Positions 1 through 64,000 of a stretch of DNA of 64,000 nt are shown piece after piece. Origin of the DNA: Immundisolibacterales bacterium (GTDB lineage Bacteria; Pseudomonadota; Gammaproteobacteria; HK1). The first letter of the stretch is position 1, and each line of letters opens with the position of its first letter. A program made the translations under genes and the position numbers. The stretch lies in the NCBI GenBank assembly GCA_026712715.1, contig JAPOPW010000009.1:1-64000 (forward strand), in the 5' to 3' direction. Under the pieces are notes generated by a model. That model saw only the letters and a list, made by a program, of their open reading frames with translations, ran no database searches and was not told the origin of the DNA.

Positions 1-235
1 CGGGCAATGCGAGCTCGCCCCGACGCGCACGGCTACGCCAAACCGATAGCTGCTGCGCCTTCACCCCGTTGCGACGCGCGACGTCGCATACCCGCGCTCC
101 GCTCTCCAGGCTCTCCTGAACGATCCGCGCCTTCTCCGCCTTTGGCCAGCGACGCCGAATCGTCCCTCGTCCTCCCTCGACCCCTCCGTTTGAACCCATC
201 TGTTCGGTCCTCCGCCAAAAGGACCGTTTGACCAT
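1..235 (-). CDS. tnpA: IS66-family TnpA-like accessory protein, N-terminal part (cut by window start)
   Basis: The ORF starts with ATG at 235 and runs off the window at base 1, so about 78 codons are visible. The protein carries the basic helix-turn-helix region typical of the first IS66 ORF: the segment RRWPKAEKARIVQESLESG is followed by RVCDVARRNGV and QQLSVWR. This matches the family pattern of a Trp-Pro-Lys-Glu-Lys start followed by 'V..VA.R.G....QL..WR'. IS66 elements use this small protein together with TnpB and the DDE transposase TnpC. The remainder, including the transposase itself, is not visible, so activity cannot be judged. Confidence 0.8.
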   Translation of the reverse strand, partial: MVKRSFWRRTEQMGSNGGVEGGRGTIRRRWPKAEKARIVQESLESGARVCDVARRNGVKAQQLSVWRSRARRGELALP

Positions 236-278
236 CCACCCGTACCGCCCCGCAAGATGACCCGCACACACCGCTTAC
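1..278 (-). mobile_element. IS66-type insertion sequence, one terminus (rest lies outside the window)
   Basis: The outer end of an IS66-family element. Reading inward on the minus strand from 278, the DNA begins GTAAGCGG, the usual start of IS66 terminal inverted repeats, and the first transposase-associated ORF starts about 40 bp further in. IS66 elements normally duplicate 8 bp, so 279-286 (acctacat) would be the flanking target copy; the other end is outside the window. The stop codon of the neighbouring minus-strand ORF (281-283) falls within this presumed target copy, so the insertion may mark or alter the end of that gene. Confidence 0.75.
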
Positions 279-280
279 AC

Positions 281-667
281 CTACATCGCACGATGCACGG
301 AATCTCCCGAAATCGACGGGGGCAGAGGAACATCGAACACCTGCGCCGAGTCCTTCCGGGTGAGCGCCACGTGCACGGCATCGACGAAGACGCGGTCCTC
401 CGGCGACGATGCGCCACCTTCCGCATCCACCAGCACCGGGATGCAGAGCAGCCGGCTGTCCCGCACGGACACACCGTCCGCCGTGAGGCATATCGTCGCC
501 AGGAGATCTCCCGCGGCCGCGTCCTCGATCTCGGCAAGATGCTGGGCATGAAGGCCGACGTTCTTCTTCGTCTGGCCGAAGCCGCGCGCGGGGAGTGAAC
601 CGTCTCGTGGGAGCGTCGCCTTCGACGGCCGTTGTGGAGTTAGGCGACGGGTATCAAACTTTGACAC
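281..667 (-). CDS. hypothetical protein next to the IS66 end
   Basis: This 128-residue ORF with a GTG start (667) has the look of a real soluble protein: alternating hydrophobic strands such as RLLCIPVLVDAEGG and VFVDAVHVAL, and acidic loops. I do not recognise the family and no catalytic motif is visible. It is divergent from the ParD gene and shares a 46-bp intergenic space with it. Its stop codon lies inside the presumed IS66 target-site duplication, so the natural C-terminus may have been different. The first 20 residues are less protein-like, so the start could be further downstream. Confidence 0.4.
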   Translation of the reverse strand: MSKFDTRRLTPQRPSKATLPRDGSLPARGFGQTKKNVGLHAQHLAEIEDAAAGDLLATICLTADGVSVRDSRLLCIPVLVDAEGGASSPEDRVFVDAVHVALTRKDSAQVFDVPLPPSISGDSVHRAM

Positions 668-713
668 CCTCTGCTAGCATCGTCTCATCGAATAGCCGGA
701 ACGAGGATGGAAC

Positions 714-995
714 ATGCCAACCGCTCATGGCCGCAACGTCGCCCTGACGCCCCAGCTCGCCAGGTTTGTGGACGATCTGGTTGCATCCGGCACCTACAAC
801 AACGCCAGCGAGGTGGTACGGGACGGCCTGCGTGAATTGCAGCGTCGGAAACATGCCGACCAACTCACCGAGATTCGGGCTCGGGTCGGTACAGGCCTCG
901 ACGAACTGGATCGGGGCGAAGGTTCGAGCGGACCCCCTGCCGAGGTCCTCGGCGGTGTCCTGACGGAGGTCAAGCGACGGCTCGGCAACAAGTGA
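714..995 (+). CDS. parD: ParD-family antitoxin
   Basis: A 93-residue antitoxin of a type II ParDE module. The N-terminus has the ribbon-helix-helix fold signature: a strand (NVALTPQLARFVDDLVASG) followed by YNNASEVVRDGLRELQRR, the classic ParD 'ASEVVRDGLR' helix. The C-terminal half is the flexible toxin-binding tail. It starts with ATG behind an AGG-containing leader and overlaps the toxin start by 4 nt (GTGA), so the two are translationally coupled. A perfect TTGACA hexamer lies at 661-666 but no convincing -10 follows, so the promoter is not assigned. Such operons are usually autorepressed by the antitoxin-toxin complex. Confidence 0.9.
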   Translation: MPTAHGRNVALTPQLARFVDDLVASGTYNNASEVVRDGLRELQRRKHADQLTEIRARVGTGLDELDRGEGSSGPPAEVLGGVLTEVKRRLGNK

Positions 996-1354
996 AGGAG
1001 ATCTTCTACGCTCCTGCCGCTCTCGCCCGTTTCGCCCGTTTCGCCGACATACTCGAATACACAATCCAGAACTTCGGTGAGGTGCAGGCCGATGCCTATA
1101 CCGCGCGACTGGCGGCGCGGATCGAGGCGCTTGCCACGGGAACCGGCCCGAGAGCGCGGCCCTGCGAGCTCTTGATGCAGGGAGTCAGAGATGCCTCCGG
1201 TCTCACCTGGTACCGCGAGGGCTCACACTTCCTGATCCTGCGCGAGAAATCGGACACGCTCGAAGTCGTCGAAATCCTCCATGGACGGATGAATCTCGAT
1301 GAGCACCTGGAGAGGTTGGCAGAGGAAGGTCATCAGTCCCGTTCTCGCCCATGA
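992..1354 (+). CDS. parE: ParE/RelE-superfamily toxin
   Basis: A 120-residue toxin with GTG start overlapping the ParD stop. The fold elements of ParE are visible: an N-terminal helix (PAALARFARFADILEYT), a long second helix (GEVQADAYTARLAARIEALA), the conserved GVRDASGLTWYREGSHFLILR strand region and the C-terminal VVEILHGRMNLDEHL. ParE toxins generally poison DNA gyrase, though relatives with RelE-like ribonuclease activity exist; the sequence does not settle which. A near-identical copy of its last 19 codons recurs at 3672-3728 behind the Uma2 gene. Confidence 0.88.
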   Translation: MKEIFYAPAALARFARFADILEYTIQNFGEVQADAYTARLAARIEALATGTGPRARPCELLMQGVRDASGLTWYREGSHFLILREKSDTLEVVEILHGRMNLDEHLERLAEEGHQSRSRP

Positions 1355-1660
1355 GCTGCGGCGGAGCCCAGGGTTCCGGTCAGAGAGGGCTCCGGCTCAG
1401 CACCCGCCCACCGAGTGCCGCCACCCGCCGTTCCGGGGCTTTGCTTCGGGCGGCGTGTGCGAAACGTGCGATCACGCGCCGGGAGGGTCAATTGAACGCG
1501 GCGCCGGTCGGGGTGGGGATCTGGCGGTTCTCGCAGGCGAGTCCCCTCTCGCACCCAAACCCCCGTCGCGTTGCCCGGACCGGAGCGCTGTGCTACATCC
1601 GCCTGGGGGACGTGCAGCGCAGGTGTCCGTTCTTGGCCCGGCCGAGCGAGGCGCGATGAA
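1355..1660. other. intergenic region, no gene seen
   Basis: About 300 bp between the ParE stop and the GTG of the next antitoxin gene. ORFs exist in several frames but all have arginine/proline-rich shadow composition typical of noncoding GC-rich DNA. No promoter, repeat or hairpin stood out. Confidence 0.5.
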
Positions 1661-2336
1661 GTGACCGACCGACGCGAGCTTCCAACCTATACGGTCTCCG
1701 AAGCGGCGCACTACCTCTCGGTGCCGGCCGCCACGATCCGCTACTGGTCCGTTGGCCGGGGCAGCTATCTGCCGCTCATCGACGTTCCGTCTCGCGGTCC
1801 TCCGACGCTCGTCTCGTTCCTGAACCTCACCGAGCTTCACGTCCTCTCCGCGCTTCGGCGCAAGCACCAGGTGAAGATGCCGGCCGTTCGAGAGGCAATC
1901 CAGCACTTGGCAAGGCTCGCGCAAACGCCGATCGACGCGCGCCATCCACTTGTCAGTCGCGTGCTGGCGACCGATGGCGTCCATGTCTTCACCGATTACT
2001 ACGGACAGCTCATCAATCTCAGCCGTTCGGGCCAGGCGGTCATCCGCGAAGTCATCGCCGGTGCCCTCAAAGCGACTCGAGCGCGATCCGGGCGGGATCC
2101 CTATCAAGCTCTACCCCTTTACCCGGCACTCCGCCAGGAATGCTCCGGCTCTGGTCTTGATTGACCCGGCGCTCGCAGGTGGGCGTCCCGTCATCGCCGG
2201 GACGGGTCTCGCTACCCAGATCATTGCCGAGCGCTACAAGCTCGGAGAGTCGATCAGCGATCTCGCTGATGACTACGAACGCCCGGGCACGGAGATCGAG
2301 GAAGCGATCCGGTGCGAGCTTGAAGCCGCCGCCTGA
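1661..2336 (+). pseudogene. DUF433-type antitoxin with N-terminal helix-turn-helix, frameshifted
   Basis: Two frames together make one protein. The first (GTG at 1661) encodes TYTVSEAAHYLSVPAATIRYW, a MerR/Xre-like DNA-binding helix-turn-helix, then FLNLTELHVLSALRRKH and a middle domain to about residue 137 (REVIAGALK). The second frame continues LERDPGGIPIKLYPFTR and the DUF433 core (LIDPALAGGRPVIAGTG, IIAERYKLGESISDLADDY). Joining them needs a single-base correction near 2067-2072, in the run caaag. DUF433 proteins are antitoxins partnered with DUF5615 PIN-like toxins, which is what follows here. The shift may be real decay or a sequencing error. Confidence 0.75.
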
Positions 2337-2715
2337 GCTGCCGACGCTCTTTCTCGATCGGAACCTCGGCAAGAACATCGTATCTGCGCGTCTTCGCGCC
2401 GAGGGCGTAGCGGTCGAGGTGCACGATGATCACTTCGCGATCGATTCTCCGGACGAAGAGTGGATCCGGTCTGTCGCGGCGAGGGGATGGATTGCGGCCA
2501 CCTGAGGACAGGAACATTCGCTACCGCACGCACGAGATGAACTCGATCCGGGACAGCGCGGCCCGTGTCATCGTCATCCGCATGAAGGTTGCGACCGGCG
2601 AGGCGATCGCCGAGGTGCTGTGTCGGTCAATGCCGAGGATCGCTCGGTTCGTCGCGGCGACTCCTGCCCCGTTCGTGGTCGCGCTCACTTCCAACGGAGC
2701 ACTTCGGCAGATTTG
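2320..2715 (+). pseudogene. DUF5615 PIN-like toxin, frameshifted
   Basis: The toxin partner of the preceding DUF433 gene. A TTG at 2320 starts inside the antitoxin's last codons and reads LPTLFLDRNLGKNIVSARLR, then EVHDDHFAIDSPDEEWIRSV and RGWIAAT, followed by a stop at 2503-2505. The +1 frame resumes the family pattern at once: EDRNIRYRTHEMNSI, VATGEAIAEVLCRSMPRIARF and ATPAPFVVALTSNGALRQIW. A single extra base near 2503 explains the break. The conserved acidic residues of the PIN-like fold (D in FLDRNLG, D/E in DEEWI, D in EDRNIRYR) are present if the frames are joined. The C-terminal limit is approximate. Confidence 0.72.
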
Positions 2716-3072
2716 GCCTCCGGATGAAGACGTCGCTTGCGGCGAGCAGGTACCTGGACCGGTCGCCGGTAGCGCACGTCACGCGGTGCGCGAAGACGAG
2801 CGCGAACCTGCCTCCGCTGAACGCCCGGCTCGGCCGAGAGACCGGATCTGCTCCCGGGAAACTGGACCAGTCGCCAGGGGCAGGCCATCTCGATGGCGGC
2901 GGCGTTGGCGGCGGCGAAGGGGCTTCGCCCGGATCGAGCGCGATGCGGTGGTCAGTTCCCGGGCGCTAATGTATCGTCTCGGGCTCGAAGGACGGTTCCG
3001 CGAAGGATCGCGATGAGGGGGTCCGTGAGCCGCGTGTGGGCGCAGGCTCGGACCCCGGACCGGAGGCTCGAG
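2716..3072. other. intergenic region, possibly degraded sequence
   Basis: About 350 bp between the broken toxin and the Uma2 start. Open frames run through it, but none shows a recognisable protein pattern. I see no promoter or repeat that I can support. Confidence 0.4.
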
Positions 3073-3645
3073 ATGGCCGCATCCACGAGCGAGGCGCTCG
3101 CCCCGCGCAGGGCGACCTACCAGGACGTGCTCGACGCGCCCGCGCACCAGGTCGCCGAGATCGTCGACGGGGCGCTCCACACCCATCCACGCCCGGCGAT
3201 GCTGCATGCACTTGCGAGCTCGTATCTGGGCGACGAGTTGGTAGGACCGTACGGCAAGGGACGTGGCGGCCCGGGCGGGTGGTGGATCGTCTTCGAGCCC
3301 GAGCTGCATCTCGGCGAGGACATCCTGGTGCCCGATCTCGCCGGTTGGCGCCGGGAGCGGATGCCTGAGTTCCACGACACCGCCTACGTGACCCTCGCGC
3401 CGGACTGGGTCTGCGAGGTGCTGTCGGCCTCGACGCGCCGGCTCGACCTTCAGGGCAAGCGCCCGATCTACGCCCGCGAAGAAGTCCGGCACCTGTGGCT
3501 CGTCGACCCGACGGACCGCACCCTCGAAGCGTTCGAGTTCCGCGATGGGGAGTGGGTGCTGATCGCGGCGGCAAAGGACGACGATCCGATCAGCATCCGG
3601 CCGTTCGATGCGATCACCTTCAGCCTGGGGGATCTCTGGCCGTAA
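3073..3645 (+). CDS. Uma2 (DUF820) family putative restriction-like endonuclease
   Basis: A 190-residue protein starting with ATG at 3073. The PD-(D/E)xK-like core of Uma2 proteins is visible: EIVDGALHTHPRP, WWIVFEPELHLGEDILVPDLAGWRRE (the PDL aspartate), DWVCEVLSASTRRLDLQGKRP (the EVLS glutamate and GKR lysine) and RHLWLVDPTDRTLEAFEF. The function of the family is not established; it is abundant in cyanobacteria and in genomes rich in toxin-antitoxin systems. The last 98 bp recur as a degraded copy at 7707-7801, and a ParE gene tail directly follows it. Confidence 0.88.
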   Translation: MAASTSEALAPRRATYQDVLDAPAHQVAEIVDGALHTHPRPAMLHALASSYLGDELVGPYGKGRGGPGGWWIVFEPELHLGEDILVPDLAGWRRERMPEFHDTAYVTLAPDWVCEVLSASTRRLDLQGKRPIYAREEVRHLWLVDPTDRTLEAFEFRDGEWVLIAAAKDDDPISIRPFDAITFSLGDLWP

Positions 3646-3671
3646 CGCGGACCGGCGCGGTCGCCCCGGCC

Positions 3672-3728
3672 GGTGAGCACCTGGAGAGATCGGCACAGGA
3701 AGGACATCGGTCCCGTTCTCGCCCTTGA
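3672..3728 (+). pseudogene. ParE toxin 3' remnant
   Basis: Nineteen codons ending in TGA at 3728 match the last codons of the ParE gene at 992-1354 in the same frame: GEHLERSAQEGHRSRSRP here versus DEHLERLAEEGHQSRSRP there, with most bases identical. No upstream part of a toxin is present, because the Uma2 stop lies only 27 bp before. This is a leftover of a second ParE gene or a short segment copied from the first. Confidence 0.7.
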
Positions 3729-3743
3729 CCGTTGGCGCCGCCC

Positions 3744-3812
3744 GGGCTGCGTGGTTGGGGGGCGGGCGAGGAAGACGGCGTCGAGGGCGAGGGCACCGTC
3801 GGGCCGGACACG
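3744..3812 (-). pseudogene. ADP-forming acyl-CoA synthetase 3' remnant
   Basis: On the minus strand this stretch encodes VRPDGALALDAVFLARPPTT, which matches the C-terminus VRPEGALALDAVLVTRPATP of the complete synthetase gene at 9567-11675. About 40 of 47 central bases agree between the two loci. Nothing of the upstream gene remains, since the dioxygenase-like gene ends at 3821. It is a tail fragment like the ParE and Uma2 remnants nearby. Confidence 0.6.
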
Positions 3813-3820
3813 GCCCGCCC

Positions 3821-4810
3821 TCAGCGCTCGTAGTGTTCGGCTTCTCGCGGGCCGGCCCGCATGTCGTCGATCGCCCGTCGTACGTCCTCGATCGCCGCTT
3901 CCAGTCGGGCGATGACCGCATCCGGCTCCTGATGGAAGGGCAGGGTCTCGATCAGCGTGCCGAGCCGCCCCTGCGCGCGCCACGCGGCATGTCTGGCCCA
4001 TTCCGTGTAGAGGACCGCCGCATCGTCGACGCCCATGAGATCGCGGAAGCGGCTCTGATCGTCCCGGCTCCGGTCCAGGGCGACGTAGGCATTGACCATG
4101 GTGATGCGCTCTCCGGGCGCGGCGAGGGGGGCGCCGCGGTGCACGACCATGTTGCCGTGCAGGGCGATGGCGTAGCCGGGGCCGGGAAAGTCCGGGACCG
4201 CGACCCGCTCCGGCGGCGGGGTCCTGCCTTCGGCGGCGAGCGCGGCGGCTTCGGCCTTCGTGCCCAGAAAGTACTCGAACCGGCCTCCCGCAACCCGGGC
4301 CGGGTCGGTCACCATCATGACGTAGTCCAGCGGCACGGTGTCGTGGTGCCACTTGTCGACCGCCTCCGCCGGGTCGGAGGGCTCGAAGTTCAAGTGGCCG
4401 AGGTGCACGGGCATCGAGTGCGGGGCGACGCGGGTGCCGTAGATGTCGCACATCGCCTCCGTGACCTCGGGGCTGATGCACAGGTCCCGCAGCCAGCGAG
4501 ATCGGTAGCAGCCGCCCCGGACGACGTTCTCGATGCGATTGCCGGCGCGTACCGCCCACCCACGCAGGCGGCGGGCGGTGTCCAACATGATCTCGGCGCC
4601 CTCGTCGGAAAGCACCCGGAAAGGCGCCGAAGCTCCGACCGGGGTGGCCGTCGGCTCGATCTCGTCCTTGCCGTAGCCAAGTTCGGCCAAGCCGACTACG
4701 CTTGCCGGCGGCTCGAGCGCCAGGTGCTTGCCCGGATCGAAGGGGACTTCGTGCGGAAGCCACTCGTAACCGGCCGGACGGTCTTCCGGAAAAGGCACCG
4801 CGACGTTCAT
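3821..4810 (-). CDS. phytanoyl-CoA dioxygenase-like Fe(II)/2-oxoglutarate oxygenase
   Basis: About 329 residues. The pattern of a double-stranded beta-helix Fe(II)/2OG oxygenase is present: KWHHDTVPLDYVMMVTD gives the HxD metal pair, HGNMVVHRGAPL gives the distal His, and ERITMVNAYVALDR carries the Arg that would hold 2-oxoglutarate. The substrate cannot be predicted. ATG at 4810 is chosen, but there is no good ribosome site and an upstream start at 4837 is possible. The gene is flanked on both sides by accessory DNA (gene tails downstream, a VapBC module upstream). Confidence 0.75.
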   Translation of the reverse strand: MNVAVPFPEDRPAGYEWLPHEVPFDPGKHLALEPPASVVGLAELGYGKDEIEPTATPVGASAPFRVLSDEGAEIMLDTARRLRGWAVRAGNRIENVVRGGCYRSRWLRDLCISPEVTEAMCDIYGTRVAPHSMPVHLGHLNFEPSDPAEAVDKWHHDTVPLDYVMMVTDPARVAGGRFEYFLGTKAEAAALAAEGRTPPPERVAVPDFPGPGYAIALHGNMVVHRGAPLAAPGERITMVNAYVALDRSRDDQSRFRDLMGVDDAAVLYTEWARHAAWRAQGRLGTLIETLPFHQEPDAVIARLEAAIEDVRRAIDDMRAGPREAEHYER

Positions 4811-4980
4811 CGACAGGAGGATACCGCGCGGCCCCACCGCCCGGTACTCCCGCTACGAGACCCCGGGCGTGGCCTTCCGCGAGTCGGAGCGACCGGGCTT
4901 CCGCGGCCGGGTCGGAGGGTCCGGCCGAACTCCTTTGCATCTCCGGTCCCCGGTGCGTGAGCTGCTTCTCCAACCCCAAC

Positions 4981-5415
4981 CTAAAGCGATGCGGTGTGCG
5001 GAAACCGCTGCATGGCCGCGTCGAAGGTGTAGACGGCGTTCAACGCCTCGCCGGCGTCCGATGCGGCCCGCAACGCCTTGTACACGATCAACGCATCGGC
5101 GAACCCGGCGCCCTTCGCCGGCCCCGCGTCGCCCGCCGGCGCGGCCCCCCGGTACGCTTGCAGGGCGCGCCACACGACCTGATCGTCCTCGAAACGGATA
5201 TTCGGCTCGCCGAACAGCCGTTCAAGGACGGCCACCAGCTCGGCCCTGGACAGTCGGTACTTTCGGCCGGCGAGGGTCCGCACCGCTTCCACCAGCACGA
5301 CGTCCGTGACAAGGACGGTCTCCACGGCATCGAATACGGCGTCCGCGCGGGTCGCCTGGGCCTCGTCGTCGTGCAGCAGATACCGGAGGAGGACGCTGGT
5401 GTCGACGGCGATCAA
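4981..5415 (-). CDS. vapC: VapC-family PIN-domain toxin
   Basis: A 144-residue PIN-domain ribonuclease. The acidic active-site residues appear in order: IAVDTSVLLRYLL (first Asp), VVLVEAVRTLAG (Glu), GAGFADALIVYKA (Asp) and VYTFDAAMQRF (last Asp). The TTG start at 5415 overlaps the antitoxin stop (TTGA), giving tight coupling. VapC toxins usually cleave tRNA or rRNA. Nothing suggests inactivation. Confidence 0.88.
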   Translation of the reverse strand: MIAVDTSVLLRYLLHDDEAQATRADAVFDAVETVLVTDVVLVEAVRTLAGRKYRLSRAELVAVLERLFGEPNIRFEDDQVVWRALQAYRGAAPAGDAGPAKGAGFADALIVYKALRAASDAGEALNAVYTFDAAMQRFPHTASL

Positions 5416-5639
5416 GGCGTCGACTCGTTCAGCGCGTCCTGCAATGACTCCTCGTCTCCAACGGCAGGATCGCCGGCTACGTGGCGCAGGAACCCCCTGG
5501 CTGCGCCAGCCGTCTTTCGCACGATGGTGATGCGGCCATCGGCAACGTAGCTGCGGTACTCGTCCCCCGGCCCAATCCCGACCTCTCTGCATTGTTCGAT
5601 GGGGAGCGTGATCTGGCGCTTGGCGCTCACTCGCGGCAT
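5412..5639 (-). CDS. vapB: AbrB/SpoVT-fold antitoxin (VapB type)
   Basis: A 75-residue swapped-hairpin AbrB antitoxin. VSAKRQITLPIEQCREVGI and GDEYRSYVADGRITIVRK form the DNA-binding beta hairpin; the C-terminal third (RHVAGDPAVGDEESLQDAL) is the toxin-binding tail. It is the first gene of the VapBC operon and overlaps vapC by 4 nt. A promoter and an inverted repeat that could be its operator lie immediately upstream. Confidence 0.88.
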   Translation of the reverse strand: MPRVSAKRQITLPIEQCREVGIGPGDEYRSYVADGRITIVRKTAGAARGFLRHVAGDPAVGDEESLQDALNESTP

Positions 5640-5673
5640 GAGGTCGCCCTTCTCGATGTGGCTGGTTCAGACG

Positions 5674-5713
5674 AACGTATCCGATTCTTTACTCAACGTC
5701 AATTTGTAAAGAA
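5674..5713 (-). promoter_or_regulatory. promoter and operator-like inverted repeat of vapBC
   Basis: On the minus strand TTGACG (5697-5702) and TACGTT (5674-5679) are separated by 17 bp, a reasonable sigma-70 arrangement ending about 30 bp before the vapB start. A perfect 8-bp inverted repeat, TTCTTTAC (5685-5692) with GTAAAGAA (5706-5713), straddles the -35 box, and a wider CTGGTTC/GAACCAG pair flanks it. This is the expected place for VapB autorepression. The stretch is noticeably AT-rich compared with its surroundings. Confidence 0.5.
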
Positions 5714-5749
5714 CCAGCCATGGGGCAACGACCTCGAGCTGTCGAACCA

Positions 5750-7606
5750 TCACGCTTCGTGGATTGGCCCGTTGCGGGACGCCGCACCTGCAAAGTGCAC
5801 GCTCCCGGCCGGCGCCGCGTCCGAGACGACGAACTGGACGGCTCCGTTTCCGCGCCAGTCATCGGCCCGCAAGGTGCCGGCGACATGCAGTGCGTTCCCG
5901 CTCGTCTCCAGCAGCGCCCGGCCGAGTGGCGTTTGCCCCGAGCGGAAGGCAATGGCCGCGAGACGCCCGCCGCCGGCATCGGCGAGGTCGGCGCGAACAT
6001 GGTCCTTCCCGACGATGCGGGCATTGCACACGCGCACCCCGGGGAGCGCGAAGACCGGTTCCGGATTGCCGCGGCCGAAGGGCGCGGCCGCCTCCAGGTG
6101 CTCCAGCAGGCGGCCCGACGCGCCCGCAATGGACAGGCCGGCATCGATGTCGAGGGTCGGAGAATGCCCGCCGGCCGGCACCAGCGGTGCCAACCGCTCG
6201 GTGAGAAACGCCTCGAAGGCGGCCAGCCGGCCGACCTCGAGCGTGAAGCCGGCCGCCATGTCGTGGCCGCCACCGGCCTCCAGCAGGCCCGCCTCCCGGG
6301 CCGCGAGGACCGCCGGGCCGATGGGTGCGCCGGGGACCGAGCGCGCCGAGCCCCGCACCCGGTCTCCCTCCCTGGCCCCCACCAGCGCCGGGCGACGGTA
6401 GCGCTCCACCAGCCGGCTCGCGACGATGCCGACGACGCCGGGATGCCAGCCCTCCCCGATCGCCAGGACGAAGGGAGCGCTCTCCTCCGGTGCCATGGCG
6501 AGTGCAGCGGCAAGGACGTCGGCCTCGACCTCCCGGCGTTCCCGATTGAGCCCCTCGAGCACTTCGGCGATGCGGCGCGCCTCTTCGGCGTCGTCGGTGG
6601 CGAGCAGCCGGGCGCCCAGCCCCGCCTCGCCGATTCGCCCGCCGGCATTAATCCGGGGCCCGAGCACGAAGCCCAGATGGTAGGCGCCCGGCTGGCGCTC
6701 GACGCCGGCGGCGGCAAGCAGGGCCGCGAGACCGGTATTGCCCCTGCGGGCCAGCACTTCGAGGCCGCGGGAGACGAAGGTCCGGTTGAGGCCGGTCAGC
6801 TCCATCACGTCCGCCACCGTGCCGAGCGCCACGAGGTCGAGCCATTCGCGAAGGTCAGGTTCCGGACGAGACCGGTAATGGCCGCGCCGGCGAAGCGCCC
6901 GGTTGGCGGCCACGACCAGCAGGAAGACCACCCCGACCGCGGCAATGCCGCCGAGCGCGCCGGTCTCGTCCGCGCGCTTGGGGTTCACGACGGCAAGCGC
7001 TTCCGGAAGGCGGGCTTCGGGCAAGTGATGGTCGAGGACAACACATTCGAGGCCAATCCGGGCGGCGTGGGCAAGCGGCGCGAAGGCGGTGGTGCCGCAA
7101 TCGACGATCAGCACCAGCCGGTGTCCCGACTCCGCGAACCGGTCGAAGGCCGCTTCGTTCGGACCGTAGCCTTCGGTCAGCCGGTCCGGCACATGGATCG
7201 TTGCCGCACCGCCGGTTGCGCGGAGAAACCGCGCGAGCAGCGCGGCCGAAGTTGCACCGTCCACATCGTAGTCTGCGAACACGGCCACCTGTTCGCCCGC
7301 TTCGGCGGCGTCGGCGAGCCGTTCGGCCGCGACATCCATGTCCCTCAAGCAGGATGGGTCCGGCAGGGAGGTCTTGAGCCGCGGCTTGAGGAAGGCCCCC
7401 GCCGCTTCCGGGGTCACGCCCCGGTTGGCGAGCACGCGCGCGGCGATGTCCGGCAGCCCCTCGCGCCGGGCTATCGCCGCCGCCGCCCCGGCATCGCCCG
7501 GCCGCTCGCGCCAGGCCCGGCCCCGGAGCGACCGGGCCACCCCGAGAACCGTGCCTTCGGTGCTGACAGTTGAAATTGTCGTCCTTTCTTTCTCGGGGAT
7601 TTGCAA
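5750..7606 (-). CDS. recJ: single-stranded-DNA-specific 5'-3' exonuclease RecJ
   Basis: About 618 residues, close to the usual RecJ length (E. coli 577). The DHH phosphoesterase motifs are clear: VAVFADYDVDGATSAALL, LVLIVDCGTT, CVVLDHHLPE and VNPKRAD. The DHHA1 domain shows GGGHDMAAGFTLEVGR, and an OB-type domain follows. RecJ acts in recombinational repair, mismatch repair and the RecFOR pathway. The start is uncertain: TTG at 7606 is the longest frame, and the family-like sequence begins about 20 residues later at TVLGVARSLRGRAW. It is the only housekeeping gene within the toxin-antitoxin island. Confidence 0.93.
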   Translation of the reverse strand: MQIPEKERTTISTVSTEGTVLGVARSLRGRAWRERPGDAGAAAAIARREGLPDIAARVLANRGVTPEAAGAFLKPRLKTSLPDPSCLRDMDVAAERLADAAEAGEQVAVFADYDVDGATSAALLARFLRATGGAATIHVPDRLTEGYGPNEAAFDRFAESGHRLVLIVDCGTTAFAPLAHAARIGLECVVLDHHLPEARLPEALAVVNPKRADETGALGGIAAVGVVFLLVVAANRALRRRGHYRSRPEPDLREWLDLVALGTVADVMELTGLNRTFVSRGLEVLARRGNTGLAALLAAAGVERQPGAYHLGFVLGPRINAGGRIGEAGLGARLLATDDAEEARRIAEVLEGLNRERREVEADVLAAALAMAPEESAPFVLAIGEGWHPGVVGIVASRLVERYRRPALVGAREGDRVRGSARSVPGAPIGPAVLAAREAGLLEAGGGHDMAAGFTLEVGRLAAFEAFLTERLAPLVPAGGHSPTLDIDAGLSIAGASGRLLEHLEAAAPFGRGNPEPVFALPGVRVCNARIVGKDHVRADLADAGGGRLAAIAFRSGQTPLGRALLETSGNALHVAGTLRADDWRGNGAVQFVVSDAAPAGSVHFAGAASRNGPIHEA

Positions 7607-7706
7607 CCGGGACGTCGCATTGTAACGATCAACCTGCAGTTCTCATCGGGATCATGGTCAGCGCGACGCTGTCGGATTGGCGGTCGACTTCGGGCAAGAG
7701 GACATC

Positions 7707-7801
7707 TCGCGGCGGCAAAGGACGACGAGCCAATCGGCATCCGGCCGTTCGATGCGATCACCCTCAGCCTGGGGGATCTCTGGCCGAAACGCGGACCGCG
7801 C
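7707..7801 (+). pseudogene. Uma2 gene 3' remnant
   Basis: These 95 bp align with the end of the Uma2 gene at 3563-3660 with only a few differences, and in the same frame encode AAAKDDEPIGIRPFDAITLS followed by LGDLWP. The natural stop TAA has become AAA. Nothing upstream resembles the rest of the gene. The remnant lies between recJ and a lipoprotein gene in an otherwise empty 540-bp gap (7607-8146). On the minus strand of the same gap (about 8020-8145) a short frame reading LELWRNLQRHHDLHVARNAI ends at a stop and might be another tail fragment that I cannot identify. Confidence 0.7.
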
Positions 7802-7917
7802 GGGCGCGCTGGCCCGCGAACCCGAGAGCTGGCTCGCGGGGACGCAGGGACGGCCGACGCGAGGTGCTCGATGTCGTGCCCGTCGCGTGCCGTGGGCCCG
7901 CGAGGCGGGCCGAGCGC

Positions 7918-7952
7918 GCCGCGCAGATCGCGGTTGCCGCGATCTGCGCGGC
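7918..7952. repeat. perfect 16-bp inverted repeat with 3-nt loop
   Basis: ccgcgcagatcgcgg (7919-7933), loop ttg, then its exact reverse complement (7937-7951); one more G-C pair closes the outside. It has the strength of a terminator stem but no T-run follows on either side and no intact gene ends here. It could be a REP-like palindrome or a leftover of a mobile element. Confidence 0.7.
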
Positions 7953-8146
7953 ACGACGGCCGGCACCGGGCGGTCCGGTGAGGAAAGTGGGTCGGGCGGG
8001 CGGGGGAATTCACGCGGCGACGGGTGCCGCGTGCTGGGAAGGGAGCGGCTTGATGACGTCGATGTCGATGGCGTTTCGGGCGACGTGGAGATCGTGGTGC
8101 CGCTGAAGATTGCGCCAGAGCTCGAGAGCGGAGCGGAGCGACGCGG

Positions 8147-8536
8147 GTGAAGCCGGTCGACCTCGCGCTGACGGCGATATTCGCAACGACGGCGGTATTC
8201 GCGATGGCGGGGTGCGCGGGGAGCTCGGAGTCGTTCGTCCCCTCGCCCGGCGATCCGGACAAGCCCGTCCGGGCCTGCCTCGCGGTCGACGAGGCGACCC
8301 CGCTCGCGATGGGGGCCGCGGGCCGCAAGGAATGCGAACGCACGATGCGCGCGTGGTACGCGGAGACCTGGTACTCGCGGCCCGATCCGGCCGATGCCTA
8401 CGAGGGCGAGGCGCAGCTTCGATACCTGCGCGCGAAGGCCCTGGAGTGCCGAAGGGCCGCGGATGCCTACCGGCTTGCCGGCAAGGACCGCTGGCGTGCG
8501 CTCATGCGGTGCCTGGTGATCGTGCGCAAACGCTGA
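8147..8536 (+). CDS. small hypothetical lipoprotein
   Basis: A 129-residue protein with GTG start. The N-terminus is a lipoprotein signal: a short charged start, a hydrophobic stretch (LALTAIFATTAVFAM) and the lipobox AGC at residue 23. The mature part contains four further Cys residues (RACLAVDE, RKECERTMR, ALECRRAAD, LMRCLVIV) and a YAETWYSRPDPADAYEGEAQ segment rich in aromatic and acidic residues. I do not recognise the family. The gene stands alone, bordered upstream by remnants. Confidence 0.6.
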   Translation: MKPVDLALTAIFATTAVFAMAGCAGSSESFVPSPGDPDKPVRACLAVDEATPLAMGAAGRKECERTMRAWYAETWYSRPDPADAYEGEAQLRYLRAKALECRRAADAYRLAGKDRWRALMRCLVIVRKR

Positions 8537-8650
8537 CCTGCTTGCGCAAGATCCTCGACCCGGCCCCGCGGCTTCTCAGAGTCACGGGCCTTCCTCTTCC
8601 CGCGCCTCGGGCATGCGGTAACGGCTGCGTGACGCACTGACGCTTGCGCT

Positions 8651-8674
8651 CGCGTTCGCGTTCGCGTTCGCGCA
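8651..8674. repeat. tandem hexanucleotide repeat (CGCGTT)x4
   Basis: Four perfect copies of CGCGTT, flanked by degenerate units (tgcgct before, cgcgca after). It is short and noncoding as far as I can tell. Confidence 0.8.
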
Positions 8675-8807
8675 AGTCCACCGCATCGTGTCGAGGACAT
8701 GGCTGCGCACGAAGAAGCGCTGCGGCGTCGCGGTCAACGGGCGCGCATCGAACTTCCGCTCCGTCCCCCGGAGCCCGAGGGTGTGGAAATGGACCGCATG
8801 GCAGTCG

Positions 8808-8827
8808 TATGGTCAGCAATGACCATA
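8808..8827. promoter_or_regulatory. palindromic operator candidate upstream of vapB2
   Basis: TATGGTCA (8808-8815), spacer gcaa, TGACCATA (8820-8827): a perfect 8-bp inverted repeat 58 bp before the vapB start. It merges into an AT-rich run (atatatatgtaact) that could hold the -10 region. Ribbon-helix-helix antitoxins typically bind such palindromes to repress their own operon. Confidence 0.5.
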
Positions 8828-8885
8828 TATATGTAACTGATGTTATGGTTTCGCCCTACCTTGGAACACATTCGGCGTACGTCCA

Positions 8886-9119
8886 ATGAAGACGACCCTC
8901 AACCTGAACGATCGGGTCCTGCAACAGGCCAAGGGGCGCGCCGCGCAGGACGGCGTCACACTGACAAAGTTCGTGGAGGATGCGCTGCGCGCGAAGCTGA
9001 TGTCGGAGAGCCCGGGCCCACGGTTCAAGCTGCAACTGAAGACCGTGACCGGAAGCCGGCCACCCAACGTCGACATCTCCGATCGCGAAGCGCTCTACGA
9101 CGTGATGGACCGGGGATGA
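8886..9119 (+). CDS. vapB: ribbon-helix-helix antitoxin (VapB type)
   Basis: A 77-residue antitoxin: MKTTLNLNDRVLQQAKGRAA is the beta-strand and first helix, VTLTKFVEDALRAKL the second helix of a ribbon-helix-helix fold. The C-terminal part (RPPNVDISDREALYDVMDRG) is the usual conserved toxin-binding end in this VapB subgroup. ATG of the PIN toxin overlaps its stop (ATGA). The upstream palindrome at 8808-8827 is a likely operator. Confidence 0.88.
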   Translation: MKTTLNLNDRVLQQAKGRAAQDGVTLTKFVEDALRAKLMSESPGPRFKLQLKTVTGSRPPNVDISDREALYDVMDRG

Positions 9120-9541
9120 TTGCGGTCGATACGAACGTCCTCGTCTACGCTCACCGCACGGAGACCGAGCTCCATCACGCCGCGGCGGCAAGGCTCGCGG
9201 ATCTCGCCGAGGGAGCGGCGCCGTGGGCACTGCCCATTTTCTGCGTCACCGAATACCTGCGTGTGGTCACCCACCGGCGCGTGTTCAATCCCCCTTCCAC
9301 GATCTCCCAGGCAGTCGACTTCATCGAGGCGCTCGTCGCTTCCCCGGTGTGCTGCATCGTCCGCCCCGGACCGGAGTTCCTTCGCCTTCTCGCCGAAACA
9401 GCCCAACGCGCGGACGCCCGCGGCAATCTGATGTTCGATGCCCAGATCGTGGCCCTTTGCCGCGAGAACGGCATCGACACCATCGTGACGAACGACCGCG
9501 ACTTCGAGCGCTTCGAAGCCCTTGAGGTCCGTTACCTGTAG
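9116..9541 (+). CDS. vapC: VapC-family PIN-domain toxin
   Basis: A 141-residue PIN-domain protein. Catalytic acids: IAVDTNVLVYAHR (Asp), FCVTEYLRVVTHRRVF (Glu), ARGNLMFDAQIVALC (Asp) and TIVTNDRDFERF (Asp). The TDxxH-type pattern and the VxTxxxxFxxP segment place it in the subgroup that pairs with short ribbon-helix-helix VapB. It ends 26 bp before the convergent acyl-CoA synthetase gene. Confidence 0.9.
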   Translation: MIAVDTNVLVYAHRTETELHHAAAARLADLAEGAAPWALPIFCVTEYLRVVTHRRVFNPPSTISQAVDFIEALVASPVCCIVRPGPEFLRLLAETAQRADARGNLMFDAQIVALCRENGIDTIVTNDRDFERFEALEVRYL

Positions 9542-9566
9542 CGGGGGCGGGGCGGCGGCGACCGGG

Positions 9567-11675
9567 CTACGGGGTGGCGGGGCGGGTGACGAGTACGGCG
9601 TCGAGGGCGAGGGCGCCTTCGGGGCGGACGAGAAAGGGATTGATGTCGAGGCTCTCGACCGCGGCGGCGTTGGCGGCGGCGAAGAGGGAGAGGCGCGAGA
9701 GGGCGGCCGCGAGAGTGTCGAGGTCCGCGGGGGGCTGGCCGCGAAGGCCGGTGAGGAGCGGGTAGGCGGCGACCGACTCGATCATGGCCCGCGCCTCGGT
9801 CTCGTCGAAGGGGGCGGCGCGGAAGGTCACGTCCTTCAGGGCCTCGACGAAGATGCCGCCGAGGCCGAACATGACGATCGGGCCGAACACGGGGTCGCGC
9901 TGCACGCCGAGGATGGTCTCGACGCCCCCCGTCACCATGGGGGCGACGAGGCAGCCGTCGATCGCCGCGTCCGGTTGGGCGTCGCGGGCGGCGGCAAGGA
10001 TCTCGTCGAAGGCGGCTTGCGCGCCGGCGCGGTCGGCGATGCCGAGACGAACGCCCCCGATGTCGCTCTTGTGGAGGATGTCCGCCGAGAGCACCTTGAG
10101 GACGACGGGGAAGCCGAGGTTCGCGGCCGCGTCTGCCGCTTCTCGGGCGGTCCGGACGCGGCGGGCGGGCACGGTCGGCACGCCGGCGGCGGCGACGATG
10201 TCGAGAGCCGCGAGCTCGTTGACGAGGCCGGTGGGGAGGTCCGCAGGGGCGGGGACGGCCAGCCGCGCGCGCCGCTCGCGGAAGGACCGCGCGAAGCCCG
10301 CAAGGGCCGCGATTGCCCGCGTCGCGTGGGTCGCCTCCTCGTAGACCGGGATCCCCGCCGCCTCGAGGTCGCGCGTGTAGTCCGGGGTGCAGAACCCCGA
10401 CACCGCGAAGTGCATGTCGGGGTTCGCCGCCTTGCGCGCGATCCAGGAGCTTCGCGTCGCCTCCATCAACGCCGGATTTCGCCCGATCGAACCCTGGAAG
10501 CTCACGAGGCTCCCGTAGTCCCCGTTCTTCGCGGCGAGCTCGATGAACTGGTCGAGGAGGCTCGGGTCGTTCAGGAACTGGCCGGTGACGTCGATGGGGT
10601 TGCGGGCCGCCGCGAAGGGGACGAGCTCGAGCATGCGCCGCTGCGCCGCCTCCGGCATCGGGGCGACGTCGAGTCCTCGCCGGTTCGCGTCGTCCGCCAT
10701 CAGCACCCCGACCCCGCCCGAGACGGTGACCATGGCGACCCGATCGTTGGTCGGCAGGGCGCCGATGACGCAGCTTCGCGCGACGTCGAAGAATTCTTCG
10801 ATGCTCTCCGCGCGATACACCCCGAACTGGCGGAAGATGGAGTCGAACACCGCGTCCTCGCCGGCGAGCGCCGCGGTGTGCGAGGCCGCCGCCGCCGCCC
10901 CCGCCTCCGTCCGCCCGAGCTTGACCGCGATGACCGGGGTCTCGTTCTCCCGGGCACGCTCGAGGGCGGCGAGAAACTTCGGCCCGTTCCGGCACCCTTC
11001 CATGTAGAGGAGGATCGCCTTCGTGTCCGGGTCGTCGGCAAGGAACGCGGTGCAGTCCCCGACGTCGACATCCGCCTCGTTGCCGGTGGTGAACATGTAG
11101 CTCAGGGACTGCGCGCGCGTGCGCGCAAGCATGTACGCGAGGCCCCCGAACGCCCCGCTCTGGCTGACGAGCCCGATCGCTCCCGGCACCACCTCCTCCG
11201 CGAACGCGGGGTGGAACGAGCCGACCGCGCGGCTTCCGAAGTTCACCATCCCCATGCAGTTGGGGCCCATGAGCCGGATTCCGGCCTCGCGGGCGAGCCC
11301 CGCCATCGCCTCCTGGGGGGCCGTCTCGCCGACCTCCGCGAAGCCGGAGGTGAACACGACGAGCCCGCCGACCTCCTTCTCGGCGCACTCCGCGAGCACG
11401 CTCATCACGGCGGCGGGGGGGACGGTGCAGATCGCGAGGTCGACCGCGCCCGGGATGTCCTTCACGCTCGCGAACGCGGGCAGGCCCTGGATCGTGTCCG
11501 AGCGCGGGTTGACGGGGTAGATCGCGCCCTCGAAGCGGTTCCGGATGAGGGCCGCGACCGGCCGGCCCCCGACCTTGGTGGGCGAGGACGAAGCCCCGAG
11601 CACCGCGATGGACCGCGGGCGGAAGAGGGGCTCGAGGGAGGGGAGGTCGATGTCGGCGGAGGCGGGGGCGGGCAT
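9567..11675 (-). CDS. ADP-forming acetate/acyl-CoA synthetase, single-chain alpha-beta fusion
   Basis: A 702-residue protein. The N-terminal CoA-binding domain (RSIAVLGASSSPTKVGGRP), succinyl-CoA-synthetase-like flavodoxin domains (MGPNCMGMVNF, SQSGAFGGLAYM, GNEADVDVGD) and the C-terminal ATP-grasp domain (VVLKVLSADILHKSDIGGV, PIVMFGLGGIFVEALKDVTF) occur in the order found in single-chain members. These enzymes interconvert acyl-CoA + ADP + Pi and acid + CoA + ATP. The substrate is unknown. It is convergent with vapC and divergent from the AI-2E transporter. A copy of its 3' end sits at 3744-3812. Confidence 0.9.
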   Translation of the reverse strand: MPAPASADIDLPSLEPLFRPRSIAVLGASSSPTKVGGRPVAALIRNRFEGAIYPVNPRSDTIQGLPAFASVKDIPGAVDLAICTVPPAAVMSVLAECAEKEVGGLVVFTSGFAEVGETAPQEAMAGLAREAGIRLMGPNCMGMVNFGSRAVGSFHPAFAEEVVPGAIGLVSQSGAFGGLAYMLARTRAQSLSYMFTTGNEADVDVGDCTAFLADDPDTKAILLYMEGCRNGPKFLAALERARENETPVIAVKLGRTEAGAAAAASHTAALAGEDAVFDSIFRQFGVYRAESIEEFFDVARSCVIGALPTNDRVAMVTVSGGVGVLMADDANRRGLDVAPMPEAAQRRMLELVPFAAARNPIDVTGQFLNDPSLLDQFIELAAKNGDYGSLVSFQGSIGRNPALMEATRSSWIARKAANPDMHFAVSGFCTPDYTRDLEAAGIPVYEEATHATRAIAALAGFARSFRERRARLAVPAPADLPTGLVNELAALDIVAAAGVPTVPARRVRTAREAADAAANLGFPVVLKVLSADILHKSDIGGVRLGIADRAGAQAAFDEILAAARDAQPDAAIDGCLVAPMVTGGVETILGVQRDPVFGPIVMFGLGGIFVEALKDVTFRAAPFDETEARAMIESVAAYPLLTGLRGQPPADLDTLAAALSRLSLFAAANAAAVESLDINPFLVRPEGALALDAVLVTRPATP

Positions 11676-11786
11676 TGCGGGCTCAGGTTCCGGCGGCGGT
11701 CAGGGCGAACGGACGCGGGCGGCGTTATAGCACGGCGGCCCGCGGCCGGTTGCATCGCGGGGCCCCGTCCGGCACCTTTCGGAGCG

Positions 11787-12929
11787 ATGCACGTACCGGA
11801 GCACCACCCCCGGCTTCAGTCCGTCCTCCTCGCGGCGGCCGCGTTCGTCGTCGTGGTGGCGGGCCTCAAGGCCGCCCAGGCGCTCGTCAACCCCTTCCTC
11901 CTCGCCGTCTTCATCGCGGTCATCAGCACACCGGCCCTGTTCTGGCTCGAGTCGCGCGGCCTTCCCCGCGGCGCCGCCCTCCTCGTCGTCATCCTCGCGG
12001 TGGTCGGCGCGCTGCTCGGGCTTTCCGTCGTCGTCGGCGCCTCGGTCAACGACTTCACAAACGACCTGCCGCGCTACACCGAGCGGCTGAAAGGGCAGTT
12101 CGGCACCGTCATCACGACCCTGCAGGGGCTCGGCATCGAGCTCCCGCAGGATCGCGCCGGCGTACTCGACCAGATCAATCCGGCCTGGGTCCTGCAGCTT
12201 GCCGGGGACCTCTTCAACGGCTTCGGGGTGGTGCTCGCGAACGCGTTCCTCATCCTCCTCACCGTCGTCTTCATCCTGCTCGAGGCTTCGGCGTTCTCCG
12301 GCAAGCTCCACGCCATCGCCCGCAACGCGCAACTCACCGAGGCGAGCGTCGACGCGTTCACCGGGACGGTGCGGCGCTACCTCGGGATCAAGAGCCTCAT
12401 GAGCCTCGGCACCGGGGTCGCGGTGTGGCTGTGGCTCTCGCTCCTCGGTGTCGATTACCCGATCCTCTGGGGGCTCCTCGCCTTCCTCCTCAACTTCGTT
12501 CCGAATATCGGGTCGATCATCGCGGCCGTGCCGGCCGTGCTCCTCGCCCTCGTCCAGCTCGGCCCGGGGACCGCGCTCTGGGCGGCGGCCGGCTACCTTG
12601 CGGCCAACGTCGTCTTCGGCAACGTGCTCGAGCCCCGGTTCATGGGGCGCGGGGTCGGCCTCTCCGCCCTCGTCGTATTCCTGTCCCTCATCTTCTGGGG
12701 GTGGGTGCTCGGCCCGGTCGGGATGTTCCTCTCCGTCCCCCTCACCATCACGGCCAAGATCGCGCTCGCCGCGAGCGACGAGACCCGCTGGGCGGCGGTC
12801 CTCCTCGGCACGGGCGGGGAGGCGGCCGCCGCGGACGCGATCGGCGGCGGGGCGACCCGGGGGACTTCGGCGCACGAAAAGGGTGGAGAAGCGGAAGATG
12901 CGAAAGGGGACGACGCCTCGGAACGCTGA
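11787..12929 (+). CDS. AI-2E family transporter (PerM/YdiK/TqsA-like)
   Basis: A 380-residue integral membrane protein. Several hydrophobic helices are evident (AAAAFVVVVAGLKAAQALV, LVVILAVVGALLGLSVVVG, ANAFLILLTVVFILLEA, ILWGLLAFLLNFVPNIGSII, LVVFLSLIFWGWVLGPVGM). The FLLNFVPNIGSI and GNVLEPRFMGRGVGLS motifs are diagnostic of the AI-2E/PerM family. The long soluble segment between helices (TERLKGQFGTVITTLQGLGI) is normal for it. Members export varied solutes; transport of AI-2 is shown for only some. The Ala/Gly/Glu-rich C-terminal tail is poorly conserved. Confidence 0.9.
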   Translation: MHVPEHHPRLQSVLLAAAAFVVVVAGLKAAQALVNPFLLAVFIAVISTPALFWLESRGLPRGAALLVVILAVVGALLGLSVVVGASVNDFTNDLPRYTERLKGQFGTVITTLQGLGIELPQDRAGVLDQINPAWVLQLAGDLFNGFGVVLANAFLILLTVVFILLEASAFSGKLHAIARNAQLTEASVDAFTGTVRRYLGIKSLMSLGTGVAVWLWLSLLGVDYPILWGLLAFLLNFVPNIGSIIAAVPAVLLALVQLGPGTALWAAAGYLAANVVFGNVLEPRFMGRGVGLSALVVFLSLIFWGWVLGPVGMFLSVPLTITAKIALAASDETRWAAVLLGTGGEAAAADAIGGGATRGTSAHEKGGEAEDAKGDDASER

Positions 12930-13083
12930 CGAGCGGGCACGATCCGGAGCCCGATTCCCCGGAAAGCTCACGTTGGGAGCGCCAGCTTCCAGCCGGTGGC
13001 ACGCAGCCCACCCGGTACGCGCGCGGGCAGGATGCCCGTAGTCCCGGGAGGAGGGCGCAAGGGTTGCGGGGCGCCGTGCGGCT

Positions 13084-13431
13084 TCAGCCTTCGAGGAGGC
13101 GCGCGAGCATGTGCCGAACGTGATCCTGACCGCCAAGGAACACGGCGAGGACGCGCACCGTCCCGCGCGCTTCGTCGACGTCGAACCAGTAGACCGCCCG
13201 TTCGATGGTCAGGTGCCGCAGTCCGAGCCGGATGTCGTCATGGCGTTCGCCCCGATGGGGCGCCGTCAGGATACGCTCCGCGGCGGCACGAATCTCCCGG
13301 ATTCGCGTCTCGGCGTGATTGACCGCGCTCTGGAGGCTCTCGCCGAAGTCGAGATAGCTTCGCAGGAGATGGTCGAATAGCAGCCCGAAATCGCGTTCGG
13401 CCTCGGCCGAAAGCTCAAGACGAAAGCCCAT
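13084..13431 (-). CDS. ParE/RelE-superfamily toxin (second ParDE-like module)
   Basis: A 115-residue toxin starting at ATG 13431. Helix 1 (FRLELSAEAERDFGLLFDHL), helix 2 (DFGESLQSAVNHAETRIREI) and the beta-sheet core (RHLTIERAVYWFDVDEARGT, VRVLAVFLGGQDHVRHML) follow the ParE layout. It overlaps the antitoxin gene by 17 nt, so the two are coupled. Sequence similarity to the first ParE (992-1354) is low, so this is an independent acquisition rather than a duplicate. Confidence 0.85.
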   Translation of the reverse strand: MGFRLELSAEAERDFGLLFDHLLRSYLDFGESLQSAVNHAETRIREIRAAAERILTAPHRGERHDDIRLGLRHLTIERAVYWFDVDEARGTVRVLAVFLGGQDHVRHMLARLLEG

Positions 13432-13690
13432 GCGCGCGGCGCTTGTCGGCAAACATCCGTTCGAGCCGAGCGTCCATCTCGTCTGGCCTGATGAACTCGC
13501 CCTTCTCGCGGCGGGACACGAGCTCGCGTAGCGCCTCGACTTCCAGCGCCTCGGCGTCCGTTCGCTGGCGGAGCAGGTCGACGCCCTGCTGCAGGACGGC
13601 GCTCAAGCTCGCGTAGCGCCCGGCCTCGACCAACGCCCTCGCGAAGGCGTGCTGCTCGTCGGTGAGCGAGATTGAGGATTTGACGGTCAC
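13415..13690 (-). CDS. ParD-like antitoxin
   Basis: A 91-residue antitoxin. The GTG at 13690 is preferred because an AGGGAGA ribosome site precedes it, although the frame is open further upstream. SSISLTDEQHAFARALVEAG and RYASLSAVLQQGVDLLRQR form the ribbon-helix-helix N-terminus of the CC2985-type ParD subgroup. The acidic C-terminus (GEFIRPDEMDARLERMFADK) is the toxin-wrapping tail. First gene of the operon. Confidence 0.83.
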   Translation of the reverse strand: MTVKSSISLTDEQHAFARALVEAGRYASLSAVLQQGVDLLRQRTDAEALEVEALRELVSRREKGEFIRPDEMDARLERMFADKRRAHGLSS

Positions 13691-13789
13691 GAGCGTCTCC
13701 CTGCGGTCCGTAGCTACGGTAGTACTCGGTGGCACCGAAGTCAACGGCAGGCCCTGGCCGGCCGGTTCCCGCGCCCGCCGCAGCCCCGT

Positions 13790-14536
13790 TCAATGGTCGC
13801 GCAGCAGCGCGCCGCAGCCGTAGATGCGGTCGTCGACCCCGATCGCGCGGTAGGCGTGCCAGACGATCGCGGTGTTGATGGCGATGACGGGCTTCCCGAG
13901 CCAGCGCTCCGCCTCCGCCGCGAGCCCCACCATCGAGAGGTTGGTCCCCACCTGCACGATGGCGTCCACGTCCGGGCCGTCGATGTCGCGGAGCACCTCC
14001 CGGAGCTCTTCCGGGGTCACCGCCGCGATGGCCGTCGCGCTCGGGCACTCGAGGTCCACGTAGCGGGTCACCGGGTAGCCCGACTCCTCGAAGAACCGGA
14101 CGATCTGCTCGCGCATGATCGGCTGGTACGGGGTGAGCACCGCGATGCGCCGCGCCCCGAGCGCAGCGAGGGCGTCGGCGCAGGCCTCCGCCCCGGTCGT
14201 CACCTCGAGTCCGGTCAGTTGCCGCGCCCGCTCGAGGAAGGCCGCGTTGCCGTCCCGTCCGCCCCAGAACGTCGGGGCCGACATCCCCATCACGAGGTAG
14301 TCGGGCTCGCAGGTCATGACGTCGCGGACGGCGACCTCGAACGCCTGGTCCACCTGCCCGAGGAGCGCCTCGAAGGCGTCGTTCGAGTCGAGGGCGGGGC
14401 GCGGGATGTACATCCGCCCGGTGTGGAAGGTGACCCCGGGGACGCGGAAGAGGTGGTTGAAGTCGGCCTCCACGATGGTGTTCGTGGAGGGGACGATGGT
14501 CGCGAGCTTGGCGCGGAATGCGGCGACGTCGGGCAT
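13790..14536 (-). CDS. Asp/Glu racemase superfamily protein (maleate isomerase / arylmalonate decarboxylase-like)
   Basis: A 248-residue protein with the two-lobed fold of the superfamily: IVPSTNTIVEADF at the N-terminus, YLVMGMSAPTFWGG in lobe one, TGAEACADALAALGARRIAVLTPY at the hinge and AIVQVGTNLSMVGLAAE in lobe two. Maleate isomerases have catalytic Cys in the motifs CTS and CTN; here these read MSA and GTN, so both usual cysteines appear replaced. It may use different chemistry or be a distinct subgroup. It is divergent from the P450 gene, with which it may share a catabolic role. Confidence 0.72.
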   Translation of the reverse strand: MPDVAAFRAKLATIVPSTNTIVEADFNHLFRVPGVTFHTGRMYIPRPALDSNDAFEALLGQVDQAFEVAVRDVMTCEPDYLVMGMSAPTFWGGRDGNAAFLERARQLTGLEVTTGAEACADALAALGARRIAVLTPYQPIMREQIVRFFEESGYPVTRYVDLECPSATAIAAVTPEELREVLRDIDGPDVDAIVQVGTNLSMVGLAAEAERWLGKPVIAINTAIVWHAYRAIGVDDRIYGCGALLRDH

Positions 14537-14728
14537 GGCGGTCGGCGCGCCTCCTCATCGGGCGTGGTGGACGGACCCGCCGGATTCTCGCACGCCGCCG
14601 GACGGCACGGCCGGTTCACGGGCGCACCCCTCACGCTCGCGGAAAACTCGCCGATCCTCGACCGCCGAAGTCATGTACTCTCCTTCGCCTACGCGCGAGC
14701 GACTCCTGACGCACATCGCCACCCACCG

Positions 14729-16111
14729 GTGAAGAGCAGCCACCCCCACGCGGCGCAGCATGATCGATGGCGGCGCTTCGGCGCGTTCGCGGCCAGCCTC
14801 GCCGAGCGCGCGCTCCGCGGCGCGAGCTACAACCCGCTCTCCGAGCGCACCATCCAGAACCCCTACCCCGTGTACGCGGCGCTTCGCAGGCGCAGCCCGG
14901 TCCATCGAAGCTCCATCCTCGGGAGCTGGCTCATCAGCCGCTACGACGACGTGCTCGCGGTGGCAAGGGATCACGCGCGATTCTCCAACGACCCGCGCTG
15001 GCGAAACGCCACCGCGAGCGTGCTCCCGCCCGCCCCGGACGACTACAGCATCCTGCTCGTCGACCCGCCGGAGCACACCCGGCTTCGCAAGGTGGCGGCG
15101 CGGGCGTTCACGAGACCCAAGCTGATGGCGCTCGCGCCGCACATCGAGGCCCTTGCGGAGGAGATCGTCGGGCGCGCGGTCGGGCGCGGACACGTCGAGT
15201 GGATGAGCGAAGTCGCGCAGCCGATGGCGATGCGGGTGATGCTTCGCATGCTCGCGATTGCCGAGGAGGAAGAGGCGCTCTGGCATCGCTGGTCCGCCGA
15301 ACGCGCGCGCCTGCTCGAGATGATCGCGACGCGCGCCGAGCGCAAGACCGCGCACATCACCGGCGAGAGCATCACGGGGTACTTCCGCGAGCGCCTCGCG
15401 GAGCGCGCTTGCGGCCAGCGCGGCGACGCGGTCACCGCCCTCGCGCACGAAGCCGCCCGCGGAGAGATCATCAACCCCACCGAAGCCGCCGACATGCTCG
15501 GCGTCATCATGATCGCCGGCAACGAGACCACCGCGAACCTCATCGGAAACGGACTCTGGGCGCTCATGCGCCACCCCGACCAGTTGGAGCGACTGCGCGA
15601 GGAGCCCGAGCGAGCGCGTGAGGCGATCAACGAGGTGCTTCGCTACGACAGCCCGGTACAGACGGACTTCAGGATCGCGAAGAGCGAAGCGGAGATCGGC
15701 GAAGAGACCATCCGCACCGGCGAAGGGGTGATCCTGCTCACCGGATCGGCAAACCGCGACGAGGCGGCTTTCCGCGAGCCGGACCGGCTCGACATCGCGC
15801 GCAAGGGCCCGAAGCACGCCGCCTTCGGGCACAGTGTGCACCAGTGCATCGGGGCCGAGCTCGCACGAATGGAGACGAGCGCGGTCATCGCCGCCGCGGC
15901 GGCGAGAATCGAGCGGATTTCGCTCGCAGGCCCTCCGCCCCGGTATCGACGTTCAACCGTCGTGCGCGGTCTCGAGCGCCTCGAAGTGCGCATCGAGCCG
16001 CGAACGCGCACGTCCGGCGGCAAGAGTGGGAACGGTGGCGCTTCGGCGCCCGGGGAGCCAACCGCTGCAAGGGAGGAGGTGGTGAACCCACGGGAGGAGG
16101 ATCCTTCATGA
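14729..16111 (+). CDS. cytochrome P450
   Basis: About 460 residues from GTG 14729. The I-helix oxygen-binding motif (MIAGNETTANLIGNGL), the K-helix ExxR (INEVLRYDSPVQT) and the heme loop (FGHSVHQCIGAELARMETS), with the Cys thiolate ligand, are all present. It is soluble with no membrane anchor, in the style of bacterial class I P450s that need a ferredoxin; none is encoded nearby. The last 40 residues (from RTRTSGGK) go beyond the normal end and look unstructured. Its stop overlaps the start of the molybdopterin oxidoreductase remnant (ATGA). Confidence 0.9.
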   Translation: MKSSHPHAAQHDRWRRFGAFAASLAERALRGASYNPLSERTIQNPYPVYAALRRRSPVHRSSILGSWLISRYDDVLAVARDHARFSNDPRWRNATASVLPPAPDDYSILLVDPPEHTRLRKVAARAFTRPKLMALAPHIEALAEEIVGRAVGRGHVEWMSEVAQPMAMRVMLRMLAIAEEEEALWHRWSAERARLLEMIATRAERKTAHITGESITGYFRERLAERACGQRGDAVTALAHEAARGEIINPTEAADMLGVIMIAGNETTANLIGNGLWALMRHPDQLERLREEPERAREAINEVLRYDSPVQTDFRIAKSEAEIGEETIRTGEGVILLTGSANRDEAAFREPDRLDIARKGPKHAAFGHSVHQCIGAELARMETSAVIAAAAARIERISLAGPPPRYRRSTVVRGLERLEVRIEPRTRTSGGKSGNGGASAPGEPTAAREEVVNPREEDPS

Positions 16112-16709
16112 AAGTCGCCGAATCCGTCCGGACGCTCCCGAGCGTCTGTCCGCTGGACTGCCCGGGCATCGGCCGAGCCGCCTGCCGGCGGGGTCGGCGC
16201 TCGCCGTGACCACCGTCGACGGCGCCGAGCCGATGATGTGCGCCACCGTTCGGCCCGCGACTCCTTCGGGCCGCATCGAGTTCTTCAGCCGCGATCTCGA
16301 GGTCCGGATCGGGTACGGCCTGCCGCGCTACGAGGCGGGCGAGCGGGCCTATCCGCTCACCATCATCTCCCCGTCCTCGGCGAAACGGACCAACGCGACC
16401 TTCGGCAACTGCGCGCTCTCCGGAGCTCGTGCGGAAGAAGTCGAGATCAACCCCGCGGACGCGGCTCCCCGCGGCATCTGCGACGGCGACGTGCTCTGGG
16501 TCTGCAACGAGCGCGGCGAGACCCACCTCGTCGCGAGGACCACCGATGCGGTGCTGCCGGGAGTCCTCTACACTCCGAAAGGCGTCTGGCTCCGGGCGAG
16601 CCCTACCGGCCAGACCGTCAACGCGCTGCTCGACGCCGACGTTCGCACCGACATCGAGTACGGCGCGTGCTGCAACGAGGCGTACTGCGACGTGGCGCGG
16701 GTCGCCTGA
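16108..16709 (+). pseudogene. molybdopterin oxidoreductase with a large internal deletion
   Basis: ATG 16108 has a strong ribosome site (GGGAGGAGG) and opens with SVRTLPSVCPLDCPG, the N-terminus of a DMSO-reductase-family oxidoreductase (the first cysteines of its Fe-S site). After about 20 codons the sequence changes frame, and from 16206 encodes only the C-terminal dinucleotide-binding domain: TVRPATPSGRIEFFSRDL, ERAYPLTIISPSSAKRTNAT, VEINPADAAPRGICDGDVL and YTPKGVWLRASPTGQTVNAL. A normal protein has about 700 residues, so some 500 residues including the cofactor-binding core are missing. It was probably co-transcribed with the P450. Confidence 0.85.
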
Positions 16710-16717
16710 ACCCGAGA

Positions 16718-17179
16718 ATGGCAGACATGGGCACTACAGGGTTCGAGCCGGCAACGGGCCGGTGCGCGTGCGGAGCGGTCGCGTACCGCGTCGATGGCGC
16801 GGCGACGGCGCTCTATCACTGCCACTGTTCGGTGTGCCGGCGGCTGCATGGAGCGCTCTTCGCCACCTACGCCTGCGTGCAGCGAGAGCATGTGACGGTC
16901 GAGGCCGGAACCGGCAGCCTCTCGACCTACCGCAGCGACCTGGCGAAGTGGCAGTTCTGCCGCGTCTGTGGCTGCCACTTGTTCGCGGAGCACGAGCACA
17001 ATCCAGGAATGGCCTGGTACATGCCGGCAACTTTGGACGGTGATCTCACTCCCGGGCATCCGAGGGGAAGCGAGAAGCACATCTTCGTGGGCTCGAAGTC
17101 TCCGCTCGCGAGGATTCCCGATGACGCGCCGCGGTTCGAGGGGCATGCGCCGGGCGAGGAGGGCGCCGCGTCGTCGTGA
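16718..17179 (+). CDS. GFA family (glutathione-dependent formaldehyde-activating-like) zinc protein
   Basis: A 153-residue protein with the GFA zinc pattern: GRCACGAVAYRV (first Cys pair), YHCHCSVCRRLHGALFATY (structural cysteines) and WQFCRVCGCHLFAEHEH (last Cys pair). It is full length. Despite the name, most members have no shown formaldehyde chemistry. It starts 9 bp after the oxidoreductase remnant's stop and probably belongs to the same transcription unit. Confidence 0.87.
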   Translation: MADMGTTGFEPATGRCACGAVAYRVDGAATALYHCHCSVCRRLHGALFATYACVQREHVTVEAGTGSLSTYRSDLAKWQFCRVCGCHLFAEHEHNPGMAWYMPATLDGDLTPGHPRGSEKHIFVGSKSPLARIPDDAPRFEGHAPGEEGAASS

Positions 17180-17261
17180 CCGAAGAGACCCGCCACAAAC
17201 CGGCGCCGAAACGCTCCTTCGCCGACTGCGCAGCGGTGGGCGCGGCGCCGGCATCCGCGGC

Positions 17262-18992
17262 GTGAGCGGAACGAACCCCCGGCCGTCCGCGGGTCATCCG
17301 ACCCACGACGAGGCGGTGGCCGATCTCACCGCGCCCGGCGCGGAGTTCGAGCTGGCCACCGAGACCATTCGCGGGGTCGAGTACACCGTCTTTCGCAACC
17401 TGCCGACCTCGCTCCGGGGCCTCTACGACCAGGCGCGGCAGGACCACGGCGAGAAGGACTTCCTGGTCTTCGAGGACACGCGCCTCACCTACGGCGAAGC
17501 CCATGCGCGGGCGGCCGCGATCGCGCATCAGTTGTTCCACCGCTACGGCGTCGAGAAGGGCGATCGGGTGGCGATCGGGATGCGCAACTGCCCGGAATGG
17601 GTCATCGCCTTCATGGCGATCACCTCGTGCGGCGCGATCTGCGTTTCCCTCAACGGCTGGTGGTCCGGAGAGGAGCTCGAGTACGGCCTTGAGGAGAGCG
17701 GCGCAAGGCTCGCGTTCCTCGATCGGCCACGCCACGAGCGGTTGGCCGACCGTCTTCCCCGATTGCGCGTCGACACCATCGGCGCACGCTGGGACGACGA
17801 CCTGCCCGAAGGCGTCGTCGACTTCGACCGGCTCCGGCGAGACGCCGCGGGCGAGCCGATGCCGGACGTCGAGCTGACCGGCGACGACGACCTGGCGATT
17901 CTCTTCACCTCCGGCACGACCGGATTCCCGAAGGGAGCCGTGTCGACCCATCGCGCCGTCCTGCTCGCGCTCGCCACCTGGCGCTTCTACGCCGCCGTGC
18001 GGATCGCCACCGGATGGCTCGAAGCACCCGAAGAGAACCCCGAGTTCCAGCCGTCGATCCTGTTGCCAGTGCCGCTGTTCCACGTGACCGGCAGCCACAT
18101 CGGTCTCCTCTCGTCGCTCGGCGTCGGCCGCAAGATCGTGATGATGCGAAGGTGGGACCCGGAGGTGGGCCTGGATCTCATCGAACGCGAACGGGTCACA
18201 TCCTTTCTCGGGGTTCCGACGATGACCTGGGAGATGCTGCATTCGCCGTCCCTCCCGCAGCGCGACCTTCGGAGCCTCGTCGCGGTCACCGGCGGCGGTG
18301 CGCCGAATCCAGGCGGCATGATGGAGCGATTGCAGGAACGAATGCCGGACCAGCACTGGTCGTTCGGCTGGGGCATGACCGAATCCAACGCCGGCGGCAC
18401 CAGCAATTCGGACGAGGACCTCGTAGAGCGACCGGACAGTTGCGGCCGGCCCTCCCCGATCGTCGAATTCAAGGTGATCGACCGCGACGGCAACGAGCTG
18501 CCGCCGGGCGGGCGGGGCGAGCTGATCATGAAGTCGCCGACGAACATGCGTTGCTACTGGCGGCAGCCGGAGGCCACCGCGGAGACGATCCGGGACGGGT
18601 GGCTTCGCACCGGCGACATCGCCGAGATCGACGAGGAGGGCTACGTCTTCATCCGCGACCGGGTGAAGGAGATGGTGCTGCGCGGCGGCGAGAACATCTA
18701 CTGCGCGGAGATCGAACGCGTGGTGTACCTGCACCCGGCGGTGTTCGAGGCGGCCGCGTTCGGGGTCCCCGACGAGCGCCTGGGCGAGGAGCTGGCCGTG
18801 GCGGTGATGCGAAGGCCGGGCGCCGAGCTCGACCCGGCGGCGGTGCGGGCGCACGTGGCCGAGCACCTCGCCCGGTTCAAGGTGCCGCGCTACGTGTGGC
18901 TCCGGGATGAGCCGCTGCCCCGCGGGTCCACCGGCAAGATCCACAAGCGCGTCCTGCGAGACCGGATGCTGCACGAAGAGGCGGTCGGGTAG
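17262..18992 (+). CDS. AMP-forming acyl-CoA synthetase / ligase
   Basis: A 576-residue ANL-superfamily enzyme. The P-loop-like motif ILFTSGTTGFPKGAVSTHRA, the A5-type region WSFGWGMTESNAGGT, the hinge motif WLRTGDIAEIDEEGYVFIRD and the C-terminal catalytic lysine region PLPRGSTGKIHKRVLRDR are all intact. It activates a carboxylic acid to its CoA thioester via an adenylate; the substrate is unknown. GTG 17262 is the chosen start, since the family-like sequence begins soon afterwards. The next gene begins 3 bp after its stop, so the ligase is probably in one operon with the UGSC selenoprotein locus. Confidence 0.9.
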   Translation: MSGTNPRPSAGHPTHDEAVADLTAPGAEFELATETIRGVEYTVFRNLPTSLRGLYDQARQDHGEKDFLVFEDTRLTYGEAHARAAAIAHQLFHRYGVEKGDRVAIGMRNCPEWVIAFMAITSCGAICVSLNGWWSGEELEYGLEESGARLAFLDRPRHERLADRLPRLRVDTIGARWDDDLPEGVVDFDRLRRDAAGEPMPDVELTGDDDLAILFTSGTTGFPKGAVSTHRAVLLALATWRFYAAVRIATGWLEAPEENPEFQPSILLPVPLFHVTGSHIGLLSSLGVGRKIVMMRRWDPEVGLDLIERERVTSFLGVPTMTWEMLHSPSLPQRDLRSLVAVTGGGAPNPGGMMERLQERMPDQHWSFGWGMTESNAGGTSNSDEDLVERPDSCGRPSPIVEFKVIDRDGNELPPGGRGELIMKSPTNMRCYWRQPEATAETIRDGWLRTGDIAEIDEEGYVFIRDRVKEMVLRGGENIYCAEIERVVYLHPAVFEAAAFGVPDERLGEELAVAVMRRPGAELDPAAVRAHVAEHLARFKVPRYVWLRDEPLPRGSTGKIHKRVLRDRMLHEEAVG

Positions 18993-18995
18993 AGT

Positions 18996-20153
18996 ATGGC
19001 CGCGCGCCGGCCGCCGGTGGCGGACGGCGCCAATCGCTCGCAACCGGAGTCCGCGCCAGCCGTCATGGAGCTCGCGTCCAGCGTCCACGAGGCCCCCGAC
19101 TTCGCCGCCGCCCAGGAGCTCTTCCACAGCCGCGGCTGGACGGACGGTCTTCCCGTCGTCCCGCCGACCGAAGACGCGGTCGCGGCCTGCCTCGAAGCGG
19201 CGGTCATGCCCCCCGAGCACGTTCTCGGCGTCGAGCCGGTCCGGGGCCGGCCGGTGACGGCGGAGAAGGTCGCCGTCAACACGGTGATGGCGGGCGGGCT
19301 CCCGCTTCACTTCCCGGTCGTCGTCACCGCGCTCTCCGCCATGCTCCGCGAGGAGTTCACCCTGCACGGGGCGACCGCGAGCACCGGCGGGTGCGCGGTC
19401 CTCATCGTCGTCAACGGCGACGAGCGCCTCCGGCTCGGCATGGACGGCACCTTCAACGCGCTCGGCAACAGCGACCGGGCGAGCGCGGTGGTCGGGCGGG
19501 CGATCCGGCTTTGCCTCATCAACCTCTTCGACGTCCGCCCGGGCGGCATCGACCGCTCCACCCTCGGGCATCCGGGGAAGCTCGGATTCTGCATCGCGGA
19601 GGACGAGGAAGGGTCGCCCTGGGAGCCGCTCGCCGCGGAACGCGGGGTCCCGGACGGCGCCTCGGCGGTCACCGTGATGGCGGCGGGCGCCCCGCGCCAG
19701 ATCATGAACGAGTGGACCACCGAGCCCGAGGAGATCCTCGAGACCTTCGCGGCCGAGATCCGGGCGAACATGCGCCAGTACTCGATCTGGCCCGGGAACT
19801 ACGCGATCGTCATGCCCCCGCAGCTTCGCGAGCACTTCGCGGCGGCCGGCTGGTCGCGCGCGGACGTCCGCGAGCGCCTCTTCGAGCGGGCCCGCATCCG
19901 TCGCGGCGAGTGGGCCACGGTCGGGAAGGGCCGGGTGGTGGGCGACAAGGGCGAGCGCGAGTACCGGGCGCTTCCGGACCCGGAGCACCTGCTGCTGGTG
20001 GCGGCCGGCGGTCCGGCCGGCGGGTTCGGAGCGGTCATTCCGCCCTGGCTCGGAGACAAGAGCCGGGCGGTGACCCTCGCGATCGGGGCGTGCCTGGACT
20101 GCGGACCGCCGCCGGCGGAGGCGGACGCGACCGACGACGCGCCGCCCGGATGA
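18996..20153 (+). CDS. conserved protein of unknown function paired with the UGSC selenoprotein
   Basis: A 385-residue soluble protein that I do not assign to a named enzyme. Features: AAQELFHSRGWTDGLPVVPP, RPVTAEKVAVNTVMAGGLPL, a Gly/Cys loop ATASTGGCAVLIVVNG, NSDRASAVVGRAIRLCLINL, and a late motif LLLVAAGGPAGGFGAVIPPW; the C-terminus ends with CLDC. The start may instead be ATG 19065, as the first 23 residues look poorly conserved. It lies 3 bp after the acyl-CoA ligase and 157 bp before the selenoprotein. The neighbourhood suggests a redox or CoA-linked catabolic role; that is inference only. Confidence 0.6.
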   Translation: MAARRPPVADGANRSQPESAPAVMELASSVHEAPDFAAAQELFHSRGWTDGLPVVPPTEDAVAACLEAAVMPPEHVLGVEPVRGRPVTAEKVAVNTVMAGGLPLHFPVVVTALSAMLREEFTLHGATASTGGCAVLIVVNGDERLRLGMDGTFNALGNSDRASAVVGRAIRLCLINLFDVRPGGIDRSTLGHPGKLGFCIAEDEEGSPWEPLAAERGVPDGASAVTVMAAGAPRQIMNEWTTEPEEILETFAAEIRANMRQYSIWPGNYAIVMPPQLREHFAAAGWSRADVRERLFERARIRRGEWATVGKGRVVGDKGEREYRALPDPEHLLLVAAGGPAGGFGAVIPPWLGDKSRAVTLAIGACLDCGPPPAEADATDDAPPG

Positions 20154-20310
20154 CCGCCCGTGGCTGCCCCCTCGACCGTACGCGGCGCAAGGCTCGGCGA
20201 AGGGCCCGGCGCACCGGCAAATCGCGCTCGCCCGCCCGCGGGCTTCTTCCCGAACGGTCCGATGTACGAGAATGGCCCGGCCGGCGGCCGATGAAGAGGA
20301 GGATGACTAC

Positions 20311-20835
20311 ATGACCCTGCGCGTGCTCGATCCGACCTTCGAGGAGGGCGCGGCCGGCTTCACCCCCGCTCCCCGCCTCGCGGGGCTCGAAGGCGCGACC
20401 GTCGGCATCATCTCGAACGGCAAGAAGGGGACCGCCCCGTTCTTCGCCCATCTCGCCGGACTCCTTCGCAGCCGGCACGGGGCGGCCGAAGTGGTGGTCC
20501 GGGTCAAGCGCAGCTTCAGCGCCCCCGCCGAGGCGGCGCTCATGGACGAGGCGGCGCAATGGAGCGCGGCGATCGCCGGGGTCGGGGACTGAGGAAGCTG
20601 TTCGTCGTGCAGTCTGCACGACGCGATCCTGACCGAGCGGCGGGGGGTCCCGGCCATCGGGATCATGACGGACCGGTTCGTGAGCGCGGCCGACGAGATG
20701 CGGCGGGTGCTCGGCATGCCCGACTACCCCTTCGCGGTGATGGACCACCCGATCAGCAGCGCCTCGACCGTGGCGCTCGAGCGGCAGGCGGAAGCGGTGC
20801 TCGAGCGGAGCCTGGGGCTGATCCTGCGCGCCTGA
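20311..20835 (+). CDS. UGSC-family selenoprotein (TGA at 20590-20592 read as selenocysteine)
   Basis: Reading through the in-frame TGA at codon 94 gives a 174-residue protein. The first part (MTLRVLDPTF to IAGVGD) and the continuation (GSCSSCSLHDAILTERRG, GIMTDRFVSAADEMRRVLGM) join without a frame change to make the redox motif Sec-Gly-Ser-Cys. UGSC proteins were recognised as a selenoprotein family in marine metagenome surveys; cysteine homologues have CGSC. A hairpin of SECIS type follows the TGA (20603-20623). ATG 20311 is chosen for its GAGGAGG site; an in-frame ATG at 20272 lacks one. The alternative, a nonsense pseudogene, is unlikely because the downstream frame is conserved to its own stop. 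Confidence 0.85.
20603..20623 (+). promoter_or_regulatory. bacterial SECIS-like hairpin
   Basis: A perfect 9-bp stem, cgtcgtgca (20603-20611) with tgcacgacg (20615-20623), closed by a GUC loop. It starts 10 nt after the UGA and puts a loop G 20 nt downstream of it, in the range needed for SelB recognition of a bacterial SECIS (a short stem with a G in the apical loop). The hairpin is also coding sequence, as is usual for bacterial SECIS elements. Confidence 0.75.
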
Positions 20836-20983
20836 CGACCCGCTGCGCCCGCTCCCTTCGTTTCGTCATTGGTCCTTGCGTGCGTATCGTCCTCCCGCTC
20901 CCGGACCGCCGGACGCGACCGGGCGAGGCGAACCGTCGGCGGGTAACGCCCCCGTCCCCGCCCGTGCCCGCGTCCCCTCGCCC

Positions 20984-21880
20984 GTGAGAATCGACTGCCG
21001 CGAGAAGGCGGCGGCCCGTCTCGACCGCATGGAGGCCGAGGCCGTCCGCTTCGAGCCGCGCCTCGCCGACCACTCCACCGCGTGGCGGCGATGGGGGGAA
21101 GCGGGGCCGGCCGTGGTCCTCCTGAATGGCGGGACCGGGTCCTGGATGCACTGGGTGCGCAACATCCCGGCCCTCGGGGACCGCTATCGCGTGTTCGCGG
21201 CCGATCTGCCCGGCATGGGGGACTCGGGCCTCCCGCCCGTCACGGAGCCGGTCGAGGATCTCGTGCGGATCAGCGCGACGATCATCGCCTCCGGCATCGA
21301 AGGGCTGCTCGGGCGCTCCGAGCCCGTCCACATCGTCGGCTTCTCGTTCGGCTCGATGGTCGGAGCGCACGCGGCGGCCCGGCTCGGGACCCGGGTCGAG
21401 ACCTTCACGATGGTCGGGGCGTCCGGTCTCGGGCTCGCCTTCGCGGGGCCGGGGCGTCTCCGGAAGCCGGAGCCGGGGATGAGCGAAGACGAGCTCCGGG
21501 AGATCCACCGGCACAACATGACCACCTTGCTGTTCGCGGACCCCCGAAACGCGGACGAGCTCGCCCTCGAGATGCAGGTACGGAACGCCGGCAACGTGCG
21601 CATCCGTTCCCACACCTCGGCCGTCACTTCGATCCTCCTCGAGGCGCTCCCCGAGATCCGCGCCCGCCTCGGCGCGATCTGGGGCGGTCTGGACCCATTC
21701 CTCCCCGCCCGCGACGAGCGCGAGGCGCTGCTCCGCCGCTTCGACCCCGATACCCCCATCCACATCGTCGAAGGCGCCGGGCACTGGGTTCCCTACGAAG
21801 GGGCGGAGGGGTTCAACCGGTGCCTGCTCGGGCTCCTGGAGCGGGGAGCCCTCCCGCCAGGAGAGCCGGCGGCGGACTGA
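20984..21880 (+). CDS. alpha/beta hydrolase
   Basis: A 298-residue alpha/beta-fold hydrolase. The oxyanion region VVLLNGGTGSWMHWVRNIP, nucleophile elbow HIVGFSFGSMVGAHA (Ser), acid loop IWGGLDPFLPARDE (Asp) and HIVEGAGHWVPYEGAE (His) give a complete catalytic triad. Close in pattern to C-C-bond hydrolases and esterases of aromatic catabolism, but the substrate is not readable. GTG 20984 is preferred because the EKAAARLDRMEAEAVRFEP segment fits family N-termini; ATG 21029 is the alternative. It follows the selenoprotein by about 150 bp and may belong to its operon. Confidence 0.82.
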   Translation: MRIDCREKAAARLDRMEAEAVRFEPRLADHSTAWRRWGEAGPAVVLLNGGTGSWMHWVRNIPALGDRYRVFAADLPGMGDSGLPPVTEPVEDLVRISATIIASGIEGLLGRSEPVHIVGFSFGSMVGAHAAARLGTRVETFTMVGASGLGLAFAGPGRLRKPEPGMSEDELREIHRHNMTTLLFADPRNADELALEMQVRNAGNVRIRSHTSAVTSILLEALPEIRARLGAIWGGLDPFLPARDEREALLRRFDPDTPIHIVEGAGHWVPYEGAEGFNRCLLGLLERGALPPGEPAAD

Positions 21881-21942
21881 CCCCCCCGCCTTCGCTTCGA
21901 CCGGACGCGCGGGCCCGCATGGGGACCCGCCCGACCGGGGCG

Positions 21943-22872
21943 CTACTGCGCTTGCTCCTCCTTCGTCGCGCCGAACGCGCCGAGGAGGTCGCCTCGTTCG
22001 AACACCCCGCCCGCCTCTTCGTGATCCGGGCCGTAGAACCGTCCGTCGATGCTGGCGCCATCGGTGAATCCATCCGCGGTGACCACGATGTCTTCCCAGC
22101 GAAGCGGGTCCCGTCCTTCCCCGGTTTCGAGGTCATGGAGCCCGCTGAACGCCACATCCACTATCGTCTCGCCGAGCCGCGTTCCCAGATCGATACGAGC
22201 CTTGCCCTGAACGAAGTTCCCCGCCGTGTCCGTCTCGCTCGTGTCGACCCCCGCGACGATTCCGTTCCACGAGGCCGCGAAGTCCGGGATGGTGTTCGGC
22301 GAGTCCCCGAACGACATCGAAGACACGATGGTCGCGCCCATGAAATCGCCGCCCTCGACCGCGCCGACCGTGACCAGGAACGTGCCGTGCTCGATCCACG
22401 CTCCGTAGCCCCGGAGCGAGATCGAATCGCCGGACTGCAGCCGATCGAACGCCCGAACATGCGCCGTTCGAACCCCGTGCAGCTCTCCGACCGGATTCGG
22501 GTTCAGCGTATCGATCACTCCGTCGCCCGTCCGGATGTCCTCGATGGACACCTCGAACGTATCGTCGAAGAACGGCTCAATCTGAACGCACCGGTCGCCC
22601 GTACAATTCGAGGACAGCCGGAAACTGGCGGGCAGTCCTGCGATTTCAGTGAAATAGACCAGGTCGGAGAGCACCAGGGTATTGGCGCGCTCCGCAACGG
22701 TCTCCATGCCGGCGGCAAACTCGTCGGCGGTGAATCCAGGTTCCGCGAGGCCTCCGAGTCGCCGTCCGGCCTCCGCTATCTCGTCGGATGGGGCTCCTTC
22801 GTCCCCGCTTCCACCCACGCATCCCGACAGCGCGAGAGCGAGCCCGGCGGCAGCGAACTGGGTTGGTTTCAA
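21943..22872 (-). CDS. predicted Slam-type/TbpB-like surface lipoprotein
   Basis: A 309-residue protein with TTG start behind GGGAGG. The signal ends in the lipobox LSGC at residue 18. The mature part is beta-rich with pairs of short strands, and ends with FYGPDHEEAGGVFERGDLLG followed by AFGATKE. That ending is the signature of the TbpB-type beta-barrel domain (FYGP..EE.GG.F....GAFGA) found in lipoproteins displayed by the Slam translocon. Two Cys (SSNCTGDRCVQIE) could form a disulfide. No Slam or TonB receptor gene is in the window. It is convergent with the hydrolase gene. Confidence 0.7.
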   Translation of the reverse strand: MKPTQFAAAGLALALSGCVGGSGDEGAPSDEIAEAGRRLGGLAEPGFTADEFAAGMETVAERANTLVLSDLVYFTEIAGLPASFRLSSNCTGDRCVQIEPFFDDTFEVSIEDIRTGDGVIDTLNPNPVGELHGVRTAHVRAFDRLQSGDSISLRGYGAWIEHGTFLVTVGAVEGGDFMGATIVSSMSFGDSPNTIPDFAASWNGIVAGVDTSETDTAGNFVQGKARIDLGTRLGETIVDVAFSGLHDLETGEGRDPLRWEDIVVTADGFTDGASIDGRFYGPDHEEAGGVFERGDLLGAFGATKEEQAQ

Positions 22873-22927
22873 TGGATCGCCTCCCTTGTCGAAAACGTGA
22901 CGTGTGGCACGTCGCGCGACGCGGCCG

Positions 22928-23260
22928 CTACTTCGGCCTGACCTTCGACTCGAAGAACGGCGCGTTCACCATCAGCTTGTTCTCCTGCGCGATGAGCCAG
23001 CCGGCCTCGGCGCTCGCCGCGAGGTATTTCTGCCAGTCCGGGTCCGCCATCATCGCGGCTCGCTTCGTTTCCCGGTCGCCCGCGTTCTCGTAGACCCAGA
23101 TGTGGACGTACTTGTTCGGGTCGCCCGTCTCGCAGGCGCCGTAGAAGAGGGGTTCGCCGAGATTGCGCCGCTGGGGCTCCCAGCCCATCTCCTCGTAGAG
23201 CTCCATCTGCTTGCGGATGCTGCCGGGGCGGCAGGTGTAGGTACGGACGTCGAACAGCAT
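22928..23260 (-). CDS. NIPSNAP family protein
   Basis: A 110-residue dimeric alpha/beta-barrel (ferredoxin-like) protein. MLFDVRTYTCRPGSIRKQME, NKYVHIWVYENAGDRETKRA and DPDWQKYLAASAEAGWL match NIPSNAP-domain proteins, whose bacterial roles are unknown and which often sit beside acyl-CoA or amide catabolism genes. A clear ribosome site (GAGGAGA) precedes the ATG. It is transcribed away from the liv operon, from a shared intergenic region of about 300 bp. Confidence 0.85.
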   Translation of the reverse strand: MLFDVRTYTCRPGSIRKQMELYEEMGWEPQRRNLGEPLFYGACETGDPNKYVHIWVYENAGDRETKRAAMMADPDWQKYLAASAEAGWLIAQENKLMVNAPFFESKVRPK

Positions 23261-23362
23261 GTCGTTCTCCTCGATGGTATGGCTGCGCTATTTCACCGGT
23301 TTCCCGCCCCAAACGCCAATCCGTTCGTGGAGGCGCGCTCGACGATCGAAGCCTCGTCGCGG

Positions 23363-23392
23363 TTGACGCGTGTCGCGTCCGCTACCTACCAT
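23363..23392 (+). promoter_or_regulatory. candidate sigma-70 promoter for the livKHMGF operon
   Basis: TTGACG (23363-23368) and TACCAT (23387-23392) with an 18-bp spacer, about 170 bp before livK in the 299-bp gap between the NIPSNAP gene and livK. It is the best match in this gap, but weak in its -10 box. Confidence 0.35.
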
Positions 23393-23559
23393 GCCGTAGC
23401 GGCGAGCGGCAGGCTCGTCGTTCATCGAGCGGGAGATGACCGCGCCTCACGGCCCGTTTGCCGCCCGGCCGGAGGCCGTAGCGGCTTCCTCGAAGAGAGG
23501 CAGGATGCCATTTCTCCGGGCGCCTCTCGCCAGGGCAACCACCGGGAGGAGAGATTGGG

Positions 23560-24738
23560 ATGAAACGTTCACCATTCGCGGCCGGCACGGCCGCTGCCGT
23601 GCTCGCGGCCGCCTGGATGCACGCGGTACCGGCGAGCGCCGAGACCGGCGTCACCGACGACACGATCAAGATCGGCGCCCTCGGGGTGCTGACCGGCCCC
23701 AACGCCAAGTTCGGCGACACCATCTACAACGGCGTCGAAGCGGTGTACAAGGAAGCCAACGCCACGGGCGGCATCCACGGCCGCATGATCGAGTACGTCC
23801 GCGAGGACGACCGCTGCCAGGCCTCCGAGGCCGTCGGTGCGGTCAAGAAGCTCATACACCAGCACGAGGTGTTCATGATCCACGGCGGCGCCTGCTCCAA
23901 CGCGAGCCTCGCCGCGAAGCCCGAGATCGTGGCCGCCGACGTCCCCTGGGTGATCACCGCGTCAACCGCCTCGTCCCTCACCGACCCCGTGCATCCCCGC
24001 ATCTTCACCACCATGCTCGCGGGATGGATGGAGAGCTACGCGCAGGTGCAGTACGCGATCGACCTCGGGATGGAGCGGATCGCCATCGTCGCCCAGCATG
24101 ACAACTGGGGCCGCAGCCGCTACGACCCGCTCATCGAGGCGTTCAAGCTCCATGGCATCGAACCGGTGGCGGACGAAGAGATTGCCCCCGATCCGACCGA
24201 CGGGACCCCGCAGGCGCTCCGCCTCCAGGCCGCGCAGGCCGACGCCGTCATCCTCATTCTCTTCCCCAAGGCCGCGGCGGTGATTCTCCGCGACGCATAC
24301 AAGATCGGCTACAAGCCGTTTCTCATCGGCGGCTCGACGGTGGGCGATGTCGGGGTGTTCGCGAACAACGTCGGCATCCCGGGCGCGGCGGACAAGCTGC
24401 ACGCCGTCTCCACCATCGGGTACACCGCGGACGATCCGGCCATGGCCGAATGGAAGGCGAAGGTCGAGGCCGCGTTCCCCAACGACACGTTCAACATCTA
24501 CCACATGTTCGGAATCGCGAGCGGGCAGTTCGTGGTGGAGGCGCTCAAGCGCGCCGGCCGGGACCTCACCCGCGAATCGGTGAGCCAGGCGATGAACGAT
24601 CTCTCGGTCGAGACCGACCCGTATGCGGGGCCGATCACCTGCACGCCGACCGACCACCAGTGCCACAACAACGCCGCCTGGTTCGGCCTCGTGGACGGGG
24701 TCACCAAGCGGGTCGGGGTCACTGCGGTCACCCGCTGA
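23560..24738 (+). CDS. livK: branched-chain amino-acid/amide ABC transporter, periplasmic binding protein
   Basis: A 392-residue type I periplasmic binding protein. A Sec signal peptide (ending PASAETG, cleavage near residue 27) precedes TDDTIKIGALGVLTGPNAKF, then REDDRCQASEAVGAVKKLIH, HGGACSNASLAAKPEIVAA, AIVAQHDNWGRSRYDPLIEA and AVILILFPKAAAVILRDAYK. This is the LivK/AmiC-like Leu-Ile-Val-binding family. It heads the five-gene transporter operon and has a strong GGGAGGAGAG site. The amidase and NIPSNAP genes nearby suggest that amides or related compounds, rather than leucine, may be the cargo; that is inference. Confidence 0.92.
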   Translation: MKRSPFAAGTAAAVLAAAWMHAVPASAETGVTDDTIKIGALGVLTGPNAKFGDTIYNGVEAVYKEANATGGIHGRMIEYVREDDRCQASEAVGAVKKLIHQHEVFMIHGGACSNASLAAKPEIVAADVPWVITASTASSLTDPVHPRIFTTMLAGWMESYAQVQYAIDLGMERIAIVAQHDNWGRSRYDPLIEAFKLHGIEPVADEEIAPDPTDGTPQALRLQAAQADAVILILFPKAAAVILRDAYKIGYKPFLIGGSTVGDVGVFANNVGIPGAADKLHAVSTIGYTADDPAMAEWKAKVEAAFPNDTFNIYHMFGIASGQFVVEALKRAGRDLTRESVSQAMNDLSVETDPYAGPITCTPTDHQCHNNAAWFGLVDGVTKRVGVTAVTR

Positions 24739-24890
24739 CGATTGCCGCGGCCGCGCTCGATTGAAGCATTGGACGCCAGGGATACGCCCCCCGCCCCGGG
24801 GGGCGTGACAATCGTCGCCGTCGCATCGCCCGCCGTCGTGGACGGCCGGGCGGGCTGCGGCGCCCGCACCGGAGTCCGTCTCGGAGTCGG

Positions 24891-25775
24891 ATGATGTTCG
24901 CGTATCTCATCGCAAGCGGCATATCGACCGGCGCGCTTTACGCGATGGTCGCGATCGGCCTCGTCCTCGTCTACCGCTCGACCGGCCACATCAACTTCTC
25001 GCACGGCGAGCTCTTCATGTTCGGGGGCTTCATCGCCTACACCTGCTTCGTCATCCTCGGGATGCCGTACTTCGTGTCGCTCGTCGTCGCGGTGATCGGC
25101 GGGTTCGCGCTCGGGGTCCTCTGCGACCGCACCGTGTACCGGCCCCTCATCAAGGCTCCGGCGCTCACGATGGTTCTCGCGACCGTCGGCTTCTCGTTCC
25201 TCATCAAGGGGGTCGCGCGCTTCTTCTGGGGCGCCCGGGAAGGCGGCGACTACGTGGCGTTCCCCGCCGCGGTGGACCCCTCCCCGATCCCGGTCGGCGG
25301 CATCATGGTCTTCCCCCAGCAGCTCCTCGTGCTCGGGGGCGCGTTCTTCTTCGTGGTCGTCTTCACCATCTTCTTCCGGCGCACCCGCTGGGGAAAGATG
25401 ATGCAGGCGACGGCGGAGAACGCGACCGCCGCGTACCTCTCCGGGATCCGGGTCGAGCGCGTCTACACCATGACCTGGGGCACGGGGGCGTGCATCGCGA
25501 GCGCCGCCGCGGTGCTGATGGCTCCGCTCACCCTTCTCTCGCCGGACGTCGGCTTCAACCTCCTCCTGCGCGCGTTCGCGGCCACCGTGCTCGGCGGGCT
25601 CGGGAGCATGCCGGGGGCGATCATCGGCGGCTTCCTCGTCGGCATCATCGAGTCGCTCGCCGGGGGGTACATCCACACCGGCCTCCAGGAAGTCTCCGCC
25701 TTCATCATCATCATCGTGGTGCTCGTGTTCCGGCCGGCGGGGCTCTTCGGCATCCGTCGACTTCGCGAGACCTGA
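24891..25775 (+). CDS. livH: branched-chain amino-acid/amide ABC transporter, permease
   Basis: A 294-residue LivH-type permease with about eight membrane helices (IASGISTGALYAMVAIGLVL, GFIAYTCFVILGMPYFVSLV, LLVLGGAFFFVVVFTIFF, EVSAFIIIIVVLVFRPAGLF). The family sequences INFSHGELFMFGGFIAY and ATVLGGLGSMPGAIIGGFLV (coupling loop to the ATPase) are present. It lies 152 bp after livK and 14 bp before livM. Confidence 0.93.
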   Translation: MMFAYLIASGISTGALYAMVAIGLVLVYRSTGHINFSHGELFMFGGFIAYTCFVILGMPYFVSLVVAVIGGFALGVLCDRTVYRPLIKAPALTMVLATVGFSFLIKGVARFFWGAREGGDYVAFPAAVDPSPIPVGGIMVFPQQLLVLGGAFFFVVVFTIFFRRTRWGKMMQATAENATAAYLSGIRVERVYTMTWGTGACIASAAAVLMAPLTLLSPDVGFNLLLRAFAATVLGGLGSMPGAIIGGFLVGIIESLAGGYIHTGLQEVSAFIIIIVVLVFRPAGLFGIRRLRET

Positions 25776-25789
25776 GGCGCGCCGCGTCG

Positions 25790-26755
25790 ATGCTGCGGTT
25801 GTTCTCGCGCCGGAACGTGATGGCGGCCGGGGTCGTGTTCTTCGCGCTCCTTCCGTTCTTCGCGAACCCCTACGTTCTGTTCATCGGCAACCTCGCCCTC
25901 ATGTACATCCTGCTCTCGGTCGGGCTCAACATGCTCCTCGGCTATGCGGGCCAGCTCGCCTTCGCGCACGCGGCCCTGTTCGGGGTCGGGGCGTACACGA
26001 CGGGCCTCCTCAAGCTCGAGCTCGGCCTCCATTACGGGCTTGCCCTCGTCGCGGGGGTCGGCCTCGCGACGGTGACGGGACTCGCGGTCGCGTTGCCGGC
26101 GCTGCGGCTCCGGGGGCTCTACCTCGCACTCGCCACCGTCGCCTTCGCGCAGGCGACCCTGTGGGTGTTCACCCACTGGAATTCCGTTACCTACGGCGGA
26201 GCGGGGTTCCGTGTCCCGCCGCTCGACTTCGAACCCTTCACCTCGCGCCCGGACATCGGGGTCTACGTCCTCACCTTCGTCATCGTGCTCGTGAGCGTTC
26301 CGCTCGGCTGGAACATGCTCCGCTCGCGGGTCGGCCGGGCCTGGGTCGCGATCCGCGAGAGCGAGGTGGCGGCGGAGTCTCTCGGCATCGACATCACCCG
26401 CTACAAGTCCATCGCCTACGTCGTGAGCGCGATGTACGCAGGCGCCGCGGGCGGCCTCTTCGCGGGGATGCTCGGCATCGTGACCCCGGAGTCGTTCGAC
26501 CTCTTCCAGGTGATCGTCCACTTCTGCATGGTGATCGTGGGCGGGCTCGGCTCGCTCTGGGGCGGTGTCCTCGGCGCGGTGGGCCTCGTCGGACTCCAGG
26601 AGGTGCTGCGGGCGTTCCGGCACCTTCAGGAGATCGCGTTCGGGGGCCTCATCCTGTTCACGGTGCTCGTCATCCCGGGGGGTGCGGTCTCCCTTCTCAA
26701 GCGCTACGTGCCGGGATGGAAAGAGCCGCTTCGAAGGACGGAGCACGACGAGTGA
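25790..26755 (+). CDS. livM: branched-chain amino-acid/amide ABC transporter, permease
   Basis: A 321-residue LivM-type permease. LSVGLNMLLGYAGQLAFAHA and ALFGVGAYTTGLLK are the signature first half; SEVAAESLGIDITRYKSIAY and MVIVGGLGSLWGGVLGAVGL contain the cytoplasmic EAA-like loop that meets LivG/LivF. It is co-transcribed with livH. Its stop codon overlaps the first copy of a duplicated GTGAGCAAGC start signal that is repeated 59 bp later before livG. Confidence 0.93.
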   Translation: MLRLFSRRNVMAAGVVFFALLPFFANPYVLFIGNLALMYILLSVGLNMLLGYAGQLAFAHAALFGVGAYTTGLLKLELGLHYGLALVAGVGLATVTGLAVALPALRLRGLYLALATVAFAQATLWVFTHWNSVTYGGAGFRVPPLDFEPFTSRPDIGVYVLTFVIVLVSVPLGWNMLRSRVGRAWVAIRESEVAAESLGIDITRYKSIAYVVSAMYAGAAGGLFAGMLGIVTPESFDLFQVIVHFCMVIVGGLGSLWGGVLGAVGLVGLQEVLRAFRHLQEIAFGGLILFTVLVIPGGAVSLLKRYVPGWKEPLRRTEHDE

Positions 26756-26810
26756 GCAAGCTCCGGGCGAGCGAAGCCGAGGCGCCGCGCCGCGGGACGG
26801 AGAACGGGGG

Positions 26811-27581
26811 GTGAGCAAGCTCCGGGCGACGGACATCTCGATCTCGTTCGGTGGCCTGAAGGCCCTCGACTCGGTGGGGATCGACGTCGAGGCGGGCGAG
26901 ATCCGCGGCATCATCGGCCCGAACGGAGCGGGCAAGACCACCCTCCTCAACGTCATCTGCGGCATCGACCCCCCCGACACCGGCACCGTGTGGCTCGACG
27001 GCGAGTCCATCAACGGACTCAAGACGAGCCAGATCGCGGATCGCGGCATCGGTCGGACGTTCCAGACCACGAAGCTCTTCAAGGGCATGACGGTCCTCGA
27101 GAACGTCATGACCGGTCTGCACGGGAAGATGCGGGCGAACCCCCTCGCCGCCGCGTTCAGCTTCCGAAGCGTGCTCCGCGAAGAAGCGGGGGCGGCCCGT
27201 CGCGCCCGCGAGGTGCTCGAGTTCGTGCGCATGCTGGAGTTCGCCGATGAGGAGGCGACCTCGCTCTCGTTCGGTCAGCAGCGGCTCGTGGAGATCGCGC
27301 GGGCGCTCGTGAGCGAGCCCGAGGGGCTGCTCCTCGACGAGCCGGCGGTGGGTCTCAGCCTGACCCGGGTGACCGAGGTCGACGAGCTCCTGCGTCGGAT
27401 CCGGCTCGAGCGCGGGGTCACCATCTTGATGATCGAGCACGTGATCCGACTCGTCATGGGGGTCTGCGACCGGATCACGGTGCTCAACGGGGGGCGGAAG
27501 ATCGCGGACGGGACGGCGGACGAAGTGATGGCCGACGCCGAGGTCGCGGAGGCATACCTCGGAGCGGAGCTCGATGCTTAG
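26811..27581 (+). CDS. livG: branched-chain amino-acid/amide ABC transporter, ATPase
   Basis: A 256-residue ABC ATPase: Walker A GPNGAGKTTLLNVI, LivG-type insertion RTFQTTKLFKGMTVLENVMT, signature LSFGQQRLVEIARAL (in place of LSGGQ), Walker B GLLLDEPAVGL and switch His IEHVIRLVM. The LSFGQQ signature is common in LivG proteins. It starts with GTG 26811; an older start may have been the identical GTGAGCAAGC at 26752, overlapping the livM stop. It overlaps livF by 8 nt. Confidence 0.93.
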   Translation: MSKLRATDISISFGGLKALDSVGIDVEAGEIRGIIGPNGAGKTTLLNVICGIDPPDTGTVWLDGESINGLKTSQIADRGIGRTFQTTKLFKGMTVLENVMTGLHGKMRANPLAAAFSFRSVLREEAGAARRAREVLEFVRMLEFADEEATSLSFGQQRLVEIARALVSEPEGLLLDEPAVGLSLTRVTEVDELLRRIRLERGVTILMIEHVIRLVMGVCDRITVLNGGRKIADGTADEVMADAEVAEAYLGAELDA

Positions 27582-28293
27582 GGTCGAGCACCTGAGCGTC
27601 TGGTACGACGTCACCGAGGTGATCCGCGACGTGACCTTCGAGGTCCCGGAAAACGACGTGGTGGCGCTCCTCGGCGGCAACGGCGCGGGCAAGACCACCA
27701 TCCTCAACACCCTGAGCGGGCTGCTCGAGCCGCGGCGCGGATCGATCACCATCGACGGGCGGCCGGTCGAAGGGTGGCACCCGCAGACGATCGTGAAGGC
27801 GGGCATGGTGCAGGTGCCGCAGGGGCGGTTCGTGTGGCCGGGGATGAGCGTCGAGGACAACCTCGTGCTCGGGGCGATCACGCGGCCGCGGAGCGAGCGG
27901 GACGCGATCGCGGCGGACATGGACGAGGTGTTCGACATGTTCCCGGTGCTGCGCGAGCGGCGCCGCGGGTTCGCGGCGAGCCTGTCCGGCGGCGAGCAGC
28001 AGATGCTCGCGATCGGGCGCGCCCTCATGGCCCGGCCGCGGCTCCTCCTCATGGACGAGCCCTCGCACGGGCTCTCGCCCCTGATGGTCCGCCAGATGGT
28101 GGTCGCGATCCGGCGCCTGCACGAGCGGGGGATGACCATCCTCCTCGTCGAGCAGAATGTCGGGGTGGCCGCGGCGGTCTCGAAACTCGCCTACGTGCTC
28201 GTGAACGGTGAGATCGAGTTCTCGACGCCGGGGGCGGAGCTCGCCGACAACCCGGACATTCTCCGGAGCTACCTCGGAGGCGGGCGGTACTGA
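27574..28293 (+). CDS. livF: branched-chain amino-acid/amide ABC transporter, ATPase
   Basis: A 239-residue ABC ATPase: Walker A GGNGAGKTTILNTL, QVPQGRFVWPGMSVEDNLVL (LivF-type Q-loop region), signature SLSGGEQQMLAIGRALM, Walker B RLLLMDEPSHGLSPLMV and the following VEQNVGVAA. It is the last gene of livKHMGF, and a SnoaL-like gene follows after 44 bp, probably in the same transcript. Confidence 0.93.
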   Translation: MLRVEHLSVWYDVTEVIRDVTFEVPENDVVALLGGNGAGKTTILNTLSGLLEPRRGSITIDGRPVEGWHPQTIVKAGMVQVPQGRFVWPGMSVEDNLVLGAITRPRSERDAIAADMDEVFDMFPVLRERRRGFAASLSGGEQQMLAIGRALMARPRLLLMDEPSHGLSPLMVRQMVVAIRRLHERGMTILLVEQNVGVAAAVSKLAYVLVNGEIEFSTPGAELADNPDILRSYLGGGRY

Positions 28294-28337
28294 CCGGGGC
28301 GCGGCACCGGGCCGCGCCGCACGAGAGGAGCGAGTCG

Positions 28338-28796
28338 ATGACGCGAACGGGCGACGGCCCGGATCGGGTATCCGCCGAGGCGTACACCGCGATCCAGAAT
28401 CTCTACGCACGCTACAACTGGTGCAGCGACGCGGGTGACGCCGATGGCTACGCGGCGTGCTTCACCGAGGACGGCGAGCTCTCCCTGCCCGGGGTCGGGC
28501 TCCACATCCGGGGCCGGGACGACCTGCGCGAATTCAAACGCCAGGACAAGGCCCGGCGTGGGCGTCGGATCCGCCGCCACTGGAACAGCGGTCTCTGGCT
28601 CGTGGCGATCGACGCCCAGACCATGCGGGGACGGTGCTATCTCCACGGCTATGACGGGACACCGGGGGAGGCGCCGGTCCTGAGCGACATCGGAGCCTAC
28701 GAAGACACGATCGTACGCCGCGAAGGCGAATGGCGGTTCGCAAAGCGGGTGATCACGATGGACCACAGCGCATTCCGGCCACCCCCCCAATCGTGA
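28338..28796 (+). CDS. SnoaL-like / NTF2-fold protein
   Basis: A 152-residue NTF2-like cone-fold protein: AIQNLYARYNWCSDAGDADG and YAACFTEDGELSLPGVGLHI at the N-terminus, HWNSGLWLVAIDAQTMRGRC in the middle and YEDTIVRREGEWRFAKRVIT at the end, which is the family's W-R-F strand. Such proteins act as small hydrolases, isomerases or dehydratases, or as subunits of ring-hydroxylating enzymes. It has a clear ribosome site (GAGAGGAG) and lies between livF and the amidase. Confidence 0.82.
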   Translation: MTRTGDGPDRVSAEAYTAIQNLYARYNWCSDAGDADGYAACFTEDGELSLPGVGLHIRGRDDLREFKRQDKARRGRRIRRHWNSGLWLVAIDAQTMRGRCYLHGYDGTPGEAPVLSDIGAYEDTIVRREGEWRFAKRVITMDHSAFRPPPQS

Positions 28797-28807
28797 GGAG
28801 CGAAGCA

Positions 28808-30298
28808 TTGGACCAGGACATCACGAGCCTCTCGGCCGCGCGGCTCGCGCGGGAGGTCGGCGAACGCAAGGTGAGCGCCCGGGAGGTCGCCGCGGCGATG
28901 CTCGCCCGGGTCGACGCTCTCAACCCGACCCTGAACGCCATCTGCACCCTGAACGACGCGGCCCTCGACGAGGCGGACGCGGTCGACCGGCGGCTCGCGG
29001 GCGGCGCCGCGGCCCGCCCGCTCGAAGGGGTGCCGGTCGTCGTCAAGGACAACATCTTCACCCGGGGAATCCGGACGACCTTCGGGTCGAAGATTCTCGA
29101 GCATGACGTCCCGGAGGAAGACTCGATCTGCGTCGAGCGCCTGCGGGCGGCGGGCGCGGTCGTGCTCGGCAAGGCCAACACCCCCGAGTTCGCGCACGAC
29201 GTGAACACGACGAATCCCCTCTTCGGGACCACCCGCAATCCGTGGAACGTCAACCACACCGCGGGGGGATCGAGCGGCGGCACGGGCTCGGCGGTCGCCG
29301 GAAGGCTCGCGCCCGCAGGTCTCGGCACCGATCTCGGGGGGGCGATACGCATCCCCTCGTCCTTCAACGGCCTCGCCGGCATGCGGCCGGCCCCGGGGCG
29401 GGTCGCGTTCTACCCGACCGAGTTCGGCTGGGACACCCTGGTCGCGCACGTCCAGGGCCCGATGGCCCGGACGGTGGAGGACGTCGGCCTGGTGCTCGAC
29501 GTGCTGTCGGGGCCGGACGACCGCGACCCGATGTCCCTGCCCGAACAGGGGCTCGACTTCGCGGCCGCCGCGCGGGGGCCGGCCGATCCCGCGGGCCTCG
29601 CCGGGACGCGGCTCGCGCTCAGCATCGACCTTGGCGGGCTCGTCCCGGTCGAGCCGGAGGTCGAGTCGCTCGTGCGCCGGGCGGCGCGCGACCTCGAGTC
29701 CCTCGGCTGCCTGGTCTCCGAGACCTTCTTCGACAACTCGAGCCTCGCCGAGATCATCTTCGGCACCCGCGGCTTCGGGATGATCGCACGCTATACCGAG
29801 CGCTACGAACGCCACCGCGACGTCATGACCCCGCCGCTCATCAACCAGATCGAGGCGGCCCGGGAGGTGGACGTGCAGGCGGTCGCCCGCGCCGAGCGCC
29901 TGCGGACCGACTACTGGCAGCGGGTGCGGGCGCTCCTCGAGCGTCACGACTTCATCATCACCCCGGCCTGCGGAGCGCCCGCGTTTCGCCTCGACCGGCC
30001 CCTTCCGGACGAGGTCGGGGGTCGCAAGGTCGAGCGCTACTACGACATCTTCCTCACCGCGTACACGTTCTCGGTGACCGGGCTGCCCGCGATGTCGATC
30101 CCCTGCGGCTTCACGAGCGATGGCCTCCCCGTCGGCCTGCAGGTCGTCGGCCCGCGGCTGCGCGAAGACCTCCTCCTCCGTTTCGCGGCCGGGTTCGCGG
30201 CCGCCCACCCAGAGCACTACCGCTCCCCGGAGGTCGATCCCGCCGCTGCGATACCCGTCGAGGAGGCATTCTCGAGCCCCGGCCTCGTCGTCCGCTGA
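28808..30298 (+). CDS. amidase-signature family protein lacking the nucleophilic serine
   Basis: A 496-residue amidase-family protein with TTG start behind GAGGAG. The catalytic lysine (VVVKDNIF, K80) and the cis-serine motif (AGGSSGGTGSAVA, S155) are present. The conserved GGSIRIP that carries the nucleophile reads GTDLGGAIRIPSSFNG here, placing Ala at residue 179, exactly 24 residues after the cis-serine as in active amidases. The codon is GCG in a run of seven G. It is therefore either an inactive or re-purposed member, or a sequencing or mutational change. It follows the amide/amino-acid transporter, which suggests an original role in amide hydrolysis. Confidence 0.85.
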   Translation: MDQDITSLSAARLAREVGERKVSAREVAAAMLARVDALNPTLNAICTLNDAALDEADAVDRRLAGGAAARPLEGVPVVVKDNIFTRGIRTTFGSKILEHDVPEEDSICVERLRAAGAVVLGKANTPEFAHDVNTTNPLFGTTRNPWNVNHTAGGSSGGTGSAVAGRLAPAGLGTDLGGAIRIPSSFNGLAGMRPAPGRVAFYPTEFGWDTLVAHVQGPMARTVEDVGLVLDVLSGPDDRDPMSLPEQGLDFAAAARGPADPAGLAGTRLALSIDLGGLVPVEPEVESLVRRAARDLESLGCLVSETFFDNSSLAEIIFGTRGFGMIARYTERYERHRDVMTPPLINQIEAAREVDVQAVARAERLRTDYWQRVRALLERHDFIITPACGAPAFRLDRPLPDEVGGRKVERYYDIFLTAYTFSVTGLPAMSIPCGFTSDGLPVGLQVVGPRLREDLLLRFAAGFAAAHPEHYRSPEVDPAAAIPVEEAFSSPGLVVR

Positions 30299-30351
30299 CC
30301 CGGTCGACGGGAGAGCCGGCAATCCGACAGCTAAGGAGAGAGAGAGGACGG

Positions 30352-31527
30352 ATGGAACAAGAACAGCAACAACCGTTCCGAATACTCGTGGTGGACGACG
30401 AGCCGGACGTGGAACCGCTGATCAAGCAGCGGATGCGGCCCCACATCCGCTCCAGGAAGTACGCATTCCACTTCGTCGGCGACGGCGCCGAAGCCCTGGA
30501 AGCACTGTCCGAAGTCGGCCGCTTCGACATGGTGGTGACCGACATCAACATGCCGGGGATGGACGGCCTCACCCTGCTCGGCCGGCTCTCCGAACTCGAC
30601 GCCGACCTCAAGTCCGTCGTGATCTCCGCCTACGGGGACATGCGCAACATCCGGACCGCGATGAATCGGGGCGCCTTCGACTTCGTCACCAAGCCGCTCG
30701 ACTTCGATGACTTCGAGATCACCATCGAGCGCACCCGGGAACACATCATCCAGTGGAGAAAGGCCCTCGAGTCCCGGGACAAGCTGATCGCCCTGCAGAA
30801 CGAGCTGGACCTCGCCAGCAACATGCAGCAGGCAATCCTTCCGGTGGACTTCCCCGGGGGCGCGGACTTCGACATCCACGGATGCATGGCGCCGGCCCGC
30901 AACGTCGGCGGCGACTTCTTCGACGTGATGACCCTGGAGCACGGCCGAATCGGTCTGGCCGTCGCCGACGTGTCCGACAAGGGAATCCCCGCCGCTCTGT
31001 TCATGATGTCCAGCCGTACCCTCCTGAAAGGGGCGGCCGTCGGTCTGGACAGCCCGGACGGTGTCCTTGCCGAGGTCAACAACCTGCTCCACAAGGACAA
31101 CCGGAATGCCATGTTCGTGACCATTGTGTACATGGTCTTCGACCCCGACACGGGCACGCTCACCTACGCCAACGGCGGCCACTGCGACCCCATGATTGTC
31201 CATGTCGACGGATCGTGCACCGCGCTTCCGGGAACCGGCGGAATCGTCCTCGGGCTGTCCGGCGGACTCGAGTACGCTCAGGCCGCCTCGAGCCTGAGTC
31301 CCGGAGAGACCCTCGTCATGTACTCGGACGGAGTGCCGGATGCGAAGAATCCGCAGGGAGAGGAGTTCGGCGCGGAAAGGCTGATGCGCCTGTTCGCGAG
31401 CTCCCCGCCCGGCGGCGCGGAGGAAGCGAACTCGAGAATCCTGGAAGCGGTGGCGGCGTTCACGGGCGACGAGCCCCAGACCGACGATGTCACCTGCCTC
31501 GCGTTGCACCGGAGCGGAACCCGGTGA
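30352..31527 (+). CDS. response regulator with PP2C-type (SpoIIE/RsbU) phosphatase output
   Basis: A 391-residue protein. Residues 10-130 form a receiver domain (ILVVDDEPDV, phospho-acceptor D64 in VVTDINMPGMDG, the Thr/Ser switch VVISAYGD, and K in FVTKPLDF). A coiled linker (EHIIQWRKALESRDKLIALQ) leads to a SpoIIE/RsbU-like PP2C domain: PARNVGGDFFDVMTLEHGRI, LAVADVSDKGIPAALFM and TQTDDVT-type QTDDVTCLAL. Such proteins dephosphorylate an anti-sigma-factor antagonist or similar STAS partner. None is encoded in the window. The adjacent, convergent histidine kinase is the probable partner. Confidence 0.92.
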   Translation: MEQEQQQPFRILVVDDEPDVEPLIKQRMRPHIRSRKYAFHFVGDGAEALEALSEVGRFDMVVTDINMPGMDGLTLLGRLSELDADLKSVVISAYGDMRNIRTAMNRGAFDFVTKPLDFDDFEITIERTREHIIQWRKALESRDKLIALQNELDLASNMQQAILPVDFPGGADFDIHGCMAPARNVGGDFFDVMTLEHGRIGLAVADVSDKGIPAALFMMSSRTLLKGAAVGLDSPDGVLAEVNNLLHKDNRNAMFVTIVYMVFDPDTGTLTYANGGHCDPMIVHVDGSCTALPGTGGIVLGLSGGLEYAQAASSLSPGETLVMYSDGVPDAKNPQGEEFGAERLMRLFASSPPGGAEEANSRILEAVAAFTGDEPQTDDVTCLALHRSGTR

Positions 31528-31844
31528 CCGCGCGGGCGAAGGTTCCCTCGCGTTCGCCGCGTCGGCAACGCTGCGTCAGGACGGCATCATCGCGGTGATT
31601 GCGGCCGCGCCGGAGCGCCGGAGGACCCGGAAAATCCGGGGGAGACGCTGAGCTTCGGAATCGATTCAGGATCGATCCGGCCCTCGACGAGCTGACCGGC
31701 AGCGCCGTTCTCGCGCGGGGGCGAGGAGGGCGTGCGAAGCCTTCGAACCGAGATCGCGCTTCGAACCTGCGCCGTCGCGTTCGCGCGCTGCCGCGTATCG
31801 TCGTCCCCTCGCTTCGGGCAAGCCTCGGCAGCCCGGTGAGAGCC
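31528..31844. other. intergenic region between convergent signalling genes
   Basis: About 317 bp with no gene that I can support. At its right end a 7-bp stem, GAGAGCC (31838-31844) with GGCTCTC (31850-31856), overlaps the histidine kinase stop and may form part of a weak terminator; no T-run follows. Confidence 0.5.
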
Positions 31845-33140
31845 TCACGGGCTCTCGCTGCCCCCCCTTGGTTCGTCGGAGACGGGTATCTGCAGGATCA
31901 TCTCGGTGTACTCGCCCTCCACCGACTCGGGAGTGATCGTGCCCCCGTGCTCTCGAATGACGTCGTGGGAAAGGCTCATTCCCAGCCCCGTGCCCTTGTT
32001 CGGATCCTTGGTCGTGAAGAAGGGGTTGAACACCCGGGTCATCACCTCCGGGGTCATGCCGGTGCCGTTGTCCCGGATCCTCACCTCCACGGCTTCGTCC
32101 GTCCTCCTCGTCTTCAACCACAGGGTGGGCTCGAAGTCGTCGTCGGTCCTGCTCTTTTCCGCCATTGCGTGGAACGCGTTGGTCACGATGTTGATGAAGA
32201 CCCTGCTCAGGTTCCTGGGCACGGCGCTGATTTCGCCGATGCCGGCGTCCAGGTCCCTCTTGATGCTCATGTTGAAGCCGCTTTCCTGGGCGCGCGCCGC
32301 CTGGTATGCAAGCATGGCCTGCTCGACCAGGAGCTTGTTGATGTCCACGGGGCTGAACTTCTGCGAGCCGTCGCGCCTGAGGTCCAGCATGTCCGACACG
32401 ATGCGGTTCGCACGTTCGCAGTGATTCGATATCCGCTCCATGTTGTCCGAGAGGTCTCCGGCCAGCTCCGCGATCTCCTCTTGTGCGTCCTTGCTGCCCA
32501 GGTCTTCCGGTCGAGCCAGAAGCTGGGCCAGATCCTTGACGAACAACCGTGACGACTCGGCGAAGTTCTTGATGAACTGGAGAGGGTTGCGTATTTCGTG
32601 GGCCACGCCGGCGGACAGCTCGCCGAGCTCCGCCAGCTTCTGCTGGCTGATGATCTGGTCCTGCGTCGTCCTGAGTCGGTCCAGGGTGGACTTGAGGGTG
32701 TCGTTGCTCTGTCGAAGCTCTTCGGACAGCTCCTTTTGCGCGAGCTCGAGGTCTCGCGACCGGATCAGGCTCTGGCGCAACGCTTCGAGGACCCGCCCGT
32801 ACATGCAGATCTCGTCCTTGCCCTCCATGTGAACGAAAAAGTCCAGATCGCCGACGACCAGGCGTTTCACCCATTGCTGGAGCGCCGCCCCTCTCACCTG
32901 GATGAACCCCTGCAGGCCCATGTGGGCGAGGTCGACCCCCAGCGCGGCGACCGCGAGCGCGAGCAGCAGTGTGCTGTCGAACGACGCCGCCTGGATGCAG
33001 AGAATGACGAGCAGCGCAAATCGCGTCGTCATGAACACGGTGCTCTGCCCGCTGAAGGTGCGAAGGCTCCACATCGAGGGCCACTCGCCAAGAATGATCT
33101 GGGAATCGGCGGATGCCGTGCTCGGCGTCGGTGCGGTCAT
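31845..33140 (-). CDS. membrane sensor histidine kinase
   Basis: A 431-residue kinase starting at ATG 33140 behind AAGGAGA. Two membrane segments near the N-terminus (RFALLVILCIQAASF, LLLALAVAALGVDLAHMGL) frame almost no periplasmic loop, so it probably senses an internal or membrane signal. A coiled coil (LELAQKELSEELRQSNDTLK) leads to the H-box AGVAHEIRNPLQF (H181), the N-box INIVTNAFHAMAEK, and G-boxes VEVRIRDNGTGMTPEV and GTGLGMSLSHDVIREHGGTI. It is a HATPase of the NtrB/ZraS-like type. Convergent with the PP2C response regulator. Confidence 0.92.
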   Translation of the reverse strand: MTAPTPSTASADSQIILGEWPSMWSLRTFSGQSTVFMTTRFALLVILCIQAASFDSTLLLALAVAALGVDLAHMGLQGFIQVRGAALQQWVKRLVVGDLDFFVHMEGKDEICMYGRVLEALRQSLIRSRDLELAQKELSEELRQSNDTLKSTLDRLRTTQDQIISQQKLAELGELSAGVAHEIRNPLQFIKNFAESSRLFVKDLAQLLARPEDLGSKDAQEEIAELAGDLSDNMERISNHCERANRIVSDMLDLRRDGSQKFSPVDINKLLVEQAMLAYQAARAQESGFNMSIKRDLDAGIGEISAVPRNLSRVFINIVTNAFHAMAEKSRTDDDFEPTLWLKTRRTDEAVEVRIRDNGTGMTPEVMTRVFNPFFTTKDPNKGTGLGMSLSHDVIREHGGTITPESVEGEYTEMILQIPVSDEPRGGSESP

Positions 33141-33435
33141 GGTGGGAAATCTCCTTTTTCTTGTACTCCAGCTTGCGACCGGGAACGCGATGTGTCCGCT
33201 GGAACGCCAATCCGAGCCCCCTGGGGGATGCAATCCTCTTCTCCCTCCGAAGCGGATTCCCGCCGGAATCGCGCTCGAGCGTCGGGTAGCCGCGAAAGGA
33301 TACAAGAAGGGCGGCATCCGCCGGGACCGGGAATGGAGCGGCGGGCGGATTGCGAAACGGGGTCGGGTGTCCTCGGTGAGCGGGCGGCTCCGCCCCGGTC
33401 GGGGCATCCGCTCCGGGGGTGGATGCGCCGCATCT

Positions 33436-33461
33436 CTTGATCCCGAGCGAGGGAGCCCCAT
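33436..33461 (+). promoter_or_regulatory. sigma-32 (RpoH) heat-shock promoter candidate
   Basis: CTTGAT (33436-33441) and CCCCAT (33456-33461) with a 14-bp spacer match the heat-shock consensus CTTGAA-N13-15-CCCCAT closely. It lies about 105 bp before the hsp20 start codon, in the 426-bp gap 33141-33566, and puts the transcript start near 33468, upstream of the thermometer hairpin. Confidence 0.7.
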
Positions 33462-33537
33462 CTTGGAAATCGTCAGGGCGCTTGCCAAGAGGGAGCACCC
33501 GACACAAGACGGGATCGCGTGAATCGGGTCCCACAAG

Positions 33538-33563
33538 TCACGTTGCTCAACCGGAGGATGTGA
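33538..33563 (+). promoter_or_regulatory. ROSE-type RNA thermometer covering the hsp20 ribosome site
   Basis: In the leader, TCACGTT-G-CTC (33538-33548) pairs with GAGGATGTGA (33554-33563) around the loop aaccg. All pairs form if the single G at 33545 is bulged, with G-U pairs at 42-59 and 44-57. The ribosome site GGAGG (33553-33557) is buried in the stem. The UUGCUC arm with a bulged G facing GAGGA is the hallmark of ROSE elements upstream of small heat-shock genes: closed at low temperature, melting on heat shock. Confidence 0.7.
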
Positions 33564-33566
33564 GCC

Positions 33567-34028
33567 ATGAAAATGTTCGATGCAACCCCCCTTTTCCGCA
33601 GCTCGGTCGGCTTCGACCGGATGATGGACCTCTTCGAGTCGGTGAACCGGCTGGACCAGTCGGCCCCCACCTACCCGCCCTACAACATCGAGAAGACCGG
33701 TGAGTACGAGTACCGGATCTCGCTCGCGGTAGCCGGTTTCTCCGAGTCCGACCTCGAGATCGAGGCGCGCGAGAACACGCTCCTCGTGGCGGGACGCCAG
33801 GGCAAGGAGGACGACAAGGAGCGGCAGTTCCTGCACCGCGGCATTGCCTCGCGGGCGTTCGAACGGACCTTCCGTCTCGCCGATCACGTGCGGGCGGTCG
33901 GAGCGACCCTGGAAAACGGGCTGCTGCACGTCGACCTGGTGCGCGACATCCCGGAGGCGATGAAGCCCCGGCGCATCCGGATCGGCACGGGCGCCGGACC
34001 CAAGGTCATCGACGCCGACGCCGCTTGA
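33567..34028 (+). CDS. ibpA: small heat-shock protein, Hsp20/IbpA family
   Basis: A 153-residue alpha-crystallin-domain chaperone. The N-terminus MKMFDATPLFRSSVGFDRMM is typical of IbpA-like proteins. The crystallin domain runs from YPPYNIEKTGEYEYRISLAV to about residue 135, with ENTLLVAGRQG, LHRGIASRAFERTFRLADHV and LENGLLHVDLVRDIPEAMKP. The short C-terminal RRIRIG provides the IxI anchor for oligomers. It prevents aggregation of unfolded proteins. It has a heat-shock promoter and a ROSE hairpin upstream, so control is at two levels. A strong hairpin follows the gene. Confidence 0.93.
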   Translation: MKMFDATPLFRSSVGFDRMMDLFESVNRLDQSAPTYPPYNIEKTGEYEYRISLAVAGFSESDLEIEARENTLLVAGRQGKEDDKERQFLHRGIASRAFERTFRLADHVRAVGATLENGLLHVDLVRDIPEAMKPRRIRIGTGAGPKVIDADAA

Positions 34029-34067
34029 GCCCGGCCGGCGACCGGTGCGCCCGGCGCACCAACCATC

Positions 34068-34093
34068 GGACAGGCGCCCTCGGGCGCCTGTCC
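34068..34093 (+). terminator. hairpin downstream of hsp20
   Basis: GGACAGGCGCCC (34068-34079), tc, GGGCGCCTGTCC (34082-34093): a perfect 12-bp stem 40 bp after the hsp20 stop. No T-run follows, so it might terminate transcription only weakly or mainly protect the mRNA 3' end. Confidence 0.6.
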
Positions 34094-34225
34094 TGCATTC
34101 GGGCCGGATTCCCACGGAAGAGGGGCTGGATCCCTACGGCTCGACCTGGAACGGGTTCGGGGGATCGCTATACTCGTTGGCAAGTTCCGTCGGGCTGACG
34201 GGTAGCGAAGGCGCAGAGTACAGGG

Positions 34226-34771
34226 ATGAGTGCCGAAGTCTGGACGATCCTCGCAGTGGGCATTTCCCTCGGGGGGCTCGTATGGCGGATGCTGCGATCG
34301 TTTCACCAGGACATGGTGCATCGGTTCGAGCAGATGAACGATCAGTTCGACAAGCGGTTCGAGGAGGCGGGCGCCGCGGTCGACAAGCGGTTCGAGCAGG
34401 CGGGCGCCGCGGCCGACAAGCGGTTCGAGCAGGCGGGCGCCGCGGCCGACAAGCGGTTCGAGCAGGCGGGTGCCGCGGTCGACACGCGGTTCGAGCAGGC
34501 GGGTGCCGCGGCCGACACGCGATTCGACCAGGCGGGCGCCGCGGTCGAAGAACGGTTCGAGCAGGTCGACCGGCAGTTCGAGGAGATGCGCGGGCAGTTC
34601 GCCGCGATCGATCGCAGGTTCGAGCAGGTTGCCGAGTGTTTCCGGGAAGTGAGGAGGCAGCTCGAGCGTCTGGCCGATGACTACGGGGGGCTCGCGCGCG
34701 AGCTTTCCGAGCTACGGGGCGAGGTCCGCGGGCGGCTCGACGAACGCGCCCGCCCCGTCCCCGCGGATTAG
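34226..34771 (+). CDS. membrane-anchored hendecad coiled-coil protein
   Basis: A 181-residue protein with an N-terminal hydrophobic anchor (EVWTILAVGISLGGLVWRML, residues 4-23) and then a long coiled coil. Residues 42-107 are six 11-residue repeats of the type DKRFEQAGAAA, near-identical to one another, followed by less regular FEQV..QFEE, IDRRFEQVAECF and RQLERLADDY segments. An 11-residue period predicts a nearly straight or slightly right-handed coiled coil. I do not recognise the family by function. It lies between hsp20 and dtd and is transcribed separately. Confidence 0.65.
   Translation: MSAEVWTILAVGISLGGLVWRMLRSFHQDMVHRFEQMNDQFDKRFEEAGAAVDKRFEQAGAAADKRFEQAGAAADKRFEQAGAAVDTRFEQAGAAADTRFDQAGAAVEERFEQVDRQFEEMRGQFAAIDRRFEQVAECFREVRRQLERLADDYGGLARELSELRGEVRGRLDERARPVPAD
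34349..34546 (+). repeat. six 33-bp tandem coding repeats
   Basis: The DNA encoding the hendecad repeats of the preceding coiled-coil protein: six units of exactly 33 bp with very few differences, such as gacaagcggttcgagcaggc. The near-identity at DNA level suggests recent unit duplication or homogenisation, and copy number could vary between strains. Confidence 0.85.
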
Positions 34772-34798
34772 CGGTTCCCCGTCGCGGATCGGAACCGA

Positions 34799-35275
34799 TC
34801 AGCCCGTGGCTTCGGGCTCCGTTCCGCCGCCCGGGCCGCGCGATTCCAGCCAGAACGTGACCGGACCCTCGTTGCACAGGCGCACCTGCATCCGTTCGCC
34901 GAACCGGCCCGCCTCGACGACCGGGTGGTGCGCCGCCGCGACCGCGAGGAAGTGCTCGAAGAGCTTCCGTGCGACACCCGGATGCGCGCCGGTGCTGAAG
35001 CCGGGCCGCGTCCCCTTGCGGGTGTCCGCCGACAGGGTGAACTGCGGCACGGCGAGCAGCCCCCCACCCGTGTCCGCGAGGCTGCGGTTCATGCGCCCGT
35101 TGCCGTCCGGGAACATCCGGTAGCCGAGCACCCGCTCGACGAGGCGCTCGGCATCGCGCTCCCGGTCGTCCTTGCGGACGCCGACGAAGGCAAGCAGCCC
35201 CGCGTCGATTGCCCCGACCCGCTCGCCGTCCACCAGCACCTCGGCCGTGGAGACCCGCTGCAGCAACGCGATCAT
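34799..35275 (-). CDS. dtd: D-aminoacyl-tRNA deacylase
   Basis: A 158-residue Dtd protein, slightly longer than the usual 145. MIALLQRVSTAEVLVDGERV opens as in E. coli. The substrate-site motifs are GGLLAVPQFTLSADTRKG (PQFTL in place of the more common SQFTL) and LCNEGPVTFWLES (the cross-subunit GPVT motif). It removes D-amino acids and misloaded glycine from tRNA in the cytoplasm. The last 12 residues (GPGGGTEPEATG) are an extra tail. Confidence 0.93.
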   Translation of the reverse strand: MIALLQRVSTAEVLVDGERVGAIDAGLLAFVGVRKDDRERDAERLVERVLGYRMFPDGNGRMNRSLADTGGGLLAVPQFTLSADTRKGTRPGFSTGAHPGVARKLFEHFLAVAAAHHPVVEAGRFGERMQVRLCNEGPVTFWLESRGPGGGTEPEATG

Positions 35276-35484
35276 CCGCTTCCTCCGTTTCCCGCTTCCG
35301 CTCCTTGCTCGGTCACGCGCGGGTTCCCGCCCACGCCAACGCTCGTGCGCCCGCTTTCGATGCCGCGTTCCGCATCTTCGCTCCCTTTCGCTTGCAGCCC
35401 GCCCGCCGCCCGGCCGACAATCCGGTCCATCAACCGGGATGCGGGAGGCGCACCGCCATTTTCGACGATGCCGTACTCAGGGCA

Positions 35485-36045
35485 ATGGCGAAGTGGCCCG
35501 ACGTGCCGGCCGTGTTCGGCTGGCTCGGCCTCGATCGCCGGGGCCGGTGGCGCCTCAGGGGGGAGCTCATCGCGCATGACGCGGCGAACCGATTCATCGA
35601 CCGCAACTACGCCGGCGACGAGGCTGGCCGATGGTTCTTCCAGAACGGCCCGCAACGGGTGTTCGTGTCGCTCGAGTATGCGCCGTTCGTGTACCGGCTC
35701 GACGATGCGGGAACGTTCACCGCCCACACCGGCCGCCCCGCCGGGGTCCCGGTCGCCGCGTGGCTCGACGAGGCACAGAACGTCACCGTGGTGACCGATC
35801 TCGGGCCGGGGCTCGTCGACGACCGGGACCTCGAGGGTCTCTCCGAGCGTCTCGGGTCCCGGGACGGGGAGCCGATGGACGACGACGCGCTCGAGGCCGC
35901 GCTCGCCGCGGCCGCGGCCGGCCGGCCGGCCGGGCTCGGGCTCGCCCGGCCCGACGGCGGGGTGGTTCCCCTCGAGTACATTTCGTCGGCGGAGCTTCCG
36001 GCACGCCTCGGGTTCGTCCGCGAGCCGACGGAGGCCGGCGCCTGA
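35485..36045 (+). CDS. conserved hypothetical protein (proteobacterial)
   Basis: A 186-residue protein from ATG 35485. MAKWPDVPAVFGWLGLDRRG, RFIDRNYAGDEAGRWFFQNG and PQRVFVSLEYAPFVYRL look like a conserved family of short proteobacterial proteins in which an N-terminal region predicts aromatic-rich beta strands. The name and function of the family are unknown to me. VTVVTDLGPGLVDDRDLE and ALARPDGGVVPLEYISSAEL form the second half. It has no signal peptide or membrane segment. It lies between dtd and the metallo-hydrolase, on the opposite strand to dtd. Confidence 0.65.
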   Translation: MAKWPDVPAVFGWLGLDRRGRWRLRGELIAHDAANRFIDRNYAGDEAGRWFFQNGPQRVFVSLEYAPFVYRLDDAGTFTAHTGRPAGVPVAAWLDEAQNVTVVTDLGPGLVDDRDLEGLSERLGSRDGEPMDDDALEAALAAAAAGRPAGLGLARPDGGVVPLEYISSAELPARLGFVREPTEAGA

Positions 36046-36113
36046 CCGGCCGCGGCCCGCGCAAGAACTCGGACGCACGAACACACGCCAGTTTCCCTCG
36101 CGAGGAAGAAAGC

Positions 36114-36899
36114 ATGATTGTCGAACAGATCTGGACCGGGAACGCCTACCGCAACTTCAACTATCTCATCGCCTGCCCGGAGACCGGCGAGGCGCTCGCC
36201 GTCGATCCCCTCGACCACGAGAAGTGTCTCGCGAAGGCGAAGGAGCGCGGCTTCGAGGTGACCCAGATCCTCAACACGCACGAACACTTCGATCACATCG
36301 GCGGCAACGATGCGATGGTCGCCGCCACCGGGGCGAAGATCCTGGCCCACGCCGGGGCGGCGTTCTCCGGAATCGACCGCGGGCTCGGGGCGGGCGACGT
36401 GATCCGGGTGGGGAAGACGGTCGAGCTCGAGTCCCTCGATACGCCGGGACACACGATGAGCCACGTCTGCCTCCTCTCGCGCACCGACTCCCCGTCGCTC
36501 TTCTGCGGGGACACCCTGTTCAACGCGGGCGCGGGCAACTGCCACAACGGAGGACATCCGGAGGAGCTCTATTCGACGTTCGTGGAGCAGATCTCCGAGC
36601 TTCCCGACCACACCCTCATCTACCCCGGTCACGACTACATCGAGAACAACCTCGAGTTCACCCTCGACCGCGAGCCCGACAACGCCGAGGCGAAGCGGCT
36701 TCGCGACGACGTGCAGGGGCAGGACCCGGACCGGGCGATGGTGACCACCCTCGAGCTCGAGAAGCGGGTGAACACCTTCTTCCGCCTCACCAGCCCCTCG
36801 GTGATCGCGGCCCTTCGCGAATCGTTCCCGGACCTCCCCGAGCAACCCGACCCGAAGACGGTGTTCCTCAGGCTCCGGGAACTGCGCAACAGTTGGTGA
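36114..36899 (+). CDS. gloB: hydroxyacylglutathione hydrolase-like metallo-beta-lactamase fold protein
   Basis: A 261-residue metal hydrolase. THEHFDHIGGNDAMVAATGA is the HxHxDH motif, DTPGHTMSHVCLLS the second His, FCGDTLFNAGAGNCHNGGHP the bridging Asp and PGHDYIENNLEFTLDREPDN the last His. The TLFNAGAGNC and PGHDY patterns fit glyoxalase II, which hydrolyses S-lactoylglutathione, rather than other members of the fold. The downstream gene encodes a VOC (glyoxalase I fold) protein and overlaps by 4 nt, supporting a related detoxification role. Confidence 0.85.
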   Translation: MIVEQIWTGNAYRNFNYLIACPETGEALAVDPLDHEKCLAKAKERGFEVTQILNTHEHFDHIGGNDAMVAATGAKILAHAGAAFSGIDRGLGAGDVIRVGKTVELESLDTPGHTMSHVCLLSRTDSPSLFCGDTLFNAGAGNCHNGGHPEELYSTFVEQISELPDHTLIYPGHDYIENNLEFTLDREPDNAEAKRLRDDVQGQDPDRAMVTTLELEKRVNTFFRLTSPSVIAALRESFPDLPEQPDPKTVFLRLRELRNSW

Positions 36900-37393
36900 G
36901 CGCCGTGGTTCCCGTCATCGGTCTCGATCACGTCGTGCTCAGGGTCCGCGACCTCGACGCGATGCTCGACTTCTATCGCGACACGCTCGGCTGCCCCGTC
37001 GAGCGCGAGCTCGACATCGGGCTGGTCCAGCTTCGCGCCGGTGCCTCCCTCATCGACCTCGTGCCCGTCGACAGCGAGCTTGGCCGCAAGGGCGGCGGCC
37101 CGCCGGGCGGCCCTCGCAACATGGACCACTTCTGCCTGCAGGTGGAGCCGTTCGAGGAAGAGGCCATCCGCCGCATCCTCGCGAGCCGCGGCTACGCGGC
37201 CGGGCCGGTCGAGGCTCGCTACGGGGCTCTCGGCGACGGACCGTCCATCTACGTCGAGGACCCCGAGGGCAATACCGTGGAGCTCAAGGGCCCGCCGTTC
37301 GACGCGGAAGAGGCCGACCATGTCATCCAGCGCATGGGCCGCTATCCCGTCCCGCCCCCCGGTGAAACGGGGGACGGGGGCCCGCAGCAGTGA
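36896..37393 (+). CDS. VOC-superfamily protein (glyoxalase/dioxygenase fold)
   Basis: A 165-residue two-module VOC protein starting at GTG 36896, overlapping the hydrolase stop. VIGLDHVVLRVRDLDAMLDF (metal-ligand His and Phe-Tyr region), NMDHFCLQVEPFEEEAIRRI (second His) and SIYVEDPEGNTVELKGPPF (last Glu) are the usual sites. It resembles glyoxalase-I-type lyases in layout. The C-terminus is polar. It overlaps the next gene by 4 nt. Confidence 0.87.
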   Translation: MSAVVPVIGLDHVVLRVRDLDAMLDFYRDTLGCPVERELDIGLVQLRAGASLIDLVPVDSELGRKGGGPPGGPRNMDHFCLQVEPFEEEAIRRILASRGYAAGPVEARYGALGDGPSIYVEDPEGNTVELKGPPFDAEEADHVIQRMGRYPVPPPGETGDGGPQQ

Positions 37394-38958
37394 CGGGCCC
37401 GGCCGACTGGAGGGCCGAGGTCGAAGAGCTCCACCGCCGCCGCGAGCTCGCGAAGGCGCAAGGCGGCCCCGAGGGAATCGCGCGGCAGCGCCGGCGCGGC
37501 CTGTCGACCATCCGCGAGCGAATCGACGGGCTGCTCGACCCCGGCTCCTTCCGCGAGCACGGCGAAGGCGCGGGCGATCCCGAGCACGACGATGCGGGGC
37601 GGCTCATCGGGTTCACCCCTCCGAACTATGTGGTCGGGGCGGGTCGGATCGACGGCCGCCCGGTCGTTGTCGGCGGCGAGGACTTCACCCTGCGGGGCGG
37701 CTCGCCCAACGCGTCCGGGCTTCGCAAGAGCATCTACGTCGAGGACCTCGCCCTCAAGCTCAAGCTTCCCCTCATCCGCTTTCACGAGGGCGGCGGCGGC
37801 TCGGTCACCGGGGCGGGCAAGCGCGGTCCGGCCGGGGAGCCGGCGCTCACCCGCAACCGGTTCATCTCGATGGCGCGGACCCTCGAGACGGCACCGGTGG
37901 CGGCGGCCGCGATCGGGGCAGTGGCGGGGATGCCCGCCGCGCGACTGTGCGCCGCCCACTTCTCGGTCATGACCCGCAGCTCCCAGGTCCTCGTCGGCGG
38001 GCCGGCCCTCGTCGAGCGCGCGGTCGGGGAGCGGCTCACCAAGGAGGAGCTCGGCGGCCCCGACGTCCACCTCCCGAACGGGGTGGTCCACAACCTCGCC
38101 GAGGACGAGGCGGCCGCGTTCGCGCAGGTCCGGACCTTCCTCGGCTACCTGCCCTCGAACGTATGGGAGCTGCCGCCGTGCGGACCCTGCGCGGACGATT
38201 CGGGGCGAACCGAGGAGGCGCTTCTCGACATCGTGCCGCGGGATCGGCGAAAGCCGTTCGACATGCGCCGGCTCATCCGCCTCGTCCTCGACGACGGCTC
38301 CTGGTTCGAGATGGGGCGGCGCTTCGGCCCCGGCCAGATCACCGGCCTTGCCCGGCTCGCCGGGCACCCGGTCGGCGTGCTCGGGAACGACGGCCGTTTC
38401 TACGCGGGGGCGATGACCGCCGAGGGGGCGCAGAAGGTCCGGCGCTTCGCCGAGCTGTGCGAACAGTTCCACCTTCCGGTGGTGAGCTTCGTGGACGAGC
38501 CGGGGTTCATGATCGGACGCGATGCCGAGCGGGCCGGGACCATCCGCCACGGAACCGAGGCGATCATGGCCGTCATGCGCACCCGCGTACCCTGGGCTTC
38601 GATCATGGTCCGCAAGTCCTACGGCGTGGCGGCAGCCGCCCATTACGGCCCCTACGGGACGGTGTTCTCGTGGCCCTCGGTCGAACAGGGGGCGCTCCCG
38701 CTCGAGGGCGGCGTAGCGGTCGCGTTCGCGCGCGAAATCGCCGCGGCGGAAGACCCCGAGGCGCGCCGGAGCGAGCTCGAGGCGGAGTTCGCCGCAAGGC
38801 AGTCGCCCTTCCCGCGGGCCGAGTCGTTCGCGGTGCAGGAGCTGCTCGACCCGCGCGAGACCCGCCCCGCCCTCGCCGAGTGGCTGGAGCTCGTGCGCCC
38901 GAGCCTGCGGCTCCTCCTCCCCCCCGCCGGAGCGGCTCCCGCCCCTTGGCCCGTCTGA
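37390..38958 (+). CDS. acyl-CoA carboxylase carboxyltransferase subunit (PccB/MccB-like)
   Basis: A 522-residue biotin-dependent carboxyltransferase beta chain. The N-lobe GFTPPNYVVGAGRIDGRPVV, NASGLRKSIYVEDLALKLKL and RFHEGGGGSVTGAGKRGPAG hold the acyl-CoA oxyanion glycines; the C-lobe has VVSFVDEPGFMIGRDAERAG and RKSYGVAAAAHYGPYGTVF. It matches the carboxyltransferases of propionyl- or methylcrotonyl-type enzymes. No biotin carboxylase or biotin carrier is encoded nearby, so the partner is elsewhere, or it acts as a decarboxylase-type member. It is the last of a three-gene overlapping run. Confidence 0.85.
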   Translation: MTGPADWRAEVEELHRRRELAKAQGGPEGIARQRRRGLSTIRERIDGLLDPGSFREHGEGAGDPEHDDAGRLIGFTPPNYVVGAGRIDGRPVVVGGEDFTLRGGSPNASGLRKSIYVEDLALKLKLPLIRFHEGGGGSVTGAGKRGPAGEPALTRNRFISMARTLETAPVAAAAIGAVAGMPAARLCAAHFSVMTRSSQVLVGGPALVERAVGERLTKEELGGPDVHLPNGVVHNLAEDEAAAFAQVRTFLGYLPSNVWELPPCGPCADDSGRTEEALLDIVPRDRRKPFDMRRLIRLVLDDGSWFEMGRRFGPGQITGLARLAGHPVGVLGNDGRFYAGAMTAEGAQKVRRFAELCEQFHLPVVSFVDEPGFMIGRDAERAGTIRHGTEAIMAVMRTRVPWASIMVRKSYGVAAAAHYGPYGTVFSWPSVEQGALPLEGGVAVAFAREIAAAEDPEARRSELEAEFAARQSPFPRAESFAVQELLDPRETRPALAEWLELVRPSLRLLLPPAGAAPAPWPV

Positions 38959-39085
38959 CCTGCCCACCGGAGCCCTTTCTCGAGCTTCTGAAATTGCAGC
39001 TTCCGAGGTGTCCGGCGGGGAGCGAGGCGAACGGGTTCATCATCCGTGCTCGGTCGACCCGACCAGTGCAGGGGAGGCCAGGGCC

Positions 39086-39496
39086 ATGTCCGTAACCGCG
39101 GATCAGGAAGGAGGCTGCCAATGCGGGGCGATCCGGTACCGGCTGCTGCGGGCGCCGGTCGCGCTCTACGCCTGCCACTGCATGAGCTGCCAGAAGCAGT
39201 CCTCGAGCGCGTTCGGGCTCTCGATGTGGGTGGAGCGGGATGCGGTCGAGTTCACCGGTGCCGAGCCGCGCATCTACCGAACATGTGGCGACTCGGGAAA
39301 GGAAAAGGTCTGCGCGTTCTGCGGCGAATGCGGCACCCGGCTCTACCACGCGGGCGGTTCGTTCCACTCGAAGGACGTCGCCGAGAGCGGGTCGGACTAT
39401 TGGCCGTCGTCTTCGGCGAGGTATCCGTCTGAATCGAGCGGCCAGAAGGGGTTGTGCGCGATCTCCCAGACGTGTCCGTCCGGGTCGGCAAAGTAG
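39086..39496 (+). pseudogene. GFA-family protein, 3'-truncated
   Basis: The N-terminal zinc region is intact: GGCQCGAIRYRLLRAPVALY, ACHCMSCQKQSSSAFGLSMW and CAFCGECGTRLYHAGGS. After HSKDVAESGSDYW (about 39400) the reading frame enters the antisense of the convergent VOC gene and ends at 39496 with unrelated residues. GFA proteins normally continue for some 30 residues with a conserved aromatic end, so the 3' part appears lost or replaced. It may still be expressed. Confidence 0.65.
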
Positions 39497-39840
39497 CCGG
39501 AATAGCCGCCCCAGTAGACGTTCTCCGGGTGCTTCAGGACGGTGGCCCCCGCCGAGACTGCGGCGGCAAACGCCGCGTCCACCTCGGCCTTCGAGCCGTG
39601 GTTCTGCGCGAGTGTCATGGCCCCCGTGCCGAGCTCGTCACCGGACCGCCCCTGATCCCGGGCGAGGGCGTCCCGTCCGATCAGGCCGAGCATCTGGCCC
39701 TTCAGGCGATAGAACCTCACCTCCGGGAGCTCTTCCGCCGTCTTCCAGCCGAGCGCCTCGTAGAAGGCGCCGGACCGTTCGAGATCGTCAACCCCTAGAG
39801 AGATCAGGGTGACGCGCTGTGCGGCAAGTCGGTGCTCCAT
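39397..39840 (-). CDS. VOC-superfamily glyoxalase-like protein
   Basis: A 147-residue VOC protein: RVTLISLGVDDLERSGAFYE, RFYRLKGQMLGLIGRDAL, GAMTLAQNHGSKAEVDAAF and SGYFADPDGHVWEIAHNPF. The DPDGHVWEIAHNP ending is typical of a glyoxalase/bleomycin-resistance subgroup of unknown substrate. ATG 39840 has a GGAG site; a GTG at 39849 is also open. It overlaps the truncated GFA gene by 100 bp on the opposite strand. Confidence 0.85.
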   Translation of the reverse strand: MEHRLAAQRVTLISLGVDDLERSGAFYEALGWKTAEELPEVRFYRLKGQMLGLIGRDALARDQGRSGDELGTGAMTLAQNHGSKAEVDAAFAAAVSAGATVLKHPENVYWGGYSGYFADPDGHVWEIAHNPFWPLDSDGYLAEDDGQ

Positions 39841-40277
39841 GGTCTCCACTTCTCTCGTGAACGGGCCTCCGGCAAGCGGGGGCCTGGCCCGGTCCGCTCA
39901 GGTCCCCCGCGCCGTGCCGGGCAGGCCGTGCGGGGCGCGGCCCGCCGGGGTCGAGGACGCCGCCGCTCCCGCGAGGAAGCGGTGAGCGCCGGCGGGTCCG
40001 GGGGGAATGATACGTTGCACACCGGTTCGGGGGCACGCCCGAGCGGCGCGAAGCGCATTCCCGGGACACGATCGCCCGCGCCCCTCGGATCCCGGGCGGG
40101 GGCCGGCTCGTTCCAGCGGGCCGTGAGACCCGGTGTGACGAGTCGCCGCTGGTACTCTTGCCACCTGCCGCCGGGGCCGGGCCTTCCCCGGACGGTCGCC
40201 GTCGGGATCATCGCGTTCGTCCGGGAGCCATAACACGCCGGCAAGCTCGGCTGAACGTCGCGTGCGCTTGAGCCGGC
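39841..40277. other. intergenic region, no gene seen
   Basis: About 440 bp between the divergent VOC and exported HExxH protein genes. Open frames have random GC-rich composition. No promoter could be supported; the only clear structure is the hairpin at 40278-40308. Confidence 0.5.
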
Positions 40278-40308
40278 CCCTCCGGGACCGAGGCTCGGTC
40301 CCGGAGGG
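40278..40308 (+). promoter_or_regulatory. 14-bp leader hairpin next to a ribosome site
   Basis: CCCTCCGGGACCGA (40278-40291), ggc, TCGGTCCCGGAGGG (40295-40308): a perfect 14-bp stem. It ends 3 nt before the AGGAGG (40311-40316) of the exported protein gene. A hairpin this close to the ribosome site would affect translation initiation or mRNA stability; it could also be a transcription attenuator. Confidence 0.55.
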
Positions 40309-40324
40309 CGAGGAGGACTTGTTC

Positions 40325-41002
40325 ATGCAGCTCCGCAAGGCAACCGCCCGGGGCGCCGGCGTCATGGGCGTGGCCGCGCTCCTCGTGTCCATGTTGCACC
40401 TCCCGCCTGCCTCGGCGGAGCAGTGTCCTCCTGCGAAAATCCGGATCCTGCCGAGCTACGAGGCACCGCAGGGCTTCGCTTACGCGCCCGGGGAGGAGCT
40501 CGGAACGGCGCCCGGTCCCGACCACGAAGTCCTCGGCGTCATCGAGACCAGCGTGGGCTGGGACGTGGACGTCGGGATCCGGCAGCGCTGCCGGGGAGAG
40601 AAGTGCGAGCTCTGTGTGAACCGGGTCAAGGGCAAGGCCGGTTTCGAGCCGGGGCGCACCCGCGTGACGGACCGGTTTCGCGGTGACGCCTGCCGGACCG
40701 ACGCGGTTCTCGCGCACGAGGCGAGGCACTCGCAAGTGTTCGACGAGAGCACGCGAGCCGGGGTTCGCACCATCGTCATCGCGCTCACGCGCTGGGCGGC
40801 GGTACAGACCGCTCTCGTCGCTACTCCCGAGACGGTCGAGGCTGCGGCGCAGACGAAGTACGCGGAGGTCGAGGAGGTGATGCGGGAAGGGGTTGCGTCG
40901 ATCGAACGCGAGGCTCGGACGCGAAACGAGCGAATCGACAACCCTCGGGCTTACGAGGCGGAACGCGAGGAGATGGAGAGACGGTGCCGGGAGAGCCGGT
41001 GA
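40325..41002 (+). CDS. exported protein with HExxH motif
   Basis: A 225-residue protein with a Sec signal peptide (cleavage after PASA, residue 31). The mature part holds HEARHSQVFDE at residues 131-141, a HExxH zincin motif, and four cysteines between residues 89 and 123 (RQRCRGEKCELCVNRV, GDACRTD) likely to form disulfides. The C-terminal third (EVEEVMREGVASIEREARTR) is a charged helix. The enzyme family is not one I can name; a periplasmic zinc-dependent peptidase-like fold is plausible. A hairpin at 40278-40308 lies next to its ribosome site. Confidence 0.65.
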   Translation: MQLRKATARGAGVMGVAALLVSMLHLPPASAEQCPPAKIRILPSYEAPQGFAYAPGEELGTAPGPDHEVLGVIETSVGWDVDVGIRQRCRGEKCELCVNRVKGKAGFEPGRTRVTDRFRGDACRTDAVLAHEARHSQVFDESTRAGVRTIVIALTRWAAVQTALVATPETVEAAAQTKYAEVEEVMREGVASIEREARTRNERIDNPRAYEAEREEMERRCRESR

Positions 41003-41148
41003 GGGCTCGGCGCGCACCCCCGTTGGAACCGTGCTCTCGCGGATCCCGTATCCTCGGGCCTCACTCCGTCGAGCGACAGCGGATGGTCGTCAGGCTCGGA
41101 GGGCGGCTCAGGCGGGCGAAGAACGGTTGAGGAAGGGGGAGTAGTCCG

Positions 41149-42342
41149 TTGACGCCCGATGAGCCATCCCCCACCGGCTGGTCGGGACCGGCGGTTCTCT
41201 CTTTCGGCTTTCGGCCCTTCTTTCTCCTCGCCGGGCTCTGGGCGGCGCTGAGCATGGCCCTCTGGCTCGTGATGCTGCGAACGGGGCTGGCGCTCCCGAC
41301 CCATCTCGATCCGGTGTCGTGGCATGCCCATGCGGCGCTCTACGGCTATCTGGGGGCGGTGCTCCCGGGGTTTCTCCTCACCGCGGTGCCGAGCTGGACC
41401 GGACGGCCACCGCTTGGCGGATGGACTCTGCTCGGCCTGGTGGTCCTGTGGCTGTTCGGTCGAATCGCGGTCGCGGTTTCGGAGTACCTGCCGCTCCTCG
41501 CGGTGACGCTGACCGATCTCGCGGGCCTCGTGATCTTCGGCGGGATTCTCGTGCGTGAGATCGTCACCGCGAAGAACTGGCGCAACCTCGTCGTCATCGC
41601 GATTCTTGGCGTGTTCGTCGCGGGCAACGCCGTGTTTCATGCGGAAGCCGCCGGGGGTGGACATGCGGCGTCGGGCTACGGCCTTCGTATCGGGCTCGCG
41701 GCCGGAATCATGCTGATCTCGCTGATCGGCGGGCGCATCGTGCCCGCTTTCACGCGCAACTGGCTGGTGGAAAGGGACGGTGCTCGGCTGCCCGCCGCAT
41801 TCGGCCCACCGGACCGGCTCGCGCTGGTCCTGAACGTGCCGGCGTTGTCGTGCTGGGTCGCGATGCCCCGTGGGAGCGTCGCAGGACTTCTCCTGCTCGT
41901 GACGGGCCTGGTGCAGCTCGGACGACTTGCCCGCTGGCGCGGGCTGAGCACGTGGTCGGAGCCGCTGGTCTGGATCCTCCATGTGGGCTATGCCTTCATA
42001 CCGGTCGGAATGCTGGCCCTGGGGACGGCGATCCTGTGGCCGGGCTCGTTGACCCACGCGGCGGCGCAGCATGCCTGGATGGCGGGAGCGATCGGGGTGA
42101 TGACCCTCGCGGTGATGACCCGCGCCTCCCTCGGGCACACCGGAAGACCGCTGGCCGCGGGCGCCGCGACGACCGCGCTCTATCTTCTGGTGATCGGGTC
42201 CGTGGTGGCCCGGCTCCTGAGCGGCGTCCAGCCGCATTGGGCGCAGTCGCTTTGGACCGTGTCCGCGATTCTCTGGACGCTCGGCCTCGCCGGATTCGCA
42301 ATCGTCTACGGACGGTTGCTGATTGGTCCGGTTACCCGGTGA
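41149..42342 (+). CDS. nnrS: NnrS family heme/copper membrane protein
   Basis: A 397-residue membrane protein with about twelve helices. The signature start FGFRPFFLLAGLWAALSMAL, SWHAHAALYGYLGAVLPGFL, GGRIVPAFTRNWL and MTRASLGHTGRPLAAGAATT mark NnrS, which in denitrifiers protects against nitric-oxide stress on iron centres and binds heme and copper. It starts with TTG 41149 behind GGAAGGGGGA. The neighbourhood (Sco, PCuAC) points to cytochrome oxidase or copper-enzyme maturation. Confidence 0.9.
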   Translation: MTPDEPSPTGWSGPAVLSFGFRPFFLLAGLWAALSMALWLVMLRTGLALPTHLDPVSWHAHAALYGYLGAVLPGFLLTAVPSWTGRPPLGGWTLLGLVVLWLFGRIAVAVSEYLPLLAVTLTDLAGLVIFGGILVREIVTAKNWRNLVVIAILGVFVAGNAVFHAEAAGGGHAASGYGLRIGLAAGIMLISLIGGRIVPAFTRNWLVERDGARLPAAFGPPDRLALVLNVPALSCWVAMPRGSVAGLLLLVTGLVQLGRLARWRGLSTWSEPLVWILHVGYAFIPVGMLALGTAILWPGSLTHAAAQHAWMAGAIGVMTLAVMTRASLGHTGRPLAAGAATTALYLLVIGSVVARLLSGVQPHWAQSLWTVSAILWTLGLAGFAIVYGRLLIGPVTR

Positions 42343-42551
42343 CCTTCGAGTCGGGCCGGGCCGGGGCCGGACCGGCCGGCGCCGAAGACGGGCGATCGAG
42401 CTTGCCGGGCGGGAAGGTGCGGTCTGCGGCCTCTTCAACCGCGGCAGCGCAAGCGCTTCGCTTCTCGGGCCGCCGGCGAAGCCGTGGGCGTCCGCATCCC
42501 GGCCGAACCGTCGCGGGCGCGCCGCGGCGTGACGCGACGGCTCGCAGCCGG

Positions 42552-43166
42552 TCAGCTCTCCAGGTGCCTTCGGATGGCGACGAAGTCGCGTGCGATTGCG
42601 TCGGGCGCGTGAGGCGGCCCGAAGACGGCCTGGAGCTCTCCCTTCGGATTCACGAGAAGCAGCGCCGCGCTGTGCTCGACGAGGTACTCCGGGTCGTCGC
42701 CGCCGCGGGCGTACGCCACCCCGAGAGCGCGCGTCAGCTTCCGCAACTCCTCGTGCGGCCCGGTCACCCCAAGGAAATCGTCGCGAAAGGTGGTGACGTA
42801 CGCGCGAAGGCTCCGCGGAGCGTCGCGTTCGGGATCGACGCTCACGAACACCACCCGGGGAGCTTCACCGCCCAGGGCGGCAATCGCATTCACGCTCGCC
42901 GACATCGTCGCGAGAGTGATGGGGCAGATGTCGGGGCAGTGGGTGTAGCCGAAGAAGAGCAGGGTCCAGCCGTCGGTCAGGTGCCGCCGGGTGTACGCTG
43001 CTCCGGTATGATCGGTGAGAGCGAATTCGGGGAGCGCCCGTTCCTGGCCGAAGAGGGCGGTGGACGTCTGAAGCGCGGGAGGTTCCGCCGGCCACCATCT
43101 TCCGGCGAGGAACCCGGCCGCGACCGCGATGGCCACGACCGCGATGGCGGGCACGAGCTTGGGCAT
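42552..43166 (-). CDS. SCO1/SenC family copper chaperone
   Basis: A 204-residue membrane-anchored thioredoxin-fold copper protein. The N-terminal helix (VPAIAVVAIAVAAGFLAGRW) is an uncleaved anchor. The copper site is FFGYTHCPDICPITL (C77, C81) plus a distal His (EYLVEHSAALLL). VFVSVDPERDAPRSLRAYV and RDDFLGVTGPHEELRKL are the family's usual core. It delivers copper to the CuA site of cytochrome oxidase. Divergent from the small membrane protein gene next to it. Confidence 0.92.
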   Translation of the reverse strand: MPKLVPAIAVVAIAVAAGFLAGRWWPAEPPALQTSTALFGQERALPEFALTDHTGAAYTRRHLTDGWTLLFFGYTHCPDICPITLATMSASVNAIAALGGEAPRVVFVSVDPERDAPRSLRAYVTTFRDDFLGVTGPHEELRKLTRALGVAYARGGDDPEYLVEHSAALLLVNPKGELQAVFGPPHAPDAIARDFVAIRRHLES

Positions 43167-43242
43167 GGGCGCTCGATTTCCTTCCGAGGACGATGCAGGG
43201 CGGGAGAAACCGGATCATAGCGCCCGCCGGAGGTTCGCGAGG

Positions 43243-43686
43243 ATGCCCATCGAAGTCGAGCGACCGGGACCGGTCCGCGCCCGCCGAAGAGCCGTCACGC
43301 GGCTCGCGTTCCTCGCCGCGGCGGCCTTCACGGCGGGACTCGCGATCGCGAACTGGCCGGCCGTCTCCGAGCGTGCAATGCACTTCTTCGCCGTGATGGG
43401 GCAGCCGCGGCTCGAGGCGATGCGGGCCATGGAGGCGCCGGTGGTCGGAGCCGACGGCATCGCCCGCACCGACTGGCTGGTCTTCTTCGAGGGCGATGCG
43501 CCCGAACCGGAGCGAAAGCGGCTGCTGGCCGAGCACGAGTCGGTGCGCTTCGTGGACCGGACGTTCTTCTCCGACGGCGTGGTCGTTTCCATTCCCGACG
43601 CGGCCAAGTCGGTGGTAGCCGCAATCCGTTCGTCTCCCGCCGTCTGGCTCATGCTTCGGGACCGGCCGTTCTATCTGTGCCATTGA
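43243..43686 (+). CDS. single-span membrane hypothetical protein
   Basis: A 147-residue protein with a basic N-terminus and one membrane helix (RLAFLAAAAFTAGLAIANW), then a periplasmic part: DWLVFFEGDAPEPERKRLLA, VDRTFFSDGVVVSIPDAAKS and SPAVWLMLRDRPFYLCH. I do not recognise it, but its position between sco and pcuAC suggests a role in copper or cytochrome oxidase assembly. The start is ATG 43243, 10 bp after a GGAGG. Confidence 0.6.
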   Translation: MPIEVERPGPVRARRRAVTRLAFLAAAAFTAGLAIANWPAVSERAMHFFAVMGQPRLEAMRAMEAPVVGADGIARTDWLVFFEGDAPEPERKRLLAEHESVRFVDRTFFSDGVVVSIPDAAKSVVAAIRSSPAVWLMLRDRPFYLCH

Positions 43687-43857
43687 TCTGACGTCATGCG
43701 CGCTCAGGGTTGCGCTCGGGAGCCGGGAAGTCGTTCGAGGAGATCCCGCACGGCCCGGCCCCGGGGCCGAGGTTCCGCGTCTTCGCGTGGCGAACGGCTC
43801 GCCGGCCCGGACAGCTCGCCCGCCGGGAGACCCCCGCCATTGCCCTTCCGACGGTGC

Positions 43858-44289
43858 ATGCGGCTTGGGGCGGCGATCCTTACCGGGTGTCTCGCAACCG
43901 CTTCGCCCGCGGCTGGAGGAGAATCGCTTGCCGTGGCGGATGCCTGGGCGCGCGCAACCATCGGCACGGCGACGGTGTCGGCGGTCTACCTCAGCGTCAC
44001 CAACCACGGCGACTCTCCGGACCATCTCGTCGGGGCCGACGCGAAACGCGCCGGCCGCACGATGTTCCACCGGAGCGTGATCGAGGACGGGATCATGAAG
44101 ATGCGCCATGCCGGAGCGGTCGAGATTCCCGCCGGAGCAACGGTCCGGCTCGAGCCGGGCGGACTGCACGTGATGCTGACGGGGGTTTCGCCGCGTCTCG
44201 AGAGCGGGGAGCGCATAGCCGTCACCTTGCGCTTCGAGCGCGCGGGAGAGATGAGGTTGTCGGTCCCCGTGCGAACGAGCCCACCGTAG
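43858..44289 (+). CDS. periplasmic copper chaperone PCu(A)C
   Basis: A 143-residue PCu(A)C protein. A signal peptide (MRLGAAILTGCLATASPAAG) precedes DAWARATIGTATVSAVYLSV. The copper-binding H/M pattern is seen in RTMFHRSVIEDGIMKMRHAG and LEPGGLHVMLTGV, with His and Met spaced as in the family (MX10MX21HXM type). It moves Cu(I) to cytochrome oxidase together with Sco. The ATG at 43858 is preferred over longer frames, since it begins the signal peptide. Confidence 0.9.
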   Translation: MRLGAAILTGCLATASPAAGGESLAVADAWARATIGTATVSAVYLSVTNHGDSPDHLVGADAKRAGRTMFHRSVIEDGIMKMRHAGAVEIPAGATVRLEPGGLHVMLTGVSPRLESGERIAVTLRFERAGEMRLSVPVRTSPP

Positions 44290-44466
44290 AGACCCCCAAG
44301 CCGAAGGAACGCGGGCGACTCTCATCCACGGGTGCGGCGGACCGAGGACGGCTCGGAGAACGGTCGGCAAGCGGAGAGCGAAGGCAGCACCGGTCGTCGC
44401 GACCTCACGCCGGCGGATCATGCGGCCGCGTCCGCCGCCGGACGACGGCGGCGCCACGGTCGCGGA

Positions 44467-45315
44467 TCAGATCAACCGATGGTCCATGGTGAGGGCGGGC
44501 GAATCGCTCTCGGGGGTGCCCACCACTTCGGCGGGAACCCCGACCACGGTCCGGTGGGACGGCACGTCCGAAAGCACGACGCTTCCCGCCCCGATCTTGG
44601 CCCCCGCCCCGATCTCGACGTTCCCGAGCAGCTTCGCGCCCGCGCCGATCAGCACTCCGGCCCGGACCTTGGGGTGCCGGTCTCCGGTCTCCTTTCCGGT
44701 ACCGCCCAGGGTCACTTCGTGCAGTATCGAGACGTCGTCCTCGATCACCGCCGTCTCGCCGACCACCACCCCAGTTGCATGGTCGATCATGATTCCGGTG
44801 CCGATCCGCGCCGCAGGGTGGATGTCCACGCCGTAGACCTGCGCCATCCGGCTCTGCACGAGGAGAGCGGCTAGCTCGCGGCCGTCGTTCCAGAGCCGAT
44901 GCGCGATCCGATATGCCTGCAGGGCGTGATAGCCCTTGAAGAAGAGCAGGGCCGGGAAGTAGGTCTCGAGCGCAGGGTCGCGGTCCCGGACCGCCTGCAG
45001 GTCGGCACGCCCGGCATCCCCGATCGCGGGATCACGGGCATGGGCCTCGTCGAAGATCTCCTGCAGCCGGGCCTGGCTCACCATCGGGCTCGCGAGCTCA
45101 TGGGAAAGGACCCACGCCAGAGAGTCCTCGAGGCCCTGGCGGGAGAGGATCGTCGAGTCGAGAAACTCCTCGAGCGCGGGCTCGCGCTCGAGCTCGCGCT
45201 GCGCCTCGCGACGGACCTGCCGCCAGACCGCGCCGGTCGGGTCGTTGGGGGGAAGGTCGGCCTCGGGATCCGGCCAGGCAACCGCGTCCGCCACCGCCTT
45301 CAGTCCTTTGCTCAT
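44467..45315 (-). CDS. cysE: serine O-acetyltransferase
   Basis: A 282-residue CysE. An N-terminal helical domain (WRQVRREAQRELEREPALEE) is followed by the left-handed beta-helix of hexapeptide repeats: VDIHPAARIGTGIMIDHATG, VVVGETAVIEDDVSILHEVT, LGGTGKETGDRHPKVRAGVL and IGAGAKLLGNVEIGAGAKIG. The catalytic His and Asp (MIDHATG and ILHEVTLGG) are intact. It makes O-acetylserine for cysteine synthesis. No cysK is nearby. Confidence 0.95.
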   Translation of the reverse strand: MSKGLKAVADAVAWPDPEADLPPNDPTGAVWRQVRREAQRELEREPALEEFLDSTILSRQGLEDSLAWVLSHELASPMVSQARLQEIFDEAHARDPAIGDAGRADLQAVRDRDPALETYFPALLFFKGYHALQAYRIAHRLWNDGRELAALLVQSRMAQVYGVDIHPAARIGTGIMIDHATGVVVGETAVIEDDVSILHEVTLGGTGKETGDRHPKVRAGVLIGAGAKLLGNVEIGAGAKIGAGSVVLSDVPSHRTVVGVPAEVVGTPESDSPALTMDHRLI

Positions 45316-45614
45316 GGTGCGTTCCCGCGAAGCTGGCGTGTCGGGCTAGCGAGGCTCCGCCTCGGACCGACGAGACCTGTTCGAAGCCACCCGTCCTGGT
45401 TCGAGACCCGGCTGCTGCGTAGCGGCAGCAGCCTCGTTCGTTTCGTTCCCGAGACCGATTTGCAAACTTGGCTCATGCGTAAAGATCGGGGCTCCTCAAC
45501 GAGTCTAGGAGGGTCGCGCCCCGGGACGCAAGCGAGTATTCCTGCGGGTCGATTGAGATATTGTTCAACCCGCCCGAACGGTCGGTGCATGGCGCTCCGG
45601 CCGGCGCCGGCCGA
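45316..45614. other. intergenic region with a small hairpin
   Basis: About 300 bp between cysE and ilvE. It contains ggctgctgc (45410-45418), gtagcg, gcagcagcc (45425-45433), a 9-bp stem. A 92-residue open frame (45312-45590, minus) has no convincing protein pattern and I do not call it. Confidence 0.5.
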
Positions 45615-46724
45615 TCAGTCCGCCGCCTGGGCGGGGACCTTCTCCGGCACGATGACCCGGTTCCATCCGTGCCGATCCTCGCGCTCCCCGAGCTGGATGC
45701 CGATGAGCGAGTCGTAGAGCTCATGCCCGAGCGGGCCGGCGGAGCCGCCGTTGATGTCGTACATCTTCCCCTCGAAGCCGATTCGCCCGATCGGGGTGAT
45801 GACCGCCGCGGTGCCGGCTCCGAACGCCTCACGCAGGGTTCCGTCGCGGCTGCGCTCGAGGACCTCGTCGATCCCGATTCTGCGCTCTTCGACCGCCGTG
45901 CCGCGATCGCGCAGCAGGGTGAGGACGCTGTCGCGGGTGACGCCGGGGAGAATCGTTCCCCTGAGGTCCGGGGTCGCCACCCGTCCGTCGAAGTCGAAGA
46001 AGATGTTCATCTGGCCGACTTCCTCGACGTAGCGGTGCTCGGCCCCGTCGAGCCAGAGAGCCTGATCGAACCCCTCGGCGATGCTCTCGGTAGCGGGAAA
46101 GAGGGCAGCCGCGTAGTTCCCCCCGGTCTTGGCGAACCCGACCCCGCCCGGCGCGGCGCGCGTGAAGCGGCTCTGCGCCTTGAGAGAGACCGCTCCCGCC
46201 GCCCGGTCGTAGTAGTTGGTGACCGGGGAGGTGAAGATGAGCAGGCGGAACTGCGAGGAGGGGCGGACCTGCAGATGGGCGTCCTCGGCGAAGACGAGCG
46301 GGCGGACATAGAGGGCCTCGCCTCGCCCGGTCGGGATCCACTCATGGTCGACGCGGACGATCTCCTCGACCGCCGCCTCGAAGACGCCGTCCGGGAGCGC
46401 CGGAATGCAGAGACGACGGCAGGACTCGCGCAAGCGCTCCGCATTGCGGTCGGGGCGGAATACCCGGACCTTGCCGTCCGTTCCCCGGAACGCCTTCAGC
46501 CCCTCGAACACGGACTGCCCGTAGTGCAGGGCGAGACACCCCGGATGCAGGGGGACCGGAGCGAGAGGAACGATCTCCGGCTGCCCCCACGACCCGTCGC
46601 GGTAGCGCAGGCTGAACATGTGGTCGGCAAAGTGGTCGCCGAATCCGAGCCGGGACGGATCGACCTCCGCCCGGCGGCTCGTCGCGGCGCGCTGGATCCG
46701 GAGGTCTTCGAGCATGGCGGCCAT
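45615..46724 (-). CDS. ilvE: branched-chain amino-acid aminotransferase
   Basis: A 369-residue fold-type IV aminotransferase in the longer BCAT class (as in mitochondria and many bacteria). Markers: FADHMFSLRYRDGSWGQPEI, HYGQSVFEGLKAFRGTDGKV, ARAAPGGVGFAKTGGNYAAA (PLP lysine in FAKTGGNYAA), VEEVGQMNIFFDF and the C-terminal SLIGIQLGEREDRHGW. It converts leucine, isoleucine and valine to their keto acids and back. The two start candidates (46724, 46715) are 9 bp apart. It is 152 bp downstream of the M16C protease gene and may share its transcript. Confidence 0.95.
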   Translation of the reverse strand: MAAMLEDLRIQRAATSRRAEVDPSRLGFGDHFADHMFSLRYRDGSWGQPEIVPLAPVPLHPGCLALHYGQSVFEGLKAFRGTDGKVRVFRPDRNAERLRESCRRLCIPALPDGVFEAAVEEIVRVDHEWIPTGRGEALYVRPLVFAEDAHLQVRPSSQFRLLIFTSPVTNYYDRAAGAVSLKAQSRFTRAAPGGVGFAKTGGNYAAALFPATESIAEGFDQALWLDGAEHRYVEEVGQMNIFFDFDGRVATPDLRGTILPGVTRDSVLTLLRDRGTAVEERRIGIDEVLERSRDGTLREAFGAGTAAVITPIGRIGFEGKMYDINGGSAGPLGHELYDSLIGIQLGEREDRHGWNRVIVPEKVPAQAAD

Positions 46725-46876
46725 TTCGGGCTCCGCTGAATGGGTCGCGCGAATATACACGATGGCAGTGCGGCGGCCGTGCGGCGGCCGCGCCACGCGC
46801 GTCCCGCCCGAGGCGGCCGGCGGCCCATCCTCGGACGGTACCCGGGACGCCTCGGGCGAGGGTCGCCCGGAGGCGC

Positions 46877-49801
46877 CTACAGGCGGTGGGTCACGAAGGC
46901 GTCGCGGTCCGGTTCGCGCGCGAGGAGGTCCTCGCTGGTGACCACCGCGTCGCGCGCCCGCTCCGGCACGAGATATTGCGCCGCGACCCGTCGAAGGTCG
47001 TCCAGGGTCACCGCGAGGACCGCGCCGCGGTAGCGGCGGCGCTGCGCCGGGTTGCGGCCATGACGGGTGCCGAAGTAGCTTCCGATCGCCTCGCCGGCCG
47101 GAGAGCCGGGCCGGTCGAGATCGGAGATGACGCCGAGAACCGCTTCTTCGAGCCGCGCATCGTCCTGCGGCTCGTCGAGGAGGTACCGGACGGCGCGATC
47201 GAAGTCGTCGAACGTGCCGGCGATGCGGGGATCGCGGTACGAATGGAAGCGGAAGGAGGCGGTGTCCGCGCGGTAGCCCGCGCCCGCGCCGTAGGCGCCT
47301 CCCTGCTCGCGGACGGCCCGGTGCAAGGTGGTGTTTCGAAGGTAGGGGCCGAGCACCCGGAGGGCCGGCGCGTCCGGATGGGCCTGGGGAATGGCCGGAA
47401 AGGCACGGGCGCAGAAGCTCACTTCCGTGGTCGTGAGCCACGCCTCGCGGGCGGCCGCCCGGGGTAGCAGGTCCGAACCGGCGCCGGGACCGAACGGGTC
47501 GCCCGGCGCGCGCCCGCCGGCGATCGCCCGGGCCAGCTCGGTGGCACAGGCGGCGACCGGTTCGAGCGACTCCCCGACGGCGAGGATCTCGTGGCTCGAG
47601 CGGCCGATCGCGTCCCGGATCGCTTCGAGCCTGGCGGCGAGTTGGGCGAGCCCATCGCGCGCGGCGAGCGAGTCGTCGAGGGCCTTCAGGTTCCGGATCC
47701 CGCGAAGTCCGTGCCACTCGTCCTCGAGCGCGGCGAACCGGCCGAACCCCGCGCCCGCGGCGCTCGCCGCGAACAGGTGGCCGGAACGCACGACGTGCGC
47801 CTCGGCCTGCGCACGCTCCTGGGCGACGAGCTCGCGCAGGCGCTCGAGCTCGTCGAAACGCGGGGAGCTCAGGGTCTCGGCGAGCAGCTCCGCGAGCGCG
47901 CCCTGGTTGCGGGCAAGCGCCTTCCCCGACAGCACGAACCAGCCGTGCAGGCGGTCGACGTCCTCGAGCGAGGTGCCGACCGAAAGACCCGCACCGAGCC
48001 CTCCGGTGACCGCGGCCTGCCGGGCCTGGGTCGACAGATAGTCGCGCCCGGCGCTCCCCACCTCGGTCACGCAGTCGCAATACGCGGGCAGCAGGGCCAG
48101 CAGCTCCGGGGGCAACGACGGAAGGTCCACGACCACCTGCAGGTAGCTCAGGCCGTTGGTGCCGGCGGAATACCACGCCCCGCGGGCCGGGCCGAACGAG
48201 AGCGCCTCCCCCTCGGGGATGGCGAGGTCCTCCGGGACGTCCTCGACGCCGACCCGGGGCAGGAGCGACGGGTCTTCGTCCGCCTCCTGCCGGGCCTTGA
48301 GGGCGGCGGCCGCCTCGTCGATCGATGCGAGGTCGGACTCCGACATCCGTCCGCGGATCGCTTCGAGGCGTTCGCGTTCCTCGGCGGCCCGCCGGACCGG
48401 GAGCCCGGGGTCCGGCGCCATGGTGAGCCGCACCCGGTGCGGGTTGTCGAGCAGCTTCTCGCGCACGAGTCGCGGCACGAAGGCGGGGTCGTCGGCCTGT
48501 GCCCGCAGCGACTCGAGCACGGGGTCGATGTCGAGCGCCGCGAGCCCGTCCGCCCCGTGCAGGATCGGCCCGAGGGCCCGCACCATGAGCCGCAGCCCGT
48601 AGGGGAATCCGCCGCCGGTGATCTCGCGCTGCCCGAGCTCGATCTGGTGCAGCACCGAATCGAGCTCGTCGCGCGGAACGCCCTCGCGGGCGACATCGTC
48701 GAGGACCGAGAGGACCCGGGACTCGAACGCATCCGCGCGCTCGATCTCGCTCCCCTCGATCCCGCAAGAGAAGGTCGCCTCCCGGGTGCTGTCGTCGAGC
48801 CCGGTGAGCTCCGACGGTGCGGTGCCGAGCTCCGTGGACTCGAGCGCCTGCCGCAGCGGCGAGCCGCCGTGCTCGAGGAGGACTCCCGCCAGCAGGCGCG
48901 CGCGCATCGCTTCTTCCGGGTCCCCCGCGCGGCCAAGCAGCCAGCCCATGAGGTGGTGGGTCCGGGCGGTGGTCTCGGGCTTGTTGGCGGCGTAGTGGTC
49001 GAATGCGCGCAAGGGTTCGGTGAGTCGCTGCTCGTCGGGGATCGAGACGTCGATCGCGCGCCGCTCGAACTGACCGAGGGCCTGGCGCTCGAACGCCTCC
49101 TGGTGGCGCTCTGCGGGCAGGTCGCCGTACGTCATGAGCACCGCGTTGGAAGGGTGGTACTGGCGCGCGTGGAAGTCGCGGAGCATCTCCCAGGTGAGCG
49201 ACGGGATCTCGGACGGATCGCCTCCGCTGTTGTGGTGGTAGGTGACGGTGGGAAAGAGCAGCGACTGGAACCGTTGCGCGACCTGCGCCACGGGCGGGCT
49301 CATCGCTCCCTTCATCTCGTTGTACACCACACCCTTGTAGACCAGCTCGGAGTCGGGATCGCCGGGGCGGGCCCGCTCGATCCGGTGCCCCTCCTGCGCG
49401 AAGTCCATCCGCTCGAGGAGCGGGAAGAAGGTCGCGTCGAGGTAGACCTCCAGCAGGTTCTCGAAGTCCTTGCGATTGCGGGTGGCGAACGGATAGGCGG
49501 TCCAGTCGCTCGCGGTGAACGCGTTCATGAACGTGTTGAGCGAGCGTCGGATCATCATGAAGAAGGGGTCGCGCACCGGGAAGCGCCGGCTCCCGCAAAG
49601 CGAGGTGTGCTCGAGGATGTGGGCGATGCCCGTCGAGTCCCCGGGTACGGTGAGGAAGGCGACGAGGAACGCGTTGTTGTCGTCCTCCGCGTCGAGGTGG
49701 AAATGACGCGCCCCCGTCGCCGCGTGGACGTATTCTTCGAACGCGAGGTTGAGCGACTCGACCCGCGCGCGGCGGACCGGCTCGAAGCACGGTGCGGACA
49801 T
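46877..49801 (-). CDS. M16C-family zinc metalloprotease (presequence-protease/insulinase-like)
   Basis: A 974-residue protein. The inverted zinc motif GIAHILEHTSLCGS (HxxEH, H61/E64/H65) and the distal Glu (the helix after DWTAYPFATRNRKDFENLLE) lie in the first of four M16 modules. The DATFFPLLERMDFAQEGHRI segment is characteristic of the M16C (PreP-like) group. The later domains are degenerate copies, e.g. YHNSGGDPSEIPSLTWEMLR. These enzymes cut short unfolded peptides in a closed chamber. It probably acts in the cytoplasm, as no signal peptide is seen. Confidence 0.9.
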   Translation of the reverse strand: MSAPCFEPVRRARVESLNLAFEEYVHAATGARHFHLDAEDDNNAFLVAFLTVPGDSTGIAHILEHTSLCGSRRFPVRDPFFMMIRRSLNTFMNAFTASDWTAYPFATRNRKDFENLLEVYLDATFFPLLERMDFAQEGHRIERARPGDPDSELVYKGVVYNEMKGAMSPPVAQVAQRFQSLLFPTVTYHHNSGGDPSEIPSLTWEMLRDFHARQYHPSNAVLMTYGDLPAERHQEAFERQALGQFERRAIDVSIPDEQRLTEPLRAFDHYAANKPETTARTHHLMGWLLGRAGDPEEAMRARLLAGVLLEHGGSPLRQALESTELGTAPSELTGLDDSTREATFSCGIEGSEIERADAFESRVLSVLDDVAREGVPRDELDSVLHQIELGQREITGGGFPYGLRLMVRALGPILHGADGLAALDIDPVLESLRAQADDPAFVPRLVREKLLDNPHRVRLTMAPDPGLPVRRAAEERERLEAIRGRMSESDLASIDEAAAALKARQEADEDPSLLPRVGVEDVPEDLAIPEGEALSFGPARGAWYSAGTNGLSYLQVVVDLPSLPPELLALLPAYCDCVTEVGSAGRDYLSTQARQAAVTGGLGAGLSVGTSLEDVDRLHGWFVLSGKALARNQGALAELLAETLSSPRFDELERLRELVAQERAQAEAHVVRSGHLFAASAAGAGFGRFAALEDEWHGLRGIRNLKALDDSLAARDGLAQLAARLEAIRDAIGRSSHEILAVGESLEPVAACATELARAIAGGRAPGDPFGPGAGSDLLPRAAAREAWLTTTEVSFCARAFPAIPQAHPDAPALRVLGPYLRNTTLHRAVREQGGAYGAGAGYRADTASFRFHSYRDPRIAGTFDDFDRAVRYLLDEPQDDARLEEAVLGVISDLDRPGSPAGEAIGSYFGTRHGRNPAQRRRYRGAVLAVTLDDLRRVAAQYLVPERARDAVVTSEDLLAREPDRDAFVTHRL

Positions 49802-49937
49802 CGGACTTCCGGAGATTGGCGAAGGATCCGTATTCTAGCCCTCCACGCCGACCCTCGAGCGTGCGGGCCGAGGCGGCGCGCCCGTGCCGGCGCCGGTCGA
49901 GTGCCAGGCGCGGGGGCCGTCCCGGCAAGCCCGTGCT

Positions 49938-50588
49938 TCAGTCCTCCGGGAGCCCCGCGTCGAGATCCGCGGCGCGCCACAGGTACCACGACGCAACGGT
50001 CCGCCAGGGGCGCCAGCGTTCGCCGTGGGCGAGCAGATCGGCCGGCTCCGGGAGGTCGTCGAGACCCTGGATGCGGGCGTACCCCCGGCGGATCCCGAGA
50101 TCGGTCGCCGGCAGTATGTCGGGCCGCGCGAGGTGGGACATCAGCAGCATTTCCGCCGTCCAGCGTCCGATCCCCCGGACCTGGACGAGCCGGGCGACGA
50201 TCTCGTCGTCCGGCATTGCGCGAAGCGCACGCCCTCCCGGGACGACCCGCGCGAGCGTCTTCGCGGCAAGGTCTCGGGCCGCCGCAGCCTTGGCGCGGGA
50301 CAGCCCCACCTCGCGAAGCCGCGCCTCGCTCATCGCCTCCAGGGCTCGCGGGGTCGGCCGGCCTCCTTCGAAGAGGGCGAGCATCCTTGCATGGATGGCG
50401 CCGGCCGCCCGGCCGGAGAGCTGCTGATAGACGATGGCGCGCAGCAGCGCTTCGAACGGTGTCCGCATCGCCTGGCGCTGCATGGCGAACGGACCGAAGA
50501 CATCGATCGTCCGCGCGAGCGCGGGGTCGGCCGCGCGCAGCGCCCGGACGGCGGCGCGCGCGTCGAAGGGGTATCGCCTTGCGGCCAT
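49938..50588 (-). CDS. alkA: DNA-3-methyladenine glycosylase II family protein
   Basis: A 216-residue HhH-GPD glycosylase. The fold motifs are IVYQQLSGRAAGAIHARML, LREVGLSRAKAAAARDLAA, ARLVQVRGIGRWTAEMLLMS (helix-hairpin-helix) and PATDLGIRRGYARIQGLDD, whose Asp is the catalytic residue. It removes alkylated bases such as 3-methyladenine. There is no Ada or regulatory domain. Confidence 0.9.
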   Translation of the reverse strand: MAARRYPFDARAAVRALRAADPALARTIDVFGPFAMQRQAMRTPFEALLRAIVYQQLSGRAAGAIHARMLALFEGGRPTPRALEAMSEARLREVGLSRAKAAAARDLAAKTLARVVPGGRALRAMPDDEIVARLVQVRGIGRWTAEMLLMSHLARPDILPATDLGIRRGYARIQGLDDLPEPADLLAHGERWRPWRTVASWYLWRAADLDAGLPED

Positions 50589-50672
50589 GGGTCGCTACAC
50601 TCCTCGCCCGCCGGCTCCCGACCTTGCGGCGGTCGGGGCTCGGCCGGACGCAAGTACAGTATCGGAGGAAGG

Positions 50673-50969
50673 ATGTCGAGCACTGCGGACGACCTCACGG
50701 TCAACTACAGCGATGGAGGCGTGCAGCTCGTCAAGGAGCTCGACAAGGTGGTGTTGAGCCGCGGCGCCTGGACCACGGTCGTCTTCAAGTACCGCGACTG
50801 GGATGCCCGGCGCGGCGAGTACGGCCCGGTTCGCTTCACCATCCGGCGCTACCAGAAACGCAACGAGCGCTACCAGCAGCGGTCCAAGTTCACGATCTCG
50901 AGCGCGGACCAGGCGAGGAAGCTGATCGATGCGCTCGGGCGCTGGGCCGAGGAGGAGGCGGCCGGCTGA
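50673..50969 (+). CDS. conserved small hypothetical protein
   Basis: A 98-residue protein with a good AGGAAGG site. It contains VQLVKELDKVVLSRGAWTTV, KYRDWDARRGEYGPVRFTIR, RYQKRNERYQQRSKFTISSA and ARKLIDALGRWAEEE. The VVLSRGAWTT..FKYRDWD..R..YG pattern looks conserved, but I cannot name it. It is small and basic in the middle, so a nucleic-acid or protein-binding role is possible. It lies alone between the glycosylase (divergent) and the acuI-like gene. Confidence 0.7.
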   Translation: MSSTADDLTVNYSDGGVQLVKELDKVVLSRGAWTTVVFKYRDWDARRGEYGPVRFTIRRYQKRNERYQQRSKFTISSADQARKLIDALGRWAEEEAAG

Positions 50970-51068
50970 GCGGTCGCGAAACGGGCGTTCGCCGCCGCGC
51001 AGCGCGGCTCGCCGAAGCGGCGGGCCGCTTCGCACCGGCACGCGGGGTTCGATGAATCGGGAGGGTGC

Positions 51069-52061
51069 ATGTCCACGTTTCAAGCATTTCGGGTCCATGA
51101 GCGCGACGGCGGCTGCGAGGGTCGTCTCGACGACATCGGGCTCGACGATCTGTCGCCAGGCGACGTCACCATTCGCGCCGCATGGTCCGGCATCAACTAC
51201 AAGGACGCGCTCGCCGTCACCGGCAAGGGCCGGATCATGCGCCGCTTCCCCATGGTGGCGGGGGTCGACGTGGCCGGCACCGTGGAGTCTTCCTCCGACG
51301 ACCGCTTCGCGCCCGGGGACCGGGTGCTCGTTGCCGGGGCCAGCATGGGCGAAGCCTACGACGGCGGTTATGCGGAGCGGGTGCGCGCGCCCGCCGATGC
51401 GGTCGTGCCCCTGCCGGAGGGTCTGACCCTTCGCGAAGCGATGGCGCTCGGCACCGCGGGATTCACGGCCGCGCTCGCGATCGAACGCATGGAGCTCAAC
51501 GGACAACGTCCCGGGAACGGCCCGGTGCTGGTGAACGGAGCGACCGGGGGAGTGGGCAGCTTTGCCGTGGACATGCTTGCCGGGCGCGGTTACGAGGTGG
51601 CGGCGTTCACGGGAAAGGCGAACGCGGCCGAGTGGCTCGAGTCGCTCGGGGCGGCACGGGTGGTGCTGCGCGGCGAGGTCGAGATGGGCACCCGTCCCCT
51701 CGAGCGTGCGCAGTGGGCCGGGGCCGTGGACAGCGTGGGCGGCGACCATCTTGCGTGGCTGACCCGGACCGTGATGCCGGGCGGCAACATCGCGGCCATC
51801 GGCCTCGCCGGCGGGGCGAAGCTCGCGACGACGGTGATGCCGTTCATCCTGCGCGGGGTGAACCTGCTCGGCATCAACTCGGTCACCATCTCGCCCGAGC
51901 TGCGCGAGCACGCATGGGGCAGATGCGGCACGGATCTCAAGCCCCGCAACATCGACACCATCGTGACTCGAGAGGTCGGGCTCGACGAGCTGCACGGAGT
52001 GTTCGACGACTACATGGCCGGAACCGTGACCGGCCGGACCGTGGTTCGCATCGACGGCTGA
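51069..52061 (+). CDS. acuI: quinone oxidoreductase / acryloyl-CoA reductase family (YhdH/AcuI)
   Basis: A 330-residue NADPH-dependent medium-chain reductase without zinc. The YhdH/AcuI pattern is plain: WSGINYKDALAVTGKGRIMR, FPMVAGVDVAGTVESSSDDR, VPLPEGLTLREAMALGTAGF, VLVNGATGGVGSFAVDMLAG (NADPH-binding GATGGVG) and AVDSVGGDHLAWLT. It reduces acryloyl-CoA to propionyl-CoA in some species, for example in DMSP or 3-hydroxypropionate use; no other gene of that pathway is here. Convergent with dsbA. Confidence 0.92.
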   Translation: MSTFQAFRVHERDGGCEGRLDDIGLDDLSPGDVTIRAAWSGINYKDALAVTGKGRIMRRFPMVAGVDVAGTVESSSDDRFAPGDRVLVAGASMGEAYDGGYAERVRAPADAVVPLPEGLTLREAMALGTAGFTAALAIERMELNGQRPGNGPVLVNGATGGVGSFAVDMLAGRGYEVAAFTGKANAAEWLESLGAARVVLRGEVEMGTRPLERAQWAGAVDSVGGDHLAWLTRTVMPGGNIAAIGLAGGAKLATTVMPFILRGVNLLGINSVTISPELREHAWGRCGTDLKPRNIDTIVTREVGLDELHGVFDDYMAGTVTGRTVVRIDG

Positions 52062-52082
52062 GACCCTCGTCCGGACCGGGAG

Positions 52083-52106
52083 GGCCGGCCGGATGCACGG
52101 CCGGCC
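52083..52106. terminator. bidirectional hairpin between acuI and dsbA
   Basis: ggccggccg (52083-52091), gatgca, cggccggcc (52098-52106): a GC-only 9-bp stem in the 53-bp space between two convergent genes. No T-run on either side. Confidence 0.5.
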
Positions 52107-52114
52107 GGAACGGT

Positions 52115-52741
52115 TCAGCCTCCGGCCGCCTCGTGCTCGCGGGCGACGAGCGCGTCCGTGACCTCGAGCACCTTCGGATAGCTTCCCGCCGTCGAGCCGC
52201 TCACGAGGAACCTGCCGTTCACGATGAGGGCCGGGACGCCCCGCAGCCCATACCCCCTCTGCATGACGAGCGAGCGCTGGACTCCCGACTTGACCGAGAA
52301 CGAATTCGCTTGCTTGTCGAAGTCACTCGCGTCGACCCCGTGCGCGACGAAGAAGTCGCGAATCGCGTCGAGCGTCTCGAGGCGTCTCCCCTCGTCGTGG
52401 ATCGCAGCGAAGATCCTCGGGTGGATCTCGTCGAGGACCCCGAGCGCGGCCGCAATGTAGTAGGCGCGCGCGTGGAGCTCCCACACGTCGCTGAAGACGG
52501 CCGGCATCCGCACGAACCGCACATGATCGGGGAGGGACTCGATCCACGGCTCCAGAAAGGGCTGGAAACGGTTGCAGTGCGGGCATCCGTACCAGAACAC
52601 CTCGACCACCTCGATCCGATCGGGATCGGAAGTAGGCTGAGGAGTCGGCAGCTTCTGGTAGAGCCCTTCGATTCCCGGTTCCGCACCGATGGCCGGGAAG
52701 GCGAGGGCCAATCCGAGGACGGCGGTGGCAATGCGCTTCAT
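52115..52741 (-). CDS. dsbA: thiol:disulfide interchange protein DsbA
   Basis: A 208-residue periplasmic oxidoreductase with a signal peptide (cleavage after IGA, residue 20). The active site CPHC (VVEVFWYGCPHCNRFQPFL, C53-C56) and the cis-Pro loop (RGVPALIVNGRFLV) are intact. DsbA adds disulfides to exported proteins such as the cytochromes. It follows the cytochrome c4 gene by 126 bp on the same strand, an arrangement seen in Pseudomonas close to the chromosome origin. Confidence 0.95.
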   Translation of the reverse strand: MKRIATAVLGLALAFPAIGAEPGIEGLYQKLPTPQPTSDPDRIEVVEVFWYGCPHCNRFQPFLEPWIESLPDHVRFVRMPAVFSDVWELHARAYYIAAALGVLDEIHPRIFAAIHDEGRRLETLDAIRDFFVAHGVDASDFDKQANSFSVKSGVQRSLVMQRGYGLRGVPALIVNGRFLVSGSTAGSYPKVLEVTDALVAREHEAAGG

Positions 52742-52867
52742 TCGGGGCTCCTGCGGGTGATTGGGCTCATCGGGCGGAGCGGAAACCTTCGGCCCGTGCC
52801 CCGGCGTGCCGCCGGCTTCGGCCTGAGCTCCCGCTTCGGGCGGCTCACCGGAAACGGTCGTGCCCGC

Positions 52868-53497
52868 TCAACCGCCCGCCTGGTGGAGCCCGGAAAGATA
52901 CTCCGATACCGCTTCGATGTCGGCATCGGTGAGCCGGCTCGCAATTTCGCGCATCATGCCGGCCGCGTCCGTCGTCCGCGCGCCGTCCCGGTACGCGAGC
53001 AGTTGCTTCGCGGAGTACGCGGCGTGCTGCCCGCCGAGCTGGGGGAACGCTGCGAGCCGGTTTCCACGCCCTCCCGGCCCATGGCAGCTCATGCACGACG
53101 GAATGTTCCGCTCCGGGTCGCCGGCCTGGTAGAGCTGGCGGCCAACTTCCGCGAGCACCGGATCAGCCGCCTCCACCGTGGGGACCTGGGTCGCATAGAA
53201 CGCGGCGATGTCCTCGAGGTCCTGCTCACTTACGTTGGCGACCATCGGAACCATGGTCGCCGCTTCCGGATTGACCCGGCCGTGCTCCGACCGGATGGCC
53301 ATGACCTGGCGCATCTGGTAGGGAGCTCCCTGGCCGGCGAGCTTCGGCCAGATTGCGTCGATGCTGTTGCCGTCCGCGCCGTGGCACGCGGAGCACACCG
53401 CCGCCTTGAGCTTTCCTGCCGCCGGGTCGCCGGACGCGGACGCGCCGGTGGCGAGCAGCCCGAGGGCCAGCGCCGCCGCGATTGCTGATCTTCCCAT
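52868..53497 (-). CDS. cytochrome c4, diheme
   Basis: A 209-residue diheme cytochrome with a signal peptide (cleavage near ASA, residues 19-22). Heme motifs CSACH (residues 35-39) and CMSCH (about 133-137) begin the two domains, each followed by a G-rich loop and a later Met ligand (QMRQVMAIRSEHGRVN, GQHAAYSAKQLLAYRDGART). Cytochrome c4 carries electrons to terminal oxidases. Same strand and probably same operon as dsbA. Confidence 0.94.
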   Translation of the reverse strand: MGRSAIAAALALGLLATGASASGDPAAGKLKAAVCSACHGADGNSIDAIWPKLAGQGAPYQMRQVMAIRSEHGRVNPEAATMVPMVANVSEQDLEDIAAFYATQVPTVEAADPVLAEVGRQLYQAGDPERNIPSCMSCHGPGGRGNRLAAFPQLGGQHAAYSAKQLLAYRDGARTTDAAGMMREIASRLTDADIEAVSEYLSGLHQAGG

Positions 53498-54000
53498 TGA
53501 ATCGTGTGCCTTCGTCTCCCATCAGCACGGCCTTCACCGCCGCAGCCGCGCCCTTCGCCGTGCGACACTCCCGTCGCCGACCGGCGTGATATCGAACGCG
53601 CGGCCCGGCGGGCGCCGTCAACGGCAGGTCCGCACCGATTGCCCGGCCCGCGGCAGCCCTCTCCGGGCGCCTGGCCTCCAAGTGGATGCCGGACGACCCG
53701 CCGGGAACTCCTTCGCGTGGAACGCCGCCGCGGTCGCGCTCCGGGCATTCGCCGGTCCCGGTCTTCGCAATCCCGGCCGGTGGCCGAAGCGCGCGGTAGT
53801 GTGCAGCAGATCCGGGTGGACGGTCAACGGAACGAGGCGGTCGCGAGCCGCCTCCGCGGCCCCCCGCACGCCACTCGGGCGAGGTCCGTCGGATACGCGA
53901 AGCACGGGACCCGCCCGGCCCGGGTAATCGGAGTAGCGGTCGGATTCGGCGCGACACCCGTCCGCCGCCGACGCCCTTCAAGTCGCGCACGGGACGATCG
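53498..54000. other. gene-free GC-rich stretch before the AT-rich block
   Basis: About 500 bp after cytochrome c4 in which no protein pattern is convincing. In relatives this position holds an engB gene, but I see none here. Confidence 0.45.
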
Positions 54001-54340
54001 GACGTAGGGTATCCGTCCTGTGGGAAATTGTCGCGTTGCCGGTCGGAGATTTCCTCAAGCCATTGTCGGTCAATTAGTTACCCGACAACTTATACACTTC
54101 TTGTCGCGTGCCGTCGCAAATTGCATCGAGAATTGGCGGGTAATTCAACGGTAATAATGCAAAGGAACGTATCTATTTGTATTGGATGAAGTTTTCGGAC
54201 CTGGTCAATGTTTGGCAATTTCTGCGGATTCCATTGAATCATAGAGGTTTTTTCCGATTCAAGGGTCGTATTTCACAGAGTTATCCACAGCAATTGTGGA
54301 TAATGGCCGACCGCCCAAAACAGTCAGAGGGTTAGTCCGA
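54001..54340. other. oriC: candidate chromosomal replication origin (oriC) with DnaA boxes
   Basis: A 340-bp gene-free block with a sharp drop in GC (54110-54300 is below half by eye). It contains two perfect 9-mer DnaA boxes in opposite orientation, TTATCCACA (54281-54289) and TGTGGATAA (54295-54303), separated by gcaat, plus near-boxes TTATACACT (54090-54098) and TGTGGGAAA (54019-54027). AT-rich runs (ttttttcc, aattagtta, attggcgggtaattcaacggtaataat) could unwind. Position beside dsbA-cytochrome c4 and rpmE agrees with origin-proximal genes in Pseudomonas. Neither dnaA nor gidA is in the window. Confidence 0.5.
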
Positions 54341-54571
54341 ACAAGTCCAAGAACGCATGAGATTGTGGCGCGAAGTCCAACCTCCCGTCAGCGGCAGCGG
54401 GGGGCGTGAGCGCCGCACGCGCTCTTGTGGACCCCGCTCGGGAGAATCCGGCCGCGCGCGCGACGACGGGGCCGCTGGCGAAGGGTCGAAAACGCCGGGC
54501 CGGCGAGTCACTGAATTGCCGGCGAATCCGGTCCCGGCGGCCCGCGCGGAGGCGCGGCAACAAGATGCGGG

Positions 54572-54775
54572 CTAGCGCGCGCCGTATCGACGGCGGAACT
54601 TCTCGACCCTTCCGGCGGTATCGACGATCTTCTGCTGCCCGGTGTAGAACGGGTGACAGGCGGAGCAGACTTCCACATGCAGATCGCCTTGGTGCGTGGA
54701 TTTCGTTCTGAACGTGTTGCCGCACGCGCAGGTGATCGTGATCTCGTCGTACCGGGGATGGATGTCCGGCTTCAT
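54572..54775 (-). CDS. rpmE: 50S ribosomal protein L31 (zinc-binding type)
   Basis: A 67-residue L31 from ATG 54775. [20 protein letters not shown] and [20 protein letters not shown] contain the four zinc-site positions (C.C...C..C), so this is the C+ paralogue used when zinc is plentiful; the zinc-free form would lack these. [15 protein letters not shown] ends the protein. It is followed by the gene-free block with the DnaA boxes. Confidence 0.95.
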
Positions 54776-54934
54776 GAAGTTCGGGCCTCGTGTCGAAACA
54801 GGGCGCGCGATTCTAGCCCGTCTCACGAGGCGGCGCCAAGGTCGGACTCTTCCTCTTGATGAACATGGTGAAGGCTTCGGGCTCGCGGAGGGCCGCCGAT
54901 GGGCGCCACGCCAGCCGTGCTAAAGTCGATCGCC

Positions 54935-55576
54935 ATGCAGCCGGCCGCCGCTTCGCTCCCGTTCGACTCCACCCTGCGCGCACGAATCGAAGACCGGCTC
55001 GCTTCCATCGACCCGCGCCGGGTGCCGCCCGACGGTGCGCTGCGGCGGGCGGCGGTGGCCTTCGTCATCGTGGGCGACGAACACGGCGAAGCATGCTTCG
55101 TGCTGACGCGGCGCGCGTCCGGGCTGCGACGCCACAGCGGGCAGTGGGCGATTCCGGGCGGCCGCTCGGACGGAGACGAGACCCCCGCGGACACCGCCCG
55201 GCGGGAGCTGCACGAGGAGGTGGGGCTCGAACTGTCCGACAGCGACGTGCTCGGATGCCTCGACGACTATGCCACCCGCTCGGGCTACGTCATTTCTCCC
55301 ATCGTGTGCTGGGGGCCGTCGCGTCCCGTGCTCGATCTCGATCGGACGGAGGTGGCCCGGGCTCACCTCGTGCCGCTCGGCCGCCTGCTCGCACCGGATC
55401 TCGCCGCGACCACCGCGATTCCGGAGAGCGACCGTCCGGTACTGTCCGTCGGACTTCTCGGCGGACGGATCTTCGCCCCCACCGCGGCGGTCATCTTTCA
55501 GGCCCGCGAGTGGCTCCTGATGGAACGGGCAACCCGGGTGGCGCACTTCGAACAGCCGGTATTCGCCTGGAAATGA
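54935..55576 (+). CDS. nudL: Nudix hydrolase, CoA pyrophosphatase-like
   Basis: A 213-residue Nudix protein. The Nudix box GGRSDGDETPADTARRELHE followed by EVGLE fits the consensus GX5EX7REUXEEXGU. LRRHSGQWAIPGG and the following SDSDVLGCLDDYATRSGYVI agree with the CoA-pyrophosphatase (NudL/YeaB) group, which splits CoA and its esters. It is divergent from rpmE and starts at ATG 54935. Confidence 0.85.
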   Translation: MQPAAASLPFDSTLRARIEDRLASIDPRRVPPDGALRRAAVAFVIVGDEHGEACFVLTRRASGLRRHSGQWAIPGGRSDGDETPADTARRELHEEVGLELSDSDVLGCLDDYATRSGYVISPIVCWGPSRPVLDLDRTEVARAHLVPLGRLLAPDLAATTAIPESDRPVLSVGLLGGRIFAPTAAVIFQAREWLLMERATRVAHFEQPVFAWK

Positions 55577-55662
55577 GACAATGAGCGTGTTCGCGCCCGA
55601 CGGATCCCCGGGCCCCGGTCCCGCGGCCGGACGCGGACCGACTCACTCGCGAGGGCGTCTGA

Positions 55663-55986
55663 ATGAGCGTGGAAGCCGAAATTCGCACAAAGCTGCTGGA
55701 CGCGTTCGATCCCGTGCACCTCGACGTGACCAACGAGAGCCATCTCCACAGCGTCCCGCCCGGGTCGGAGTCCCACTTCAAGCTGGTCATCGCTTCGGAG
55801 CGATTCGAGGGCGAGCGACTGCTCGGCCGGCACCGGCTCGTCAACAAGGCCCTTGCGGGGGAGCTCGCGGGACCCGTGCATGCGCTCGCCATCCACGCGG
55901 TGACCCCTGACGAGTGGTTCCGGACGGCGGGAACCTCCCCCGATTCACCGCTTTGCCACGGCGGGTCGAAGGTCGACGGAACGTGA
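55663..55986 (+). CDS. bolA: BolA family protein
   Basis: A 107-residue BolA: LDAFDPVHLDVTNESHLHSV, PGSESHFKLVIASERFEGER and LLGRHRLVNKALAGELAGPV, then HALAIHAVTPDEWF. The conserved His of the HxL.I.A.TP region and the fold are complete. BolA works with monothiol glutaredoxins in iron-sulfur and iron handling. It overlaps amtB by 4 nt (GTGA). Confidence 0.92.
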   Translation: MSVEAEIRTKLLDAFDPVHLDVTNESHLHSVPPGSESHFKLVIASERFEGERLLGRHRLVNKALAGELAGPVHALAIHAVTPDEWFRTAGTSPDSPLCHGGSKVDGT

Positions 55987-57275
55987 TCCGCCGCGCGAGG
56001 AGCGGGCCCGCCGGCGCCGCCGCCGCGACCGCCTGCGCACTGGCCCCGCTGGCGGCGCACGCCGATACGCTCGACAGCGGCGACACCGCATGGATGCTGA
56101 CCGCAACCGCCCTCGTCCTGCTCATGACCCTTCCGGGCGTGGCGCTCTTCTATGGCGGGCTTGTGCGGTCCCGAAACGTCCTTTCGGTGACGATGCAATG
56201 CATGGGCATCGCCGCCCTCGCGACCGTACTGTGGACCGCCTACGGCTACAGCCTCGCGTTCGGAGACGGCGGCTGGTTCGCCGGAGGCCTGGACAAGGCG
56301 TTCTTCGCCGGAGTGGATCGCAGCGCCCTCGAAGGGACGATCCCGGAGAGCGTCTTCGCCGCGTTCCAGCTCACCTTCGCCATCATCACCCCCGCTCTCG
56401 TATTCGGGGGGGTGGCGGAGCGGTTGCGGTTCTCCACCATGCTGTGGTTCAGCGGGCTGTGGCTCACCCTGGTCTATTTCCCGGTGGCCCACTGGGTGTG
56501 GGGCGGCGGGTGGCTGGCCAAGCTCGGAGTGCTCGACTACGCGGGCGGCACGGTCGTGCACGTGAACGCCGGAGTGGCGGCGCTGACGGCGGCCCTGGTC
56601 ATGGGCCGGCGGCGCGGGTTTCCCGCAACTCCGATGCCCCCCCACAACCTCGTATTCACCATCGCCGGCGCGTGCCTGCTCTGGGTGGGATGGTTCGGCT
56701 TCAATGCCGGAAGCGCGCTCGCGGCGAACGGCGATGCGGGGATGGCCCTGCTCACGACCCAGGTGGCCGCCGCGGGTTCCGCCCTCGCGTGGATGGTTTC
56801 GGAGTGGGTGAAGTTCGGGCGCCCGAGCGCGCTCGGCGTCGCCACCGGAATCGTGGCCGGGCTCGTCGCGATCACGCCCGCGGCGGGGTTCGTCGGACCG
56901 GCCGGCGCGCTGATCATCGGCGTTGCGGGCGGAGTCGCGTGCTTCTGGGCAACGTTCGTGGTCAAGCGCCGGCTTGCCATCGACGATTCCCTGGACGTCT
57001 TTTCGGTGCACGGAATCGGCGGATTCGTCGGGGCGTTGCTGACCGGAGCGCTCGCCGGCTCCCTTGGCGGTACCGGCTACTCCTACGGTCTGAACGTGCT
57101 GACGCAGCTCGGGGTACAGTTCATCGGCGTGACCTCCACCGTGATATGGTGCGCCCTCGTGAGCTGGCTCCTGCTCAGGGTCCTGGACATGGCCCTCGGC
57201 CTGCGGGTGGACGAGGATCAGGAGTCGCAGGGGCTCGATCTCACCGAGCACGGAGAGACGGGCTACAACTCCTGA
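55983..57275 (+). CDS. amtB: ammonium transporter
   Basis: A 430-residue AmtB with eleven predicted membrane helices after a signal-like N-terminus. Markers: TLPGVALFYGGLVRSRNVLS, FQLTFAIITPALVFGGVAER, YFPVAHWVWGGGWLAKLG (first pore His) and LDVFSVHGIGGFVGALLTGA (second pore His). It conducts ammonium into the cell under nitrogen limitation. No glnK is linked; instead bolA lies directly upstream and overlaps it, an unusual pairing. Confidence 0.94.
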   Translation: MIRRARSGPAGAAAATACALAPLAAHADTLDSGDTAWMLTATALVLLMTLPGVALFYGGLVRSRNVLSVTMQCMGIAALATVLWTAYGYSLAFGDGGWFAGGLDKAFFAGVDRSALEGTIPESVFAAFQLTFAIITPALVFGGVAERLRFSTMLWFSGLWLTLVYFPVAHWVWGGGWLAKLGVLDYAGGTVVHVNAGVAALTAALVMGRRRGFPATPMPPHNLVFTIAGACLLWVGWFGFNAGSALAANGDAGMALLTTQVAAAGSALAWMVSEWVKFGRPSALGVATGIVAGLVAITPAAGFVGPAGALIIGVAGGVACFWATFVVKRRLAIDDSLDVFSVHGIGGFVGALLTGALAGSLGGTGYSYGLNVLTQLGVQFIGVTSTVIWCALVSWLLLRVLDMALGLRVDEDQESQGLDLTEHGETGYNS

Positions 57276-57293
57276 CCCTCGCGTCGTCGAATC

Positions 57294-58661
57294 ATGAACG
57301 CTCCCCGCAAGCTCTACATTCGCACTTTCGGCTGCCAGATGAACGAGTACGACTCCGCCCGGACCGCGGACGCGCTCGCGCACTCGCACGGCCTCGAGAT
57401 CGCGGAGCGGCCCGAGGAAGCGGATGTCCTTCTCGTCAACACCTGCTCCGTTCGGGAGAAGGCGCAGGAGAAGGTCTTCTCGGAGCTCGGGCGCTGGCGC
57501 GCGCTCAAACGAAACCGGCCGGAGCTCGTCATCGGGGTGGGTGGGTGCGTCGCGAGCCAGGAGGGTGACGCGATCCGTACCCGCGCCCCCCACGTGGACA
57601 TCGTGTACGGACCCCGCACCCTCCAGCGCGTGCCGGGCATGCTCGACGACGTGCTGCGCGCCCGGCGCCCGCAGGTGGACGTGAGCTTCCCGGAGATCGA
57701 GAAGTTCGACCGCCTCCCCGCCCCCGGGGTGAACGGGCCGACCGCCTTCGTGTCGGTAATGGAGGGATGCAGCAAGTACTGCTCGTTCTGCATCGTGCCC
57801 TATACCCGCGGTGAGGAATTCAGCCGGGGCTTCAAGGACGTCCTCGAAGAAGTTCGGGGCCTCGCCCGCCGCGGCGTGCGCGAGGTGACCTTCCTCGGAC
57901 AGAACGTCAACGCGTACCGCGGCGCGGTGGACGAAGGCCGCCCCGCGAGCCTCGCGCGGCTCGTCGCCGCCGCGGCGGGCGTGGACGGCATTGGACGGAT
58001 ACGCTACACGACCTCCCATCCGTCGCAGATGTCGCGCGACCTCGTCGACGCCTACCGGGAGGTTCCGGCACTCGCGGGTCACCTGCACCTGCCCGTGCAG
58101 TCGGGGAGCGACCGGGTCCTCAAGCTCATGAACCGTCCGCCCCGGGTCGACCGGTACCGGGCGACGGTGGCGCGGCTTCGCGAGCGGCGCCCCGGGATCA
58201 GCATTTCCTCGGACTTCATCGTGGGGTTCCCCGGAGAGACCGACACGGACTTCCAGGCGACCCTGGACCTCGTGGACGAGATCGGCTTCGACACGTCGTT
58301 CAGCTTCGTGTACAGCCGGCGGCCGGGAACCCCTGCCGCGGAGCTTCCCGATTGCGTTCCCCCGGCGGAGAAGAAGGCGCGGCTCGCCGAGCTCCAGGCC
58401 CGCCTTGCCGGACACGCGGCAAAGGTGGCCGCGGGCATGGCGGGCACCGTGCAGAAGGTGCTGGTGGAACGCCCGTCGAAGAAGGACCCGGCCATGCTCT
58501 GCGGTCGTACCGACAACAACCGGGTCGTCAACTTCGCGTCACCGGCCGGCGATCTGCTGATCGGACGGTTCGTGAACGTCCGGATTGACGAGGTCTTGCC
58601 GAACTCGCTGCGCGGGACGGTCGTTCCGAAGAGGTTGCACGAGACTCGATCGCGGGCATAA
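57294..58661 (+). CDS. miaB: tRNA (N6-isopentenyl adenosine(37)-C2)-methylthiotransferase
   Basis: A 455-residue MiaB. The N-terminal Fe-S domain ([31 protein letters not shown]), the radical-SAM cluster ([20 protein letters not shown]), [20 protein letters not shown] and a C-terminal TRAM domain ([20 protein letters not shown]) are complete. It adds the methylthio group at A37 of tRNAs. It heads the run miaB-phoH-ybeY-corC-lnt that is conserved in gammaproteobacteria. Confidence 0.96.
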
Positions 58662-58668
58662 TGCCGGC

Positions 58669-59694
58669 GTGGACTCAGCCGCCGCCGACGACCACCGATC
58701 TTCCTCCACGCTGCCAACGGGTGACCCCGACCCGTTCCCCGATCCCTCCTCCGTCAACCGGCTCGACCTCGAACCCGCCGACAACTCGCGGCTCGCGAAC
58801 CTCTGCGGCCCGTTTGACGAGCATCTGCGCCAGCTCGAGCGCTCGCTCGAAGTCCGCATCGACGGCCGGGGAAGTCGCTTCCAGGTGCATGGTCCGCGCG
58901 CCGCCGTGGCCTGCCGCCTGCTCGAGCGGCTGTATTCGGCGACCCGGGACGAGTCCCTGACCGCCGAAACGGTACATCTTTACCTGCAGCAGTCGGGAGT
59001 GGACGAGCTGGTCGACGCCGACGAACCGCACGAGACCGAGATTCACACCCGTCGGAGCCGGATTCGGACCCGCGGCGCGCACCAGCACCACTACGTCACC
59101 CAGATCGAGGAGCGGGACGTGAGCTTCGGGATCGGCCCGGCCGGAACCGGCAAGACGTACCTCGCGGTGGCATGCGCGGTGGAGGCCCTCGAGAGCGAGC
59201 GGGTTCGACGCCTCGTGCTCGCCCGGCCGGCCGTCGAGGCGGGCGAACGCCTCGGCTTCCTCCCGGGGGACCTCGCCCAGAAGGTCGATCCCTACCTTCG
59301 CCCGCTCTACGACGCGCTCTACGAGATGCTCGGCTTCGACCGGGTGGGCAGACTCATCGAGCGCCATTCGATCGAGATAGCGCCGCTCGCCTACATGCGC
59401 GGCCGAACGCTCAACGAGTCGTTCATCATTCTGGACGAGGCGCAGAACACCACCATCGAACAGATGAAGATGTTCCTCACCCGCATCGGCTTCGGGTCGA
59501 AGGCGGTCATCACCGGCGACGTGACCCAGATCGATCTTCCGCGGGGCCAGACATCGGGCCTCGTGCATGTCCAGGACGTGCTGAGGCACGTGCGCGAGGT
59601 GGGATTCACCCGGTTCACCTCCCGCGACGTGGTGCGGCATCGGCTCGTCGCCCGGATCCTGGATGCGTACGAGGCGGCGGAAGGCGATTCGTGA
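58669..59694 (+). CDS. phoH: PhoH-like ATPase (YbeZ)
   Basis: A 341-residue ATPase. GTG 58669 is the chosen start, 7 bp after miaB's stop. RVHGPRAAVACRLLERL-type N-terminal RNA-binding-like region is followed by Walker A FGIGPAGTGKTYLAVACAVE, RRLVLARPAVEAGERLGFLP, Walker B ESFIILDEAQNTTIEQMKMF and ITGDVTQIDLPRGQTSGLVH. It works with the endoribonuclease YbeY in RNA metabolism; its product overlaps ybeY in the operon. Confidence 0.95.
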   Translation: MDSAAADDHRSSSTLPTGDPDPFPDPSSVNRLDLEPADNSRLANLCGPFDEHLRQLERSLEVRIDGRGSRFQVHGPRAAVACRLLERLYSATRDESLTAETVHLYLQQSGVDELVDADEPHETEIHTRRSRIRTRGAHQHHYVTQIEERDVSFGIGPAGTGKTYLAVACAVEALESERVRRLVLARPAVEAGERLGFLPGDLAQKVDPYLRPLYDALYEMLGFDRVGRLIERHSIEIAPLAYMRGRTLNESFIILDEAQNTTIEQMKMFLTRIGFGSKAVITGDVTQIDLPRGQTSGLVHVQDVLRHVREVGFTRFTSRDVVRHRLVARILDAYEAAEGDS

Positions 59695-59695
59695 G

Positions 59696-60154
59696 TTGGC
59701 GGTAGCCGTGCAGTACGCGTCACGCGCCCGCTATCTCCCGCCGCGCCCGTCGGTCGAACGATGGGTCCGCGGTGCCCTCGAGGGTCACCGCGACGACGCG
59801 CACCTCACCGTGCGCATCGTGGGGCGGGAGGAAGGGCGGCACCTGAACGAGCGGTTCCGCGGGCTCGTCGGCCCGACGAACGTCCTTTCGTTCCCGTTCG
59901 ACGCCCCGCCCGGGGCTCCGGCGGCCGGTGAGATCGGGGATGTCGTTCTGTGCGCGCCGGTGGTGAACCGCGAGGCCCGGAACCAGGACAAGCCGCGCGA
60001 CGACCACTGGGCCCATCTCGTCGTGCACGGGGTGCTCCATCTCCTCGGGCACGACCACGACACCCCCGCCGCGGCCCGATCCATGGAGGAGCTGGAGCGC
60101 CGCATCCTGGCCGGCCTGGGCGTGCCCGACCCCTACGAGCCCCGCGATGGCTGA
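59696..60154 (+). CDS. ybeY: endoribonuclease YbeY
   Basis: A 152-residue YbeY. The zinc motif HLVVHGVLHLLGHDHDTP (H3xH5xH) is intact, with LNERFRGLVGPTNVLSFPFD and IGDVVLCAPVVNREARNQDK before it. It matures 16S rRNA and takes part in ribosome quality control. The start is TTG 59696 or GTG 59708, both directly after phoH; the first fits AVAVQYASRARYLPP better. Overlaps corC by 8 nt. Confidence 0.94.
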   Translation: MAVAVQYASRARYLPPRPSVERWVRGALEGHRDDAHLTVRIVGREEGRHLNERFRGLVGPTNVLSFPFDAPPGAPAAGEIGDVVLCAPVVNREARNQDKPRDDHWAHLVVHGVLHLLGHDHDTPAAARSMEELERRILAGLGVPDPYEPRDG

Positions 60155-60959
60155 GCCCTGGCGAACGCGCCTCGCGCGCATGCTCGCGGACGGGCCCGGC
60201 ACCCGCGCGGAGATGATCCGGATGCTGCGCGGGGCGGAGCGACGCGGCCTGGTGAACTCCGATGCACTCGGCATGATCGAGGGGGCGCTCGCGGTCGCCC
60301 ACCTCCAGGTGCGCGACATCATGATTCCGCGTACCGGAATGGTCGTCGTAGAGCGGGACAAGAAGCCGGAAGAGTTCGTCGCGACCGTCATCGAGTCCGG
60401 CCATTCGCGTTTCCCGGTGCTCGGGGACGGACGCGACGACGTGGACGGGATACTCCTCGCCAAGGACCTGCTGCGCTACTTCGCCCTCGAGCGGGGCCGG
60501 GAATTCGACCTGCGCGATGCAATGCGCCCGGCGTGGTTCGTCCCGGAGAGCAAGCGTCTCAACGTGCTGCTCAAGGAGTTCCAGACCAGCCGCAACCACA
60601 TGGCGATCGTCGTGAACGAGTGGGGCGGACTGGCCGGCCTGGTGACGATCGAGGACGTGATCGAGCAGATCGTCGGAGAGATCGACGACGAGCACGACGT
60701 CGACGAGGAGAGCTTCATCGAGCAGGTCGAGCCCGGCGCGTTCATGGTGAACGCCCTGATGCCGGTGGAGGACTTCAACAAGCAGTTCGAAACCGCGTTC
60801 GACGACGGCGAGTTCGACACGGTGGGCGGGGTCGTGGTGAAGGCATTCGGCTACCTCCCGGAACGCGGCGAGGACATCGTTCTCGGAGAGCTCCGGTTCT
60901 CGGTCGCGCGAGCCGACCGGCGGCGGGTGAAATCGTTCCGGGTGGTCGCCGGCGGATAG
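60147..60959 (+). CDS. corC: CorC/YbeX magnesium-cobalt efflux-associated protein
   Basis: A 270-residue soluble protein with two CBS domains (LQVRDIMIPRTGMVVVERDK, SGHSRFPVLGDGRDDVDGIL, WGGLAGLVTIEDVIEQIVGE) and a C-terminal CorC/HlyC domain (DFNKQFETAFDDGEFDTVGG, GYLPERGEDIVLGELRFSVA). It lacks the membrane domain of CorC paralogues such as YfjD. It is linked to Mg/Co homeostasis and ribosome assembly. It overlaps ybeY by 8 nt and lnt follows 4 bp later. Confidence 0.94.
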   Translation: MAEPWRTRLARMLADGPGTRAEMIRMLRGAERRGLVNSDALGMIEGALAVAHLQVRDIMIPRTGMVVVERDKKPEEFVATVIESGHSRFPVLGDGRDDVDGILLAKDLLRYFALERGREFDLRDAMRPAWFVPESKRLNVLLKEFQTSRNHMAIVVNEWGGLAGLVTIEDVIEQIVGEIDDEHDVDEESFIEQVEPGAFMVNALMPVEDFNKQFETAFDDGEFDTVGGVVVKAFGYLPERGEDIVLGELRFSVARADRRRVKSFRVVAGG

Positions 60960-60963
60960 TACG

Positions 60964-62523
60964 ATGCGATCCCCGGCATGGGTGGATGTGGCGTGCATCG
61001 CGGCCGGGGCGGTTCTGTTTCTCGCCTTCTCCCCCGGGAACTTCGTCGTGGTGGCGGTGGCGTCGCTCGCCGTCCTGTTCCGCGCGGTGCTGCGGGCGAG
61101 CCCGCGCCGCGCCTTCTGGCGCGGATGGCTCTTCGGAGCGGCCGGGTTCGGGGCCGGACTGTGGTGGATCTCGGAGAGCTTCCAGTATCGCGATATCGGC
61201 ATCGGCCCGGCCGCCGGGCTGACCGGCCTGCTCGCGTGCGTGCTCGCGCTCTATCCCGCCCTGTTCGCGTGGGCGAGCGCCAGGTTCCTCGGTGGCGGCG
61301 GGCCGATTCCCGACGCCCGGGCGAACGCGGCGGCGGGGCTCTGGTGGCTTCCCGCAACGTGGACCCTCTTCGAGTGGCTCCGCGGGACGCTGTTTTCCGG
61401 CTTCACCTGGCTTCAGGTCGGCTACGCGGGGCTCGAGTCTCCGCTCGCCTCCTACGCGCCGGTCGCGGGAAGCCATGCGGTCGGCCTCGCGCTCGCGGCG
61501 ACCGCCGCGAGCGTGGCGCTGATGGGAACCGCCCGACCCCGCGCGATAGTCGGCGCCGTCGCGGTATCCGGCCTGCTGTGGGCGGGCGGCATGGTCATGG
61601 CCGCCCTGGACGTCAACGAGGGCTGGACGCAACCGGCGGGAGACCCCGTGCGGGTTCTCGTCGTGCAGGGAAACGTCGCCCAGGACGAGAAGTGGACCGA
61701 GCAGGGCCGCCGCGCGGCGCTCGATCGCTATTCGGAGCTGACCGCACGCCATCCGGGCGCCGAGGTCGTGGTCTGGCCGGAGACCGCGATACCGTACTTC
61801 GCGGCTCGAATCCGTCCGTTCCTGCGCGCCGCGGGCGAAGCCGCCGAGAGTGCAGGGTACGTGCTGCTCTCGGGCCTGCTCTCCTTCGACCCGGCTTCGG
61901 GGGGTGCCTACAACAGCGTGGCCGGCATCTCGTCGCCGCAGTCCGCCGACCCGCCAAGCTACTATCACAAGCGCCATCTCGTCCCGTTCTCGGAGCGCAT
62001 GCCGTTCCAGGCGGTCATCGCTCCAATCGCCCGGTGGCTTCGATTTCCCACCGAGGGCTTCGCCCCGGGCGCGGCGCAACAGCCCCCGCTGCGCGCAGGA
62101 GGCCACGACATCGCGGTATCGATCTGTTACGAGATCACCTTTGGCGCCTCGATCGCGCGCGACCTCGGCAATGCCGCGTTGCTGGTGAACGTCAGCAACG
62201 ATGCCTGGTTCGGCCGCACCGCCGGACCTCACCAACACTTCCAGATGGCGCGGATGAGGGCCCTCGAGCTGGGGCGGTGGCTCGTTCGATCGACCAATAC
62301 CGGCATCTCGGCCATCGTTACCCCGGAAGGCCGGGTGGCCGCCTCCGTTCCGGCCTTCGAAGCAGGGGTGCTCGAGTTCGACGTTCCACCGCTCGAGGGG
62401 CGTACGGGCTACGCGAGGTGGCGCGACGTTCCGGTGCTCGTTCTGATCGCGCTCCTGCTCCTCATCGCCTGGCGGGTGCGCGCGAGGGCCCGCCGGACGC
62501 AGGCGGCTCTCCCTCGACCTTGA
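60964..62523 (+). CDS. lnt: apolipoprotein N-acyltransferase
   Basis: A 519-residue membrane enzyme with about six to seven N-terminal helices (AAGAVLFLAFSPGNFVVVAV, GLTGLLACVLALYPALFAWA, LATWTLFEWLRGTLFSGF-type) and a nitrilase domain. The catalytic triad is E in VVVWPETAIPYF, K in SYYHKRHLVPFSE and C in AVSICYEITFGAS. It adds the third acyl chain to lipoproteins in the inner membrane, relevant to the lipoproteins at 8147 and 21943. Its end overlaps the terB-like gene on the other strand by 62 bp. Confidence 0.95.
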   Translation: MRSPAWVDVACIAAGAVLFLAFSPGNFVVVAVASLAVLFRAVLRASPRRAFWRGWLFGAAGFGAGLWWISESFQYRDIGIGPAAGLTGLLACVLALYPALFAWASARFLGGGGPIPDARANAAAGLWWLPATWTLFEWLRGTLFSGFTWLQVGYAGLESPLASYAPVAGSHAVGLALAATAASVALMGTARPRAIVGAVAVSGLLWAGGMVMAALDVNEGWTQPAGDPVRVLVVQGNVAQDEKWTEQGRRAALDRYSELTARHPGAEVVVWPETAIPYFAARIRPFLRAAGEAAESAGYVLLSGLLSFDPASGGAYNSVAGISSPQSADPPSYYHKRHLVPFSERMPFQAVIAPIARWLRFPTEGFAPGAAQQPPLRAGGHDIAVSICYEITFGASIARDLGNAALLVNVSNDAWFGRTAGPHQHFQMARMRALELGRWLVRSTNTGISAIVTPEGRVAASVPAFEAGVLEFDVPPLEGRTGYARWRDVPVLVLIALLLLIAWRVRARARRTQAALPRP

Positions 62524-62932
62524 GTTTCGCCCGAATGAACCGTCGGTGCGGAACGTGCAGGAGATCGGCCGCCTTGCGAACCAGGTGCTCCTCGTACTTG
62601 TCGAGGCGTCCGTCCGCGAACGCCACCCGCCAGAGCATCTCGATGATCTCCACCTTTTCCTTCGGCGAGCTCTCCTCGTTCAGCCGCCGGGTGAACTCGT
62701 AGAGAGAGACCGAATCCTCCACGTCGCGCTCCGCCGCCGCGACCAGCACTCCGGCAGCTTCGGCGTCGAGCCCGTACGCCGCCCCGAGCATCCGGCGAAT
62801 CGCCGTCCGTTCGCTGGAGTCGACCTCGAAGTCCGCGCGCGCGACCTCGACGAGCAGCGTGGCTACCGCATTCCGGCTCGCGGGGACGGGTTCGGCCGGC
62901 GCTGCGGCCCGTTTCCTGAATCGTTCGAGCAT
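62462..62932 (-). CDS. TerB-family (tellurite-resistance-like) protein
   Basis: A 156-residue protein with an N-terminal AAAPAEPVPASRNAVATLLV region and the TerB all-helical domain: VEVARADFEVDSSERTAIRR, LVAAAERDVEDSVSLYEFTR and IIEMLWRVAFADGRLDKYEE. The acidic pairs of the metal-binding site (ARADFEVDSSE, AFADGRLDKYE) are intact. The family responds to tellurite and other stress. Its 3' end is antisense to lnt over 62 bp. Confidence 0.87.
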   Translation of the reverse strand: MLERFRKRAAAPAEPVPASRNAVATLLVEVARADFEVDSSERTAIRRMLGAAYGLDAEAAGVLVAAAERDVEDSVSLYEFTRRLNEESSPKEKVEIIEMLWRVAFADGRLDKYEEHLVRKAADLLHVPHRRFIRAKLKVEGEPPASGGPSRAPARR

Positions 62933-62967
62933 CGAGATGCAAGGAAGTCGTGCGAATGCGTTGAAAG

Positions 62968-62997
62968 ATGATAAGATAATTTACTGATTCAATTCAA
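62968..62997 (-). promoter_or_regulatory. candidate sigma-70 promoter of the TerB-like gene
   Basis: On the minus strand TTGAAT (62992-62997) and TATCAT (62968-62973) are 18 bp apart, in an AT-rich island between the terB-like gene and the SulP gene. The predicted transcript would start about 30 bp before the ATG. Confidence 0.5.
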
Positions 62998-63034
62998 TTA
63001 GCACCGGACCTAGGCGGGTTCGGCGGGAAGAGAC

Positions 63035-64000
63035 TTGCTTCGCTCGGTCAAGAGCCAGTTCACGCCGTTCCTGCAATGGTGGCCCGACGTCAACCGGGAC
63101 ACCCTGCGCGCCGACGCCCTGGCCTCGGTTACCGGCGTGCTCGTCGTGCTCCCGCAGGGTATCGCCTTCGCGTCAATCGCCGGCATGCCCCCCCAGTACG
63201 GCCTCTATGCCGCGATGGTCCCCGCCGTCGTCGCCGCCCTGTTCGGATCTTCGCGACTGCTGGTCTCCGGCCCCACCACCGCCGCGTCGATCGTGCTCTT
63301 CTCCTCGCTCAGCGCGCTCGCGGTTCCGGGCAGCGCCGAGTATGTCGCCTACGCGATCACCCTCACCCTGATGGTGGGCGTAATCCAGTTCGCGCTCGGC
63401 ATCGCGCGCCTCGGCGTGCTCGTGAACTTCGTCTCCCATCCGGTCATCGTGGGATTCACCGCGGGCGCGGCAATCCTCATCGCGGTCAACCAGCTCGAGC
63501 ACTTTCTCGGCGTGGACGTCCCGGCCGAGCTCGATGTGTTCGGCACGCTCGCGTTCCTTGCCGTGCATTCCGAATCGATCAACCCGCCGGCCGCGCTGGT
63601 CGGCCTCACGACCCTGGGGGCCGGGCTCGTCGCCCGGCGGTCGATGCCCCGTCTGCCGTACATGCTGCCCGCGATCCTCGCGGGCACCGCGATGGCGCTC
63701 CTCGTCAACGCGATCCTCGAGGCCGTCCGTTGGGACCACCCGGTCACCCTGGTCGGCACGGTCGCGGCCGCCCTGCCACCGCTCTCGGTACCGGAGTTCT
63801 CCCTCGCCACCTTCAAGCAGCTCGCCCCCGTCGCCTTCGCGGTCACCTTGTTCGCGCTTGCGGAGGCGGTGTCCATCGCCCGATCGCTCGCGGCGCGCTC
63901 CGGGCAGTTCATCGACGGGAACCAGGAGTTCATCGGCCAGGGGCTGTCGAACATCGTCGGCAGCTTCTTCTCATCCTACGTGGCGACCGGTTCGTTCAAC
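63035..64000 (+). CDS. SulP family anion transporter (cut by window end)
   Basis: A TTG start at 63035 behind GGGAAGAGA opens a frame that runs to the last base of the window (322 codons). LASVTGVLVVLPQGIAFASI, GMPPQYGLYAAMVPAVVAAL and FGSSRLLVSGPTTAASIVLF are the classic SulP first helices, followed by VNFVSHPVIVGFTAGAAILI and EAVSIARSLAARSGQFIDGN. SulP proteins move sulfate, bicarbonate or other anions. Any C-terminal STAS domain lies beyond the window. Confidence 0.9.
   Translation, partial: MLRSVKSQFTPFLQWWPDVNRDTLRADALASVTGVLVVLPQGIAFASIAGMPPQYGLYAAMVPAVVAALFGSSRLLVSGPTTAASIVLFSSLSALAVPGSAEYVAYAITLTLMVGVIQFALGIARLGVLVNFVSHPVIVGFTAGAAILIAVNQLEHFLGVDVPAELDVFGTLAFLAVHSESINPPAALVGLTTLGAGLVARRSMPRLPYMLPAILAGTAMALLVNAILEAVRWDHPVTLVGTVAAALPPLSVPEFSLATFKQLAPVAFAVTLFALAEAVSIARSLAARSGQFIDGNQEFIGQGLSNIVGSFFSSYVATGSFN

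Follow-up and report, generated by a model that had tools for sequence, protein, structure and literature searches.

The window, i.e. the whole stretch of 64,000 nucleotides analysed here, contains a UGSC selenoprotein gene whose reading frame runs through a TGA at codon 94 and continues for 80 further codons up to its stop; both the coordinates and the codon number given in an earlier note, made from the DNA alone, were correct. Upstream of this gene lies an ORF encoding a partner protein, and the two are flanked by genes for an acyl-CoA ligase and an alpha/beta hydrolase (Table 1). With the TGA translated as selenocysteine (Sec), the surrounding sequence reads GVGD-U-GSCSSCSLHDA, with the motif U94 G95 S96 C97. 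The Pfam profile PF24696 (UGSC) matches the whole product (E 3e-49, 167.7 bits vs. a cut-off of 25), while the NCBIfam profile NF041046 gives 122.6 bits, slightly below its cut-off of 125. The note had mentioned UGSC proteins as a reported selenoprotein family. Taken on its own, the selenoprotein of the window is a new member of the known family PF24696.

Table 1. Features of the UGSC locus and its flanking genes (positions within the window)
Feature	Position	Strand	Remarks
Acyl-CoA ligase (AMP-binding), context gene	17262..18992	+	directly beside the pair elsewhere only in sister genome L037
Partner protein, 385 aa, without a named family	18996..20153	+	near-obligate UGSC neighbour
AGGAGG ribosome-binding site	20297..20302	+	8 nt before the UGSC ATG at 20311
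UGSC selenoprotein gene	20311..20835	+	174 residues with predicted Sec94; stop TGA 20833-20835
In-frame TGA, putative Sec codon (codon 94)	20590..20592	+	Cys at this site in relatives; purifying selection downstream
Predicted SECIS hairpin	20603..20623	+	9-bp stem, GUC loop, begins 10 nt past the TGA
Alpha/beta hydrolase, context gene	20984..21880	+	beside the pair elsewhere only in sister genome L037

The earlier note had proposed that selenocysteine is inserted at this TGA, to be checked by a search for the Sec machinery and for relatives with Cys at the site, and both searches bore it out. The genome assembly (5.05 Mb in 82 contigs, 97.9% complete, 5.0% contamination) encodes SelA and SelB next to each other on contig C80 and has tRNA-Sec and SelD close together on contig C66, all of them exceeding curated cut-offs. 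Each of the five UGSC copies of this genome contains exactly one in-frame TGA. Among the UGSC genes sampled at GTDB loci, TGA occupies the Sec site in all but that of Nakamurella (DCAGC), the motif of one locus (L106) being UAAC; Cys replaces Sec in Arthrobacter, Variovorax, Roseovarius and haloarchaeal plasmids. Comparison of the window gene with its sister gene in L037 yielded dN/dS values of 0.39 before the TGA and 0.14 after it, and the downstream frame is thus under purifying selection. Comparative sequence evidence of this kind identifies TGA 20590-20592 as a selenocysteine codon.

Two groups of sequences depart from this pattern. UGSC-partner fusions in Sporomusa termitida and Vibrio europaeus plasmids (L150:8308-10032 and L151:8344-10029), located near aconitase X genes, have MGTS at the UGSC position, i.e. 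neither Sec nor Cys; to judge from this motif, they show that some members of the UGSC family are presumably incapable of Sec/Cys chemistry and do something else. In another UGSC copy (L123/L127; G277:C6 12789-13246) the Sec position is occupied by Cys, the frame is split, and a TGA stands at a different place (SEKF-TGA-PAG, where a relative has Trp); this appears to be either a gene in decay or an error in the sequence.

The hairpin following the TGA had also been described correctly, and it is conserved well beyond the window. Its nine pairs are perfect in the window; when the same stem was scored at 78 distinct Sec sites, 603 of the 702 possible pairs were present, compared with 396±13 (maximum 444) in 1000 synonymous recodings, for which the codon usage of each locus was used and the fixed stem pairs were scored. 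The Ser codon in the loop is AGT in all 67 cases in which Ser is encoded, although AGT accounts for only 262 of the 2536 Ser codons (~10%) of the same genes. Where residues of the stem change, compensatory changes are seen: pair 15-27 passes from GC to CG, AU or GU, and pair 18-24 from CG to GC. The segment G20-U21-C22-U23-G24-C25-A26-C27, counted after the TGA, agrees in both sequence and spacing with E. coli fdhF (a sequence verified across 5,368 E. coli genomes). The decisive test for a SECIS is that of fixed pairs under synonymous recoding, whereas the folding energy per site, which reached p<=0.05 in 32% of sites, is a weak one; a search of the hairpin against Rfam returned no match. The marks of a bacterial SECIS, i.e. 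a hairpin just 3' of the UGA, GU in the apical loop and conservation beyond coding need, were all found, and on comparative grounds the window hairpin is a conserved SECIS element.

The gene upstream had been regarded in the earlier note as linked to UGSC by context only. The pairing stands, but the linkage is far stronger than this, as the two are near-obligate neighbours, repeatedly fused and present in five parallel copies. The five UGSC genes and five partner genes of this genome occupy the same five places and are adjacent at each: on contigs C29 and C5 both are encoded in one frame running through the TGA, with UGSC first; on C10 UGSC lies ahead of the partner, and on C13, as in the window, the partner lies ahead of UGSC. 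Of 398 genomes of the phylum, five have UGSC, and exactly these five also have the partner, adjacent every time. With the window's own genome left out, the chance of a four-out-of-four co-occurrence among the remaining 397 is near 1e-9 by simple counting that ignores relatedness. Of 80 GTDB loci found via the partner alone, 78 contain UGSC; the other two end at contig edges, and one of these displays the first 39 UGSC codons. Mirror-tree analysis gave a correlation of r = 0.94 between UGSC and partner distances (shuffled maximum 0.20), to which shared genome descent contributes. In essentially every genome examined, the partner adjoins UGSC or is fused with it, and the pairing is near-obligate. 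The available part of the 2008 GOS study (PMC2398784) describes UGSC as occurring alone or fused to a domain called Unknown_1, and it is probably this domain that corresponds to our partner. Fusions of UGSC with the partner occur both in this genome and elsewhere; what the accessible text of that study reports as a fusion appears here as one form of a general rule of pairing.

No family in Pfam or NCBIfam matches the product of ORF 18996-20153, which is nonetheless a real, conserved protein, with relatives of up to 91% identity and an AlphaFold model of pLDDT 90. Its fully invariant residues include D50, G51, P53, R168, D186, E202 and W209. None of its cysteines is fully invariant, the window copy having Gly where most relatives carry Cys101. 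Structure comparison of the partner produced weak matches within the commonplace range, on which no fold was assigned to it (a chorismate-mutase-like segment at Z about 6 as the best, then fumarase alpha at Z 5.7 and Toblerone-fold hydrolases at Z about 5), and profile comparison revealed no relation to GrdE (P 0.7). Neither UGSC nor the partner had a credible match in sequence searches of the PDB, and no relatives of the partner were found in viral contigs.

In one clade, covering 13 loci that include the C13 copy of this genome, the partner has an extra N-terminal domain with an invariant CxTC and VPT. The best PDB matches of a profile of this domain are thioredoxins (E 9e-6), its single members scoring weakly in Pfam. 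Moreover, trxB-trxA lie immediately upstream of the partner and UGSC on an Arthrobacter plasmid, and trxB is found near the pair in Variovorax, Roseovarius and two further loci (L076 and L089). The pair is thus tied to thioredoxin both by fusion of a thioredoxin domain to the partner and by adjacency of genes for thioredoxin and thioredoxin reductase.

UGSC itself is predicted to be a single flavodoxin-like domain. AlphaFold gives it a doubly wound fold of five strands (pLDDT 94), in which Sec94 lies between strand 3 and helix 3; its structural neighbours are generic flavodoxin/Rossmann-like folds. The top match, chain 8s7v_H of the MCR activation complex (Z 11.0), was set aside, as it stands barely above these generic folds. 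In the available part of PMC2398784, UGSC was considered probably to have a thioredoxin fold; this guess is unsupported by the predicted model, whose five strands and flavodoxin/Rossmann-like neighbours were checked against thioredoxin topology, structure comparison being in itself unable to exclude a family.

Profile comparison pointed to a more specific relationship. UGSC aligned with GrdB/PrdB-like proteins, i.e. protein B of glycine and proline reductases, with an hhalign probability of 95.6 (P 1.3e-8), the Sec of both families falling in the same column and the ERxGIP and HP[IL] regions also matching. The match persisted when the UxxC columns were masked in both profiles (P 5e-7) and when the set was reduced to only four full-length GrdB sequences (P 7e-8); reversed, block-shuffled and unrelated decoys scored at most 27.6, compared with 48-58 for UGSC and GrdB. 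It spans about 70-85 columns, and part of the similarity could stem from a common Rossmann-like fold. UGSC thus most likely has a common origin with the C-terminal domain of glycine/proline reductase protein B, the domain that carries its Sec and in which UxxC likewise follows a beta strand. The two families nevertheless differ: UGSC is without the N-terminal domain of GrdB and lies below Pfam detection for PF07355, which gave no hit to the five UGSC paralogues at E up to 10. Glycine reductase differs further in its pyruvoyl subunit; no GrdE/PrdA (PF09338) was found in this genome, where UGSC pairs with an unrelated partner instead.

GrdB/PrdB-like proteins matching PF07355 are present in 31 of the 45 UGSC-bearing genomes, and most of them are selenoproteins. 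They include short proteins with UPxC (e.g. G000:C50, L117), which often share genomes with UGSC and also have Sec in a UxxC motif, but match PF07355 clearly, have a longer N-terminal region and were not seen beside a UGSC partner. One of them is the second kind of selenoprotein of the present genome (L117:1162-2680; G000:C50 around 98006-98413), with an in-frame TGA in ...LLTPV-U-PNCTRAV...; this genome is without any GrdE.

The genes neighbouring the pair vary between genomes. The earlier note viewed the pair, together with the ligase and the hydrolase, as a candidate catabolic unit with a selenium-dependent step. This is borne out insofar as other pairs lie among genes for CoA-transferases, acyl-CoA ligases, tripartite tricarboxylate/TRAP transporters, and LLM and SDR oxidoreductases, but the specific arrangement of ligase and hydrolase around the pair is shared only by the window and sister genome L037. 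The context genes, considered without a background rate, suggest a role in the catabolism of small organic acids or CoA-esters. On both an Arthrobacter and a Natrinema plasmid, the pair has a gene annotated as phosphosulfolactate synthase nearby (L142:6803-7591 and L143:5853-6320), which may hint at the substrate.

Glycine reductase and D-proline reductase are known to use their Sec to break a C-N bond via a selenoether, and thioredoxin is the electron donor of glycine reductase (PMC10298544). With modest confidence, we favour the view that the UGSC pair is a two-subunit, selenium-dependent, thioredoxin-driven reductase with Se-C chemistry, related to GrdB/PrdB. UGSC would be the catalytic subunit, with Sec94 following strand 3 where helix 3 begins, while the 385-residue partner would be the second, probably substrate-binding subunit, filling the place of GrdE in glycine reductase. 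By homology to glycine/proline reductase, the selenolate of Sec94 would attack an electrophilic carbon of the substrate held by the partner and expel the leaving group, Cys97 would resolve the Se-C intermediate to form a Se-S bond, and a thioredoxin that either docks on the partner or is fused with it would reduce this bond and be recharged by thioredoxin reductase. The substrate may be a small organic acid or a CoA-linked compound. The Sec coding, the SECIS, the near-obligate pairing and fusion, the thioredoxin fusion or adjacency and the GrdB homology are the computed components of this model, to which we add, by inference, the subunit roles, the chemistry and the type of substrate. Since the partner is not GrdE-like and the genome is without GrdE, the model leaves substrate activation unexplained.

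Other explanations have to be considered. It is extremely improbable that translation ends at the TGA or that this codon is an assembly error, with the downstream frame untranslated: a 106-codon ORF does end at this TGA, but nothing else was found in favour of such a reading, and it conflicts with the retention of the TGA in dozens of independent genomes, the Cys found in its place in some relatives, a SECIS whose conservation exceeds what coding requires and the low dN/dS (0.14) of the frame that follows. More plausible, though still unlikely in our opinion, is that UGSC acts as a general thiol/selenol oxidoreductase (of the thioredoxin, peroxidase or disulfide-reductase type), with the partner as its protein substrate or scaffold. 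Such a role was guessed at in the available text of PMC2398784, and it accords with the UxxC motif, the thioredoxin domain fused to the partner and the adjoining trxA/trxB; the reading of UxxC as a redox motif in the earlier note is likewise reasonable. Homology, however, favours chemistry of the glycine/proline reductase type over a generic thioredoxin-like motif, given the profile relationship of UGSC to GrdB, and the confidently modelled UGSC is predicted to be a five-strand flavodoxin/Rossmann-like domain rather than a thioredoxin fold. In addition, D50, R168, D186 and E202 of the partner, all invariant, fit a small-molecule site, and a fully invariant Cys is absent.

Somewhat less probable again is that the pair forms an enzyme that binds a substrate or works without redox chemistry, in the manner of a lyase or isomerase, and that its Sec/Cys site was acquired or lost secondarily. 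The Sporomusa and Vibrio fusions, which keep both domains without Sec or Cys and reside near aconitase X, would suit such an enzyme, as would the weak fold similarity of the partner to class I fumarase and Toblerone-fold hydrolases, but nearly all sampled members retain Sec or Cys, and the fused thioredoxin domain and the neighbouring trxB genes imply a redox turnover.

UGSC is among the commonest selenoprotein families of marine and freshwater metagenomes (in GOS metagenomes mostly in the Sec form, with 255 Sec vs. 21 Cys sequences according to the accessible part of PMC2398784), and the literature searched gives no function for it. What is new here, and is added to the family (PF24696, NF041046), is the near-obligate partner, the thioredoxin link and the probable GrdB ancestry. 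Partner, thioredoxin and glycine/proline reductase fold together turn UGSC into a testable enzyme with defined subunits, electron donor and catalytic residues. If the reductase model is true, the Se-C bond chemistry of anaerobic amino-acid fermenters would be widespread among environmental bacteria that live in other ways, and the same chemistry, in a Cys form, would occur in haloarchaea. A broader proposal, advanced here only tentatively, is that UGSC and its partner might be a widespread, pyruvoyl-free counterpart of glycine/proline reductase, performing thioredoxin-driven C-X cleavage via selenoether chemistry, with several copies per genome acting in parallel on different substrates (organic acids or CoA-linked compounds), mostly in bacteria that do not ferment amino acids.

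Two further observations concern the surroundings of the locus. Upstream in the window, a short ORF (16206-16709), in which only a C-terminal molybdopterin dinucleotide binding domain was matched (E 8e-18), adjoins a cytochrome P450 ORF (13793-16111); it is perhaps a fragment, or else a domain that unusually stands alone. Downstream of the pair lies a cluster encoding an ABC transporter of the branched-chain amino acid type (23560-28293), followed by an amidase gene (28730-30298).
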